A DNA stretch of 64,000 nt from an uncultured Clostridium sp. (GTDB lineage Bacteria; Bacillota; Clostridia; Lachnospirales; Lachnospiraceae): positions 29,801 through 93,800 of the forward strand of contig CANRZB010000008.1 in assembly GCA_947644195.1 (NCBI GenBank), read 5' to 3'. The notes beneath the pieces are model-generated. The model made no database searches. It had not been told where the DNA came from and worked only from the letters and a program-made list of their open reading frames with translations. The translations under genes were made by a program, and so were the position numbers. This document shows positions 1 through 64,000 of this stretch, in pieces. The first letter of the stretch is position 1. Each line of letters begins with the position of its first letter.

Positions 1-3000
1 ACAGAAAATAACATTACACCTGCCAAAGAAGCCAAGCAATCCTTCAACTGGCTAGACCGCACCATTACCACCCTGACCCAGAAGGTCGACCTGCTCAAAG
101 CCAAACTGGAAAACCTATTCTCCGTCAAAGCCAAAAACCAAAACCTAAACAAACAGATCAAAGCAGTCAGCAAAGAAGTTAAGGCATATTCCAAAGAAGA
201 AAAAGTTTATACCAGGAAAGCAAAAAGCATTAAATTTTCCGACAAAAATTTAAAAAAGAAAATCGATAACGGACAAATCAAAGGGAAAAACTATGGCCAA
301 TTTGTCAAGGAATATGGCGAAAAAAATGCTCAGCAGATCCAGGAATACATGGATCTCAAAGATAAGGCTGCCACGGCAAAACAGAACAAAGCCCAGGCAA
401 AAAAAACAAAGCGGGAATTAGAAATCCAGAAGGAACAGACCTGGGTCGACCACCATAATGCAAAAAACAGCCAGTATGATGCAGAAATTGAAAACGCTGT
501 CACTGCCAAAGAAAAAAACAAGCTGGAAGACAAAAAAATAAAATCAACAAAAAAATCTTATCAACGCCAGATTAAAGTAGCCAAAAAAACCTATGGGGCA
601 AAATCACCCCAAGTATCTGAATTGAAACAAAAAAAGGACAAAGAAATTCGGGACATCAAAATAGAGAAGCAGGAGAACCTCCAAAACGAGGCAGAAGGAT
701 ACCGGAATCAATTAAATTCCCAAAAAGAGATTGCTGCCACCGCACAAGAAAAAAACTCCTATCTGGCAACCGAAGTCCAATATATTAACAAATCCTACCA
801 GGCGCAGATTGCCATTGCAAAACTACAAAAAAACACTGCCCTGCAATCCCAGCTTGAAGCAGATCTCCAAAAAGAACTCCGCGATAACAAAATCGAGCAG
901 TTGCAAAACCTCTCCGACGAACAATCCGCCCTGTATGACCTAAACCAACAAAGGGAAACAAATGCGGAAGGCGCAGCGGAAAAGAACAAGTTTGAAGCGC
1001 AGAGCCTGGAAAACCTCAAGGCACAATACAGCTATGAAATGCAGATTGCAGGGGAAAAAGGCGACCTGGTAGAACAGGAAAGGCTCCGGCTAGAATTAGA
1101 ACAAAAAACCGAGGAATCTTACCAGCGGCAGATCGACAACATCAAAGAGGAATATGCACTAATCACGGACCTGAATAATGCAAAAAAAGCAACAATCAAC
1201 GCCAAGATAGGCGCATTACAGGCAAATGGATACAATGTCTCTACAGAACTATATGAAGAACAGCAGAAATTAGACCAGGAGAACTATACCAAAACGGTAG
1301 AGGAAATCAATAAAATTTCCCTAAAAATGAAGGATCTAAGTGGTGATGCCCTTACTAAGGCCGAGACCGAATTGGAAACCCTCAAACAGCAGGCATGGGA
1401 ATACCAGAAAGCATGGGCAGAAGTCCAGAAAACGATTAATGAAATCAACCTTGCCAAAATTGAACGCATTGGGACCATGTTAGGCTATCAGTCAGATGAT
1501 TTGAATTACATGCAGGACATCCTCTCTCACAGTGATTTTACACCGTCTGATAAAGAGACGGGTGGACTGACCATGGCGGGACTCGCAAATGCCGCCCTTA
1601 CCTTTGCTAAGATGGGTAATAACAATGATCAGATTGCCAATCTTTATGATCAAATTGCAGAAAAACAAAGGCAGTTAGATTCCGGGGAATACACGGGTCA
1701 CGTTGATGAGTTGGAAGCAGAAATTAATGAACTGATCCAAAAGGCACATGAATTAGAAAAGGCAAATTATGACTCTGGGGAATCAATTAAAACCCTTGTC
1801 ATAGACAGCTTAAATTCTTTAGCAGATGCATTAGATGAAAATATATCCAAGTACAAAGATGCATTACAGGCACAGAAAGACCTCTATGATTACCGCCGGA
1901 AAGTAGCAGACCAGCTCAAATCCATTGCCTCATTGGAAAAACAACTGGGAGCATTACAGGGCAGCGACACAGAAGAGGCACGTGCCAGGATCCAGAAGTT
2001 ACAGATCCAGTTAGAAGAGGAACAGCAGAATTTGAAAGATATGGAATATGACAAGTATCTCCAGGACCAGGAAGAGATCTTAAATAAAGTATCCGAAGAT
2101 TTCCAGGACTTCATTGCTTCCGTAGCTAACATGAGTGTTTCTGAGATATGCAAGGGCGTGGGCGATGTCATTTCAAACAACTTAACTAAAATTACTGCCT
2201 CCATTTCAGAAGCATTTACAGAATCGAGAGAAATTTCTAACATTGCCACCAGTATTAGCGGTTTATCAGATGCAATTAACCAATTACAGTTCAGTGGAAG
2301 AACAAAAAACTGGAAAGACGAAGACGGAAACCTACATTATGAATATACAGATAATATCGGTAACTTAACCCATATCACGAAGGACAATCAAGGTAACGTG
2401 ATTAGTGTGACCGAAAATGGCCAACAAGTCAACATTCCCCAAAAAACAGTTACGAGTACAGAAGCTGGAACTACTTTCAACAATGAGAGACAAAAAGTTA
2501 TAGATATCATTAATACTTACGATAAATACGCACTGGGAAGATCATCGGATTATAATACCAGCCTCCTATTACAGTATTTAAAATTTGAATTTGGAAAAAC
2601 GCCAACCAAAGAGCAAGAAGCAGCATTGCTCCAAACACTTGGTGTAACAAATGAAGACGATGCTATTCGAAAATTGGTAAGTATGGGATTCTATGATAGC
2701 AACAACCCAAACCCATATATTCCAGAAAATACTTTCATACCATTTTTAATTTCACAGAAATTGAATGTTGATCCCAAACTTCTAGCTAAACTCCGTGAAT
2801 TACAAGGCTTCTCCCAAGGCGGCATTGCCACTCAACTCAACAAAATTGCACTTGCCAACGGCGACGACGGCTGGGCAACCCTGAAACGTGGTGAAAGTGT
2901 ATTAACCCCTACCCAAACAGAACAGTTCCGGAAACTAACCGAGAATCTCGTCCCACTCAACACCATTGCCGAATCTATTACGTCCCTGCCAAGCAATCCC

Positions 3001-3192
3001 GTTCCAGTACGTCACTCCCCTGCTTCCAACACTGTGGTCCGCAGCGTCGACATTCATCTGGACGGCAGCCATGTCATGGATGTGGAAACTTTCATCAAAA
3101 CATTACATAATCCAAAAGTCTTAAAAGAAGTCAGTAATGGTGTATCTAGTCAGGTAAATACCATGATGAGCAACAAGCTAGGAAGATTTTAA
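1..3192 (+). CDS. Phage tail tape measure protein (5' partial; frame is open from base 1, first in-window ATG at 349)
   Basis: Long coiled-coil, K/E/Q-rich N-terminal part with internal ~75-aa repeats; C-terminal GGIATQLNKIALANGDDGWATLKRGESVLTPTQ is typical of phage tape measure C-termini; followed by Dit and Tal genes. Confidence 0.82.
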   Translation, partial: TENNITPAKEAKQSFNWLDRTITTLTQKVDLLKAKLENLFSVKAKNQNLNKQIKAVSKEVKAYSKEEKVYTRKAKSIKFSDKNLKKKIDNGQIKGKNYGQFVKEYGEKNAQQIQEYMDLKDKAATAKQNKAQAKKTKRELEIQKEQTWVDHHNAKNSQYDAEIENAVTAKEKNKLEDKKIKSTKKSYQRQIKVAKKTYGAKSPQVSELKQKKDKEIRDIKIEKQENLQNEAEGYRNQLNSQKEIAATAQEKNSYLATEVQYINKSYQAQIAIAKLQKNTALQSQLEADLQKELRDNKIEQLQNLSDEQSALYDLNQQRETNAEGAAEKNKFEAQSLENLKAQYSYEMQIAGEKGDLVEQERLRLELEQKTEESYQRQIDNIKEEYALITDLNNAKKATINAKIGALQANGYNVSTELYEEQQKLDQENYTKTVEEINKISLKMKDLSGDALTKAETELETLKQQAWEYQKAWAEVQKTINEINLAKIERIGTMLGYQSDDLNYMQDILSHSDFTPSDKETGGLTMAGLANAALTFAKMGNNNDQIANLYDQIAEKQRQLDSGEYTGHVDELEAEINELIQKAHELEKANYDSGESIKTLVIDSLNSLADALDENISKYKDALQAQKDLYDYRRKVADQLKSIASLEKQLGALQGSDTEEARARIQKLQIQLEEEQQNLKDMEYDKYLQDQEEILNKVSEDFQDFIASVANMSVSEICKGVGDVISNNLTKITASISEAFTESREISNIATSISGLSDAINQLQFSGRTKNWKDEDGNLHYEYTDNIGNLTHITKDNQGNVISVTENGQQVNIPQKTVTSTEAGTTFNNERQKVIDIINTYDKYALGRSSDYNTSLLLQYLKFEFGKTPTKEQEAALLQTLGVTNEDDAIRKLVSMGFYDSNNPNPYIPENTFIPFLISQKLNVDPKLLAKLRELQGFSQGGIATQLNKIALANGDDGWATLKRGESVLTPTQTEQFRKLTENLVPLNTIAESITSLPSNPVPVRHSPASNTVVRSVDIHLDGSHVMDVETFIKTLHNPKVLKEVSNGVSSQVNTMMSNKLGRF

Positions 3193-3212
3193 ACAATCAC
3201 AACGGTGCATCT

Positions 3213-3254
3213 CAGTCCATGTCAGATCATAAAGTAATACTCTGACATGGACTG
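3213..3254. terminator. Perfect 14-bp inverted repeat (cagtccatgtcaga / tctgacatggactg) with 14-nt loop between tape measure and next gene
   Basis: Arms 3213-3226 and 3241-3254 are exact reverse complements; only a short T stretch follows, so attenuator or mRNA-stability element rather than a strong terminator. Confidence 0.6.
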
Positions 3255-3290
3255 TTTATGACAAAGAACCCACGCAAAGGAGGAAAAAAC

Positions 3291-3596
3291 ATGACTTTAA
3301 AAAGAAAAATCAAGCGCTTAGAAAAACAAAACGACCACCTGCGCAGAGAAAACCATGACCTGGGAAACCAAATTCCATCTTCAGAATATGCTGATAAAAT
3401 AGACCGTTCTTTGGAGCGGTTTGAACACATCAATGATGATTTAATGCAGTTATACCTAGAACTTCATAAAAACCAGAGACTGCGCATACACACTTATTGG
3501 AAATACCGTTTTGCAATATTTCGAATCAAACTACTGCAATGGTGCAAACGGCAATTTGCCCCATCATCCTTTGGTGGAAAACAACAATCATCATAA
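3291..3596 (+). CDS. Small phage coiled-coil protein of unknown function, in tail module
   Basis: AAGGAGG RBS just upstream of ATG 3291 (MTLKRKIKRLEKQNDHLRREN...); the listed start 3258 lacks a good RBS. Confidence 0.6.
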   Translation: MTLKRKIKRLEKQNDHLRRENHDLGNQIPSSEYADKIDRSLERFEHINDDLMQLYLELHKNQRLRIHTYWKYRFAIFRIKLLQWCKRQFAPSSFGGKQQSS

Positions 3597-3645
3597 TACA
3601 ATACAAAATCCTATCAATTAAATTACAACACAAGGAGGAAAACCC

Positions 3646-4584
3646 ATGTATGCAGAAGCATTTGAATTTAACGGTGTAAATTCCCGGGATGCGGGGATAT
3701 GCATTTTGAATTTTGATGGATTTAACACCGATGGCACAGCATCTGTCGGAGACGAAATCCAATTTATCACAAGCCGGCCAGCACATTCTGAGCGTCTTAA
3801 CTTTCATGGATCCAATAGGGAACAGACCTTAACATTAACTTTCCAGGTTGGCAAAGATCCTACCTCTGCTATCGACATGGAATTTACCAGATCTGAGCTG
3901 GCATTTCTAAAAGCCTGGCTGGAGAGACGTGACGGCTACCATTTTCTACGCTTTTTTCAGAAAGGATATGAAGACACTTATTTTTACTGCCAGATCCATA
4001 TAGAATGGATCCGCATTAATAGCATGATCGTTGGTGCTGAATTATCTGTGACCTGTAACGCTCCCTATGGATACAGTGGGATTCAGGGCATTGATGTCGA
4101 ATTAACAGACGGAAAGAATAGTTTTATCGTCTACAATGACAGTGATAAGCAGGGTGGTTTGGAAATTGACCAGATAGAAATCGGAATTACCGAAGGAAAC
4201 GATTGTACCCTGACCCTGACGAACCAGTTGGAAAATATCTATACCTTAGCTGGACAGAATACCTCCGGTACAGGCAGAAACCACGTTACCCAGATCCAGC
4301 ATTGCAACCGGGGAGAACAGATTATCATTGATGGATTACACCACAGTATTTCCACCTCTAAAGAACACCAACACAACCATACGAACGGTTCCATCAGCGA
4401 GGATTTTAATTTCTGTTATCCTCGTCTCATCAATATTTCCACAAATCTTCCATTGCTCAATTATATCCCGTCTAATGATAATTACCCTTCCTATGACGAA
4501 AACCGAATCAACCGCTTTACAGTAACCGGCGCACCCTGCCATGTTACCTTTGCCTACCGAACGATAAGGAGTGTGATGCCATAA
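3646..4584 (+). CDS. Phage distal tail (Dit-like) protein
   Basis: MYAEAFEFNGVNSRDAGICILNFDGF..., position immediately after tape measure, siphophage Dit-like architecture; stop overlaps the next start (TAATG). Confidence 0.82.
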   Translation: MYAEAFEFNGVNSRDAGICILNFDGFNTDGTASVGDEIQFITSRPAHSERLNFHGSNREQTLTLTFQVGKDPTSAIDMEFTRSELAFLKAWLERRDGYHFLRFFQKGYEDTYFYCQIHIEWIRINSMIVGAELSVTCNAPYGYSGIQGIDVELTDGKNSFIVYNDSDKQGGLEIDQIEIGITEGNDCTLTLTNQLENIYTLAGQNTSGTGRNHVTQIQHCNRGEQIIIDGLHHSISTSKEHQHNHTNGSISEDFNFCYPRLINISTNLPLLNYIPSNDNYPSYDENRINRFTVTGAPCHVTFAYRTIRSVMP

Positions 4585-7500
4585 TGAACCCATTTCAGAT
4601 CAACAGAGACCGAACGATTGACCAGGATGCAATATTCCTGGTTGATCGTCTATTCCATCCCATCCAGAACGGAGAAATCTATCCCGTATCCGATTTAAAG
4701 GTCACAGCAAACTTAAATAATAACTGGGAATGTCAGTTTACCGTATACCGAGAAACCGACGGTATTCCAAATCCTCTCTGGAATCAGATTACCGACCTGG
4801 CATTAATCAAGATAGAACATCGAGGAATCTTTGAACTGGAAGCCCCTGTTACCGATGAAGCCGGCACCTTCAAACAGTGTAGCGGCAAATCTATCTGTGA
4901 AGCAGAGACCAGCCAGACCTTAATAACCTTAGAAATCAATACCGAAGATGACATCAGCAGAGAAAGCAGGACTAATCCGGCAGATACCTATTATGAAGAA
5001 TTTCCCACCATTTTCTACCGGGATATTAATGACATCAGCGTATTCAATCATTTAAAAAATTCCCACCATGCCGCTTTGCTTAAAGCTCTTCGTGATGATG
5101 AAAAAAGGGAAATCCTGCGAAAATCTTCCCTGCTCCACCGTATCTTCTCCGAAATGCCGGAATATGCAGAGAACATTAACGGGGAAAACATAGACGATTC
5201 CCTCAAAAGCCTTCAATATACCTTTTCCTGGAGCGGTACCTCTGTCTATGAGATCTGCCAGGACATTGCAGAAGAAATCCAGTGCATTTTTATCTTTGAC
5301 CGATTCCGTCGTTCCTTTGAGGTACGTGATTTAAAAGACCATTGCGAAATAGATGGATGCCGTGATATCCAGGATGGAATCTGCCCTATCTGCCAAAAAA
5401 ATGGAACAACGCCAAAAATCTCTTCCTTTGGTGAATATTCTGGGGTAGAAATAGACACCTATAACCTGGCGGAAACCATTACTCTGTCCGGAAACAAGGA
5501 CTCCGTAAAAAACTACTTTAAAATTGAAGGTGCAGATGACATCATTACCAACCGAATCTCTAACCGTCTCATTGGAAACGGTTACCTCTGGAAAACCGGG
5601 TCATTACAGCGCTCCCAAATGTCAAAAGAATTACTCGCCGCCTTGGAGGAACGGGAGCGGATGATGACAGAAAACTATGACGCAGGGTCTCCATACCAGA
5701 ATATCCAGGATGAATATAATCAACTCTGGGACCAATGGAATACACTGGAACAGCAGATCCTTGAATACCAATCAGGAATGATGCCCAGCCCGGAAACTGC
5801 TGACAAAAAAGCGGAGGACATCTTCGAATACCTTTTTGGTACAGACGGCAAAATTAATTCTGCCTATGCAAGCAATCAGTTTCAAACAGCCAGCCAGATA
5901 GCAGATTCTGTAATGAATTATGCCAAATTGCTGATCTCTACGGGACACACGCTAGAATATGATAGTCTGACTTATCAGACAGAAACCTGGGAGGGACATG
6001 AAAATATAGTTACCTCCATAACATTCCAACCACACATATATTTGGACGGGCACTATTTGGACGAACAGAATTCTATTGATACACAGAACTCTGAAAATGA
6101 TCAAAAGAAACCCAAATATGCGGATGAATATCCTACGCAAAATCCCATCAGCATTACCTTAAAGGTTATTCCAGGATACCACATAACAACGAAGGATGAG
6201 GATGGAAAATCCATATATACGACAGAATACTATAATTATCTCCGTCACATTCTGGATACTGCCATGGCGAAATCTGACATTACCGACGAGATCTTGACCA
6301 TGGATCCAGCTACTCCACATAATATCAGCCCGGAAGCAACTTCTTTTACAGATCCCAATACCCAGGAGATACATCCTTTGCCTTCCACTCATTACTCCAA
6401 ATACTGTTACAATCGGCTGGATTCTTTCTGTAAATCCTTTACATCCTGCACCACTGTATTATCCAAGGAAAATGGGAAAATATCGACCAAAGGAGAAACC
6501 GTTGACATATTAAATTATCTGAAACCGGACGGCAGCACATCTTCTAATATCCAGGCGGATTTACTTGGAAAATATCAACAATATATCGAACTTCTCTCCG
6601 CCCGGATGCAATGGCTAAATTTCCAGATTTCCAGCTGGAAAACAGATCAGGAAACACTCATGGAGCGAATCCAGGAAATCAAGAAAATCTGCGACATGGA
6701 GTATTGTTTGGTCCAATATGCCCGCAAAAACAATCCAAAGCAAAATCTCTGGCATGAACTTTGTTCTTTCAAAAGGCAGGACACCTACCGCAATGAGAAT
6801 TTTGCCGGAGAAGGTATCAGCGAAGCTGATCTGATGCAAAACGTAGAGGATCTCCTAAAACGCGCCGAGGAAGAAATCGAATCTGCCTGTAATATTACCT
6901 ACTCTGCCACTGCCACCATCGGCAATCTTTTAGTCATGCCCGAATTTAAACCCTTCTGGAACAAATTTGATCTGGGCAACTATATACACATGGTCATTGA
7001 CGGACAGATCCATACCATGAGGCTGACCGGAATTACTTATGACTACAGCGATCTCTCGCACTGTTCTGTAGAATTTTCCGATGTGATACGGAAAACCAAT
7101 AGTAAGACGGAAGAAATTGCTAATATTTTATCCAAAGCTACTTCTCTTGCTTCCAGTGCAAAAACTCTGTCACGTCAGGCAGAGCAGGGAAAAGAGGCAA
7201 AGCTTACCATAGATGCCATCAAAAATGACGCCCTCAATCTCGCCCATTCCAAAATCATCACAGCAGACGACCAGGACTTTACCATAGATCAATATGGCAT
7301 CACAGGTAAATACACAAATCCTGTATCCGGAGAGGTCTCAAGCGAACAGATCCGAATCATCAATAACCTTCTGTGCTTTACCGATGATAACTGGCAGCAT
7401 ACCCAAACTGCTCTAGGAAAAATCCAGTACCAGAACCCGGAAACCAATCAATATGAAACGAAATATGGCTTGATTGCAGACACTCTCATCGGCAATTTGA

Positions 7501-9116
7501 TCCTTGGTGAAAAACTAATGATCCAAGATATAAATGGCTCTGTACAGATTGACGGAAACGGTATTTTACTGGATAGCGGCGCTATTCATTGGAAAAATGA
7601 GATCCCTCCCAAGGAGATTCAAGATTTAGATCAAGAGCTGACATCTTTCCGAACAAATCTCAACCTTGCCTTGGGAACCACAACGATTTCATCTGACTCT
7701 GTCATTTCCCCAAAAATTGGCGGCGGGTATGCCTATTTTGTAGATGGTAATAACTCCATCTTATTGAATCCACATTCAGAACCTGTACCTAATTGCAGTG
7801 GAACTACCAGCGCTAAAGATGAAATGTTCCATATTATCAGTAACAACAAGTCGCTCTTAACTGTAAACAAATCAGGGAGTCTTCAATTGGGATTTGGTGA
7901 ACTGGGTAAAACAGATACTGTCCTGTTTTCTCCTACGGGCATTACTTCTCGTGAAATCATTGCCGGTTCCTCTGGAGAAAATAAATGGGCTATGACTGCA
8001 AATAATCACTTTGGAGTAACCACGGATGGCGAATTATATGCTGAAAAGGCTAATATTACAGGAAAAATCACAGCCACTTCCGGCATTTTCTCCGGACAGA
8101 TCACTTCGAATGACATTAATATGACAGGCGGTAATCTGTATCTTCCGATCAATACTGACAACAAGGAAACGGCTGACAGTGAAAAAATCATTGTATCCAC
8201 AAATGGAATTGAATCTACGGAAGGTATCCTACTTTCCGGACATAAAAACATTAATTCTGATGACAGCAATAGCACAAAAAAATATATTAATATCAGCTTA
8301 CAAACGGACGAGTCTTCTTTCACCTTCCAAAAAGATGTGACCTATCAATTTAGCATCCAAACAACGGCTACTCTCGGATTTTATTCCTCATTTGTCCATG
8401 GATTATTGGGAAATAGCAGTGAAATAAATCCATCCAGTAATGGGTTACATTCTTTTCAATGTATCAAGAAAGATATCCATACCTTTGTTATCTTTTTCAA
8501 GGGGAATGGCTCCTCTTATTCCCATTTATGTCTACTAATCCCAGATGCAGAAGATTATAGTTATAACCATCAAATATCATTTCAGGCCTTCAAAACAAAT
8601 CTCAATGCATCTAATGTGTCTATCTCCCCTAATAAAATAGAGGTATGTCATTCCGACTTAAATTCTGTTATAAAATCTGAATTACATAATGACAGTATTT
8701 CTTTTACAAACGGTAATTATGGAGGCAAATTATCCTTTGACGCCTCGGGAGAATTATCTTCTAACACCAAAATCCATGCTCCCAACCTTCAGGAAAAAGA
8801 GTGGGCTCAGATTTATTATTATCATGGAAATTTTAAAAATATTTCAACATCCAGTGTTTTTAGCATAGCAACAGAACTAATAATACAGATCAGTGCGTTT
8901 GACTCAAACGGAAACCTTGCGGCTTATACTTGGTACGTAAATCCAGATACCATATCATCCCCTGCAGGAATCCACCTTCTCTCAGGATATAAAACAGGAA
9001 ATTTTGAAGGTTTTGCAGAAGTTTTATTAGGACGAGATATTGCCAGTATTCAAAAATTAATAGTATCAAACACAGATCTCACAAACCAAGCAAAGTTAAC
9101 AATCAGTTATCGTTAA
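4584..9116 (+). CDS. Phage tail tip / tail-associated (Tal-like) protein, 1510 aa
   Basis: Follows Dit with translational overlap; N-terminal tail-tip-like region, middle coiled-coil, beta-rich C-terminal half. Confidence 0.78.
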   Translation: MNPFQINRDRTIDQDAIFLVDRLFHPIQNGEIYPVSDLKVTANLNNNWECQFTVYRETDGIPNPLWNQITDLALIKIEHRGIFELEAPVTDEAGTFKQCSGKSICEAETSQTLITLEINTEDDISRESRTNPADTYYEEFPTIFYRDINDISVFNHLKNSHHAALLKALRDDEKREILRKSSLLHRIFSEMPEYAENINGENIDDSLKSLQYTFSWSGTSVYEICQDIAEEIQCIFIFDRFRRSFEVRDLKDHCEIDGCRDIQDGICPICQKNGTTPKISSFGEYSGVEIDTYNLAETITLSGNKDSVKNYFKIEGADDIITNRISNRLIGNGYLWKTGSLQRSQMSKELLAALEERERMMTENYDAGSPYQNIQDEYNQLWDQWNTLEQQILEYQSGMMPSPETADKKAEDIFEYLFGTDGKINSAYASNQFQTASQIADSVMNYAKLLISTGHTLEYDSLTYQTETWEGHENIVTSITFQPHIYLDGHYLDEQNSIDTQNSENDQKKPKYADEYPTQNPISITLKVIPGYHITTKDEDGKSIYTTEYYNYLRHILDTAMAKSDITDEILTMDPATPHNISPEATSFTDPNTQEIHPLPSTHYSKYCYNRLDSFCKSFTSCTTVLSKENGKISTKGETVDILNYLKPDGSTSSNIQADLLGKYQQYIELLSARMQWLNFQISSWKTDQETLMERIQEIKKICDMEYCLVQYARKNNPKQNLWHELCSFKRQDTYRNENFAGEGISEADLMQNVEDLLKRAEEEIESACNITYSATATIGNLLVMPEFKPFWNKFDLGNYIHMVIDGQIHTMRLTGITYDYSDLSHCSVEFSDVIRKTNSKTEEIANILSKATSLASSAKTLSRQAEQGKEAKLTIDAIKNDALNLAHSKIITADDQDFTIDQYGITGKYTNPVSGEVSSEQIRIINNLLCFTDDNWQHTQTALGKIQYQNPETNQYETKYGLIADTLIGNLILGEKLMIQDINGSVQIDGNGILLDSGAIHWKNEIPPKEIQDLDQELTSFRTNLNLALGTTTISSDSVISPKIGGGYAYFVDGNNSILLNPHSEPVPNCSGTTSAKDEMFHIISNNKSLLTVNKSGSLQLGFGELGKTDTVLFSPTGITSREIIAGSSGENKWAMTANNHFGVTTDGELYAEKANITGKITATSGIFSGQITSNDINMTGGNLYLPINTDNKETADSEKIIVSTNGIESTEGILLSGHKNINSDDSNSTKKYINISLQTDESSFTFQKDVTYQFSIQTTATLGFYSSFVHGLLGNSSEINPSSNGLHSFQCIKKDIHTFVIFFKGNGSSYSHLCLLIPDAEDYSYNHQISFQAFKTNLNASNVSISPNKIEVCHSDLNSVIKSELHNDSISFTNGNYGGKLSFDASGELSSNTKIHAPNLQEKEWAQIYYYHGNFKNISTSSVFSIATELIIQISAFDSNGNLAAYTWYVNPDTISSPAGIHLLSGYKTGNFEGFAEVLLGRDIASIQKLIVSNTDLTNQAKLTISYR

Positions 9117-9142
9117 TTCATGCAGAAAGGCAGGTTACCAAC

Positions 9143-9403
9143 ATGGAAATTATCGAGGAAAAACAAATTGAACATCTTGTAAAAAACGGTGTGATCATTG
9201 CAACACAGGAATACTTACTAAGAGATAATGAAACCAGACAAAAGATTGGAGAGGTGATGAGAGAATCTTACGGAAACTGGAACAGTGACCGCGAGCGTCT
9301 AACACAAAAGGAACCTCCTGAAATTGTCCATGCTGTCATGGCAATCTGGGGAGATGTTCCTTTGATTGAGGAACCTAAAAACACTTCTGATTCCCTAAAT
9401 TGA
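9143..9403 (+). CDS. Small hypothetical phage protein (86 aa)
   Basis: Open reading frame in operon between tail tip and holin; no family recognised. Confidence 0.55.
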   Translation: MEIIEEKQIEHLVKNGVIIATQEYLLRDNETRQKIGEVMRESYGNWNSDRERLTQKEPPEIVHAVMAIWGDVPLIEEPKNTSDSLN

Positions 9404-9465
9404 TATAAAAGAAATTCTCCCCTAAGATCCTTTCCATTTATTTCCCTAACCAAAAGGAGGAACTC

Positions 9466-9921
9466 ATGAAAGCATTTAATGACGCCTATAACCTGGCAGC
9501 GGGATTTATCGTCTCTATTATGACTGCCATCTTTGGCATTTACTGGTATATTTTTGCAGCCTACCTATTATTTAATATTCTGGATTGGCTGACCGGGTGG
9601 TACCGATCACGCAAAATTAAAAAAGAAAGTTCGCGCGAAGGGCTACTGGGAATTCTCAAAAAATTGGGCTACTGGATTATCATTGCAGTAGCCTTTCTGA
9701 TGTCAGATGTTTTTGTTCATCTCGGAAATGATATTCTCGGCATCAATCTAAACTTTTTAATGATGATTGGCTGGTTCACTCTAGCCTGTCTCATGGTAAA
9801 CGAAGTTCGGTCTATCTTAGAAAATCTGGTGGAATGTGGTTACCACGTTCCTTCGGTACTCATTGACGGGCTGGATGTCGCAGATCAGATTATTAATCAG
9901 GAACATGAAGATATAGAATAA
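9466..9921 (+). CDS. Phage holin family protein
   Basis: 151 aa with several hydrophobic TM segments; LLFNILDWLTGWYRSRKIKKESSREGLLGILKKLGYW resembles the toxin secretion/phage lysis holin family; AAAGGAGG RBS. Confidence 0.82.
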   Translation: MKAFNDAYNLAAGFIVSIMTAIFGIYWYIFAAYLLFNILDWLTGWYRSRKIKKESSREGLLGILKKLGYWIIIAVAFLMSDVFVHLGNDILGINLNFLMMIGWFTLACLMVNEVRSILENLVECGYHVPSVLIDGLDVADQIINQEHEDIE

Positions 9922-9946
9922 CGGAAAAACAAGGAGGTAACCATCC

Positions 9947-11956
9947 ATGGAACTCATCAAAGAAATTAACTTAAATATCAAACAACCCAACAATGTTCAA
10001 CTCATTCATGTCATGCAGGGATCCATACAATCCGTGAAAATAATCGCCCATCTATATGATGGCAACCAACCTTATATAATACCGGATACCGTATTAGAGT
10101 ATCAACTTTTAGGGGTTCTCCCATCAGGCAAGTACCTGATGGATGGCAATGTTTTGAAGTATGACGCAACCAGTGTGACCTTTTTGATCAATCAAAATAT
10201 GATGGCAAAAGCGGGCTATGTCTCTTTCTCCCTTTCCCTCATTGATTCCCAGGACAATTCGATTGCAGAAACCTATCCTGCCAAAATTATGGTTACCGCA
10301 ATTCCGGGGCAGGAGAGCGAACAAGTCGATGAAATACCCATCATTACGCAATCTCTGGCTGAAGTTACCGAAAAAACCAGAATTGCTGTCCAGTCTGCGA
10401 ATACAGCGAACACAAAAGCTGCCGAAGCCTCCGATAGCGCCATGCATGCTGCTCAGTCGCAAGCCAATGCAAAACTCTCGGAAACAAGTGCCTCCAATGA
10501 TGCTGCCACAGCGACATCGAAAGCAGCCCAGTCAGAGACAAGCGCTGTCGATGCCGCAAATAGCGCTGCAGATGCCACACTATCTGCTAGTACGGCTGCC
10601 TCAAAAGCTAATGATGCTTTCAATAGCGCAAACACAGCAAACACAAAAGCTGCCGAAGCCTACGATAGCGCAAATCAATCCCAGAGTTATGCCATTGGAA
10701 CTGGAAATGTCCGGCCAAACGAAGCTATGGACAATGCAAAATATTATTTTGAGCAGGCAAAATCAATCTCTGAAAGTTTATCCGGAGCACTACGTCCCAT
10801 GGGTACGGTAACATTTGCCAACTTGCCAGATTTAGAAAATGTAACAGCTGGAGATATGTATAATATTTCTGATCAATTCATTACCAATAGCAATTTTAAA
10901 GAGGAAACCGGTGCTACCATACCTGCTGGATCTAACATATACAAAACAGCAGATAACAAGTGGGATGTTCTTGCGGGCAGTCCGGTAACAGGGATCAAAG
11001 GAAATATGGAATCCTCTTATCGCAAAGGCAATGTGAACCTTACTGCCAACGATATTGGTGCTTTTGGCGACTGCGGTACAGCAGCAGACGGAACGGATTT
11101 AAATACATTAATTACCTCTGGGATGTACTTTTTTATGGCAGCACGAAATTACACAGATATGCCACCGAACGTAACAAACGGATTGATGCTTGTATACCGA
11201 TATGGCACCATGTGTAAACAGATTTTTCTCAGATATGGTTCGCCTAATTCCAATGATAGCAATACGTATATCAGAATGATTGTTAATGCAGGAAACACAA
11301 ATGCATCCGCAACCTCCTGGCAAAAATTCTCTGTAGATCAGGAAATTGCATCCAAATATCTTCCGAAAACCGGAGGTACATTAACCGGAACATTGCTTGG
11401 TACCACAATCATAGGAAACCAGATACAAGTAAAAAACACGGGACAGCCACAGGCGCTGATCGTCAGAACAGATAGTAATGGCAATACCGTCAGAGCAGGT
11501 ATGCTGCAAATTTCCACAGGTAATAATTTAGGCATCTGGGATGTCACAAACAGTAAATGGATGTGCTATTCTAACTTAGATGGTACCAATGTCCGCTTTT
11601 TGGGAAAAGCGGACGACTCCTACAAAGCGGATACTGCCACGAAAGCTACACAGGATGGGAGCGGAAATAATATAGTAAATACTTACGCAAAAGCAACATG
11701 GATAAAAGGAGGCACTGGTATTAGCGGAAAATCAAGTTACACTGTTCCTAATACCGCCAAAGAAGTATTAATTCTGATTAAAATTAGTGTTCAGCAAAAC
11801 GCCGTTGTTGGTAACTATATACTACCACTGCCCATAAGCGATTCTAATCTATTTACTAGCATATCTTCTTCCAGCACAATAATAGCATTAAATATAAACA
11901 GCCGGACTATTACCGGAAAAAGCGATAATATTATTTATGATGTATATTATAGATAA
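9947..11956 (+). CDS. BppU-like baseplate upper / tail fibre protein
   Basis: N-terminal BppU-like domain (INLNIKQPNNVQLIHVMQGSIQSVKIIAHLYDGNQPYII), Ala/Ser-rich coiled-coil repeats, C-terminal fibre region; AAGGAGG RBS. Confidence 0.75.
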   Translation: MELIKEINLNIKQPNNVQLIHVMQGSIQSVKIIAHLYDGNQPYIIPDTVLEYQLLGVLPSGKYLMDGNVLKYDATSVTFLINQNMMAKAGYVSFSLSLIDSQDNSIAETYPAKIMVTAIPGQESEQVDEIPIITQSLAEVTEKTRIAVQSANTANTKAAEASDSAMHAAQSQANAKLSETSASNDAATATSKAAQSETSAVDAANSAADATLSASTAASKANDAFNSANTANTKAAEAYDSANQSQSYAIGTGNVRPNEAMDNAKYYFEQAKSISESLSGALRPMGTVTFANLPDLENVTAGDMYNISDQFITNSNFKEETGATIPAGSNIYKTADNKWDVLAGSPVTGIKGNMESSYRKGNVNLTANDIGAFGDCGTAADGTDLNTLITSGMYFFMAARNYTDMPPNVTNGLMLVYRYGTMCKQIFLRYGSPNSNDSNTYIRMIVNAGNTNASATSWQKFSVDQEIASKYLPKTGGTLTGTLLGTTIIGNQIQVKNTGQPQALIVRTDSNGNTVRAGMLQISTGNNLGIWDVTNSKWMCYSNLDGTNVRFLGKADDSYKADTATKATQDGSGNNIVNTYAKATWIKGGTGISGKSSYTVPNTAKEVLILIKISVQQNAVVGNYILPLPISDSNLFTSISSSSTIIALNINSRTITGKSDNIIYDVYYR

Positions 11957-11974
11957 CTAACATATCAACGATAT

Positions 11975-12017
11975 AACATGGTAATAGAATGTACCTCAAT
12001 CTATTACCATGTTTTTT
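11975..12017. terminator. Rho-independent terminator closing the phage module
   Basis: 13-bp perfect inverted repeat aacatggtaatag / ctattaccatgtt followed by T-run on + strand; lies between convergent BppU-like gene and pepP. Confidence 0.85.
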
Positions 12018-12022
12018 CTCTT

Positions 12023-13870
12023 TTATGCTCCTAATGGTATATCCTCAACCGACACCACAGCCGTCGCTTCTCGCAGCCACTCCCGCTCCTCCGGAGTCAG
12101 ATACGGCGCAAGCGCTTCATAAACCCTGGCATGGTATTCATTTAACAGCCTCAGATCCTCTGCCTCCATACATTCCGGCAGGATAGCATCCCGGTCAAAT
12201 GGCACCAACGTCAAAGTCTCAAACCGCATGAAATCCCCATCTTCTGTCTGTTGGTCTCGCAGGCATAATATCAGGTTTTCCAGGCGGATCCCATATTCCC
12301 CCTCGATATAAACTCCAGGTTCATTGGAAGTAATCATTCCCTCCTGCAGCACCGTGCCAATATGATTTCCGATTTCCCGTTGCCGGATCCCCTGGGGGCC
12401 TTCATGGACATTGAGCAGGTAACCAACCCCATGTCCTGTGCCGTGATTATAGTCCAATCCCAGGCGCCATAAGGGTTCTCTCGCCAGATAATCCAGATGG
12501 GTACCACTAGTACCATACTTAAAATACGAATTCCCCAATCTGAGATTGCCACGCAGAACCGCCGTATACCGCTCTTTCTGCTCCCTGCTGATCTCTCCAA
12601 TGGCAACGGTACGGGTGATATCTGTCGTTCCCTGTAAATAATGTCCCCCGGTATCCATTAACACCAACGTATTCGGTTCAATCGCTGCATCCGTTTTTTC
12701 GGTAGGTTCATAGTGAACAATGGCGCCATGTTCTCCCGCTGCAATGATGGGGGCAAAACTCTGGCCCAGATAATGCGGACGTTCCTGCCGGTACTGTTCC
12801 AGGCGGTTTGCCACGGCCAGTTCTGTCAATTCACCGTCTTGCAACTCCCCGGACGCCTGCTGCTGTTTCAGCCAGCAAATCAGTTTTGTCACGGCGACAC
12901 CATCCTGTATGTGGGCATCTCTCATATTATCCATCTCTGTTTCATTTTTTACAGCTTTTGCAAGACTGGTAGGATTTGGCCGGCAGACAATGTTCACATC
13001 CTCTGGAATACAAGAACGCAGAGCAACATTGACCGATCTTCCATCCAACAGAATCCGCTTTCCCGCCTCCAATTGTTTTAAATCCTCATATATCTGAAAA
13101 TATGGTTTTATCAATACACCATCCCGAGAAAAGGCATCCTCCACCGATCCCTCCCACGCTTCCTGTGCCATATACAGAATTGCCTGTGTCTGAGTAATCA
13201 CCGAATACGCCAAAGCAACCGGATTGTATGCGATATCACTTCCTCGAAAGTTATAGAGCCAGGCAATGTCATCCAGAGAAGCCAGCAAATGCAGATCCAC
13301 TTGTTTTTGCTGAAATTGCTGACGAAGATCCGCCAATTTCTCCGCACGGGTTTTTCCGCTATACTTCTCCTCCAACAGCCACACTGGTTCTGCCGGAAGT
13401 GACGGCCTGTCCTGCCAAATCTTACCCACCAGATCCTGGTCTTCCACATAGGTAATCGAAAGGGATTCCAACCGTTTCTGAATCTGATCCGCATAGGAAA
13501 CACTGACGGTTCGACCATCATATCCCAGACATTGTCCATGCTTCATATGATCTCCCAGATAGTCGAGCAGCGCAGGCACACCCGGGTTTCCCATCTTCCA
13601 CAGGGTAATTCCGGTATCACGCAGCTGCTCCTCTGCCTGAATAAAATATCTGCCATCGGTCCACAAACCTGCTTCCTCTGCCATCACGAGTAAACTGCCC
13701 GCTGATCCATCAAAACCCGACATATATTCCCGGCACTTAAAATACTCCCCCACATATTCGGAAGCATGAAAATCCGCTGAAAGAATGAGATACACATCCA
13801 TCCCCTGTTCCAACATAAGACGGCGCAATTCTGCCAGCCGTTCCCTGATTTCCCTACGATTTTCTACCAT
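12023..13870 (-). CDS. pepP: Xaa-Pro aminopeptidase, M24 family (creatinase N-terminal + M24 domain)
   Basis: 615 aa; VLMDTGGHYLQGTTDITRTVAIG and GTGHGVGYLLNVHEGPQGIR M24B motifs. Confidence 0.9.
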   Translation of the reverse strand: MVENRREIRERLAELRRLMLEQGMDVYLILSADFHASEYVGEYFKCREYMSGFDGSAGSLLVMAEEAGLWTDGRYFIQAEEQLRDTGITLWKMGNPGVPALLDYLGDHMKHGQCLGYDGRTVSVSYADQIQKRLESLSITYVEDQDLVGKIWQDRPSLPAEPVWLLEEKYSGKTRAEKLADLRQQFQQKQVDLHLLASLDDIAWLYNFRGSDIAYNPVALAYSVITQTQAILYMAQEAWEGSVEDAFSRDGVLIKPYFQIYEDLKQLEAGKRILLDGRSVNVALRSCIPEDVNIVCRPNPTSLAKAVKNETEMDNMRDAHIQDGVAVTKLICWLKQQQASGELQDGELTELAVANRLEQYRQERPHYLGQSFAPIIAAGEHGAIVHYEPTEKTDAAIEPNTLVLMDTGGHYLQGTTDITRTVAIGEISREQKERYTAVLRGNLRLGNSYFKYGTSGTHLDYLAREPLWRLGLDYNHGTGHGVGYLLNVHEGPQGIRQREIGNHIGTVLQEGMITSNEPGVYIEGEYGIRLENLILCLRDQQTEDGDFMRFETLTLVPFDRDAILPECMEAEDLRLLNEYHARVYEALAPYLTPEEREWLREATAVVSVEDIPLGA

Positions 13871-13956
13871 AATTCTCTCCCTTCCTCTGTGCTTGGCTTG
13901 CTCGTATACTGACCCGCCTTCCTAGCGTACCGTGAATCATCCGTTGTACCAGACCG

Positions 13957-14011
13957 AAAAAAGAGACCAGGAACATCTGTGAAACATCTTCTCCACCGAT
14001 CTCCTGGCCTC
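13957..14011 (-). terminator. Rho-independent terminator of the 14038-18030 gene
   Basis: On - strand gaggccagga ... tcctggtctc then TTTTTT. Confidence 0.75.
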
Positions 14012-14037
14012 ATCCTTACTATAGAATACGATCCAAA

Positions 14038-17000
14038 CTATTTAATCCCCGTCAGATACAAGTACAAAATATACGTCTTATTATTCTGTTTTACGGTTGT
14101 TCGAATCAAAGAACTGCCTAATCTCTTAGCCTTATAGCGTCCCTTCTTATTAATCGTAAAGTTCTTCGTATTAAAGGATTTGTATTTTACCTTTGACTTT
14201 TTATTCAGATCTACAATACCAATCTTCGTTGATTTGTTCAGCTTTCTCTGTTTATTCAACAGCAGAGTCGGTGTTTTGATCTGTTTTGCTTTGAGTTTCT
14301 TAAGCTCTTTTGCATTCTTAAATTTCTTCTTTACAATCAGACGGATCACCAGACGGTTGGTATATTTACCCTTAATTGCGGTAATGGTCAGATTCGCCTT
14401 ACCAACTTTCTTCGCCTTGATCACACCTTTTTTACTGATAGTAGCTACCTTCTTATTCGTTGACGTTGTGATAATCGTTGCGCCTTTACACTTAACCATC
14501 TTGACCTTGGATTTCGTTCCCTTTTTCATCAGCTTTCTCATATTAAAGCTAGGAATCTTCCATTTCTTGGCCATCGCCAACAACTGTTCATAGGTATATG
14601 GGCAACCTCTTGCCTTTAATTTTTCATTTACGGCCGCCTTCTCACGGGCTGTCATCTTCTTCCAGGTGGATTCTCCAGATATAATAATATCTCTGGTAGC
14701 ATCATTTACCTTGGTAATCAGTTTCTTCTTGGCATCCGTGACATAATCCTTGATAAACTTCTCCGCCTTATCTTCCTCGGCTTTCGTGTACTGCGTCCCC
14801 TGGTTTGCAGAAGCCTTAACCTCAGATCCTACAATATCTTTGGAACCATTCGTCACATTTCCCGGGTTGACATCCTTTCCTGCCGAAATTGGAATTGCTA
14901 CAATACGGTAAGTTCCATCTGCCGGCAGCTTGGTATAGGTAACCACACCCTGATTTCCTGTACTCCAAACCGTAGTACCCTTTTCATCAAAAACATAATT
15001 GCCATTGCTGTCAATCGTTACCGTAACCGGTTTGTACTCGTTTCCGTCTTTCTTTAAGATGGCATACTGATAATCCGTCTTGGCAGGATCTACGGCAATC
15101 GTAATCGTGTCGGTATCCTTATCATAACTCGTCTTTGGATCTTCGATTGGCAGGCTTTCCGTCGGCTTCTTGAGCTCTGTTGCATCAATTTCCTTGGAAC
15201 CGTCAATGATCTTGCTCGGATCAATATCATCCGGGTTTCTGCCATCTTCCAATTCGCAAGGGATCGCTACAATACGGTAAGTTCCGTCTGCCGGAAGTTT
15301 TGTAAAGGTAACCACTTCCTGCTGACCATCACTCCATTTTGTCGTGCTGTCCTTATCGAATACATAATTACCATTTTCGTCACGGGTAATGGTCACTGGC
15401 TGATAAATACCATCCACTTTCTTTAATACCGCATACTGGTAATCCGGCTTGGCAGGATCTACTGTGATCGTTATTGTATCCGTAGACGGATCATATTCGG
15501 TCTTTGGATCCTCAATCTGGATACCAAGCGTTTCCGTATTGGTACGAATAATTTGTCTCTCCTTGATATCATAAGACTTATCCTTATCAACATAGAAATA
15601 AAGGATACCACCTGGAACTTCAGAGCTATAATATCCTTCCTTATCCGGTGTCAATTCATTTCCATTTTCATCTTTTACCACCAGATCCTCTGGCACTTTC
15701 TGGGTAATAAATTCCCAAACCGTGTATCCGGTACTTTCTGCCGTCGGTGTTACTTTGATAACACGTTTTCCATCTCCCGGATCTTCTCCTGGATTTGGAT
15801 CAATCCCAATGTCGGCATTGGTTCTCTTGGCATCGTATGGAACGGAGCTAACCGATCCAGTGTAATCTACCTCATCCCCATAAACGACTACGGCTACCTT
15901 ACGGTCAATGTCATCCTCTTTCAAAATGTAGTTCTTATCTGTCGCACCCGGAATCGGCTGGAACAGACCATCGTCATTCGTGACGAACCACTGGTAGGTC
16001 AATGTCGGCTGTGCCCCTTCCGGTATGACACCTTTCGTGTCTGCTGACAGAATCGTTCCTGCCTTTACAACCGGAATGTCATCATCATCCAGTGTTTTGT
16101 TTTCAATGGTTACAACACCTGAAATTGGTTCTTTCGGTGAATTCTTGTCGGTTACGGTATATGGGGTTGAAGTAACTGCACCCTCGTAATCCTCACCTTT
16201 TTCCTCATTCGGTGTAACGGTAACTACTAACTGTTTGCCCTGATTATCGGCTGGAACCGTATAAGTCGGTTCGTTAGCACCGTCAATCTTCTCATAGCTG
16301 TCCTTATCCGGATCATAGATATACCACTGATAATCCAGAACCGGCTTTGCACCTTCCGGTGTCACTCCATCAATATTTGCTTTTACAATCGGATCACCAT
16401 TGCTTGCCTTGCCATCTTCCTCTACTAAAACGACACCACCGATTTCCACTTTCTTATGTTCGTTATCTTTTACGGAAGTGTTATAAGGTTTTGACTCTGC
16501 CAAATAGGTATGCGGTGTACCCTCATCGTCATTTTTCTCCACGGTCACACGCACGATAATCTTGTTACCCAGATCTTCTTCTGTCAGGTTGTAGGTCTGG
16601 TCAGTGGCACCATCAATAATCACAGGCACACCATTCTTATCCTGACGCAGCCACTGATAGGACAGATCCTGCTCTGGATCTAGATCCCATGCCTCGTTTC
16701 TGTCCAGAATATCGGTAATATCTGCTTCTAACGGAGTTCCTACCACACAATTCTGATATGGATCCCTGTTCAGAATTTCTACATCGCCTCTCAAAGGATC
16801 CTTGTCGTCCTTACCATCGTTAATCGGATCATCGGAATCATCTGCAGAATCCTTCGTTACTGTATAAGTCTGCTCTCCCAAGGTCTCATTAAACTTCTCG
16901 TCATCCCCCGGGAATCCACCAAATTCTATATAGAAACCATGAGTATCATCAATGCGGTGGTCATTCCAACGTCCCTGCATATATTGACCATAATATCCAA

Positions 17001-18030
17001 ATGCTTCCTGAGGGAAAATTCCACCACCACCATTTGGCTCTGAGAAACCATCTCCGTCTTTTTCCGTTCCCCAGTTTGAAAAATGATTGTCATAGGTCTG
17101 GAACCCACCGGTTGTCGTACTGTTCTGCGAACTTGTCTGATAACCAAATTCCGTATCTGTCTCTGGTCCAGTAATCCATTTCCAGACGAAGTCCTCCTGC
17201 GCATTGCTGTTATCTTCTTTCATTCTGGCAATTGGCTGCCATTCGATGTCATCATCTCCATAAGCACTGCCCTCAGCCAATTTCGCACGGGTACATCCCA
17301 ACCAACCTGTCGCGTTCCAGAAATTAGAGAAGATAAAACGGTCTTCTGCTCGGCTGGTAATTGTGGCAAGATATCCCTTTACTCCACCGAATTCTGCCTT
17401 TTTACACAGTTTGTACGCCTGATCCCAAGTCAGAGTAGCATTCGCTCCCCAGCCACCAAACGCGTAGAAATGACCATTAAAATACTTCAAATAAACCTCG
17501 GAACCATTGAGATTCACTTTCTTTTCATTGTCATTCAACGTAGTCGCTGAAATAGATACGATCTGACTGGCTGATGACGTAGTAACAAACTGAACACGGC
17601 TGATAAAGTCATCCAGCTTCGCTTTTGTCGTCCCATCTTTCCATGAGAACACAATCGTGGAATACTGACTGTCCGTAGAAACCTCGACAAACTTATCATC
17701 GGCACTCATGTAATTGTCTGCAATCGTTCCATCAGACAAAATACCCATTGCCTTGGTTGCATCCAATTTACTCTGGGGTATCTTGAAATATCCCGAATCT
17801 ACTGTGATCGTCATGTCATAAAATTTCTTATTGGTATCCGACATTTTTACATTGGCATCCGGATACGTATAATAAGTACCATGATTCTCCAGTTGTCCTA
17901 ACTCAATCGTTCCCCCTCCCGCTGCCTCGGCTGTCTGCTTCACGAACACCGGTCCGCTTAAACATCCAACGAGCATTGCAAACGCTAGGAGAAAAGACAT
18001 GAATTTCTTCCTTCTTCCTTTCTGTTTCAT
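14038..18030 (-). CDS. Large exported surface protein: C-type-lectin-like domain, Ig-like repeats, tandem ~110-aa repeats, lysine-rich Big_2-like C-terminus
   Basis: Signal peptide MKQKGRRKKFMSFLLAFAMLVGCLSGPVFVKQTAEAA; lectin-like segment FYAFGGWGANATLTWDQAYKLCKKAEFGGVKGYLATITS; start placed at 18030 by AGGAGG RBS (listed ORF starts at 18093). Confidence 0.8.
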   Translation of the reverse strand: MKQKGRRKKFMSFLLAFAMLVGCLSGPVFVKQTAEAAGGGTIELGQLENHGTYYTYPDANVKMSDTNKKFYDMTITVDSGYFKIPQSKLDATKAMGILSDGTIADNYMSADDKFVEVSTDSQYSTIVFSWKDGTTKAKLDDFISRVQFVTTSSASQIVSISATTLNDNEKKVNLNGSEVYLKYFNGHFYAFGGWGANATLTWDQAYKLCKKAEFGGVKGYLATITSRAEDRFIFSNFWNATGWLGCTRAKLAEGSAYGDDDIEWQPIARMKEDNSNAQEDFVWKWITGPETDTEFGYQTSSQNSTTTGGFQTYDNHFSNWGTEKDGDGFSEPNGGGGIFPQEAFGYYGQYMQGRWNDHRIDDTHGFYIEFGGFPGDDEKFNETLGEQTYTVTKDSADDSDDPINDGKDDKDPLRGDVEILNRDPYQNCVVGTPLEADITDILDRNEAWDLDPEQDLSYQWLRQDKNGVPVIIDGATDQTYNLTEEDLGNKIIVRVTVEKNDDEGTPHTYLAESKPYNTSVKDNEHKKVEIGGVVLVEEDGKASNGDPIVKANIDGVTPEGAKPVLDYQWYIYDPDKDSYEKIDGANEPTYTVPADNQGKQLVVTVTPNEEKGEDYEGAVTSTPYTVTDKNSPKEPISGVVTIENKTLDDDDIPVVKAGTILSADTKGVIPEGAQPTLTYQWFVTNDDGLFQPIPGATDKNYILKEDDIDRKVAVVVYGDEVDYTGSVSSVPYDAKRTNADIGIDPNPGEDPGDGKRVIKVTPTAESTGYTVWEFITQKVPEDLVVKDENGNELTPDKEGYYSSEVPGGILYFYVDKDKSYDIKERQIIRTNTETLGIQIEDPKTEYDPSTDTITITVDPAKPDYQYAVLKKVDGIYQPVTITRDENGNYVFDKDSTTKWSDGQQEVVTFTKLPADGTYRIVAIPCELEDGRNPDDIDPSKIIDGSKEIDATELKKPTESLPIEDPKTSYDKDTDTITIAVDPAKTDYQYAILKKDGNEYKPVTVTIDSNGNYVFDEKGTTVWSTGNQGVVTYTKLPADGTYRIVAIPISAGKDVNPGNVTNGSKDIVGSEVKASANQGTQYTKAEEDKAEKFIKDYVTDAKKKLITKVNDATRDIIISGESTWKKMTAREKAAVNEKLKARGCPYTYEQLLAMAKKWKIPSFNMRKLMKKGTKSKVKMVKCKGATIITTSTNKKVATISKKGVIKAKKVGKANLTITAIKGKYTNRLVIRLIVKKKFKNAKELKKLKAKQIKTPTLLLNKQRKLNKSTKIGIVDLNKKSKVKYKSFNTKNFTINKKGRYKAKRLGSSLIRTTVKQNNKTYILYLYLTGIK

Positions 18031-18117
18031 TTGCACACCTCCTGTTAGTTTTACAATAATTTGATGACACAACCAGCACGTACAAATGAGCACAGCCCTG
18101 TGTCAGTATCAACTTTT

Positions 18118-18146
18118 ATTATACTATCCCTACTATTTTATGTCAA
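18118..18146 (-). promoter_or_regulatory. Consensus sigma-A promoter: TTGACA-17 bp-TATAAT
   Basis: - strand TTGACA (18146-18141), 17-bp spacer, TATAAT (18123-18118), ~90 nt upstream of the surface protein start. Confidence 0.85.
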
Positions 18147-18265
18147 CAAAGTAGAACCCTTCGAATCCTTATTTTCCAGCCATTTTCTGGCCATTTATCA
18201 CCAATTCTCTCCTTTGGAATCGTATCAATTTTTTGCCGATGAAAACCCGGATGCATCCTCCACTT

Positions 18266-19693
18266 TTAAAATCGGAAATCCCGTTTTCCTTCACACAGTT
18301 CCTCCAGATATTGGATCGCACGTTTCCGAACTTCCTCATTCGGCACATTCTGGATCTCCCTGGCAATCAAAGCCTCCCCAAGCTCTTTTGTTTCGGGGGC
18401 AGCATAGTCTTCCAGGTATTCCTTGAGTGTCATCAGGGCATTTGGCTGGCAGCAGTTGACAATCTGCCCGGATTTCAACAGAGACATAAATCGGTCTCCC
18501 GTGCGTCCTGCACGATAACAAGCCGTACAAAAACTAGGAATGTATCCCTGCGCCATCAACCAGTGAACCACCTCATCCAGACTCCGGGTATCGCTGACAT
18601 CAAACTGTGCAGAACTGTCGTCCCGAACTGGTTCCGTATAACCACCCACACTGGTTCTCGAACCGCCGCTGATCTGGGAAATTCCCAATTTTAATACATG
18701 CTCCCTCGTCTTCTGGGACTCCCTGGTAGATACAATCATTCCGGTATATGGCACAGCGATCCGAATGACTGCCACTATCTTTTCAAATATTTCATCCGGC
18801 ACAGCATTGCTGAAATCTGCCGTGTCAATATCATCTGCGGGGCAGATCCTTGGAACACTGATCGTATGCGACCCCACACCCTGCACCGCTTCCAGATGTT
18901 CCGCATGCATCAGGAGACCGACCAGCTCATAGCGGTATCCCTCCAGACCGAACAGCACTCCCAGACCAACATCATCAATACCGCCTTGCATCGCGCGGTC
19001 CATTGCCTCCGTGTGATACGCATAATCATGCTTTGGTCCGGTTGGGTGGAGCTGCTCATAGGATTCCTTGTGATAGGTTTCCTGGAACAATATGTAAGTA
19101 CCGATCCCCGCATCCTTTAAGCGGGTATATTCTTCTACCGAAGTGGCGGCAATATTGACATTAACCCGACGAATCGCACCGTTCTTATGTTTGATGCTGT
19201 AAATAGTATCAATACTTTCCAGAATATACTCCAGAGGATTATTTACCGGATCTTCCCCCGCCTCAATCGCCAAACGCTTATGTCCCATATCCTGCAGAGC
19301 AATCACTTCCTTGCGGATTTGCTCCTGCGTCAGCTTTATCCTTGGGATATGGCTGTTCTTGTAATGGTACGGGCAATAGGTACATCCATTCACACAATAA
19401 TTTGAGAGATATAACGGCGCAAACATGACAATCCGGTTTCCATAAAACTTCTCCTTAATCTCCATCGCCAGTTCCCGGATTTGCCGGTTGATTCCGGCAT
19501 CCTCACATTCCATTAACACGGCGGCTTCCTGATGGGAAATTCCTTTCGCCTGTCTCGCCTTCTCCAAAATTTCCCGGATCAGCCCCAGATTATTCTTGTT
19601 TTTCTTCGCATACTCCAGAGATTCCAAAATTTCCTCGTGATTAATAAATTCCTCCGCTTTGAGAGATTTCATATTATATTGATAACTGCTCAT
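18266..19693 (-). CDS. hydG: [FeFe] hydrogenase H-cluster radical SAM maturase HydG
   Basis: CVNGCTYCPYHYKN radical SAM cluster motif and C-terminal CTACYRAGRTGDRFM...CCQPNALMTLKEYLEDYA typical of HydG; start at 19693 by GGAGG RBS. Confidence 0.92.
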   Translation of the reverse strand: MSSYQYNMKSLKAEEFINHEEILESLEYAKKNKNNLGLIREILEKARQAKGISHQEAAVLMECEDAGINRQIRELAMEIKEKFYGNRIVMFAPLYLSNYCVNGCTYCPYHYKNSHIPRIKLTQEQIRKEVIALQDMGHKRLAIEAGEDPVNNPLEYILESIDTIYSIKHKNGAIRRVNVNIAATSVEEYTRLKDAGIGTYILFQETYHKESYEQLHPTGPKHDYAYHTEAMDRAMQGGIDDVGLGVLFGLEGYRYELVGLLMHAEHLEAVQGVGSHTISVPRICPADDIDTADFSNAVPDEIFEKIVAVIRIAVPYTGMIVSTRESQKTREHVLKLGISQISGGSRTSVGGYTEPVRDDSSAQFDVSDTRSLDEVVHWLMAQGYIPSFCTACYRAGRTGDRFMSLLKSGQIVNCCQPNALMTLKEYLEDYAAPETKELGEALIAREIQNVPNEEVRKRAIQYLEELCEGKRDFRF

Positions 19694-19716
19694 ACTTACC
19701 TCCACTAATCTTTCTT

Positions 19717-19784
19717 GTACAACGTAAATTACGGTTGGGATAATTTGATGCGTCAAACTGCCAATTATTTAATATTCGTTGTAC
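19717..19784. repeat. ~68-bp imperfect palindromic repeat, GTAC-ended (copy 1)
   Basis: Terminal gtacaacgtaaatta / taatattcgttgtac (13/15 pairing); its reverse complement aligns with 51451-51521, including TTTGACG at the same offset. Confidence 0.7.
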
Positions 19785-19848
19785 TAGTAAACTATAACTG
19801 TCCTTAGGCGAGACGGAAGAAATTCCTCGTCAACGCCAGAACAGATTC

Positions 19849-20733
19849 TCACATTTCCCGCTCATCGCCCAGATAAAACAACGCCACCGTCCCCGGTCCA
19901 GTATGGGAACCAATAACGGTACCAATGCTGTCCATGCTAATTCCCTGAATCTTTGGAAAAGTTTCCAGAATCAAATCTCGGACTTTTTCGGCATCTTCCC
20001 GGCAGTCTGAATAACTGATCGCCGCCTTTCCCGCATAATTTGTTCCCTGTTCGGCATGTTCCTCCATCCGTTTGACGATCTCACGGATCACTTTCTTTTT
20101 TGTACGAATTTTCGCACGGGGAATCAATTTTCCAACCGCATTTACATTCAGCAGAGGGCAAATTCCCAATGCCGTCCCTAAGATCGCGCTGGTTGGAGAA
20201 ATCCTGCCGCCCCTGACATAATTGGTAAGATCCGTTGAAAAAAACCAGGATTGCAGACGCATCTTATATTTCTCTGCCCAATGATAAACCTCATCCAGAC
20301 TTTTGTTCTGCTTTTTCTGCTCTGCCAGATACTCCATCAGCAGCCCATATCCTGCCGACGCACCCAACGAATCCACGACCCGCACTCTGCGCTCTGGATA
20401 TTTCTCCATCAATTCCTGCGCAGCGATATTGGCAGAATTAAATACCCCGGAAATACCGGAAGACAAGGATACATGCAGAATATCCTTCCCCGATTGCAAC
20501 ACCGGTTCCCAAAGCTCGATAAACTGCTCACTGTTTACCTGGGAAGTCTCCGGTTCTGCACCTTTCCTCATTTTGTCATAAAACTCAGAAAAAGAAACAC
20601 TCTGCCCCAGATCATCCACAAATTCTTCCTCTCCGATATGGTAATGAAAACACGCATAGATGATACCGTTTTCCTCAAAAAATTCCTTACTGCGGTCTGC
20701 AGTCGAACAACAACTCAATACATAATCTTCCAT
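19849..20733 (-). CDS. DegV family fatty-acid-binding protein
   Basis: VLSCCSTADRS..., HVSLSSGISGVFNSANIAAQELMEKYPERRVRVVDSLGAS, LTNYVRGGRISPTSAILGTALGICPLL. Confidence 0.92.
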   Translation of the reverse strand: MEDYVLSCCSTADRSKEFFEENGIIYACFHYHIGEEEFVDDLGQSVSFSEFYDKMRKGAEPETSQVNSEQFIELWEPVLQSGKDILHVSLSSGISGVFNSANIAAQELMEKYPERRVRVVDSLGASAGYGLLMEYLAEQKKQNKSLDEVYHWAEKYKMRLQSWFFSTDLTNYVRGGRISPTSAILGTALGICPLLNVNAVGKLIPRAKIRTKKKVIREIVKRMEEHAEQGTNYAGKAAISYSDCREDAEKVRDLILETFPKIQGISMDSIGTVIGSHTGPGTVALFYLGDEREM

Positions 20734-20767
20734 TTTGCTCTATCCTTTACTTAATGATTTCCCGGCG

Positions 20768-21904
20768 TCACTGGCCAATCGTAATGTTGGCGCCATCTTG
20801 TTTCGGTTTCCCCTTTGATTCCAAAGCACTGCCATAGATAAATTCCTGCATCTGATCCACACTTTTCGATAAAGGCTCCGGAAGAATGATGGACATTCCC
20901 CTGGCCCGGGTTATCTTATACGCTCCCTCCACCGGAACATTCAAGGTCGCGATCTTAGAATTCTGTTCCCGCACCTTTACCCCCATTGTAATATATTTGA
21001 CCAAATCATTTTTCTTGATATCCGTCGTCAGCATTGGCAAAATTTTAGGAATCATGGCAATCAGTTCAAGCGTTGATTTATCCTGTACTCTCTGAAACAA
21101 TGCCTGCATTACGGTTCGGTGCCGCAAGGTCCGGGCAAAATCTCCATATTCCCCATCCCGCATCACATAACGCACACGGGCAAAGCCCAACGCCTGGTTT
21201 CCGTTCATATGATTCTTTCCCACTGACAAGGTATGGTTCGAAGGATCGGAAATATAATTTGTACTGTTCAAATATCGGACCTCTTTCTCATCCAGAGTAA
21301 TGTCGATCCCACCCACGGCATCCACAATATCTTCAAAGGAATCAAAATTTACCAAAACATAACCATCCACCTCAATCCCGAAATTCTTCTTAACTGTCTT
21401 AATCAAACTCGCCATGCCACCGTTATGGTAGGCAGCGTTAATCTTATTGTCCGTATATCCCGGAATCTGTACATAGGAATCCCGCATGATAGACGTCAGC
21501 TTCAGTTCCTGATCCACACTGTTAATCGTTGCGATCATGATACTGTCAGTACGGCCTCTCCCCCCGCCAATGGCTTCTTCACCACACAGCAGGATATTAA
21601 CGACCTCCTTATCACTCTCCACCGCGGCTGCACTATCTAACTGAATACTGTTCGGGTCCAGTTCCTCCAGATTTCCGGTATTCTCATCCGTATCAAAATA
21701 TTCCTGGGCAGCAGGTGTTTCATCCTCTGCCTTCTGAATATTCATCTGATGATAAAAATAATCAAATAACGCATACGAGCCAACTGCCAGTACCAGTACA
21801 GCAGCCAGAACCCCCATTGCAATTTTCGCCGGAACCGGCAGTTTTTTTCGGACAGATTTATTCTTCTCCCCTACCGTTTGTTCTTCGTTCTGATTTTTCT
21901 TCAT
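20768..21904 (-). CDS. LytR-CpsA-Psr (LCP) family cell-wall glycopolymer transferase
   Basis: N-terminal TM; VNILLCGEEAIGGGRGRTDSIMIATINS...LTSIMRDSYVQIPGY LCP motifs. Confidence 0.9.
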   Translation of the reverse strand: MKKNQNEEQTVGEKNKSVRKKLPVPAKIAMGVLAAVLVLAVGSYALFDYFYHQMNIQKAEDETPAAQEYFDTDENTGNLEELDPNSIQLDSAAAVESDKEVVNILLCGEEAIGGGRGRTDSIMIATINSVDQELKLTSIMRDSYVQIPGYTDNKINAAYHNGGMASLIKTVKKNFGIEVDGYVLVNFDSFEDIVDAVGGIDITLDEKEVRYLNSTNYISDPSNHTLSVGKNHMNGNQALGFARVRYVMRDGEYGDFARTLRHRTVMQALFQRVQDKSTLELIAMIPKILPMLTTDIKKNDLVKYITMGVKVREQNSKIATLNVPVEGAYKITRARGMSIILPEPLSKSVDQMQEFIYGSALESKGKPKQDGANITIGQ

Positions 21905-21992
21905 ACCGTTTCCTTTCTATTCCAACACGCCAAACATAGTCCGTATTGGAATGTTGCGAGCGAACCCGCCTCTGTTCCTCAAACCACTGATC

Positions 21993-22041
21993 GAAAAGAC
22001 CTCTGCCGCAATGACCAGAAACTGTATCCAAGCAGAGGTCT
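21993..22041 (-). terminator. Rho-independent terminator of the PFL gene
   Basis: Perfect AGACCTCTGC / GCAGAGGTCT inverted repeat followed on - strand by TTTTC. Confidence 0.75.
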
Positions 22042-22048
22042 ATGTATT

Positions 22049-23413
22049 TTAGTTCTTAAAGCTGTGTATCGGAGCCGGGATACGGCCTCCACGGTTAATA
22101 AATGCACTGCAGTCAAACTGGTTGACCGGCATGACCGGAGCATATCCCAACAGTCCGCCGAATTCCACAGTATCTCCTACCTTTTTGCCAATGACCGGAA
22201 TCAGGCGCACTGCTGTCGTCTTCTGGTTAATCATGCCAATTGCCATCTCATCCGCAATAATCCCGGAAATAGTAGATGCCTTGGTATCACCCGGAATAGC
22301 AATCATATCCAATCCCACAGAGCAGACGCAAGTCATTGCCTCCAATTTTTCCAGGGTCAGGGCACCGTCTTCGACAGCATGGATCATTCCCTGGTCTTCA
22401 CTGACTGGAATAAAAGCGCCGCTTAACCCACCCACATAAGAGGAAGCCATGACACCACCTTTTTTCACCTGGTCATTGAGCAGAGCCAATGCTGCCGTTG
22501 TTCCGGGAGCACCGGCACGTTCCAATCCCATCTCCTCAAAGATATCGGCAATACTGTCCCCGATTGCCGGCGTCGGCGCCAGAGATAAATCAATGATACC
22601 AAAAGGAATCCCCAGGCGTTCGGATGCCTCTCTCGCCACCAGCTGGCCTACTCTGGTTATTTTAAACGCTGTCTTTTTCACTGTATTACACAGAGTCCCA
22701 AAGTCCGTGCCCCGAACCGGTTCCAATGCTTTCCGCATCACTCCCGGCCCACTGACTCCCACATTAATGATCTCATCGGCCTCTGTCACACCATGAAAAG
22801 CGCCTGCCATAAACGGATTGTCATCCGGTGCATTACAAAATACCACCAATTTGGCACATCCAATACTATCGTGTTCCTTGGTAGCCTGCGCAGTCTCTAA
22901 CAGAATATCTCCCATCAATTTCACGGCATCCATGTTCAATCCTGTCTTGGTAGACCCCAAATTTACGGAACTACAGACAAAATTAGTTGTTGACAGCGCC
23001 TGTGGAATCGAACGAATCAACAGTTCATCACTTTTGGTCATACCCTTAGACACCAATGCACTGTAACCACCTAGAAAATTGACACCTACCGCCTGTGCCG
23101 CACGGTCTAAGACCTGTGCGATCTGCACATAATCTTCCACGGAATGGCAGGCAGATGCACCCACCAGAGAAATCGGAGTTACAGAGATTCGTTTATTCAC
23201 AATCGGTATTCCAAACTCTTTTTCGATGGCCTGTCCGGTCGCCACCAAATCTTTGGCAGTTGTTGTAATACGGCGATAGATCTTTTCTTTCAGAGCTTCC
23301 AGGTCACTGTCGATACAATTTAACAGGCTGATGCCTAATGTAATAGTACGGACATCCAGGTTTTCCTTCTCTATCATTTCATTGGTCTCTAAGACCTCAT
23401 TAATGTTAATCAT
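22049..23413 (-). CDS. PFL family protein (UPF0210 / DUF711-like)
   Basis: [33 protein letters not shown]; paired with downstream-type ACT-domain gene, a common Firmicutes arrangement. Confidence 0.9.
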
Positions 23414-23451
23414 ATCATACTCATTTCCCTTCTATTTTATGCCACAGACCA

Positions 23452-23736
23452 CTAAATCCGATGCATCTCATTAAAGATTTCTTCCCTCTGCGCTTTAATG
23501 ATGCAGGCCAATTCTTCGCCAATCTGTTCCAGTTCATCGACGATGGTTCCAAATTCTTTCGAACAATCTGCCACATCCACAATCATCATCATATTAAAAA
23601 ATCCATCCACAATGGTCTGGGAGATATCCAATATATTTACCGCATTGCCAGCCAGATAGGTACACACCTTGGCAATGATACCGACACTATCTTTGCCGAC
23701 TACCGTAATTACTATTTTTTTCCTGTTTGTACTCAT
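23452..23736 (-). CDS. ACT domain-containing protein (UPF0237-like)
   Basis: KIVITVVGKDSVGIIAKVCTYLAGNAVNILDISQTIVDGFFNMMMIVD; start placed at 23736. Confidence 0.88.
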   Translation of the reverse strand: MSTNRKKIVITVVGKDSVGIIAKVCTYLAGNAVNILDISQTIVDGFFNMMMIVDVADCSKEFGTIVDELEQIGEELACIIKAQREEIFNEMHRI

Positions 23737-23826
23737 GTTGTGAGTCTCCTTTCCTACAAGTCGATGTTCCGACTGATATCTATCCCGCATCATGGCCTGC
23801 CTTTCCAAATACAGACCTCATGCTAT

Positions 23827-24621
23827 CTATACCGTAACTAATCTGGACGGCTGGTCTCTGTCAGCCACTTCCATCTCAAACGGCAGAATTTCTTTTCCCA
23901 GTTCCTCCCAAATCTGACACTTTACCGCCTGATACGCCAGTTCCGGATAGTTATTTTCTTTGGACAAATGTGCCAGAAAAACATGACGAAGTCCCTTCTC
24001 CATAAGCTGGCATAACAATCTCCCGGAATCTTCATTCGACAGATGGCCCCGTTCTCCCAGAATACGGCACTTCAAACGATAAGGATATGGCCCCGCTTCC
24101 AACATACTGATATCATGATTGGCTTCCAACAGCAGAACATCACACCCCTCCAGATACTGGACGATATACTCATCATAGTATCCCAGGTCCGTGGCAATCC
24201 CCGCCTTACAACCACCGGACTCTATTCTGTAACCTACCGGATCTGCTGCATCATGAGAGATATGGTAGGGAGTAATGTGCATTGAGCCCAGATCTACTGT
24301 CTGGTCCGGATAGATCTGAAATAACTGCTCCATCCGAATCACTCCCCTGGTGTCTTTTGCACGAATCCCGTCCAAAGTTCCCGCCGTAGCATAAATCGGT
24401 AAATCAAACTGGTTCGCCAACACCGGAATTCCCTGAATATGGTCAATATGCTCATGGGTTACAAAAATAGCATCCAGCTCTGCCGGATCCGCACCAATCT
24501 GCTTCATCCCATCGACAATCCGTTTCCGGCTAACTCCGGCATCCACCAAAATATGCTTTGTGCCATCCTCAATATACGTACAATTGCCACTGCTGCCACT
24601 GGCAATACTGCAAATTTTCAT
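23827..24621 (-). CDS. MBL-fold metallohydrolase, YycJ/WalJ-like
   Basis: MKICSIASGSSGNCTYIEDG...FVTHEHIDHIQG metallo-beta-lactamase motif. Confidence 0.88.
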   Translation of the reverse strand: MKICSIASGSSGNCTYIEDGTKHILVDAGVSRKRIVDGMKQIGADPAELDAIFVTHEHIDHIQGIPVLANQFDLPIYATAGTLDGIRAKDTRGVIRMEQLFQIYPDQTVDLGSMHITPYHISHDAADPVGYRIESGGCKAGIATDLGYYDEYIVQYLEGCDVLLLEANHDISMLEAGPYPYRLKCRILGERGHLSNEDSGRLLCQLMEKGLRHVFLAHLSKENNYPELAYQAVKCQIWEELGKEILPFEMEVADRDQPSRLVTV

Positions 24622-24657
24622 GATTCTCCTCATTTCTGCATGCATTCTATGCTTAAA

Positions 24658-27075
24658 TTAAATCCATTGTATGATCACGGAATCTCCGGCAGACAATGGT
24701 TCTGTAAAATTACATTCCACACCGTTTTTCTTGATCTCCAGGCGCTCTCCATGCGCAACTTCCGTATCAATCGGATAAAAGTCCAACACATCCACCATAA
24801 TATAAACCGGCTTTCCCTTAAGAATGACGGGATCTCCATTTACGGTAATAGCCATATCGGTTCCTCCGCCCAGCTGATTTCGTCCTATCCCGGAATCCAC
24901 CCCATCGGCAGACGGAATTTTTTGCTTCTCGCTGTCCATGTTTGCGGACACCATTTTCTCCGGCATATTCCCACGATCCGTATTTACGGACACTACTTCT
25001 CCCGACATATTCCCACGATCCATATTTCCTGATACTGCTTCCTCTGGCACACTCTCTCTGTCCCTATTTTGGGATACTATTTTCTCCGGCATACTCCCAT
25101 GATCCGTATTTCCTGATACTACTTCCTCCGGCACATTTTCGCTGTCCCTATTATCGGATACTATTTCCTCCGGTACGCTCTCTCTGTCCATATTTTCGGA
25201 CACCGTTACTGATCTATCCGTTTTTTCCGCTTGCCCAGGTATTCGCTCCATCTCTGCGGTATCCCATGTCGGCGATTCCTCATGGCGCAGCTTCGGATCT
25301 CCAATCACAAAATCAACGGAAAAATTCTCATATACCCTGGTATCTGCCGTTGCCGGAAGATGATTGACCTCCGCAATGCCCTCCACCGTGACGTCCATAT
25401 ATTCCAGCACCTGTTCCAAGGTATAATAATCCAGTACCTCGATTTCATCTCCATCTTGAATCTCATAATATTCCGACACCAGATTTCCACCAACGGTAAC
25501 CAAACGGGGCGAAGATACCGCCTTTCCATTGACATAATACACCAACGTAGACTTGTACTCTGGTATTTCGCCAATTTCCATGACCGCGCTTTTCCCCTTG
25601 GTAGAAGGAATAATTTCAATGACATCGCTGCGGTTAATTGCTGTATTCATCCCAGTCTCTTCCCCATTCAGGCGAATAACCGCTGCCTCTCCCGGCTCGC
25701 CCCGCAACATACGCTGTTCCCCGTTGACCGAATAGCGAATGGCATCGCCTTTCTGCGGAAACAAATCTTCATTGGGCAGCCCAATTTGCAACGCAGCATC
25801 CAAAACCGTCAGATTATTATTGTCATAAAGACGAATCCGTTCCTCATTGACATATACAAAAATGAAATTATTCCGCTGTTCATAATAATTCAGGCAGATA
25901 CCCACTGGCGTAACCAGAAGAGAATCTACCGTGACGTCTTCCTGCAAAAACGTCACATCGCCCAGCACTTCCATGCCACGCAGCGCTACTCGTTCTTTCG
26001 GCAAATCCAGAAACTCCGCCAAAGATTCAATAAATCCCCGGATCTTACCGCCACCGCCAACGACAAAGACGGCGCTAACCGTTTTATCTCCATTCAATTC
26101 TATGATTTTGTCTGCAATATTTCTGGCCACCGTCTGCACAGTCTCCCGAACCGCTCCTGCTACTTCCTCGGAAGGAATGGTCATCGGTAACCCCATAATA
26201 TCATGAAACTCTACTTCCTCCTGCACCGTACTGACACATTTTAACCGATCGGCTTCCTGAAAATCTACCAGATAGTGTTTCGCAATACACTCGGTAAACT
26301 TATCCCCCGCCGCCGGGATCATGCCATATGCAATAATACTTCCATCTCGCGTAATCGAGATATCCGAAGTACCTGCTCCTACATCCACCAGGGCGATATT
26401 CAACAGACGAAACCTCTCCGGTATCGCAACATTAATCGCTGCAATCGGCTCCAAGGTCAGATTAGAAACGGTCAAACCAGCACGTTCTACTGCCGCATAT
26501 AAACCGTCCACTACCTCATCCGGCAAAAAGGTGGCAATCAATTCTGTCCTGACCGAATTACATTTATGACCTTCCAGATTCGAAATCGGATAATCATTCT
26601 GATAATACTGCTTAACCGAATACCCGACACAGTAAAACCGGGTGTCCTCTCCCTCCTGCTCCCGCAGGCTGGTATGTGCCTTTTCCACCGCCAGCATATC
26701 CAGGGAATACACATGTTCACTCGTAACAACAGTCTCCGAGGAAAACGTTACCTCTGCTTCCTCCTCCACCGTCTTTAGAACACGTCCGGCAGCAGCAATA
26801 CATACATCCTGATAGGTACGTCCCGTCATCGCCTCAAGGCGTTCTTTTACTTTTACAATCGTTTCTGCTACCTTACCGATATCATGAATCTGTCCATCCA
26901 GCATCGCACGGGTTTCATGTGCGATGACCGCCTGGGCTGCCACAATAAACTTTTCTTCCCGATTTTTATATCCAACCGTCCCCACAATACTGCGGGTTCC
27001 AATATCCAGACCAAACACCAGATCCGAAGGTACTCCATTCATATTAATCTGATTCCCTGTATTGATTGTATCCAT
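24658..27075 (-). CDS. FtsA/PilM-like actin-fold ATPase with long C-terminal extension and tandem repeats
   Basis: VFGLDIGTRSIVGTVGYK phosphate-1 motif, VDVGAGTSDISITRDG, VFVVGGGGKIRGF; C-terminal ubiquitin/SLBB-like beta segments; start approximate. Confidence 0.78.
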   Translation of the reverse strand: MDTINTGNQINMNGVPSDLVFGLDIGTRSIVGTVGYKNREEKFIVAAQAVIAHETRAMLDGQIHDIGKVAETIVKVKERLEAMTGRTYQDVCIAAAGRVLKTVEEEAEVTFSSETVVTSEHVYSLDMLAVEKAHTSLREQEGEDTRFYCVGYSVKQYYQNDYPISNLEGHKCNSVRTELIATFLPDEVVDGLYAAVERAGLTVSNLTLEPIAAINVAIPERFRLLNIALVDVGAGTSDISITRDGSIIAYGMIPAAGDKFTECIAKHYLVDFQEADRLKCVSTVQEEVEFHDIMGLPMTIPSEEVAGAVRETVQTVARNIADKIIELNGDKTVSAVFVVGGGGKIRGFIESLAEFLDLPKERVALRGMEVLGDVTFLQEDVTVDSLLVTPVGICLNYYEQRNNFIFVYVNEERIRLYDNNNLTVLDAALQIGLPNEDLFPQKGDAIRYSVNGEQRMLRGEPGEAAVIRLNGEETGMNTAINRSDVIEIIPSTKGKSAVMEIGEIPEYKSTLVYYVNGKAVSSPRLVTVGGNLVSEYYEIQDGDEIEVLDYYTLEQVLEYMDVTVEGIAEVNHLPATADTRVYENFSVDFVIGDPKLRHEESPTWDTAEMERIPGQAEKTDRSVTVSENMDRESVPEEIVSDNRDSENVPEEVVSGNTDHGSMPEKIVSQNRDRESVPEEAVSGNMDRGNMSGEVVSVNTDRGNMPEKMVSANMDSEKQKIPSADGVDSGIGRNQLGGGTDMAITVNGDPVILKGKPVYIMVDVLDFYPIDTEVAHGERLEIKKNGVECNFTEPLSAGDSVIIQWI
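24934..25205 (-). repeat. 42-bp (14-aa) coding minisatellite, about 6 units, in the FtsA-like gene
   Basis: Protein repeat NMDRESVPEEIVSD/NRDSENVPEEVVSG/NTDHGSMPEKIVSQ/NRDRESVPEEAVSG/NMDRGNMSGEVVSV/NTDRGNMPEKMVSA. Confidence 0.9.
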
Positions 27076-27196
27076 CCGTTTTTGACAACCTCCCTCTTTA
27101 AAGACAAGCCCGAATGATCCGCCTACCATTGTATCATAAAGAACATGAGAAATCCACGAACTTCTTCCGACCACCGAAATTTGTATATAGGTTCGG

Positions 27197-27874
27197 TTAT
27201 TGCGCTTCGATCTGCCAGTCTATCGGCTCCACACCATGCGACTGCAAAAACTCGTTCGTCCTGCTAAAATGTTTACAGCCAAAAAATCCACGATATGCCG
27301 ACAACGGACTCGGATGTGGCGCCTTGAGAACTAGATGCTTAGGGTTGGTCAACATCCCGGCCTTGGACTGTGCCGGTTTTCCCCAGAGCAGATACACAAT
27401 CGGACGATCCTGGGCATTGACAGCCTGGATCACCGCATCCGTAAACTTTTCCCATCCTTTTCCCTGATGGGACCCCGCCTGGTGTGCTCGCACGGTCAAC
27501 ACTGTATTCAACAGCAATACCCCCTGATCTGCCCATTTTTTCAGATAGCCATGATTCGGAATCGAACATCCCAGATCATCCTGCAGCTCTTTATAAATAT
27601 TCTGCAAAGAGGGTGGAATCTCCTGTTGGTCCTGCGGAACAGAGAAAGATAGGCCGTGCGCCTGATGTACATTATGATAGGGATCCTGGCCCAGGATTAA
27701 CACCTTGACTTCTGACATTGGTGTAAAATGAAAGGCATTAAAGATATCATCTGACGGCGGATAGACCACTACCCTGCTGTATTCCTCTTTTACAAATTCA
27801 AATAATTCCCGGTAATACGGTTTCCCAAATTCCGGCCTGATCGCATCCAGCCAATCATTCGTAATCATTGCCAT
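27197..27874 (-). CDS. ung: Uracil-DNA glycosylase (family 1)
   Basis: VLILGQDPYHNVHQAHGLSFSV and APHPSPLSAYRGFFGCKHFSRTNEFL. Confidence 0.95.
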   Translation of the reverse strand: MAMITNDWLDAIRPEFGKPYYRELFEFVKEEYSRVVVYPPSDDIFNAFHFTPMSEVKVLILGQDPYHNVHQAHGLSFSVPQDQQEIPPSLQNIYKELQDDLGCSIPNHGYLKKWADQGVLLLNTVLTVRAHQAGSHQGKGWEKFTDAVIQAVNAQDRPIVYLLWGKPAQSKAGMLTNPKHLVLKAPHPSPLSAYRGFFGCKHFSRTNEFLQSHGVEPIDWQIEAQ

Positions 27875-27914
27875 TTTTGTTTTCCTCTCTTTCTGCCGTT
27901 TCCTCGTCCATTTT

Positions 27915-28685
27915 CTACTGACGTACACTAATGCCCTGACGCTGCAGATAATCCTTCACATCAGATATTTCCAATTCTTTGTAGTGAAATAACGACGCTG
28001 CCAGAACAGCATCTGCATGTCCTATCGTAAATGCATCCGCAAAATGCTCAAGTTTGCCGGCTCCCCCCGACGCGATAACGGGAATGGATACCTGATCCGA
28101 AATCGTCTTCGTAAGCTCCAGGTCATACCCATCCTTGGTCCCGTCGCAATCCATACTAGTCAGCAAAATTTCACCTGCTCCAAGGCGGTCGGCACGAATC
28201 GCCCATTCCACAGCATCTATTCCCATATCTACCCTACCGCCGTTTTTATAGATATTCCAACCACCGTCCGGCCTGCGCTTGGCATCAATGGCCACCACCA
28301 CACACTGGCTGCCAAATTTCATGGCGGCTTCCGAGATCAGGTTAGGATTCTGAATCGCCGCAGAATTTACAGATACTTTGTCGGCTCCCTCCCGGAGCAC
28401 CGCTCGAAAATCATCAATCGTCCGAATCCCACCGCCTACGGTAAATGGGATAAATACTGTCTCAGCCACCCGGCGCACCATATCCAACTTCGTCGCCCTC
28501 GCATCGGAAGACGCTGTAATATCCAGAAAAACCAGTTCGTCAGCTCCTGCCTTTCCATAAGCAGCGCCAACCGTAACCGGATCCCCCGCATCCTTGAGAT
28601 CCACAAAATTGACCCCTTTTACCACCCGTCCATTATTCACATCCAGACAGGGAATAATTCTCTTTGTAAACATCTTCTCCTCCAT
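27915..28685 (-). CDS. hisF: Imidazole glycerol phosphate synthase subunit HisF
   Basis: [30 protein letters not shown]. Confidence 0.97.
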
Positions 28686-29291
28686 CTATATCCTGCAAAA
28701 ATTACGTAGTATCTGTAATCCAATGTCTCCGCTTTTTTCTGGGTGGAACTGACAGGCAAACGTGTTGCCCCGTTCGACCGCTGCATGGATTCTGACAATA
28801 TATTCCGTAGCAGCGGCCACATCCGTTTCTTCTGCCGCCTGCAGATAATACGAATGAACAAAGTATACATAAGCATCCTGCGGAATCCCCTGAAATAAGC
28901 GCGCATCCTCCCGGATCTGTAAGGAATTCCAGCCCATGTGAGGAATCTTATAACCGGATTTTGGGGGAATCGCCGTTATTTTCCCGGGAAGCAGGCCAAG
29001 CCCCGTAACTCCCGGCGCCTCGTCACTGTATTCAAACATCAATTGCAGCCCCAGACAGATCCCCAGAAATGGAATTTGGCGGTCATGCACTTCCTGAATC
29101 ACCGTTTCCAATCCATAGCCTCTCAGTTTTGCCATCGCATCGCCAAAGGCCCCTACTCCTGGCAAAATCACGCGGTCCGCGCTCAGGATCTTCTGTGGAT
29201 CTCTGGTAATTTCCGCATCCTCGCCTAGATGCAGCAATGCGTTTTCTACACTTTTTAAATTTCCCGCATCATAATCAATGATTGCAACCAT
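28686..29291 (-). CDS. hisH: Imidazole glycerol phosphate synthase glutamine amidotransferase subunit HisH
   Basis: MVAIIDYDAGNLKSVENAL...FLGICLGLQLMFE; start trimmed to 29291. Confidence 0.95.
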   Translation of the reverse strand: MVAIIDYDAGNLKSVENALLHLGEDAEITRDPQKILSADRVILPGVGAFGDAMAKLRGYGLETVIQEVHDRQIPFLGICLGLQLMFEYSDEAPGVTGLGLLPGKITAIPPKSGYKIPHMGWNSLQIREDARLFQGIPQDAYVYFVHSYYLQAAEETDVAAATEYIVRIHAAVERGNTFACQFHPEKSGDIGLQILRNFCRI

Positions 29292-29321
29292 ATATGTCCC
29301 CTTTCCTCCATAGGAATTCCT

Positions 29322-29359
29322 CAAAGAAATAGCCCTCCGATGACCCACCGGTGGGCTAT
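29322..29359 (-). terminator. Probable terminator between the 29374-31320 gene and hisH
   Basis: - strand ATAGCCCACC...GGAGGGCTAT then TTTCTTT. Confidence 0.6.
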
Positions 29360-29373
29360 GTATCCATTCAAAA

Positions 29374-31320
29374 TCACTGTCCGTCCATGGCTAACTGCAC
29401 CACTTTCGTAGTATACTGGTTCTGATCTAATGCCAACAATGCATAGGCATCTTGTTCCGATATGCCAAATTCACTGTTCAGCAAACTTAAAATCTGTGCC
29501 CTGCATTGGTCCATATCAGATACCACGTCCAGCTCTTTGGCCGATTCCAGATTGGTATCATAACGCTCAATTCCGCGAAGCAGTGCATTGAGTGCATCTG
29601 GATAATAATTCATCTCATTATAATTTTGATAGGCATTGATTGCCCTCTGTACCTGCATAACTGTCTTAATTTTGTTGTAGGTATCTGGATCTTTCTTCTT
29701 TAGATCAGTACCCAAAATCTCTTGGTACGCCTGTGTATATTTCCCTAACTTAAAATAGGAATTTGCTGCCCGCTTCGCACGGTTTACTCCATGCAGATTG
29801 GTTCCCAGAATCTCCGTCGTCAGGAAAAGCACGGTAAAAATCGCAATGATCGCAACACCGACTTTATTAAGCTTGCCGGTTACCTCAAACTGTTCCTCCT
29901 TGGCAGCTTCTTCCTCTTTCTTGGCCTTCTTCTCAGCCTTTGCGGCCTCTTTGGCTGCTTTCTTCGCCGCCCGCTGCTCCGCTTTGGCTGCTTTCCTCGC
30001 CGCCTTTTGCTCATCCTTTTCTGCTTTTTGGGCTGCTTTCTCTTCCTTGCGAATCGCATCCTGCTCCGCTTTTTCAGCGGCAGCCTCTTTTTCCTGCTCC
30101 TCTGCCTGTCGTTCCTCTTCTGCAATCTCGTCGTTGACGACATTGCCAAATAACCGTTTCAACAGACCTGGCTTCTGTTCCTGGGAATCCTGTTCCGCCT
30201 CAGTTTCCGGAAGACCAATATTTAACACCTCGTCAATCTCATCCTCCAACAAGGTATCTTCTGAATTTTCCAATAAATCTAACAGATCCGAAGCATCCTC
30301 CGGGTTATCTTCTGACATTCCATCCTCTGTTCCAGAATCCTCCACTGCCAGATCATCCAGCAGCCCATCCAACAGATCGTCGGCTTCGTCTTCTTCCGGC
30401 ATCGGAATCTCTGCCATCAAATCATCGATAGCTGCAATCGCAGCATCCGTATCTTCTTCTAAATCTGGCAACGGCAAATCCTCTACTGTGTCATCAATCG
30501 CATCCACGACAGCAGACACATCCTCCTCTTCCAAATCTGGTAACGGCATGTCGTCCATCGTATCATCAATCGCGTCAATGACAGCAGAGGGTTCCTCCCC
30601 TTCCAGGTCTGGTAACGGCATGTCATCCATAGCAGCAGAGGGTTCCTCCTCTTCCAGATCTGGTAGCGGCATCGCATCCATGATAGCAGACACATCCTCG
30701 TCCTCAAGGTCCGGCAACGGCATTTCTTCTGCAGTATCATCTATGGCATCTAAAATATCATCTGCACTTTCCTCCACGGAATCCGGTAACGGCATTTCCT
30801 CTGCGGTATCATTAATCACATCAAGCACTGCATCCATCTCATCTTCTGGCAATGGAGTGCTCTCGTCAAACAATCCCTCGGGAGCCGTACCAGTCATTTC
30901 CCCAATGGCATCTGCGATTCCGTCCGTGTTCCCATCTGATTCTGACGATTCACTCTCTCCTTCTCCCGCTTCCTCGGCAGCCATATTAGAACGCTCTTCC
31001 TCAGAATCCGGAGTGCTGTCCTCGAATAACCCTTCTGGCGCTTTTCCTGTCATATCTCCGATTCCATCTGCTATTTCATCCATCTCTGGCACTGGAATAT
31101 CCTCTGTCATGGCATCCTGTGATACTTCCTGCGTCTCATCCATCTCGTCTGGCAACGGAATCCCCAAATCTCCCAGATCCGAAAGATCATCCAAATCTTG
31201 AAATTCCTCAATTCCTTCTAAAGCAGTCAAATCATCAATTTCTGCAAATCCCTCCAGAGACTCTAAATCTGCCAGGGAATTCTCATCGACCTCTTCTAAC
31301 AAATCCTTATCATCCGGCAT
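29374..31320 (-). CDS. Hypothetical membrane protein: acidic PLPDLEEE-repeat N-terminus, K/A/E coiled coil, one TM, C-terminal TPR-like domain
   Basis: Repeats DDMPLPDLEEE/DVSAV; KAAKAEQRAAKKAAKEAAKAEKKAKKEEE; TM VGVAIIAIFTVLFLTTEIL. Confidence 0.65.
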   Translation of the reverse strand: MPDDKDLLEEVDENSLADLESLEGFAEIDDLTALEGIEEFQDLDDLSDLGDLGIPLPDEMDETQEVSQDAMTEDIPVPEMDEIADGIGDMTGKAPEGLFEDSTPDSEEERSNMAAEEAGEGESESSESDGNTDGIADAIGEMTGTAPEGLFDESTPLPEDEMDAVLDVINDTAEEMPLPDSVEESADDILDAIDDTAEEMPLPDLEDEDVSAIMDAMPLPDLEEEEPSAAMDDMPLPDLEGEEPSAVIDAIDDTMDDMPLPDLEEEDVSAVVDAIDDTVEDLPLPDLEEDTDAAIAAIDDLMAEIPMPEEDEADDLLDGLLDDLAVEDSGTEDGMSEDNPEDASDLLDLLENSEDTLLEDEIDEVLNIGLPETEAEQDSQEQKPGLLKRLFGNVVNDEIAEEERQAEEQEKEAAAEKAEQDAIRKEEKAAQKAEKDEQKAARKAAKAEQRAAKKAAKEAAKAEKKAKKEEEAAKEEQFEVTGKLNKVGVAIIAIFTVLFLTTEILGTNLHGVNRAKRAANSYFKLGKYTQAYQEILGTDLKKKDPDTYNKIKTVMQVQRAINAYQNYNEMNYYPDALNALLRGIERYDTNLESAKELDVVSDMDQCRAQILSLLNSEFGISEQDAYALLALDQNQYTTKVVQLAMDGQ

Positions 31321-31338
31321 ACTATACGCTCTCCTTAC

Positions 31339-32259
31339 CTATGCTTCTTCCTCTTTAATTCCAACCAGATCATCCAATGCCTCCACCAGAGATCCAATCT
31401 CCGGTTTGGATAACTGTACGTCTGCTCCGAGCTGTTCTCCCTTCCGGCGCATTTCTTCATTTACCAAAGAAGAGAAAATAACCACAGGAATATGATGAAA
31501 ATGCGGAGAATCTTTAATTAATTTCGTCAAACGGTGTCCATCCATTTGCGGCATTTCAATATCTGTAATCACACAGGAAACCCTCTTATCTAACAGACCG
31601 GATACCTGATATTCCCGCAACTGATCCCAACATTCCTGGCCATTATTGGTAACTGTAACATTCGCATAACCGGCCTGCTGCAGACAATTGAGAATCATCT
31701 TGCTCAGTAATGGGGAATCCTCTGCAACCAGAATCGGAGAATCATTTCGGGCACGGCCAACCATATGTTCTACATCGGAAGATTTCAGACCGGTCTCAGG
31801 ATTAATCTTTGCAACAATCTGCTCAAAGTCCAGAATAATAATCAATTTGCCGTCAATGCGAACAATACCAGTTGCCATTCCCTCTCCGGGAGAGCTGTTG
31901 ATCGTAGAATCCGGTTTAATAATATCTGCCCAGGATACACGATGAATCCCGGCTACTCCATGTACATGGAATGCTGTATGTAAGCGGTTAAAATTGGTAA
32001 CGATAAACATATCACCATCTGTCGTTTCTTTCTTGGCCAAATGCATGACCTCACACAGATCAATGATGGAAATAATATCCTCACGCGGCATAAAAATGCC
32101 TTCAATCCTTGGATCCGAGTTTGGAATCGGCGTCGGTGTCTGATAGGACAATATCTCCCGTATTTTTGCAACATTAATCCCGTAGAAGTTTTCTCCTACG
32201 CGAAATTCCAAGATTTCTAATTCATTCGTTCCACTTTCCAGTAAAATCCCTGTCTCCAT
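31339..32259 (-). CDS. cheV: Chemotaxis protein CheV (CheW-like + receiver domain)
   Basis: N-terminal CheW-like LEFRVGENFYGINVAKIREIL; receiver with SCVITDIEMPQMDGHRLTKLIK. Confidence 0.9.
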   Translation of the reverse strand: METGILLESGTNELEILEFRVGENFYGINVAKIREILSYQTPTPIPNSDPRIEGIFMPREDIISIIDLCEVMHLAKKETTDGDMFIVTNFNRLHTAFHVHGVAGIHRVSWADIIKPDSTINSSPGEGMATGIVRIDGKLIIILDFEQIVAKINPETGLKSSDVEHMVGRARNDSPILVAEDSPLLSKMILNCLQQAGYANVTVTNNGQECWDQLREYQVSGLLDKRVSCVITDIEMPQMDGHRLTKLIKDSPHFHHIPVVIFSSLVNEEMRRKGEQLGADVQLSKPEIGSLVEALDDLVGIKEEEA

Positions 32260-32344
32260 ATGATATCCTCCCTAAGAAAAAATCTTTTTGCCCCATCACA
32301 TCTTCTTGGCCTCCGGCACCATCTCCATCATAAGTTACCGAGAA

Positions 32345-33049
32345 CTAAGATAATGTGATTGTTGTCTGCGTCATACCATTAGTAATCTGTAAAGTACCTC
32401 CTTCTACTGCGGTACCTTTATCCACTTCAAAGATCAAAACACCTTGTTTGCTCTTGCCGGGGGCAAGATTCGTCTTCAGATACTGTAAATCTCCTTTTGC
32501 AGTGGTTCGCTCCGGGGATCTTACCTGCTCTCCCTGCGTAAAGGTATAATCCAACTTCTGCTTAAATAAATTAACCGCCAGCGCTTCCTGTCCGGTATTT
32601 TTAACCTGGAACTTAATGATTAACAGTTCCTTCCCCTTGGAAGCTACAATGGATTCATATCCCTTTCCATAGGAAGCTTTCACATTGGCAGAAACAAACT
32701 GAATATCCAGTCCCGGTATCCCAAAAATCTCCGCACTGGAAACCTCCTGGATGGTTGGTTCCTCTGGAATATCTCCCGGCGCTCCCTCTGGATGATCACT
32801 ACTGTTCTCCGGTTCCGGTGTTGCCACTGGCACTTTGGTCGGGGCAGGCGTTGGAGTTGCCTGTAATATGGATCGGTCATAATCCAACGCATATGCATAA
32901 TCTGCATCGTATTTTAACATTTCTCCCGCCATGTATTCTGCAGCTTTATCATTATCAAATTTCGATAATTCCGGCACCTGGGTAGCACAAGACGTCAAAA
33001 GGACTGCCGATGCCGCCGTAATGATACTCGCAATAATTCTTCTTTTCAT
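32345..33049 (-). CDS. Lipoprotein with DUF4352/DUF5067-like beta domain
   Basis: Lipobox SAVLLTSC; GKELLIIKFQVKNTGQEALAVNLFKQKLDYTFTQGEQV. Confidence 0.65.
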   Translation of the reverse strand: MKRRIIASIITAASAVLLTSCATQVPELSKFDNDKAAEYMAGEMLKYDADYAYALDYDRSILQATPTPAPTKVPVATPEPENSSDHPEGAPGDIPEEPTIQEVSSAEIFGIPGLDIQFVSANVKASYGKGYESIVASKGKELLIIKFQVKNTGQEALAVNLFKQKLDYTFTQGEQVRSPERTTAKGDLQYLKTNLAPGKSKQGVLIFEVDKGTAVEGGTLQITNGMTQTTITLS

Positions 33050-33165
33050 CTCATTGTTCCTCTCTGATGAATCACAATTTGTTAAATTTCATACACTATG
33101 ATAATAGCATATTTCAACCAAAACCGTCAATGCTAACTGCTTTTGACTTTCTCCATTTTTATCCA

Positions 33166-34743
33166 TCAGTTTCTATCCAGCTCAAACCAGAATTCCACGC
33201 CGTCCTTATGGTTCATGACACCACAGTCCTGATTCATGGAGTCCACAATCGCTTTGACTATGGATAAGCCGATTCCGCTGCCGCCATACTCTCTGGTTCT
33301 CGCCTTATCCACTTTATAAAATTTAATCCAGATCTTGTCGAGTTCCTCCTCCGGAATAGGCTGTCCGGTATTAAAGACGCTGATACGAAGCTTATCCGCC
33401 TGCTGCTCTACCGCCACCTCAATTCTCCTGTCCCCCTCCACATGATTGATCGCATTACTGATATAATTGGTAATCACTTCCTCCACCATGTACTCATCCG
33501 CCCAGACATACGCAGAACCAAAATCTTCGAATAAGGTAATTCTCGCATCTTTCTGCTCTGCCAGCAGAGTGGCAGACTGGATGACTGACCGGATCACCTG
33601 AATGATATCAAAACGTTCAAAATTAACCTGCTCTTTACCAAATTCGATCTGATTCAGCGTCAGCAGTTTTTTTACCATCTTATTCATTTTATTTGCTTCG
33701 TCAATGATAACTTCACAATAAAATTCCCGACTTTCCTGATCATCGGAGATATTGTCCTGCAATCCCTCCGCATAGCCCTGGATTAAAGCGATCGGCGTCT
33801 TCAATTCATGGGAGACATTGGATAAAAATTCTTTCCGCATTTCATCAATCTGAATCTTATTTTCAATATCATTTTGCAGCTCATTATTCGCCGCCTTTAA
33901 TTCAGAAATCGTAGATTCCAACTTCTCAGACAATACATTGATGCTGTTCCCCAACACGCCAATCTCATCCCCGGTCTCTACCGGATAACGAACTTCAAAG
34001 TTGAGGTCTGCCATCTGTTTCGCAATGTCCGCAATCTGCAGAATCGGTCTGGTCAGGCTGTTTCCTACACACACCATCAGAACCATTGCCACCAGCAAGG
34101 CACCCATCGCAACATATCCCATAAATCGGTTAAAAATCTGCACATTTTCTTTCATACTCTGAAAATTGGTACGAAGATAGACAAATTCTCCCGAATCAAG
34201 CTGCCCGAACAACTCAATATAATTGGAACCGATACGGTCGTCCATAACCTTGTAAACAGAAAACCCATTTCCCCGCTGAATCAATTCCTTATCGCCTTTT
34301 TGATCAGAAGACCAATTTCCCAGATTTACCCCCGGAACATACTCTCTTGTCATATCCTCAATAATCCGTCCTTGTTCCTCTGTAATAACGTTTTCATTCG
34401 GATAATCAAAGGAATAAAATATTTTATCCAAAAAATTAGTTAATTGAAAAATATAGATACTCGTCGCACGGTCTTCCTCTAATTTTTCCAGGTATAGGGT
34501 GCTCTTGGACATGAATTCAGAATTTGCTTCTTTCTCCTGGTATTTTTGGTCCTCCGCTACGATCTTCCCTACCTGCGCATAGGAATCCCGCAGCATAGAT
34601 ACCTTTTTTAGCTGATAGAAATGCGGCAGAAACGCATAGTTCGTCACACAAAAGGTAATGATAGTCAGTCCCAGAATAAAAATCATCGCCAGAATCAGCT
34701 TCATCCGAATAGAGGAGGTATAGTATTTAAAATATCGTTTCAC
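33166..34743 (-). CDS. HAMP-containing sensor histidine kinase
   Basis: HAMP region, H-box FLSNVSHELKTPIALIQGYAEGL, G-box YGGSGIGLSIVKAIVDSM. Confidence 0.93.
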   Translation of the reverse strand: MKRYFKYYTSSIRMKLILAMIFILGLTIITFCVTNYAFLPHFYQLKKVSMLRDSYAQVGKIVAEDQKYQEKEANSEFMSKSTLYLEKLEEDRATSIYIFQLTNFLDKIFYSFDYPNENVITEEQGRIIEDMTREYVPGVNLGNWSSDQKGDKELIQRGNGFSVYKVMDDRIGSNYIELFGQLDSGEFVYLRTNFQSMKENVQIFNRFMGYVAMGALLVAMVLMVCVGNSLTRPILQIADIAKQMADLNFEVRYPVETGDEIGVLGNSINVLSEKLESTISELKAANNELQNDIENKIQIDEMRKEFLSNVSHELKTPIALIQGYAEGLQDNISDDQESREFYCEVIIDEANKMNKMVKKLLTLNQIEFGKEQVNFERFDIIQVIRSVIQSATLLAEQKDARITLFEDFGSAYVWADEYMVEEVITNYISNAINHVEGDRRIEVAVEQQADKLRISVFNTGQPIPEEELDKIWIKFYKVDKARTREYGGSGIGLSIVKAIVDSMNQDCGVMNHKDGVEFWFELDRN

Positions 34744-34754
34744 CGGACTCTCCT

Positions 34755-35426
34755 TTATACTTCAAACTTGTAACCCATTCCCCAGATTGTCTTGATATAT
34801 TCTCCTTTATCTCCCAGCTTGCTCCGCAACTTCTTCACATGGGTATCAATCGTTCTGGCATCACCAAAATAATCATAGTTCCACACATGGTTCAAGATAC
34901 GTTCGCGGGATAGAGCAACCCCCTGGTTTGTCATAAAATACGTCAATAGTTCGAATTCCTTGAAACTTAAGTCAACCCTGCTGCCGTCAATCATAACTTC
35001 ATGTGCTGCCTGGTTGATGGTAATCCCTCCATTACTGATCACATCATCCTCGACAACACTGGTACGCCGGAGAATCGCTTCCACCCTGGCAACCAGAATT
35101 TTCGGGCTGAACGGTTTGGAGATATATTCATCCACCCCCAGTTCAAATCCCGTCAGTTCGTCTTTTTCATCTGACTTTGCAGTCAGCATAATAATCGGCA
35201 CCTGCGAATACTGGCGGATCTCCTTGCATACCTCCCAGCCATTCATCTTAGGCATCATCACGTCCAGGATAATCAATGCAATATCCTTCTGCTCATAAAA
35301 AAGATCAACGGCATCCTCCCCATTCTCTGCCTCTACGACTTCATAATTTTTTTTCATCAGGAAATCCCGGACCAGTTTTCTCATTCTCTGCTCATCATCC
35401 ACCACTAAAATTTTTAATCGCTCCAT
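34755..35426 (-). CDS. OmpR/PhoB-family response regulator
   Basis: ILVVDDEQRMRKLVRDFL...LDVMMPKMNGWE; winged-helix C-terminus; 11 bp from partner kinase. Confidence 0.94.
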   Translation of the reverse strand: MERLKILVVDDEQRMRKLVRDFLMKKNYEVVEAENGEDAVDLFYEQKDIALIILDVMMPKMNGWEVCKEIRQYSQVPIIMLTAKSDEKDELTGFELGVDEYISKPFSPKILVARVEAILRRTSVVEDDVISNGGITINQAAHEVMIDGSRVDLSFKEFELLTYFMTNQGVALSRERILNHVWNYDYFGDARTIDTHVKKLRSKLGDKGEYIKTIWGMGYKFEV

Positions 35427-35451
35427 CTGTCAATCCTCCGCTTATTAATAA

Positions 35452-35521
35452 CAAACAAAGGAACCGTTAGAAATCACTCTGCATCTGTTGAATTCTGGTT
35501 CTCTCTAAACAGTTCCTTTCT
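35452..35521 (-). terminator. Probable terminator upstream of the response-regulator gene
   Basis: Imperfect stem AAAGGAACTGTTTAGA...TTTCTAACGGTTCCTTTGTTTG on - strand. Confidence 0.5.
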
Positions 35522-35573
35522 GTGTACGATATCATTGACCATAGTATACGATAAAAATATGTAGAAAGTGTGA

Positions 35574-36161
35574 CTACTTCTTTTCCAAAGCTTCTTCTTT
35601 TTCTCGCAGCTCCTGCTCTTTTTGTTCCAGCTGGTTTTCCCAATCCACATATTCGTCAATCAGTTCTTCTCTCATCGTCTCCTTGTAATTGGTAAAATAG
35701 GTAAAAACGGAGTACCTCGACTGATAGGTAATAATCAAAATGGCGATAATAACTGCCACCAGAATCAGAATCGCTGTGTTTTTAATGATCCGTCCTGCTC
35801 TGGCGGATTCATATGCCTCCCGATAGCGTGCCACCTGTTTCTCCATCATGCTCTGATCCGGGCGTTCTGCCCGCTTCCCGGAGGCTGCCGCCGGGATTGG
35901 CACCGGAGCCAGAACCTCCTCTGCCACGATCCCCGAAGCTGCCAGTTTTCCCCGAAGTTCAGACAAATATGCGATTCCAATTACCGTGCGGAAAGATCCC
36001 TTCTCCACAGAACGATTGTAGACCTTGAGAAGTGCTTTACTGTCATTCGGGCTGGTATTTGCTTGAAGATATGCGATCGTTTCCTTTTCTTTCCTAGCAC
36101 GTTCATATTCTTCCCGGCTCAAAAAAGAATACTCATCGATTCGATATTGCTCTTTTGCCAT
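35574..36161 (-). CDS. Hypothetical membrane protein with C-terminal coiled coil
   Basis: TM ILILVAVIIAILIITYQS; E/K-rich tail. Confidence 0.5.
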   Translation of the reverse strand: MAKEQYRIDEYSFLSREEYERARKEKETIAYLQANTSPNDSKALLKVYNRSVEKGSFRTVIGIAYLSELRGKLAASGIVAEEVLAPVPIPAAASGKRAERPDQSMMEKQVARYREAYESARAGRIIKNTAILILVAVIIAILIITYQSRYSVFTYFTNYKETMREELIDEYVDWENQLEQKEQELREKEEALEKK

Positions 36162-36188
36162 ACCACATCACCTCTTTCCTTCCCCTCC

Positions 36189-37415
36189 CTATTCTTCCGT
36201 TGTAAATTCTGCATGCTCTGCAATCCAGTTTTTCACTACCGTCTGCAATGCCGTTTCCTCTAAATAAGCACGGTCTGCCTTTTCATATTCCTCCTTAGAA
36301 TCATATGCTTCCGAATTATATGCATATTCCTCTTCTACAATCTCAGCATATTCCTCTTTTGTATAATTAATTTCCTCTTTTGCCGCAATCGCACGCACGA
36401 CCAACTGCTCCTTAACGGTATCCTGCGCCAGCTCTGTCAGATCCTGGTCAATGAAATCCTGTTCATTCTCCCTGCCAAACGACTGGAATATTTCATCATG
36501 ACTCATTCCATATAAATCCGCCATATCATAGTATTCCTGTAATACTCTGTCTTTGGCAGCTTTTAGCATATTTTCCGGATAAGCCTTTACTTTACTGCCA
36601 TCCAAAACATCGGACCAGGAGTATTCCGATTTTTCTGCTTCATATTCAGAAGCAAGCTCCTGTTTGAGATATGCATTATACTCATCTGTTGTCTGATGTT
36701 CGCCATCCGAAATGGATTTTACAAAATCATCATTGTACTCCGGCATAATCTCATCCCCACAGATATATTTTACCGTAGCCTTAAATGTAACCCGTTTGCC
36801 ATCAACGGATGCCTCCTCATAGGTGTCCTCCGGTACATCCACATCAAAGGAAAATTCCTTCCCTGTCTCTGCCCCGATAAAGGCTTCGGAAAATCCCTCC
36901 AGCCAATCATCGGTACCAATCTCAATATAATCACTGTCACTGGTTTCCTCTACCTTCTTGCCATCCACATATCCGGCAAAATCGGCATAGATCATATCAC
37001 CATCCTGTACCGTTCCCTTTTTCTGCTCATAGGTAACATTCTCCTCCAGCAAGCTCTCCACCTCTGCCTGGATATCCTCTTTGGTCACGGCTATGGATAC
37101 CTTGATCCCTTTGTATTGTCCCAATTCTACACAATCCTGTACATCATACTTACCGGAAATCGTCTTGGTGCTGAAATCATTCTGGTCCTTGGATTCCTTA
37201 TTTCCCTGGTTCTTCATAACGATCGCCATAATCAGCACGCCGAGCAGGGCACCCACGACAAAAACGCCTCCCACAAGGATTGTCTCTCTCTTCGATAACG
37301 GAAAACCCGATTTCCGTTTTTTCTTCTGTTTCTGGTTATCCTGCTGATTCTGGTTTCCCTGTTTTGTTTGCTCCATATCGTTATTTTCCACTCCTCCATG
37401 GTTTGATGTACTCAT
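36189..37415 (-). CDS. Membrane-anchored trigger-factor-like FKBP-type peptidyl-prolyl isomerase
   Basis: N-terminal TM (ETILVGGVFVVGALLGVLIMAIVM); FKBP-like GDMIYADFAGYVDGKKVEETSDSDYIEIGTDDWLEGFSEAFIGAETG; trigger factor C-terminal-like helices. Confidence 0.8.
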   Translation of the reverse strand: MSTSNHGGVENNDMEQTKQGNQNQQDNQKQKKKRKSGFPLSKRETILVGGVFVVGALLGVLIMAIVMKNQGNKESKDQNDFSTKTISGKYDVQDCVELGQYKGIKVSIAVTKEDIQAEVESLLEENVTYEQKKGTVQDGDMIYADFAGYVDGKKVEETSDSDYIEIGTDDWLEGFSEAFIGAETGKEFSFDVDVPEDTYEEASVDGKRVTFKATVKYICGDEIMPEYNDDFVKSISDGEHQTTDEYNAYLKQELASEYEAEKSEYSWSDVLDGSKVKAYPENMLKAAKDRVLQEYYDMADLYGMSHDEIFQSFGRENEQDFIDQDLTELAQDTVKEQLVVRAIAAKEEINYTKEEYAEIVEEEYAYNSEAYDSKEEYEKADRAYLEETALQTVVKNWIAEHAEFTTEE

Positions 37416-37546
37416 GCTGTGAGCCTCCTTTTTTCAATCTCTTATTATCATCTTCTTGACATATTTTGTCCCATCATCATCCTTATATATATGTGGCAGT
37501 TTCATCGAAATCATACCAATTTTCCTTGGCCCCCTTCACAGGCTTC

Positions 37547-38218
37547 TCAAAGTGCTTCGGAACGTTCAAAAAACTGAAACAATTCCTCCATATTTTGAAC
37601 AATATAATCCGCTCCGGCTGCTTCCAGTTCTCCCGGTTCCGCAAATCCATAGTATACACCTAACGAAGCAATCCCGCACTGCGCTGCTCCGAAGATATCC
37701 ATTTTACGATCTCCCACCATCAGCACCCGGTTCTTGCGTTCCTCTGTAATCTGAAACCTCCGCAGCGCCTCGCGGATAACGTCTTCCTTGTTGTCGCGGG
37801 AGCCATCCATGGTCGCACCAGTGGTATCATTAAAATAGGAAAGCAAACCAAAATGCTCTATGATCCGTATGGCCATTTCCTCCGGTTTGGAAGTCGCCAG
37901 AGAAATCTTTTTACCCTGCTGCTGTAACAATGCCAAAACCCGGTCAATTCCAGTATAAGCTCTTGCCTCAAATAATCCGGTCGTCTGGTATCTCTCCCGA
38001 TATTTATCCCGAAACCACTCTGCCTCCTCCCTGGTCATTCCGAGGATTTCCTGAAACCCGATAACCAAAGGCGGACCGATAAACTGTAACAAAACCTGTC
38101 TTTCCGGCACCGGACGGCCTCCTGCTTGCAATGCATATTCAATGCATCGCAGAATTCCCTGACTGGAATCTGTAATCGTGCCATCCAGATCAAATAAAAC
38201 ATATTCAAAATCTGTCAT
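37547..38218 (-). CDS. HAD hydrolase, phosphoglycolate-phosphatase-like
   Basis: FEYVLFDLDGTITDSSQGI...MVGDRKMDIFGA HAD motifs; start trimmed to 38218. Confidence 0.88.
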   Translation of the reverse strand: MTDFEYVLFDLDGTITDSSQGILRCIEYALQAGGRPVPERQVLLQFIGPPLVIGFQEILGMTREEAEWFRDKYRERYQTTGLFEARAYTGIDRVLALLQQQGKKISLATSKPEEMAIRIIEHFGLLSYFNDTTGATMDGSRDNKEDVIREALRRFQITEERKNRVLMVGDRKMDIFGAAQCGIASLGVYYGFAEPGELEAAGADYIVQNMEELFQFFERSEAL

Positions 38219-38316
38219 GCATCCACTCCTATGTTTCATTACCAATACAGCAATCGTATTCCTTATACTGCACTAGTTTCTTCTATCTATGTATATACAT
38301 TACCCTATTTTCATTT

Positions 38317-38415
38317 AAAAAACAAGAAGAGCCTCGAACGGCTCTTCCTGTCGGATAACTCTCGTTATCCAGCGTATAATAGGGTGGGAGTAGAAAGTTT
38401 TCACTTTCTGAATTC
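38317..38415 (-). ncRNA. Candidate small RNA or 5' leader with three hairpins and an intrinsic terminator
   Basis: - strand: AGAAAGT/ACTTTCT hairpin, unpaired ACTCCCACCCTATTATACGCT, GGATAAC-GAGA-GTTATCC hairpin, GAAGAGCC/GGCTCTTC terminator stem followed by TTGTTTTTT. Confidence 0.5.
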
Positions 38416-38520
38416 AAGTATAACGATTAATTGTGTTTAAATTGTGTTTAAATGAAGTTGTTTTTATCAATCCTTTATCCAAAATTACATTTTGATAAAA
38501 AATATGATATTTTTTTCTCT

Positions 38521-38536
38521 TTTTCGACAAAAAACG
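38521..38536 (-). promoter_or_regulatory. Candidate Spo0A box (TTTTTTGTCGAAAAA)
   Basis: Contains exact TGTCGAA core in A/T context, ~300 bp upstream of gdhA. Confidence 0.4.
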
Positions 38537-38824
38537 CCTCCGCTAAGTATTACTAGTGTTTCTATGCGGTATTCCTCTCCCTCTTTTTTCAATTTTCAAA
38601 ACATTTTCTCTGTTTTGATTGCATTGATTTTCAGTATCAATGCATACACGAATACAATCAATCACGGTATATTTGTATTTTTTTAGTGATTTTGCCTAAA
38701 AAAAATCAAAAAAAATATTGAAATTCTACAAATAATATGCAATACTGATACTGTTAGTGATTTCGTACTCAGAACGAATCCTCTGTAACAATCAAATAAA
38801 TCAATTTATGAAGGAGGTTTTTGA

Positions 38825-40180
<1,356 letters not shown>

Positions 40181-40252
40181 GATTTCTCTCCATATTGAAA
40201 TACAGGAATCCGTGCAAAGACGGAACAACACCATTTCCAACCGGATTCCCAA

Positions 40253-40293
40253 CAGAACAGGCATCACTGCACGAAGCGGCGATGCCTGTTCTG
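40253..40293 (+). terminator. Hairpin downstream of gdhA (13-bp perfect stem)
   Basis: cagaacaggcatc / gatgcctgttctg; weak T-tract. Confidence 0.6.
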
Positions 40294-40334
40294 ATTTCCG
40301 CAAAACAATATTCTGATCTGTCTATAATTTCTGT

Positions 40335-41045
40335 TCACAGCAAATATTCTGGAAGCCTGTTTAAAATTTCTTCCGCTGCTTCCGGGATAAAGGAAAACAT
40401 GGTTGGATAGGATAAAAAAACCGGAACTTTCCTTGGATGTTTTGTCTCAAAAAAATACGAGAGAATCCACTCTCTGCTGTCCGTTAGCTCCTGTTCCGTA
40501 ATCATGCCCGTAATCTCATAAGGCGAAACTCTGCAAAGTGCCTGATATGCTTCCTGCATGCCCGGATACTCTTCCACCAGGCGAAAATCAATATGATCCA
40601 CATCTCGCCCAAATAAGGCATATGTCTCAGGATTCTGTCTGGAATATCCCGCTTCCTCCAATGCCTGCAGTACATGAGGGTGAATTTCTAAAATAAATTT
40701 CTCATCCGTCAGCATATGCGTTAAATAGCCCAGATAGAGGGAAAAATTCCGCCCACTACCATATACATTCTGTGTAAAAAAGTCTTTCAGCCTTTTGCGA
40801 AACAGCGCTAAATGTTCCGGCTCCTGAAAAGTACCGTCCGGTATTCCATCCCGAAGATGCGTATGCAGTTTCATTTCTCTTTGGTAATTCTTTCTCGCCA
40901 TGATCCCATCAGGACATATATTTCCGGCAAAAAAGAGTTCCGGCTCATAACGCTCTCCCAGTTCTCCCAGATAACGACCCGGATCCCTGCAAAACTGACG
41001 GTTTAACTCTGACGCAACTGCAATATGCACACAAGTCCCTGCCAC
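40335..41045 (-). CDS. Zinc-dependent phospholipase C-like family protein (putative)
   Basis: VAGTCVHIAVASELNRQF...LYLGYLTHMLTDEKF; likely GTG start at 41045 with AAAGGAGGTGG RBS. Confidence 0.55.
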   Translation of the reverse strand: MAGTCVHIAVASELNRQFCRDPGRYLGELGERYEPELFFAGNICPDGIMARKNYQREMKLHTHLRDGIPDGTFQEPEHLALFRKRLKDFFTQNVYGSGRNFSLYLGYLTHMLTDEKFILEIHPHVLQALEEAGYSRQNPETYALFGRDVDHIDFRLVEEYPGMQEAYQALCRVSPYEITGMITEQELTDSREWILSYFFETKHPRKVPVFLSYPTMFSFIPEAAEEILNRLPEYLL

Positions 41046-41186
41046 TGTGCTTCCACCTCCTTTTATGGAACAAAGCATCCCTATCCTGAAATTAACAGAG
41101 GGGCTCGCACAGCGAAACTCTCTGCTTCCGGCGTTTAGAAGCGCCCTCACGGAGTGTTTTATTGAATAGAAGAAATTTTCTGTTCG

Positions 41187-41229
41187 ATAAAAAAGGAATA
41201 TTCATACTATACCGTACAAACATTCCTTT
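41187..41229 (-). terminator. Rho-independent terminator of the 41265-41504 gene
   Basis: - strand AAAGGAAT...ATTCCTTTTTTATCG. Confidence 0.7.
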
Positions 41230-41264
41230 ATTTGACCTATGAAGCATACTTTATTATGTATCAA

Positions 41265-41504
41265 CTAATTTGTCTTCTTAAACGTGACTGTCGACGTCCC
41301 ATCCCCACCAGTAGAGATACCACCTAATTGTTCTAAATTTACTAACTTATATATGATCTGCTCGATCTTTAAACCAATTTGAATCTCCGAAAGGTTATGA
41401 AAGGAAACAACAATCTCATCGTTTTTCTTCATTTTTCCAAAAACTCTGATTACATCTTCATATTCAGCCGTATAGGTCTCAGATTTTTTGCCAAATAATG
41501 CCAT
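41265..41504 (-). CDS. Small hypothetical protein (79 aa)
   Basis: ORF with its own terminator. Confidence 0.55.
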   Translation of the reverse strand: MALFGKKSETYTAEYEDVIRVFGKMKKNDEIVVSFHNLSEIQIGLKIEQIIYKLVNLEQLGGISTGGDGTSTVTFKKTN

Positions 41505-41742
41505 AGCCGTTTACCTCTTTCTGCTGCTATAAATAAGCTACTATTTACAGAATAAAATTTGTAACCATTTGCCACAACTCTTATCTACACTTATTCCTAT
41601 TATACATGATATTAGAACATTTGTGAAGAGGAAACCGCATGGAAAAATTACAAGTATTTGGAAAAATCTAAGATTCTGTCGTTTACTTCGCTCTGGGATG
41701 CCATCGTACCTTCTACACAAATTTTATCTAAATAAAGCAAAA

Positions 41743-41815
41743 AGCTGAAAATCGGACTCGAACCGACGACCCCTTCATTACGAGTGAAGTGCTCTACCAA
41801 CTGAGCTATTTCAGC
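41743..41815 (-). tRNA. tRNA-Thr (anticodon CGT)
   Basis: GCTGAAATAGCTCAGTTGGTAGAGCACTTCACTCGTAATGAAGGGGTCGTCGGTTCGAGTCCGATTTTCAGCT; cloverleaf stems fit; anticodon in CTCGTAA loop. Confidence 0.95.
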
Positions 41816-41900
41816 ACTGCAAACTATTTTATCGCATTTCCCGCAAAAAAGCAACCTTTTTTTGCATTAGATTTCTACTGTGCTGATTGCCCGTGGTTTC

Positions 41901-42281
41901 TCAATTTTTTCCTCGTTTTACAGCATTGGCATATAGCTCAATCATACGGAACAGGCCATTCATTTCATAGGAATCCAGAGAATCTGTTAAATGCACAAAT
42001 TTCTCACAGTCCGATTCTGCTTTCATATATTTGCGCAAGGGAATAATCTCTCCAATATCTACCTGCAGAGCGATAATAATATTAATCAGACTGCTCCCGG
42101 AAAAGGTTTCCCCATCCTCTATGCGGCGAACGGTATCAATCGAAATGTTCGCCATTAAACTCAATTCCCACCGACTGAGATGATTTCTTTTTCTCAATTT
42201 CAATATATTGTTTCCGATCTCCTGAAACAAAAGCATTTTCTTTTCTTCATCAAAAATCGCTGTATCTGTCAAATAAGCCAT
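41901..42281 (-). CDS. XRE-family helix-turn-helix transcriptional regulator
   Basis: IGNNILKLRKRNHLSRWELSLMANISIDTVRRIEDGE. Confidence 0.82.
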   Translation of the reverse strand: MAYLTDTAIFDEEKKMLLFQEIGNNILKLRKRNHLSRWELSLMANISIDTVRRIEDGETFSGSSLINIIIALQVDIGEIIPLRKYMKAESDCEKFVHLTDSLDSYEMNGLFRMIELYANAVKRGKN

Positions 42282-42462
42282 ATCTTCTCCTCCTCCCATT
42301 TTGCATAAAATAGGATAAGCACTTGCTTATATTATCCTATGTCTTTCATGAAAACAATAAAATCAATTCATCATTTTCATTTACCATTCCATAATGATTC
42401 ATAACAGAGGCCCCTGTCAACCCGCCAGAAGCCCCTTTTTTGTCTATGAAAACAATCCTATT

Positions 42463-45400
42463 TTATCGCTTGGCCAGTTTTTTGATCCTCATATCCTTTG
42501 TGATTCCGGTCTTTTTACTCAGTAGCTTTCGGTATGCTTTCCTTCTGGATTCCGGCCTTCTGATGACCGCTTTCTTTTCAATGCCTTGAAAAGCATTTTT
42601 ACCAACCGCTTTCAATTTTTTTGATCTGATCCTGACCTGCTTTAACTTCCTGTCATGATAAAATGATTTACTTCCAATCCGGTGAATATTTCTGCCAAGG
42701 CTGATAGATTGCAATTTCTTACAATTGCGAAACGCCCCTGCCCTCACTTCCGTTACTGGATATTTTGTTCCTCGGATCTTTACGGTTGCAGGAATAGAAA
42801 GCTTTCTGACCTTTTTATTCTTCACTCCAACGACAGAAACCTGTCCTTTCCTTTTCCCAGACTTCACCACTTTGTACTTCAATTTTCCAACCGTCTCCGT
42901 GTATCCTTTCCCAGAACCCTTTTTCTTACCATTTCCTTGAGAAAGTGTAGATGCTGCGATTCGCTTTGACGATACGCCTGTATCGGATTTTGCTGTTGTA
43001 CCAGGCTTCTTTGGTGAATTTTCCCCTGGTTTTGTCGTTGTACCAGGCTTCCCTGGACTTCCCGTCCCCGGTTTTCCGGCTGTACCAGGCTCCCCTGGAC
43101 TTCCCGTCCCTGGTTTTCCTTCTGTTCCAGGCTCTTGAGGCACTCCTGGACCTGGAAGTATAATATCTGTTCCAGGTTTTTCCGAGCTTCCAGGTTCCGG
43201 TGTTCCATTCGACCCAGGTTGTTGCGACGGTCTCGGTTCTCCTCCTGGTCCAGGTTGATGGGACGCTCCCGGTCCTGGCTTTGCTGTTGTCCCAGGTTCT
43301 TGGGACGTTCCCGGTCCTGGTTTTCCACTTGTCCCAGGTTCTTGGGACGCTCCCGGTCCTGGTTTTCCACTTGCCCCAGGTTCTTGGGACGCTCCCGGTC
43401 CTGGTTTTTCCTCTGTCCCCTGACCATCCGCCTTTTTCCATATTGCCTTAAGGTGTAAATCCGTTTTAACCTGATAGGATTTCATCGTCAGCCGTCCATC
43501 CCGTCCATATAGCAGAGTCCCCCCTGCATCATATCCTAAAAACACATAACCCCCTTTTTCCGGCACTTTTACCGTGTCTATGAGCTTCTCATTCTCATAA
43601 GCATACCAGGAATGTTGCAGATTACTGCCCCCATCTGCATCGAAAGATACCTGATAGGACACACCACACTGTTCAAAATCATAGTGATGCTTTCCGGCAT
43701 AATCTCTGGTGGAAGAAGCACGCAAGCCGGCAAGTACAACCCCATTCGAAAACGTATCCTGGCGATCAAAAAGGTGGCAATCCTTATTCCACACAAACAC
43801 TTTTTCAAGATTAGGACAATCCGCAAAAGCACGCTTTCCTACCTCTTTGACAGACCGTGGCAGCGTTACGGTCCGCAAACCACATCCCGCAAACGCTCCC
43901 TCTTCTATCGTCGTCACCGTGTCGGGAATACTGAGCTTCTCCAACTTGCTGCAGCCCTGGAACGCGTCTTTATTGATTGTCGTTACCCCTTTTGGAATCG
44001 AGACCTCTCTGATCTCTTGATTTCCTTCCAGAAATCCATCTGGCACAAGATTCTGATTTAGTTTCTCAGACCAATGGGCATACAGAGTGATATCCGTTTC
44101 GCCCATGACATCCGTTTCTGTTACCGGCGTTCCTTCCTCTAACTCCGTATACCACCCCAGGAAAAGATAATTTTCCCGAAAGGCAGCAGGTAATGTCCCA
44201 AAAACTTCCCCAGTTTTCCAACTTCGTGACTCTTCACTAATTCCTCCAGCTGCATGAAAATACACCGTGTGGCTCTCCGGGCGCCACATTGCATACAGCA
44301 GCTTGCCATCCGTCAGATCCCACTCCCGGACACTGACGCCTTTTTCGTTATAATAACAAACACCTCCACCGTCTACCGAGGAAAAATAGCCGCCAAAAGC
44401 CCAGCCCTTTTTCTCAGGAAGGCAGATCTCTGGCAATTTCTTACCATTTACCGCATAGATATCTGATGTGCCACCAGAACCTCCCTGCGTATCAAAGGAT
44501 ACAATATAAGAATTTCCGACCGAGGTAAACTGCCGTTTAAACTTCTCGGCATAGACATTGCCTGTGCTATTGGTGTAAGCGCCTATTTCTGCCTGCGCAG
44601 GAAAGGTATCCTGACTGTCAAAAATCACACAATTCTGATTCTCCACAGAGATCTTAGTCAATCCGGTACAACCCTGAAACACGTTTTCCCCAATCTCAGA
44701 AACCGTATCAGGAAGAGAGACACTCTCTAAAGATGTACAGTCTTTGAACGCCAAAGTTTCTATGGTCTCACACTGACCAAACGCTATATCCTTAAGATTG
44801 GTGCACCCATGGAACGCATCTTTGGGAATTACTTTTACGGAAGATTTTGACAAGTCTACCTTCTCCAAAGCTTCACATCCAGCAAAAATTCCTTCCCCTA
44901 TGATTTCAACACCAGGGGATAGTATCACTTCCCGCAAGGGTGCTCCGGCAAAAGCATGATCTCCTATTGATTTCAGGTGATCCCCTATCTTAACTTCTAC
45001 AATTTGTGCCGCAGAATTTCCAGCGACATAATCTGTGACACCATCTTTCTCAAATCCAACCAGAAGAATCATCGGATTGCCATTTTCTGCCGCATATGCT
45101 TCCGCGGTACTGCCCGCATAACACTGTACCGTCACAGATTCTGGAATGGTATTGGGATCCGGGGCAATTTCACAGGAAAGATGATCCACAAAAATCTGAT
45201 TCAGAGAGGTACATCCACGGAACGCTCCTGCCCCCAGTGTTCTAATTTGTTCTGATAAAACCACCTTTTTCAGTCCTGCCATGCCAGAGAAGGCATTTTC
45301 TCCAATCGTTTCCACCCCGGAAAGATCCAGGGACTCCACCAAGAGATCTCCTGCAAATGCATGGCTGCCAATGCTTTTTACAGAGGCAGGAAGGATGATC

Positions 45401-47439
45401 TGAGATAATTTCGTACAGGAACGAAACGCCTCATTGCCGATAGCCGTAATGTTATCCGGCACGACAAAAGATTCCATGTCCGTTCCCTCAAAGAACCCAT
45501 CCCCTATTTCCGTGTACAAAGAATACGTTATATTTTTCTCCTGGGCATAAGTTTCTCCGGCAGAACCTTGAAAAACTTTCAGCTTCGTAGAAGTATTTAC
45601 TGAATTTTCCCCGATCACCATCTCAAAAGCTTTCATGGAAATCTCCTTGATGGAACTGGTGTTGAACGCATTTTCCTCCAAGGTACGAATACTGTACGGA
45701 AGCACCACTTTATTTACTGTAATCGTCCCAGAAAAGGCATCTGCCTTAACGGTCTCACATTCCTCAGAGATCGAAGGATCATCCGCATGTTTTGCGGGAC
45801 AGAAAATTAATTCCCTCCAGTCCCTGGAATAAAGCAATCCTCCCGCAGAGGCAAAAGCCCCATTGTCGGCGTCCACTGCAATCTCCTCCAAATTGGTAAA
45901 ACTTGATAACGGCAAAACTTCTAAGTTATCTATCTCCCTGCCCAAAACAATTTTTTTTGCCCCCAATATAATGCTGTCACTCTTCCACTGGTTGATTACA
46001 GAAGGATCCTTAGAATAAATGTAAAATGTATTGTCAGACGCATGATATTGGTAGAGCGGCGTCCAATGGGCGTATACGATCGTATCTCCCGCTTTTTGGT
46101 ATGTTCCGCTCAAAGAGGCGAGACTTCCTCCTTCTGCCGAGGTATACCAGCCGTCAAAACGATACCCCTGCCTGGAAACAGAAGGCACGATCGAAGAAAT
46201 CGTATCTCCATAGCGGATTGACGTGCTTTTTACAGCCCTCCCCTCCGAGATAAATGTGATATTATAAGAATTCGCTTGATACGTTCCGGTTACCGTTACA
46301 TCATGGTCCGGCATAGAACTCGGCATGCCGCTCCAACCGGAAAAGGTATATCCCGTCATTCCCGCTATCGACGGTGCATAATTCGAAACATTGGCACCAT
46401 AGGGCACACTGCCATTGGAAGAAACTACTCTGCCATCCACAACAAAACTCAGCGAATGGGTATTTGGCGCAGCATTTGCGGTCATAGTCACGTTACCCCC
46501 AGGCATGGTAAAGCTATATGGATTGGCGCTGCTGGAATACGTGCCACTCCAACCGGTAAAATGGTAACCGGTGCTCACGGAAGCGGATATGGTAACACTG
46601 CTTCCATACTGATAGGATCCGCTGCCTGACACAGAATTAATCCCAGACCCATTGATCAAGGACAAATTATAACTGTTCACTGTCCAATGGGCATACAATG
46701 TCGTCTGGTTGTCCGTACTGTATGCATTGACCTGGGATCCACCATTCGGGGATGTATACCAGCCCGTAAAGGTGTAGCCGGGACGTTCCGGATTCCGCTG
46801 AAACATGGCCTTATTGGGACTGGTATCAAGCGTATAGTAAATTGATCCATCGGCAAAGTTAATGTCATTGGCCACGCCAATACTTCCCCCGCCACTGTAG
46901 TTGTAGTCGTAATAATAGGCTTTTAGCATAATAGGCTGGATACGGTAACCTATTCCTATCTTCTGTTTAGAAATAGCTGTCTGTGCGCTGTGATACAATG
47001 TATATTCTATTGAATTAGGATCTAAATCATATTTATCACTTATTGCTGCTCCCTTATACACATATCCACTCTTAGAAAAAACATCATCTTTTCCAAGCTT
47101 CCCCATAATTGGTGCCCCTTGACTGCTTGTTGGATAAATCGAAATATTTTTAATATTATTTGAAAATATCGTACTATTATCCCAACCTAAGGATATTAGA
47201 CCATTCCTAGAACCGATATTACTACCTGTTTCAAACATGCTAGTTCCTTCCGAATAAACATACCACACTGTATCCACCGCTGACACCTCCAGACCACCAA
47301 AGGCTCCGCCAGCCAAGGTCATTGCTACTGCCAGCAGCCCGGCAAATACTCTTTTCGCTTTCCTGAGTACTCCCGGCTTCCGGGCGCTTGTCCCGGCAGG
47401 ACAGTCTTTTCGATTTCTCCTATTTACCATCTCTCTCAT
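42463..47439 (-). CDS. Giant secreted protein: InlB B-type repeats (Flg_new), BspA-like leucine-rich repeats (LRR_5), PG-rich collagen-like linker, basic LRR C-terminus
   Basis: Signal-like N-terminus; repeats such as GYTFTGWYTSPNGGSQVNAYSTDNQTTLYAHW and IGNEAFRSCTKLSQIILPASVKSIGSHAFAG; KPGPGASQEPGTSGKPG repeats. Confidence 0.85.
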   Translation of the reverse strand: MREMVNRRNRKDCPAGTSARKPGVLRKAKRVFAGLLAVAMTLAGGAFGGLEVSAVDTVWYVYSEGTSMFETGSNIGSRNGLISLGWDNSTIFSNNIKNISIYPTSSQGAPIMGKLGKDDVFSKSGYVYKGAAISDKYDLDPNSIEYTLYHSAQTAISKQKIGIGYRIQPIMLKAYYYDYNYSGGGSIGVANDINFADGSIYYTLDTSPNKAMFQRNPERPGYTFTGWYTSPNGGSQVNAYSTDNQTTLYAHWTVNSYNLSLINGSGINSVSGSGSYQYGSSVTISASVSTGYHFTGWSGTYSSSANPYSFTMPGGNVTMTANAAPNTHSLSFVVDGRVVSSNGSVPYGANVSNYAPSIAGMTGYTFSGWSGMPSSMPDHDVTVTGTYQANSYNITFISEGRAVKSTSIRYGDTISSIVPSVSRQGYRFDGWYTSAEGGSLASLSGTYQKAGDTIVYAHWTPLYQYHASDNTFYIYSKDPSVINQWKSDSIILGAKKIVLGREIDNLEVLPLSSFTNLEEIAVDADNGAFASAGGLLYSRDWRELIFCPAKHADDPSISEECETVKADAFSGTITVNKVVLPYSIRTLEENAFNTSSIKEISMKAFEMVIGENSVNTSTKLKVFQGSAGETYAQEKNITYSLYTEIGDGFFEGTDMESFVVPDNITAIGNEAFRSCTKLSQIILPASVKSIGSHAFAGDLLVESLDLSGVETIGENAFSGMAGLKKVVLSEQIRTLGAGAFRGCTSLNQIFVDHLSCEIAPDPNTIPESVTVQCYAGSTAEAYAAENGNPMILLVGFEKDGVTDYVAGNSAAQIVEVKIGDHLKSIGDHAFAGAPLREVILSPGVEIIGEGIFAGCEALEKVDLSKSSVKVIPKDAFHGCTNLKDIAFGQCETIETLAFKDCTSLESVSLPDTVSEIGENVFQGCTGLTKISVENQNCVIFDSQDTFPAQAEIGAYTNSTGNVYAEKFKRQFTSVGNSYIVSFDTQGGSGGTSDIYAVNGKKLPEICLPEKKGWAFGGYFSSVDGGGVCYYNEKGVSVREWDLTDGKLLYAMWRPESHTVYFHAAGGISEESRSWKTGEVFGTLPAAFRENYLFLGWYTELEEGTPVTETDVMGETDITLYAHWSEKLNQNLVPDGFLEGNQEIREVSIPKGVTTINKDAFQGCSKLEKLSIPDTVTTIEEGAFAGCGLRTVTLPRSVKEVGKRAFADCPNLEKVFVWNKDCHLFDRQDTFSNGVVLAGLRASSTRDYAGKHHYDFEQCGVSYQVSFDADGGSNLQHSWYAYENEKLIDTVKVPEKGGYVFLGYDAGGTLLYGRDGRLTMKSYQVKTDLHLKAIWKKADGQGTEEKPGPGASQEPGASGKPGPGASQEPGTSGKPGPGTSQEPGTTAKPGPGASHQPGPGGEPRPSQQPGSNGTPEPGSSEKPGTDIILPGPGVPQEPGTEGKPGTGSPGEPGTAGKPGTGSPGKPGTTTKPGENSPKKPGTTAKSDTGVSSKRIAASTLSQGNGKKKGSGKGYTETVGKLKYKVVKSGKRKGQVSVVGVKNKKVRKLSIPATVKIRGTKYPVTEVRAGAFRNCKKLQSISLGRNIHRIGSKSFYHDRKLKQVRIRSKKLKAVGKNAFQGIEKKAVIRRPESRRKAYRKLLSKKTGITKDMRIKKLAKR
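42980..43430 (-). repeat. Degenerate PG-rich coding tandem repeat (KPGPGASQEPGTSG-type)
   Basis: Recurring ggttcttgggacgctcccggtcctggttttcc units; multiple open frames on both strands caused by the repeat. Confidence 0.85.
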
Positions 47440-47704
47440 AAAACATTCCCCCTTTCAACGTTTGCATCTTGTATACTGACGCATTTGAAATAACTAACCT
47501 ATTACTAATCTCACTGTTGATTTTCTTCCTTATCGTACTTTTTCACCCCCTTTTCTGTATAAAACCATTTAGATCACTAACAATTTCAACTATATTGTAA
47601 AATACTTTTATAAAAGAAAAGAGTTCATTTATGAGATAATTAAAGATAAATACCTGATTTTTGCTATATTTGTACTTGTGTTTCCTCTGAGAAAAATAAT
47701 TGTA

Positions 47705-47752
47705 AACAAAAAAGAAATGTGAAAAGATTACTTCACTTTATCACATTTCTTT
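47705..47752 (-). terminator. Rho-independent terminator of the pseudouridine synthase gene
   Basis: AAAGAAATGTG / CACATTTCTTT perfect 11-bp stem followed by T-rich run on - strand. Confidence 0.8.
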
Positions 47753-47785
47753 CTATCATGGATCACTTGCGTTTTTCCCACGGTA

Positions 47786-48526
47786 TTATTGTTGCTTCAA
47801 CCGGTCAATCTCCTCTTTCGTCAAGCGCCGATACTGTCCCGGCTCCAATTTCTCATCCAGTACGAGGCTTCCCATCCGAATTCTTTTGAGAGATACGACT
47901 GGCTTACCTAATGCCCCAAACATTCTTTTAACCTGATGATACCGTCCCTCCTGTATCGTCAGCAAAACTTCTGTATATTCTCCCACATCAGGCATTGCTG
48001 GATTCCATTTGCTTTGGTGTGATTCCACATGGGCAGGCATTGTCAAAGTAGTATCGCCTATATCCATTCCCTGTTCCAAAATCTGGATATCCTCATCGGA
48101 TAAAAGACCTTGAATCTGCACCAGATAGGTCTTATCCACATGATGTCTGGGCGATAAAAGCTGGTGGGCCAGTTCTCCATCATTGGTAAGTAACAGCAGC
48201 CCTTCCGTATCAATATCTAATCTGCCTACCGGAAACAGGTCGCGCCTACAGCTCTCTGAAATCAGGGAAACTACGGTAGGTTTATCACGGTCCGTCGTTG
48301 CAGATACCACCCCCTGCGGTTTGTACAACATATAGTATTCAAATGGTTGATACCGAATCCCCTTACCATCCAGGCAGACATCCTGGCGATCCGGATCCAC
48401 CTTGATTTCCGGCTGTAATACAATCTCTTCATCCACTGTAACCCGTCTTTTCCTGATCCATTGCCTGACTTCCTTCCGGCTCCCGGTTGTCACGTTTGCC
48501 AACAGCTTGTCCAATCGCATTTGCAT
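47786..48526 (-). CDS. Pseudouridine synthase, RsuA/RluB family
   Basis: S4-like MRLDKLLANVTTGSRKEVRQWIRKRRVTV; FPVGRLDIDTEGLLLLTNDGELAHQLLSPRHHVDKTYLV; start at 48526 by RBS. Confidence 0.92.
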   Translation of the reverse strand: MQMRLDKLLANVTTGSRKEVRQWIRKRRVTVDEEIVLQPEIKVDPDRQDVCLDGKGIRYQPFEYYMLYKPQGVVSATTDRDKPTVVSLISESCRRDLFPVGRLDIDTEGLLLLTNDGELAHQLLSPRHHVDKTYLVQIQGLLSDEDIQILEQGMDIGDTTLTMPAHVESHQSKWNPAMPDVGEYTEVLLTIQEGRYHQVKRMFGALGKPVVSLKRIRMGSLVLDEKLEPGQYRRLTKEEIDRLKQQ

Positions 48527-48612
48527 ACTGCCAATCCTCCTGTATCCTTGATAAAAGAAGCAGGGCATCGGATGATCCGATGCCCCAAAATTCTCACCAT
48601 GGATGTACACCA

Positions 48613-50049
48613 TTATAGCTGCTGATACAGCTCTGCATATCTCTTTGCTGAAGAATTCCATGAGAAATCCTTCGCCATTCCACGATCAATCATTTTATTC
48701 CATTCCCGTTTATGATTGTAGTAAACATCCTTCGCATACCGAATCGTGTTTAGCATCTCATGTGCATTATAATTTGCAAAGGAGAATCCGGTTCCCAGTC
48801 CTTCGTATTCATTATAAGGTTCCACGGTATCACGCAGGCCACCAGTCTCACGGACAATCGGAATCGTTCCATAGCGAAGGCTCATTAACTGGGAAAGTCC
48901 ACACGGCTCAAACAGAGATGGCATCAGAAACGCATCACAGGAAGCATACAGTTTATGGGAGCGCTCATTCGAATAGAAAATATTTGCAGAAACCCTATCA
49001 TGATATTTCCATTCAAAATGACGGAAAAGATTCTCATAGCGTTCTTCTCCCGTACCCAATACCACCAGCTGGGTATCCTCAGCACAGATCTCCTCGATCA
49101 CATAATTAATCAAGTCAAATCCTTTCTGATCCGTCAGGCGAGAACAGATACCAATCATAAATTTCTTATCATTTTCTTCCAGCCCCAATTCCTTCTGGAA
49201 ACCGCGTTTATTCTTAATCTTCTCCTTGCGGAAATTCTTGGCGTTATAATTCTGGTAGATCATTGGGTCAGTCTCTGGGTTGTATTCATTATAATCCAGT
49301 CCATTAACAATACCAACCAATGAATTACTTCTGGCACGCATCAATCCATCCAACCGCTCTCCATAGAACGGCATTTTAATCTCCTCTGCATAGGAATCAC
49401 TTACCGTCGTCACCAGATCCGCATAAACAATTCCACCCTTGAGGTAGTTTGCATCTCCATAGGCCTCCAGTTTATCGCTGGTAAAGAAATAGGATTTTAA
49501 TCCGGTAATATCCTGCACCTTCTTTAAGTCCCAAATACCCTGGAATTTCAGATTATGTATCGTCATAATCGTCTTGATTCCATGATAGAACGGATTCTCC
49601 AGGAACATATCCTTCAGATAGACAGGAATCAGACCTGTCTGCCAGTCATGGCAATGAATAATATCCGGTTTAAAATCAATGCTCGGCAAAGAAGAAAGGG
49701 AGGCTTTGCAGAAAAATGCAAATTTTTCAATATCCTCATGTATATTTCCATAAGGCTGAAAGCCTGCAAAATAAAATTCATTGTCAATAAAATAGAAGGT
49801 CACTCCTTCATATTGCATCTCCAGAATACCTACATATTGCTTTCTCCATGCCAAATCAATATAGAAATGCGTCTTATAAACCATCTGGTTTTTCCATTCT
49901 TCCGGGATACAAGCATATTTTGGAATCATAACGCGGACATCATATTCCTTTTTATTAAAATATTTCGGCAGAGATCCTACTACATCTGCCAGACCACCGG
50001 TTTTGATGAACGGTACACACTCTGACGCAACAAATAATACATTTTTCAT
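48613..50049 (-). CDS. glgA: Glycogen synthase (ADP-glucose type)
   Basis: NVLFVASECVPFIKTGGLADVVGSLPK; LMPSLFEPCGLSQLMSLRYGTIPIVRETGGLRDTV. Confidence 0.96.
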   Translation of the reverse strand: MKNVLFVASECVPFIKTGGLADVVGSLPKYFNKKEYDVRVMIPKYACIPEEWKNQMVYKTHFYIDLAWRKQYVGILEMQYEGVTFYFIDNEFYFAGFQPYGNIHEDIEKFAFFCKASLSSLPSIDFKPDIIHCHDWQTGLIPVYLKDMFLENPFYHGIKTIMTIHNLKFQGIWDLKKVQDITGLKSYFFTSDKLEAYGDANYLKGGIVYADLVTTVSDSYAEEIKMPFYGERLDGLMRARSNSLVGIVNGLDYNEYNPETDPMIYQNYNAKNFRKEKIKNKRGFQKELGLEENDKKFMIGICSRLTDQKGFDLINYVIEEICAEDTQLVVLGTGEERYENLFRHFEWKYHDRVSANIFYSNERSHKLYASCDAFLMPSLFEPCGLSQLMSLRYGTIPIVRETGGLRDTVEPYNEYEGLGTGFSFANYNAHEMLNTIRYAKDVYYNHKREWNKMIDRGMAKDFSWNSSAKRYAELYQQL

Positions 50050-50456
50050 GGAATACCTCCTTTGTTTTTAGGTTCTCCAGTCATTTTTTCAGTTTCACTT
50101 GTTATTATAGCGTAATTCAATATTTCTGAAAAGTATTTTTGAAACTTTTTATGTATCTTCTCCCAACCTCTCACGGTTCCCTGCAGAAAAAAGAAAAAAA
50201 AACAAAGATCCATGGAGAAATTGTATTACTCTGCCCGGGAGCGTCGAATTATAACAGATGAATCACATTGTCCACAAAAATGGACATCCCTATAATCTAA
50301 ACAGGGAGCAAAACTCCGAACAATCATACTATTTCAGGGAAGTCACTCCCCACCAGGAGTATCCGTCCTCTGCTTTGCATGGCAGGAAATAGTAACCAAA
50401 TTATAGTTGCCCTCTTTGGTATAGAACTGTAACTCCGGGGCAGAAAGGAAGCATGG

Positions 50457-51248
50457 ATGCAGAAAATCAAAGTTTTAGTCGTGGATGACAACCGAAGAAT
50501 TGTAAGTATACTTAAAGATGCTATAGAAAAGGAAAACGATCTGGAGATCGTAGGAACCGCTGCCGATGGGGAGGACGCTTTACTACAAATTAGACGCACT
50601 AAGCCAGATGTCGTATTGCTGGATCTGATCATGCCCAAAATTGACGGTTTGGAAGTTATGGGGCGTGTACAGCATCCAGATTTTCCGCATCAACCCGAAA
50701 TCATCGTAGTATCTGCCGTCAGCCAGGAAAGCGTAACCGAGCAGGCTTTCGCATTAGGCGCTGCCTATTATATCCTGAAACCATTCGATACCAGGGTAGT
50801 CATGAGCCGTATCAAATCGGTCAGCCTTACCGAGGAACAGGAAGGCAAAGTCATCAGCACCGTTTTTGAAAACCATTACCGCAAACAAAGCAATTCACTG
50901 GAATCCGATGTTACCCAAATGATCCATGAAATCGGAGTTCCCGCCCATATCAAAGGATACCAGTATCTTCGGGACGCCATTATCATGTCGGTCAATGACG
51001 TAGAAATCTTGGGATCTATTACCAAACGGCTGTATCCCAGCATCGCCAAGAAACATAAAACCACATCCAGTCGAGTAGAACGCGCCATCCGTCATGCAAT
51101 TGAAACTGCCTGGAGCCGTGGAAAAATGGATACCATTGAAGAACTGTTCGGCTATACCGTCAGTGACCGGAAAGGAAAACCAACCAATTCCGAATTCATC
51201 GCGTTAATCGCTGATAAAATCCGACTAGAATACAAAATGCGGGCATAA
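50457..51248 (+). CDS. spo0A: Sporulation transcription factor Spo0A
   Basis: Receiver domain plus conserved [24 protein letters not shown]...[25 protein letters not shown]. Confidence 0.96.
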
Positions 51249-51286
51249 TTCAGCCTATATCGTTCCTTATTTGCAGGGGGATCTCT

Positions 51287-51451
51287 CTAGTGTGCTAACA
51301 CGTTTATTTTCAGCTAAATGGCGTAGAACGATTTTTCAATCTGCAAGGCAGAGGAGAGAGGCGATGCGGTGGCATCGTTGATCGACGACAATGTGGCAGA
51401 AGGAAATTAGGGCGAGCCATTTGGCGAAATATAAATGTGCCAGTACACTAG
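51287..51451. mobile_element. MITE-like element with ~34-bp imperfect terminal inverted repeats
   Basis: ctagtgtgctaacacgtttattttcagctaaatggc ... gccatttggcgaaatataaatgtgccagtacactag (26/34 core matches); internal hairpin cgatgc-ggtg-gcatcg; no ORF. Confidence 0.55.
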
Positions 51452-51521
51452 TACAGGGAAAATTAAGTCTTTGATACTTTGACGTAGGATAATTGCCTCA
51501 GAAACTTAATATTCGCTGTAC
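51451..51521. repeat. ~71-bp imperfect palindromic repeat, GTAC-ended (copy 2)
   Basis: gtacagggaaaattaagt / acttaatattcgctgtac (16/18); related to 19717-19784. Confidence 0.7.
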
Positions 51522-51577
51522 GATTTTCAAGCATATTGACAAAGCAAACTGTCTCTGATTTATCGTAAAGAATGATA

Positions 51578-52873
51578 TCAAAGCATATTTTCTATAAAAA
51601 TACCATAGCCTCGCGTTGGATCATTGACAAACACATGGGTTACGGCTCCTACCAGCTTGCCATCCTGCAGGATCGGACTGCCGCTCAACCCCTGCACGAT
51701 CCCCCCTGTCTTTTTCTTCAATTCTGGATCGGTAACCCGAAGCACCAGACCTTTCAAATCCCTTGCACTGAGGTTTATCTCTTCAATTTTGATCTGATAT
51801 TCATGAACTTCGTCTTCCAATTGACATAAAATCACTGCGGGACCCGTCTGAATCTCCTGTTTCAAAGCAATGGGAATCCCTCGATCCTCCTGATAACAGT
51901 ATTCTTTCTGTTCCATTTTCCCGGAGATACCCCAGACATTATTCTCTGTCACATTGCCAAGCTTTTGTTCCTCCGAGAGAATTACCGTACCGAACAATTC
52001 GCCGGGAGTTCCCTTTTTTCCCGCAATAATCTGTTGTATCGTCGCCGGATATAACCCTCCCTGCGACAGATGAATCAATTCTCCGGTATCCACGTCTGTG
52101 ATCCCATGTCCCAATGCGACAAAACGGTTATCTTCCGTCACACAGGTCATGGTGCCGATCCCCTCGGTATCCTCTCGCAGCCACGCACCAATCTGATACG
52201 TTCCCTCTTCACTGCAGACCGGCTCTACTTTTACCTTGATCCGATTATTTCCACGCTGTAGTTCCAAAGTAACTTTTTGATCCCGGTTTCTCTGGATCAA
52301 ATCAGATACCCCCTCGATCGATTCTGCCGTCTGCTGATTGACCGAGAGAAGGTAGTCCCCCTCCTGCAGAATATCCTGGGAGGGATGATAAATAAAGCCG
52401 TCTTTCCCTTTGACCTCTGTTGTCCCCAACACCATGATTCCTTGTGATTCCAGATATATTCCGACCGCATTTCCAGACGGCATTACCTTTTGTTCCTGGA
52501 TCACATCCACCTGCATTTTCTTGTAGGGAATCAAACCAAATAATTTTAAGTCCGCCTGATAACTTCCCACCTGATCCGCTTTTAAAGATACCTGCTCGTC
52601 CAGGCTGAAACTTACAGCTTCTGCACTCTCGTTTCCATTGACCATAAAACCACCGGACTCTGCAGAGATCTTTCCGACCAAAGGCAATCCCAGGTCGATC
52701 TGCTCCATCCGGTTCTGATATAAAATCATGGATTTTGGCAATCGGCTGTCCAACTGCCATAAATAACACACCACGCTTCCGATCAGAGCAATAACAATCG
52801 CAATCGCCAGTCCCGTGCGGTAACGAAATCTGGTAGTTTCATCCATCCATATCTGTTTTTTCCCATTGATCAT
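51578..52873 (-). CDS. spoIVB: SpoIVB serine peptidase (PDZ + S55)
   Basis: GHGITDVDTGELI...GGIVQGLSGSPILQDGKLVGAVTHVFVNDPTRGYGIFIENML; start at 52873. Confidence 0.93.
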   Translation of the reverse strand: MINGKKQIWMDETTRFRYRTGLAIAIVIALIGSVVCYLWQLDSRLPKSMILYQNRMEQIDLGLPLVGKISAESGGFMVNGNESAEAVSFSLDEQVSLKADQVGSYQADLKLFGLIPYKKMQVDVIQEQKVMPSGNAVGIYLESQGIMVLGTTEVKGKDGFIYHPSQDILQEGDYLLSVNQQTAESIEGVSDLIQRNRDQKVTLELQRGNNRIKVKVEPVCSEEGTYQIGAWLREDTEGIGTMTCVTEDNRFVALGHGITDVDTGELIHLSQGGLYPATIQQIIAGKKGTPGELFGTVILSEEQKLGNVTENNVWGISGKMEQKEYCYQEDRGIPIALKQEIQTGPAVILCQLEDEVHEYQIKIEEINLSARDLKGLVLRVTDPELKKKTGGIVQGLSGSPILQDGKLVGAVTHVFVNDPTRGYGIFIENML

Positions 52874-52918
52874 GACAGCCTCCTTTTCGATTGGCTTTCT
52901 TTTCCTCGCAAAAATAAG

Positions 52919-52966
52919 TAAAAAGCAACCGTGTACATCCCTATCATGTACCAGTTGCTTTTTTTT
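52919..52966. terminator. Hairpin terminator between recN and spoIVB
   Basis: aaaaagcaac / gttgcttttt outer stem, gtacat / atgtac inner stem; T-rich on both strands. Confidence 0.75.
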
Positions 52967-53084
52967 ATACCAATATTTTACGATGTAAAAGGCAAAAGGT
53001 ATTTTACCCTCCATGGATGCGATGGCTTGCAATCTGCATTTAACCCTGACATCCTATTACCGTGTCATGACAAAATGGCTTTCC

Positions 53085-54773
53085 TCAAGACCGAATTTCC
53101 TGCTTCTCAGCCTTCGCCAGTTCCTTCATTTCCCTGGCGCTCTCTCGAACTGCATCGGTAATCTTTGCACCACCCAGAATCCGTGCCAGTTCTTCGATAG
53201 ACTCTGACTCTGACAAACAGAAAATCCCCGTAGATGTTCTATCCTGCTCCTCCTTTTTCTCAATCAGATAATGCGTATCTGCCATGGCAGCAATTTGCGC
53301 CAAATGAGAAATACAGATCACTTGATGTGTCCCCGCAATCAATGCCATTTTTTCCGCCACCTTCTGTGCCGTTCTGCCACTGATTCCAACATCAATCTCA
53401 TCAAAGATCAAAGTACCAATCTCATCCTGCTCTGCCAATACTGCTTTTACCGCCAGCATAATCCGGGATAACTCCCCGCCGGATGCAGCCGAACCAATGG
53501 GACGCAACGGCTCCCCCGGATTCGTGGAGATCATAAATTCAACTTCATCCAATCCCTGTGCCGTATATTGCCCGGTAGGACGCACATCTATCTGAAACTG
53601 AACCTGCAGAAAATTCAAATCAATCAATGCATCACGAATGGCCTCTTCCAAAACTGCCGCTTTCTTTTTGCGAATTTCCGAAATCTCTGCCCCTAACGTC
53701 TGTAAAATTTGTTCTTCCTGCTGCAAAGCATCCTGCAGCCGATGATGGTAGGCATCGTACTCCTGGTATTGCTCCAATTTGTCCCGGATCTGTGCGGCGT
53801 ATTCCTGTACCTGCTCCACGGTTGCGCCATATTTTGCATGAACACTGCGAATCTGGTCCAATCGCTGCTCTGTTTCAAATAATGCCTGGGGATCTACCAC
53901 AAAATCATCCAGATAGGCGCTGACTTCTCGATTGAAATCCGTCAGCAGACTGTCAATATCCGAGAGCTGTTCTGCAAAATTCTGCAACTTGTCGTCGTAC
54001 TCGGACAATTTTAACAGAATACGTAATCCCTCACCGATCTGATCAGAGGCCGCCAAGTTGCCAGATGAGGTCAGCCTATGTACCTCTCCGAGCCCCTCTG
54101 CAATCGCTGAAGCATGGGAAAGCAGCTGATATTTCTCCTCGAGCTCCTGCTCTTCTCCCTCCCGGACTGCCGCCGTTTCAATCTCTTCCAGTTCATACTG
54201 TAAGAAAGAAATTTCCCGCAGCCTTTCTTCCTCCGGCATCTGCCCCTCGGACAATTGTACCTGGATCTTACCATACTCTGCATAATGTTCCGCAAACTGC
54301 TCCCTGGCCTTGCCCACTTCCTCCCAGGCATAGCGGTCCAAAATCTCCATGTGTTTTGCATGATGCAGCAGGGATTGCTGCTCATTTTGTCCATGAATAT
54401 CCAGCAGAATATCCGCCACGTTCCTCAACACATCACGAGTCACTGTCTCTCCGTTAATCCGACAGACACTCCGCTTCTGCATAATTTTCCTGGAAATCAG
54501 GATCTCATCCTCTTCCAGAGGAATCCCAATCCTGTCCAATGCCTCTCTCTGTGAAGGACGATTGACTGCAAAAGTCAGTTCTACCAGAGCGAATTCTGCG
54601 CCGGAGCGGATGACCTCCTTCGGCGCCTTACCTCCCAATGCCAGATCAATGGAACCAATAATAATGGATTTTCCTGCACCAGTCTCTCCGGTCAGAACAT
54701 TGAATTGTTCCGAAAAATCAACCTCGACCTCATCAATGATCGCCAGGTTCTTCACGTGTAAATTAACTAGCAA
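53085..54773 (-). CDS. recN: DNA repair protein RecN
   Basis: LHVKNLAIIDEVEVDFSEQFNVLTGETGAGKSIIIGSIDLALGG; probable TTG start at 54773 preceded by AAGGAG (ORF listed from 54797). Confidence 0.95.
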   Translation of the reverse strand: MLVNLHVKNLAIIDEVEVDFSEQFNVLTGETGAGKSIIIGSIDLALGGKAPKEVIRSGAEFALVELTFAVNRPSQREALDRIGIPLEEDEILISRKIMQKRSVCRINGETVTRDVLRNVADILLDIHGQNEQQSLLHHAKHMEILDRYAWEEVGKAREQFAEHYAEYGKIQVQLSEGQMPEEERLREISFLQYELEEIETAAVREGEEQELEEKYQLLSHASAIAEGLGEVHRLTSSGNLAASDQIGEGLRILLKLSEYDDKLQNFAEQLSDIDSLLTDFNREVSAYLDDFVVDPQALFETEQRLDQIRSVHAKYGATVEQVQEYAAQIRDKLEQYQEYDAYHHRLQDALQQEEQILQTLGAEISEIRKKKAAVLEEAIRDALIDLNFLQVQFQIDVRPTGQYTAQGLDEVEFMISTNPGEPLRPIGSAASGGELSRIMLAVKAVLAEQDEIGTLIFDEIDVGISGRTAQKVAEKMALIAGTHQVICISHLAQIAAMADTHYLIEKKEEQDRTSTGIFCLSESESIEELARILGGAKITDAVRESAREMKELAKAEKQEIRS

Positions 54774-54857
54774 AATATTCTCCTTTCCTTCCGCCATCTG
54801 TGCTCCCCAGCACCTTTGTATTCCCAGACAGCAAGGATACTATCGCTGTACCGGATT

Positions 54858-54893
54858 GAAAGAAACGTCAACCGGCAAAACACCGGTTGACGT
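54858..54893 (-). terminator. Rho-independent terminator of the Ig-like giant gene
   Basis: Perfect ACGTCAACCGG / CCGGTTGACGT 11-bp stem then TTTCTTTC. Confidence 0.8.
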
Positions 54894-54959
54894 AATTTCA
54901 TAAAACATATGTTATTTCGCTTACAGGAAAACAGATCTTCTCCTGTCGCTCCCCGATTC

Positions 54960-57900
54960 CTATTGATTCACGGATACCACTGTCACAAGACATTCCATCT
55001 TGCATCCATTGACATAAGCATAAATGTACGTGCTTCCCAGACCACGGCCCACGACAGTTCCATTTGTGACTGTCGCCACACGGCTATTGGAGGTATACCA
55101 GGTAATATCTGCATCAATTCCCAATACCTGCAAAGTCTCTGTATCATATTGCCGCATATTGATTACCGTCCGGTCCAGAGATACCACATGAACCGTCAAT
55201 GTACTGCTGACACCGCTTCCCGCTAAAATCGTAATCGTGGCCGTTCCCGTTCCCACTGCCTGAATCTTACCTTGGGAGTTTACGGTCACAACCCGCCTGT
55301 TGTCAGAGGCAAAGGTTAATTTATCGGAATGGTTATTTGGCAACACACTGTAGGATATTTTTGTGGTGTCACCTTTCTTCATTGTCAATTCGCTCTGTGC
55401 AACAACAACACTGGAAGTCGGTACTTCCTCTAAAACTTTCAGGAAACAGGTTGCTTTCTTGCCGCTTCCATCGGTAGCTTTGGCGGTAATGGTAACATCT
55501 CCCGGTTTCATACCAGTCACTTTACCACTTCCACTCACCGTAGCAATACTCTTATCCGAAGTCGTCCATTTCAGCTTCTTGATAGACGCATTCTTTGGTT
55601 TCACACTGGCTTTCAGTTTTTTGGTATGCCCGACAAAACATACCGCATAGGCTGTATTCATTTTCACGCTGGTAACTGGCCGAATGACCGTCACACGACA
55701 GGTTGCCTTAGCTTTTACTTTATCCTTGGTAACCGCTGTTACTTTGGTTACCCCTAATCTCTTTCCTTTAATTTTCCCTTTACTGCTGACAGTCGCGATC
55801 CTCTTGTTAGCAGATTTCCATTTCAAGGAAGGATTCTTGGTATTATTGGACCATACCGTTGCTTTTAATTTATAGGTCTTTCCCAAGCCAACCCGGATGC
55901 TCTTTTTATTGAACTTTACTTTACTGTTCAATTTTGCCACTTTAACACGACAGGTCGCACTCTGGTTATATTCCGTCAGGGTACAGGTAATCGTACAGGT
56001 TCCAATCTTTTTCCCCGTCACTTTACCACTTGCGTTTACCGTAGCAATCTTGGAATTGGACGATGACCAGGTTGCTGTCTTATCCGCATCAGACGGTACG
56101 GTTATTTTCTTGAGCTGGAAACTCTTGCCCAGTGCAATCTCCCGGGTACTCGGTGATAACCGGAAATCAATTGCATTTTCTACATGTACCGCACAGGCAT
56201 CAATAAATCCTCCGCTGATCGCCTGACACTGAATCAATGCGTCACCAGCGCCCACGCCTCGAACAACACCATTTTCATCCACGGTTGCTACCGATTCATC
56301 CGTTGACTGATATACCACCGTTTTATCCGTCGTGTTTTCCGGCGTAAATACCGGAGTAATCCGGAATGTCTCACGCACTTTAATATTGGCGGAATCCGGC
56401 GTTACTTCAAATCCTGTTGCAACTACAGTTGCCGGTTCTACGATAATTTTACTGTATCTAACCCACGGCGTTCCATCCGGGGTATTATAATAAATTGCCG
56501 TTACCGTCGCCTGACCGACAGCCACCGCTGTAACCAGACCTCCTTCGGTAATCGTGGCAATGGCTTCATCCGAACTGCTCCATCGAATCGACTGGTCCGT
56601 AGTATTATCTGGATCAAACACCGCATCCATCTGCAATGTCTGCCCTACCTGAATCGTCGCTGACTCCGGCAGAACCGTCAAGTCATTGGCAATGACCAAA
56701 CCGTCGGTGACGTACACCATACACGTAATCAGGTTTTCCGGTCCCATATCTTCGGCATAACAGCTAATCATGGCGCTACCCACTTTGATACCGGTAATCA
56801 CACCTTCATCGGATACGGTAACGATAGAATCATCCGAAGAACGCCAAACTAATTTATCATTAATTGCCACATTCGGCGTAAATAACACGGTCAACTGCTG
56901 CGTCCCACCGACAGCCACATAGGTTGTTTTGGTTGCAAATTCAATTTTCTGCAGACGGTTTCGAACATGCACCTTAATGGTAACCGGATCTGTCTCACTT
57001 CCGACTTTACCACCCGTAATGGAAATGGTGGCATCTCCTGCGGAAACTGCAGTAATGATACCGCCTTCTACCGTAGCTACACTGGTATCAGAAGAGGACC
57101 AGCGCAAGGTACGGTCAGATGGATTCTCCGGCGTGAGGGTTACCGCTACCTCGTAGGTATCCCCGGCAATCATATCGAGTTCCGTCACATCCGGCGTAAT
57201 CTTTGTAATTGGATTCTCCACAATATGGATATCACAGTATGCCCAGACACCATTCGGATTAATCTTCGGCTGTACGGTAATACGGGTCGTTCCCTCTTTT
57301 ATCAGGGTAACACGGCCATTTTCATCTACTGTAGCAATCTCTGGATCCGAAGAAGTCCAATCCATCTCCGTATCCGTCGCATTAGCCGGCTGCCAGATCG
57401 CCCTCAACTGCACAATTCCTTCTGCCAGCGTTGTCTCATAATTGGTTCCTTTATCAATCGTAAGTGACGTAATCGGAGCTGTTACCGTAACCAGACAGGT
57501 TGCAAATACACCGTTATCCATATTAATTGCGGTAATGACAGCCTGACCAGTCAACCGGCCTGCCGTTATCGTCGCTTTGGTATTTCCCTCTAATGGAGAT
57601 ACAGTAACTTTACCCGTATCGGAAGACAACCACTGAATATTCTGTGTGCCGGACAATCCGGTATCCAAAACTTCCGTCATGCCGTTTCCTTCCAATACTA
57701 CCACATTCGGGGTAATCTTAAAGCTGTTCGCAGCATCTATTACAGTAACTCGACAGGTTGTTGTATGGTTAATACCATCGGAATCTAGCCAGGTCAATGT
57801 TACCCGGACCGGATTGTTGGTCGGCGTCTTCTTGAGCGCCTTGATGGTTGCGTATTGTCCCGTCTTGCCGTCATTATTGGATGTCTGAATGGATACATAG

Positions 57901-59450
57901 GAAGGATCACTGACCGTCCAGCTGAACCGCTCCGATTCCGCTACAGCACCGGAACCAATCACACCATATAATGACAGTTCTGAACCAACCGGAATATTTG
58001 CACTGGTCTGGTTCATAGTAAATTCCTCGGTAACCCGGATAATGACATAGGCCGTTAATTTGTCGGAACTGATCCCCGGGATATCAATATCTGGATCTTT
58101 TGGCGTCACAATGACTCGCCCAGTACCCAAATGATCAGCGTTGATGGTAACACCATCGGCAGCCTTAGATATGTAAGAACCACTGGACTCAAATTCCGAA
58201 CCTGGTGCCGTATCAATCACTACATCAAAGTTTTCCTTGAAAACATCCTCCGGTATATTAAATGCTTCCGCAAGATTGTAAGAACCGTGGATATTAACGG
58301 TAACCTCTTTATCTCCATAGGTTGCAAGCACCTTTGCCTGCAGGGAAACCGGCGCACATTTTGGCGGGTTCTGATGTGCCTCTTCAAAGCTAGTATACGT
58401 TCCCTTAACATAAAACTGAATATTGTAAATTCCCGCCTTAGCATCTACACGGAATTGTTTATTTCCCAATAACCAGGTCAGTTTTGCATCATCTCCATCT
58501 TCTCCGGTATTTCCCAGCGAATCCCGCACTAATTTGGTGTTAATTCCTTCCCCTTTGGAAATTACCCAGACCAGCTTATCGCCGACATTTTCCAATGGGT
58601 TGCTGTCAAAAGATACCGTTACCCCCATTTTGTCTCCATTGTTAAATGGCTGGGTCTGCGTCAACTGTCCGGTCTGACCGGCAATGACTTTATCATTCTG
58701 TAAAGGATCCGTAATCTGTGGACGGACATAAACCAGAATGGAATCCGAGTAATCCAATGTACCGTCCGTATACTCTACCGACAACGTCGCAACGCCGGCC
58801 CCCATTGCAGTAATGGACGGACGGGAGGAAGAGTTATTAATCATAAATACGTCATTGTTGCTGCTCTTCCAAACGGCTGCTGCATCCACCGCGCTACCAA
58901 AGATCAGGTTTAATTTATCCGGCTCTGTTTTTGCAGATTGACCAAATTCAATGGTTTTTCCATAATCCATAACCAATGCTTTACGTGGGTCATTCGGCTT
59001 AATCCGCTCCATGGTAACACCCTGCGGAGCATTATTGGATAAATACTCATTGATGGAGAAAACAACGCTAACCGTCAGAGCAATCACTTCCTCGGTGCCA
59101 TCAACATGGGTGATTTTAACATTCAGCAGGACATTACCAACTCTTCCCTGAACTTCTACCCTACCGGTATCATCCACTTTCAGGATTGATTCATCCGTAC
59201 TGCTCCATTTGCACACGTCACCAGTTTCCAAACCACTGGTAATCGTCAGGACATCCGACGCACGACGCAATTCCATCGTACCGCCCGCCGGCACCTGATC
59301 ACCATTACTATTCGTAAAGGTATATGGTCCTGCTGCCTGCGAGACATCCTGCTGCAATTTCATCCTCACTCCAATAAAGAGCACCAGTAAGACCGCAAAC
59401 ACAGCAACGGCCCATCCCCACTTTTTCTGAATAGATAACCCTCGTTTCAT
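54960..59450 (-). CDS. Giant exported protein with many Big_2-type Ig-like repeats, N-terminal TM/signal anchor
   Basis: Recurring WSSSDxxxATVxxxGxVTAVxxGxATIT units; N-terminus KKWGWAVAVFAVLLVLFIGV. Confidence 0.9.
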   Translation of the reverse strand: MKRGLSIQKKWGWAVAVFAVLLVLFIGVRMKLQQDVSQAAGPYTFTNSNGDQVPAGGTMELRRASDVLTITSGLETGDVCKWSSTDESILKVDDTGRVEVQGRVGNVLLNVKITHVDGTEEVIALTVSVVFSINEYLSNNAPQGVTMERIKPNDPRKALVMDYGKTIEFGQSAKTEPDKLNLIFGSAVDAAAVWKSSNNDVFMINNSSSRPSITAMGAGVATLSVEYTDGTLDYSDSILVYVRPQITDPLQNDKVIAGQTGQLTQTQPFNNGDKMGVTVSFDSNPLENVGDKLVWVISKGEGINTKLVRDSLGNTGEDGDDAKLTWLLGNKQFRVDAKAGIYNIQFYVKGTYTSFEEAHQNPPKCAPVSLQAKVLATYGDKEVTVNIHGSYNLAEAFNIPEDVFKENFDVVIDTAPGSEFESSGSYISKAADGVTINADHLGTGRVIVTPKDPDIDIPGISSDKLTAYVIIRVTEEFTMNQTSANIPVGSELSLYGVIGSGAVAESERFSWTVSDPSYVSIQTSNNDGKTGQYATIKALKKTPTNNPVRVTLTWLDSDGINHTTTCRVTVIDAANSFKITPNVVVLEGNGMTEVLDTGLSGTQNIQWLSSDTGKVTVSPLEGNTKATITAGRLTGQAVITAINMDNGVFATCLVTVTAPITSLTIDKGTNYETTLAEGIVQLRAIWQPANATDTEMDWTSSDPEIATVDENGRVTLIKEGTTRITVQPKINPNGVWAYCDIHIVENPITKITPDVTELDMIAGDTYEVAVTLTPENPSDRTLRWSSSDTSVATVEGGIITAVSAGDATISITGGKVGSETDPVTIKVHVRNRLQKIEFATKTTYVAVGGTQQLTVLFTPNVAINDKLVWRSSDDSIVTVSDEGVITGIKVGSAMISCYAEDMGPENLITCMVYVTDGLVIANDLTVLPESATIQVGQTLQMDAVFDPDNTTDQSIRWSSSDEAIATITEGGLVTAVAVGQATVTAIYYNTPDGTPWVRYSKIIVEPATVVATGFEVTPDSANIKVRETFRITPVFTPENTTDKTVVYQSTDESVATVDENGVVRGVGAGDALIQCQAISGGFIDACAVHVENAIDFRLSPSTREIALGKSFQLKKITVPSDADKTATWSSSNSKIATVNASGKVTGKKIGTCTITCTLTEYNQSATCRVKVAKLNSKVKFNKKSIRVGLGKTYKLKATVWSNNTKNPSLKWKSANKRIATVSSKGKIKGKRLGVTKVTAVTKDKVKAKATCRVTVIRPVTSVKMNTAYAVCFVGHTKKLKASVKPKNASIKKLKWTTSDKSIATVSGSGKVTGMKPGDVTITAKATDGSGKKATCFLKVLEEVPTSSVVVAQSELTMKKGDTTKISYSVLPNNHSDKLTFASDNRRVVTVNSQGKIQAVGTGTATITILAGSGVSSTLTVHVVSLDRTVINMRQYDTETLQVLGIDADITWYTSNSRVATVTNGTVVGRGLGSTYIYAYVNGCKMECLVTVVSVNQ

Positions 59451-59630
59451 TGACTTCCTCCTGCCTACGCTTAAACTGGTTGATATACCAATCTACCTTA
59501 CTATGTATGAAAACTTCAAAGTATATTAGTAACTCTCCGCCAAAACCCTTTTATTATGAGCTAAGTGAAACTTCAACTCTTACACACTTATATCGACCAA
59601 TTCAGATAAAATATTTATGAGAAATCTCTT

Positions 59631-60362
59631 CTAAGCCTCTTCCCAATTATGGTAAACATATTGGACATCATCATCTTCTTCTAACAAATCCAAAGTTCGT
59701 TGTAACTGCTTGATATCATTATCATCTGACAATGTAACATAGGTCTGTGGCAACATTGTGACCTCTGCACTGACCATCGGTATATTTGCTTCCTCCAGAG
59801 CTGTATGTACCACACCAAAATCCGACGGCGCTGTCGTAATTTCAAAGGAATCATCCTCTTCCACAAAATCCTCTGCTCCGGCATCCAGTGCAGTCATCAT
59901 CAGATCATCTGCCTCCATGCTACATTCTTCCTTGTCAATAATGATCTGCCCCTTTTCGTCGAACATATAGGATACGCAGCCCTGCGTCCCAACACTGCCG
60001 CTGCCCTTGGTAAAAGCATTACGCACATTGCTGGCAGTACGGTTTTTATTGTCCGTCAATGCCTTGACAATAATCGCGGTTCCACTGGGGCCATATCCCT
60101 CGTAGGTGACTTCCTCATAGTTGACCGCATCCATATTTCCTGCGGCTTTCTTAATTCCGCGCTCAATGGTATCGTTCGGCATATTATTTGCCTTTGCCTT
60201 GGCAATCACATCCCGGAGTTTTCCGTTATTATCGGGATCCGGTCCGCCCTCTTTGACGGCAACAGCGATCTCACGCCCCAAAATAGTAAAAATCTTTCCC
60301 TTGGCGGCGTCATTTTTTTCTTTCTTATGTTTAATGTTTGAAAATTTTGAATGTCCTGACAT
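59631..60362 (-). CDS. YebC/PmpR family DNA-binding regulator / translation factor
   Basis: [40 protein letters not shown]; start at 60362. Confidence 0.95.
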
Positions 60363-60700
60363 GTTATTCCTCCATACTTCAGAAGTAATTGACGAAACGG
60401 GTTCCACCCGCTTTCACCCTTGTATTCCGGCTGATGTTCCCTCAGCACCGTGAGCGATTTTAACACTCCATTCTTTATTGTACCACCAAACTGATTTGCT
60501 GTCCATCCTCATATCCATTCGGCCACGGAAATCAATGTTCAAATGTTACCTTTTACTTGTGGTGGATTTTGTAATGGATTATTTTCTGTTATCCATTAAA
60601 TTTTATCATTTACCCTGCTGTTTCGTTCAGACGTTTCCCTTGATGTCCTATGAGACAAAATTTTGCCCTGCCTGGCAAGATTAGCAAAGCAAACACAAAT

Positions 60701-61165
60701 TCATGGATTTTCCGTCCGTACCAGTACATTAATCCGCCGACACACCTCCGGCACCTCTCCCACAGAATGAACCGCACACATAACCGTATCATCTCCGGCA
60801 ATCGTTCCCACCACGCCGGGAAGTTCCAGATTATCTACCGCAGCAGCTACGGCCATCGCCATCCCGGATATGGTCTTAATTACCAGCAAATTTTCTGCTG
60901 CCTCCATGGAAATCAAACCATTCTGCAGCACACGGACGTATTTTTGAACCAGATCTGCTTCCTTCTCCTGCAATAGCGTATATTTCTGCCTCGCACCATC
61001 CCCTACCGGAACTTTGGTTAATTTCAGCTCACGGATATCCCTCGAAACCGTCGCCTGTGTGACGGAATATCCCGCCTGTTCCAAGCGGTCTGCCAATTCC
61101 TCCTGTGTCTCGATCTGATATTTTCCGATCAACTCAATGATTTTAGATCTTCTCTCTAACTTCAT
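60701..61165 (-). CDS. argR: Arginine repressor ArgR
   Basis: RRSKIIELIGKYQIETQEELADRLEQAGYSVTQATVSRDIRELKLTKVP; C-terminal GTIAGDDTVMCAV. Confidence 0.95.
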   Translation of the reverse strand: MKLERRSKIIELIGKYQIETQEELADRLEQAGYSVTQATVSRDIRELKLTKVPVGDGARQKYTLLQEKEADLVQKYVRVLQNGLISMEAAENLLVIKTISGMAMAVAAAVDNLELPGVVGTIAGDDTVMCAVHSVGEVPEVCRRINVLVRTENP

Positions 61166-61236
61166 AATATCCCCATTCTGAAACGTTTACCGTATGCACA
61201 GCAGATCCCCTCTGCAATGCCGGGATTCATGACGCC

Positions 61237-62109
61237 TCAGCACAAATTCCCATTTAATTTTTCACGCATCCTCTGATAAAAACTAATCCCCGAAAGTCTG
61301 ATTAATTCCGTGGTTGCATGCGGTACCTGGATCACTAGCCGGTCATCTGTACGCAAATTCCCAACGGTTCTTCCATCCGCAATAAATACCGCCTGATCAT
61401 CTGCTGTTTCCTTGGTTCTACCAATCTCTAACATAATTTGATCCTGGGCATCTAACAAAAGACTCCGCTTGTTGAGAGAGTGGGGACAGATCGGCGTTAC
61501 AACGGTAGCATTGAGCCCCGGCACAAGCACGGGCCCCCCCGCAGATAAATTATATCCTGTAGAGCCGGTAGGCGTGGAAACGATCAAACCGTCTGCCCGA
61601 TAGATATCTACCAATTCCTGATTTAAATACACTTTAATCGTAATCAGCCTGCAGTCCCCCGCCTTGCTGACCACCATATCATTGAGCGCATAACAGGAAG
61701 TCCTGCTGTTCTCTCCGGGAAATTTCTCCGTTTCTTTGAGCATGATTCGCCGTTCAATCGTATACTCTCCCTGGATCAGCTTATCCAGAGCCAGATCAAT
61801 ATTCTCACTGTCCGCCTCCGTCAAAAAACCTAAAGTCCCGATATTGACGCCCAGAATCGGCAGATCCTGATGTACGAGGTCGATCGCGGCCTGAATCATA
61901 GTGCCATCTCCCCCCAAGACAATGGCGCAGTCCACATCCTCCGCAATCTTAGATACATTGGTAAAATGACGGATCCCACCAATATCATACCTGTCATTCT
62001 GCATAATCTGACAAGATTTACCATGCCGTTCCAGATACCGGACAATATGCTGTGTCATCTGGTCATTTTCATTTTTTCCATAGTTTGTAATTAAACAAAA
62101 CCGATCCAT
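61237..62109 (-). CDS. nadK: NAD kinase
   Basis: CAIVLGGDGTMIQAA, VNIGTLGFLTEAD, STPTGSTGYNLSAGGPVL; start at 62109 by GGAGGAG RBS. Confidence 0.94.
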   Translation of the reverse strand: MDRFCLITNYGKNENDQMTQHIVRYLERHGKSCQIMQNDRYDIGGIRHFTNVSKIAEDVDCAIVLGGDGTMIQAAIDLVHQDLPILGVNIGTLGFLTEADSENIDLALDKLIQGEYTIERRIMLKETEKFPGENSRTSCYALNDMVVSKAGDCRLITIKVYLNQELVDIYRADGLIVSTPTGSTGYNLSAGGPVLVPGLNATVVTPICPHSLNKRSLLLDAQDQIMLEIGRTKETADDQAVFIADGRTVGNLRTDDRLVIQVPHATTELIRLSGISFYQRMREKLNGNLC

Positions 62110-62166
62110 AGGTCTCCTCCCAAGCTGTAATGCCAGTTCCATCCACATTTCTTCTCTGACAGGTTA

Positions 62167-63054
62167 TCAATGATCCAGAGCTCCATGTGCCTCCTCCACC
62201 GTTTTCTCTACCAACGGCTGAAATTCCTGTGCAAATTGCTCTGTTGAGCTTGTTTCCGCTTCCACAGGCAGCTCTGTGAGATCAGCCCCGCCAACAGGTT
62301 TTTCCAGATATAACAGATATTCGATATTTCCTTCCGGCCCTTTGATTGGTGAAAAGCTGAGATCCAGAATATGAAATCCCATTACCAGGGTATACGTCAT
62401 AATATGCTGTAACACTTCCCTATGTACATTCTGATCCCGAACCACCCCTTTTTTTCCAACTTTTTCCCGTCCTGCCTCAAACTGCGGTTTAACCAGGCAG
62501 ACCACCCGGCCCCCGTCTCCCAACAGATTCCAGACGGGAATCAAGACCTTTGTGAGGGAAATAAATGCAACGTCAATGGAGACAAATCCCACCGGCTCCG
62601 GCACCTCCGCCCTGGTCACATAACGGATATTGGTGCGTTCCATCGAAATGACCCGCTCATCCTGCCGCAGCTTCCATGCCAGCTGGTTCGTCCCCACATC
62701 AATGGCGTAGACTCTAGCCGCTTGATTCTGTAACATACAATCGGTAAATCCACCTGTAGAAGAACCCACATCCATACAAACCTGATTCTTGAGAGGAACC
62801 TGCCAAAGATCAATGGCCTTTTCCAATTTGTAACCGCCACGGCTGACATAGGGCATCGGCGTTCCTTTTACATCAATTTGGGCATCTTCCGGAAACATGC
62901 TTCCCGCTTTATCTTCCCTCTGTTCCCCGACAAAGACATTTCCTGCCATAATTACGGCTTTGGCTTTCTCCCTCGATTCCGCCAGACCTCGTTTTACCAA
63001 CAGTACATCCAACCGCTCTTTCTTTTTTTTCTCCATATGTGTCGTTATCTCCAT
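62167..63054 (-). CDS. tlyA: TlyA family rRNA 2'-O-methyltransferase (S4 + FtsJ-like)
   Basis: RLDVLLVKRGLAESREKAKAVIMAGNVFV; CMDVGSSTGGFTDCMLQNQAARVYAIDVGTNQLAWKLR. Confidence 0.92.
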   Translation of the reverse strand: MEITTHMEKKKKERLDVLLVKRGLAESREKAKAVIMAGNVFVGEQREDKAGSMFPEDAQIDVKGTPMPYVSRGGYKLEKAIDLWQVPLKNQVCMDVGSSTGGFTDCMLQNQAARVYAIDVGTNQLAWKLRQDERVISMERTNIRYVTRAEVPEPVGFVSIDVAFISLTKVLIPVWNLLGDGGRVVCLVKPQFEAGREKVGKKGVVRDQNVHREVLQHIMTYTLVMGFHILDLSFSPIKGPEGNIEYLLYLEKPVGGADLTELPVEAETSSTEQFAQEFQPLVEKTVEEAHGALDH

Positions 63055-63126
63055 TCTGCAGATCCTTACCTACCAGATTAACACGATCATTACCGAAACC
63101 CGTTCCAGGAACCTCCCGGCCTGCCG

Positions 63127-64000
63127 TCAATCCCGGCATAGAGCCAGAACTCGTTCTGTCACCCGCTCTGCGCTGATACCATACTTCTCACGCAGGATTT
63201 CCACGGAACCATGTTCAATAAACTGATCCGGCAATGCTACCGGAAAGACTTGCACTTGTGAAATTCCCCGGGCTTCATACCAGGAAGCAACGTTCTGGCC
63301 AAATCCTCCCGTAATCACTCCCTCTTCCAGCGTTACTACCAAACGGTGCTCCTCCACCAATTCTTCCAGAAGTCCTTCATCCAACGGCTTTACAAATCTG
63401 GCGTTAATCAGAGATGGCTGAATCCCCTGTTCGTGCAAACTACGGCATACCTCCGCTCCTATTTCTACCATACTACCCACAGCTAACAAGGCAATCTCCC
63501 TGCCCCGGATCAGCCATTCGCTCTTACCCAATGCTAACGGTTGCTTCTGCTGTACAAACTCCTGGCACGCTCCCCCCCTCGGATAACGGACAGCCACCGG
63601 GTAATCGGCATCTACGGCAAAGCGAAGCATCTGCTGAAGTTCCCATGCATTTTTGGGCGCCATAACCACCATTCCTGGCATTTGGGATAAAAATGCCAGA
63701 TCAAAAATCCCCTGATGTGTCTCTCCGTCACTGCCAACCAGACCGGCACGGTCTACCGCAATGACTACCGGAAGATTCCCGATACACACATCATGCAGAA
63801 GCTGGTCGTAGGCCCGCTGTAAAAAAGTGGAATACAGAGCGACCACCGGTTTCATTCCACCGATTGCCATACCGGCGGCAAAAGTCACTGCATGTTCCTC
63901 CGCAATTCCCACGTCAAAGAACTGTGCCGGAAACTGCTCTGCCATAGCCGACAATCCTGTACCAGACGGCATCGCAGCAGACACCGCAACAACCCGGCTG
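63127..64000 (-). CDS. dxs: 1-deoxy-D-xylulose-5-phosphate synthase, C-terminal part (5' partial at window edge)
   Basis: AAMPSGTGLSAMAEQFPAQFFDVGIAEEHAVTFAAGMA; frame stays open to base 64000. Confidence 0.95.
   Translation of the reverse strand, partial: SRVVAVSAAMPSGTGLSAMAEQFPAQFFDVGIAEEHAVTFAAGMAIGGMKPVVALYSTFLQRAYDQLLHDVCIGNLPVVIAVDRAGLVGSDGETHQGIFDLAFLSQMPGMVVMAPKNAWELQQMLRFAVDADYPVAVRYPRGGACQEFVQQKQPLALGKSEWLIRGREIALLAVGSMVEIGAEVCRSLHEQGIQPSLINARFVKPLDEGLLEELVEEHRLVVTLEEGVITGGFGQNVASWYEARGISQVQVFPVALPDQFIEHGSVEILREKYGISAERVTERVLALCRD

Follow-up and report, generated by a model that had tools for sequence, protein, structure and literature searches.

In the enterobacteria, the envelope-stress sRNAs CpxQ, MicA and RybB belong to a regulon that also includes the HtrA/DegP protease. 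Promoters activated by OmpR-family regulators carry phased direct repeats in place of the -35 element. In Bacillus and Streptomyces, the regulator and sensor kinase of the CssRS system activate htrA-family genes (PMC12802291). Firmicute sRNAs use unpaired C-rich segments to block ribosome-binding sites, for example that of ppnKB in the case of RoxS, an sRNA activated by the response regulator ResD; FsrA and CsfG are C-rich sRNAs of Bacillus that also have unpaired C-rich regions (PMC4409812). Lachnospiraceae are among the commonest gut bacteria, and their small RNAs are almost undescribed in the literature searched. No comparable sRNA appears, judged by title and abstract, in the literature searched on secretion stress and HtrA in Bacillus, and the papers listed for the linker sequence were all unrelated. 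Because of its 200-bp size cut-off, the start-site map of C. phytofermentans would hardly show such an RNA.

The window, i.e. the whole 64-kb stretch of DNA analysed here, contains an unannotated small RNA gene of ~95 nt that is conserved over dozens of Lachnospiraceae genera. With a probability of roughly two in three, it is an independent gene for a trans-acting C-rich sRNA that belongs to an HtrA stress regulon activated by an OmpR-type regulator and pairs with ribosome-binding sites. The gene and its promoter consist of the following parts:

38317-38410, - strand: small RNA gene, ~95 nt, with the 5' end placed from the -10 position and the 3' end at the T-run; recognized by sharp-edged conservation in 25 of 28 same-genus genomes and a fold z of -6.2
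38392-38409, - strand: hairpin 1, AGAAAGT-GAAA-ACTTTCT; recognized by pairing of the 3' arm and by arm replacements that preserve pairing
38371-38391, - strand: unpaired C-rich linker, the proposed seed, ACUCCCACCCUAUUAUACGCU; near-invariant in 97 copies that are <90% alike, median unpaired probability 0.94
38353-38370, - strand: hairpin 2, GGATAAC-GAGA-GTTATCC; missing in some genera, with two-sided changes at 4 pairs within the genus
38317-38352, - strand: intrinsic terminator hairpin and T-run (stem 38352-38321, T-run 38322-38317)
38417-38422, - strand: -10 element TATACT, a TATAAT-like hexamer conserved in 137 upstream regions
38432-38470, - strand: regulator box of up to four 11-nt-phased direct repeats, without a -35 hexamer; recognized from the family logo and as the best promoter-matrix match in the window

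A preliminary description of this DNA had claimed three - strand hairpins, an unpaired C-rich linker between the first two, an intrinsic terminator, and a gdhA gene on the opposite strand. All are present. The hairpins occupy 38409-38317, the linker reads ACTCCCACCCTATTATACGCT at 38391-38371 (-), the terminator is the sole one detected in 38150-38850 (0.2 expected by chance), and gdhA (38828-40180, +) is divergent from the RNA gene. The fold of the RNA (38412-38313) has an energy of -38.1 kcal/mol (z = -6.2), and none of 200 shuffles was equally stable. A HAD gene in the same orientation starts ~100 nt downstream of the RNA. The whole promoter, at 38470-38417 immediately upstream of the RNA, had been overlooked. 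The RNA appears to have its own promoter and intrinsic terminator, as a trans-acting sRNA would, rather than to be part of a UTR. Gene, structure, terminator, conservation and common box are all evident in the DNA, and the gene is presumably transcribed.

One of the closest known counterparts is RsaE/RoxS of Staphylococcus and Bacillus, which can pair with Shine-Dalgarno sequences through an exposed C-rich segment and is under the OmpR-family two-component system ResDE/SrrAB (PMC4409812); the RNA described here has such a segment, and its box looks OmpR-type. It differs in having one bipartite CCC-A-CCC segment, whereas RsaE/RoxS has four C-rich regions, and in its apparent regulon (HtrA), which suggests a regulator other than ResD/SrrA. 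The RsaE/RoxS covariance model (RF01820) scored 16.7 bits on the window RNA, against a gathering threshold of 79, and failed to match any of 20 additional loci from other genera, so that the comparison with RsaE/RoxS drawn in the preliminary description is good as a working analogy but not as family membership. The Rfam scan that it had recommended gave no family at the gathering threshold, either for the RNA in the window or for 20 relatives from other genera. FsrA and CsfG are Fur-controlled or sporulation-linked, and the RNA has no Rfam match to either. Like CpxQ, MicA and RybB, it would be the RNA arm of an envelope-stress regulon with an HtrA/DegP protease; unlike CpxQ, which arises by 3' UTR processing, it has its own promoter, and unlike all three it occurs in a Gram-positive lineage without an outer membrane and has no Rfam match. 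The candidate two-component system described below resembles CssRS/HtrA in its apparent tie to htrA-family genes, but its kinase and regulator fall below all curated equivalogue cut-offs listed and its box consists of phased repeats. The RNA is a new sRNA family outside Rfam, which probably works like the C-rich sRNAs controlled by two-component systems and is not an RsaE member by the family threshold.

A 141-nt query covering the region found one copy in each of the 25 matching same-genus genomes, with homology extending from a few bases past the -10 element to the T-run. Hairpin 1 and the linker are almost without change in 24 aligned copies. Compensatory change is seen in hairpin 2 and the terminator, where 10 pairs are altered on both sides. 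The covariation analysis proposed in the preliminary description bore out the helices: 98.8% of cells pair, compared with 43-56% in slid controls, and 0 of 500 shuffles did as well. Beyond the genus, a covariance model matched 30 of 397 family genomes; two of these matches (L047 and L054) were rejected by eye as terminators of unrelated genes. An exact 15-mer is present in 30 of 397 family genomes, and a 27-nt core, allowing up to 3 mismatches, in 26 of 299 genomes with 0 control matches. A scan of named genomes found at least 119 contigs with the RNA core, nearly all from Lachnospiraceae. The carriers among the matches listed include Butyribacter, Lachnoclostridium phytofermentans, Anaerocolumna, Herbinix, Velocimicrobium, Anaeromicropila and others. 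A phylum-wide sample of 398 genomes contained no carrier besides the window's own genome, and plasmid and phage record collections gave 0 matches. A match in Chitinophaga appears fortuitous: the remainder of the RNA is missing there. As far as tested, the RNA family is confined to Lachnospiraceae. On one contig titled Anaerolineaceae MAG4 (SHOH01000064.1) the sRNA stands among genes arranged as in Lachnospiraceae, and the contig is probably mis-binned.

The anatomy was compared across 131 distinct copies, 97 of them <90% alike. These copies were gathered by a 14-nt linker string, whose invariance is therefore by construction; the conservation past the string, CUUUCU on the 5' side and AUAC on the 3' side, is not, and the homology and covariance-model searches ran without requiring the string. 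The linker is unpaired in these copies (the median of 0.94 given above), at least 5 nt of the hairpin 1 3' arm are paired in 128 of the 131, and a foldable terminator (-8 kcal/mol or lower) precedes the T-run in 120. The near-invariant portion of the linker is ACUCCCACCCUAUUA; the flanking hairpins covary or are swapped. In some genera the hairpin 1 arms are replaced wholesale (GUAGUUAC/GUAACUAC, GAGGAUA/UAUCCUC) with pairing preserved. Tandem duplicates of the gene occur in L095 (5630 and 5825), L111 (502 and 726) and L151 (2397 and 2720); in L095 and L151 every copy has its own upstream repeats.

When 137 upstream regions were aligned at the -10 element, repeats appeared at -48, -37, -26 and -15 from its first base. 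The two proximal repeats of the family logo are GACACA-like and strong, the repeats end 10 nt ahead of TATAAT, and there is no -35. The promoter in the window has the same form: the promoter-proximal ACACA repeats (38447-38443 and 38436-38432) are strong and the two distal ones weak. Scores above the 99th percentile of background were obtained for 111 of 136 sRNA promoters. Over the 64-kb window, the sRNA promoter is the top match to the promoter matrix with a score of 26.7, followed by matches at 20.1 and 12.8. A loose match to the box pattern at 59761 (-), absent from the matrix-scan matches, lies 280 nt before a 1496-residue surface-protein-like frame. A different recurring direct-repeat site (ACATAT..ACACAC), found before similar transporter-like genes in two same-genus genomes (L219 and L220), probably belongs to another regulator.

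The genes sharing the box were identified by an unbiased search for the proximal repeat pair plus -10 in 24 carrier genomes from other genera, with the reversed pattern as control. Among the matches listed there were 30 sites, versus 3 for the reversed pattern. Ten of the 30 are the sRNA itself and 20 precede other genes, including nine HtrA-like proteases, four VTC-domain proteins, one cyclophilin lipoprotein and one orthologous response regulator. Pfam was tested on one member per protein group; for HtrA this was a protein of the same cluster from within the genus. Within the genus, the box was found at four HtrA-like genes and one regulator gene among the loci listed. When the promoter matrix was run over 1.2 Mb of Butyribacter intestini, its best match was the sRNA (31.4), followed by a secreted protein and then an HtrA-like protein. 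A regulator site is common to the sRNA, htrA and the two-component operon, as in an HtrA/CssRS-type regulon, and these sequences argue strongly that the sRNA belongs to an HtrA-type envelope/secretion-stress regulon. Because the promoter has the same switch as the genes for HtrA, a protease of protein quality control at the surface, an RNA is probably part of how Lachnospiraceae respond to cell-surface damage.

A two-component system 3 kb downstream of the sRNA is the candidate activator:

34755-35426, - strand: OmpR-family response regulator, proposed activator of the sRNA (PF00072 and PF00486); orthologues are 71-84% identical across genera
33166-34743, - strand: sensor histidine kinase of the same system (HAMP, HisKA, HATPase_c)
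35543-35573, - strand: box and -10 before the response regulator gene (TCACA-N6-ACATA-N9-TATACT); promoter-matrix score 20.1, second-best in the window

The response regulator has a receiver and a winged-helix domain, and its gene, preceded by the box, is proposed to be autoregulated. Neither it nor the kinase scored above cut-off against curated equivalogues among the matches listed. In 20 of 29 orthologous loci, the region upstream of the regulator scores no lower than the 97th background percentile, a figure that is somewhat generous because the background is mostly coding DNA. The box is missing before several orthologues, and it is present in non-carriers of the sRNA too. Of the top 30 genomes by similarity of the kinase sensor domain, 22 carry the sRNA, compared with 28 of 299 overall, an association confounded by relatedness. 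Since carrier genomes encode further OmpR-family regulators, another of these could bind the box; the one most likely to act there is that at 34755-35426. It is unlikely, though the best placed of the alternatives, that a different OmpR-family regulator (PhoP/PhoB-like or ResD-like) controls the C-rich trans-acting sRNA in a phosphate or redox response, with the HtrA link a coincidence of shared motifs. The repeat architecture does resemble Pho and ResD sites in general, the VTC-domain genes behind the box could hint at phosphate, and the best-scoring curated model for the response regulator is PhoB, albeit below cut-off. On the other hand, of the 20 box sites listed that are not the sRNA, 9 lie before HtrA, more than before any other gene, no phosphate-transport operon is among the box sites listed, and the local regulator gene is itself preceded by the box. 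The pstS model TIGR02136 had no match in the window's own genome, which left no such gene for a direct comparison with phosphate control.

For the identity of the regulator, the inducing signal, the mode of base pairing and the targets, we infer the following scheme, in which the sRNA belongs to the HtrA-type regulon. Failed protein folding at the cell surface, a signal suggested by the regulon, would be the trigger. The OmpR-type response regulator would bind the phased repeats that stand in for the -35 element and switch on together the sRNA, its own operon, the HtrA protease, the cyclophilin-type foldase and the VTC-domain genes. The exposed near-invariant linker ACUCCCACCC would then pair with G-rich ribosome-binding sites, and the pairing would block translation, probably reducing the synthesis of exported or membrane proteins. 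By analogy with other Firmicute C-rich sRNAs, the linker should block ribosome-binding sites here as well. If true, these Gram-positive bacteria would have a post-transcriptional arm to their envelope-stress response, like the enterobacteria.

The target prediction with the linker suggested in the preliminary description yielded no convincing target. A search for GGGTGGGRG before ATG in 28 genomes found mostly chance sites inside genes, and no orthologous target recurred. Duplex prediction covered a third of one genome (983 genes) and gave 46 strong partners, whereas shuffled linkers averaged 89; secreted proteins were not in excess. The reading as a trans-acting C-rich sRNA, one of two offered originally, is upheld by the independent gene, its own promoter and terminator, the near-invariant unpaired linker and the varying neighbours, but not by target prediction. 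The negative prediction also speaks for an unlikely alternative, that the conserved RNA works by binding a protein, as a sponge or co-factor, instead of pairing with mRNA; conservation of the core is unusually high and long for a pairing seed and includes the 3' arm of hairpin 1. However, the near-invariant part is single-stranded and C-rich, which is the form of the known Firmicutes sRNAs that pair with Shine-Dalgarno sequences (PMC4409812), and no repeated protein-binding motif was seen. A 15-nt single-stranded core that is near-invariant over dozens of genera raises the question of which partner keeps it so constant. Since its gene, promoter and candidate regulator are defined and some of its hosts are in culture (Butyribacter intestini and Lachnoclostridium phytofermentans), the sRNA is open to direct testing.

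Within the genus, the RNA lies between the divergent gdhA and a HAD or trigger-factor-like gene, which in most of the genomes follows it in the same orientation. This arrangement fits the other original reading, a riboswitch or attenuator ahead of the HAD phosphatase gene, which synteny makes very improbable: the HAD gene follows the RNA just in the window's genus and close relatives, and no downstream same-strand gene is conserved. In other genera the RNA has different neighbours, among them alr, rlmH and the genes for a CNNM-type protein and a threonine/serine exporter (names read from sequence alone); the downstream gene changes between genera and is mostly on the opposite strand, 50 of 78 scorable copies outside the genus having a divergent gene upstream and a convergent one downstream. 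The varying, mostly opposite-strand neighbours indicate an independent gene. Furthermore, the terminator is strong, with no visible antiterminator, and the most conserved segment of the RNA is unpaired. Least probable of all is a small peptide gene: a frame, GTG AAA ACT TTC ... TAA, runs open through the RNA in the window, but it has no ribosome-binding site ahead of it, linker third positions show no variation, and the start-like codons of homologues fall in each of the three frames with respect to the linker, a frame variation on which this reading was rejected. Downstream of the sRNA, 36189-37415 (-) encodes an apparently membrane-anchored protein with a trigger-factor-like C-terminal part and a weak FKBP domain, possibly an exported foldase in keeping with the envelope theme.

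A broader reading is held tentatively, at somewhat less than even odds: throughout Lachnospiraceae the sRNA would supply the RNA arm of an envelope/secretion-stress response in a Gram-positive lineage; it would be analogous to the sigma-E/Cpx sRNAs of the enterobacteria but independently evolved, and copied by prophages that use a box-less promoter. The sRNA core is also found immediately after prophage endolysin genes, in L391 (7498-8240) and L135 (5419-6110), Velocimicrobium porci. The holin and endolysin genes beside them were identified by PHROGs, and the copies have their own terminator and lack the stress-regulator box. Prophages may carry the host sRNA as a decoupled copy. One of the contigs bearing such a copy is in IMG/VR.
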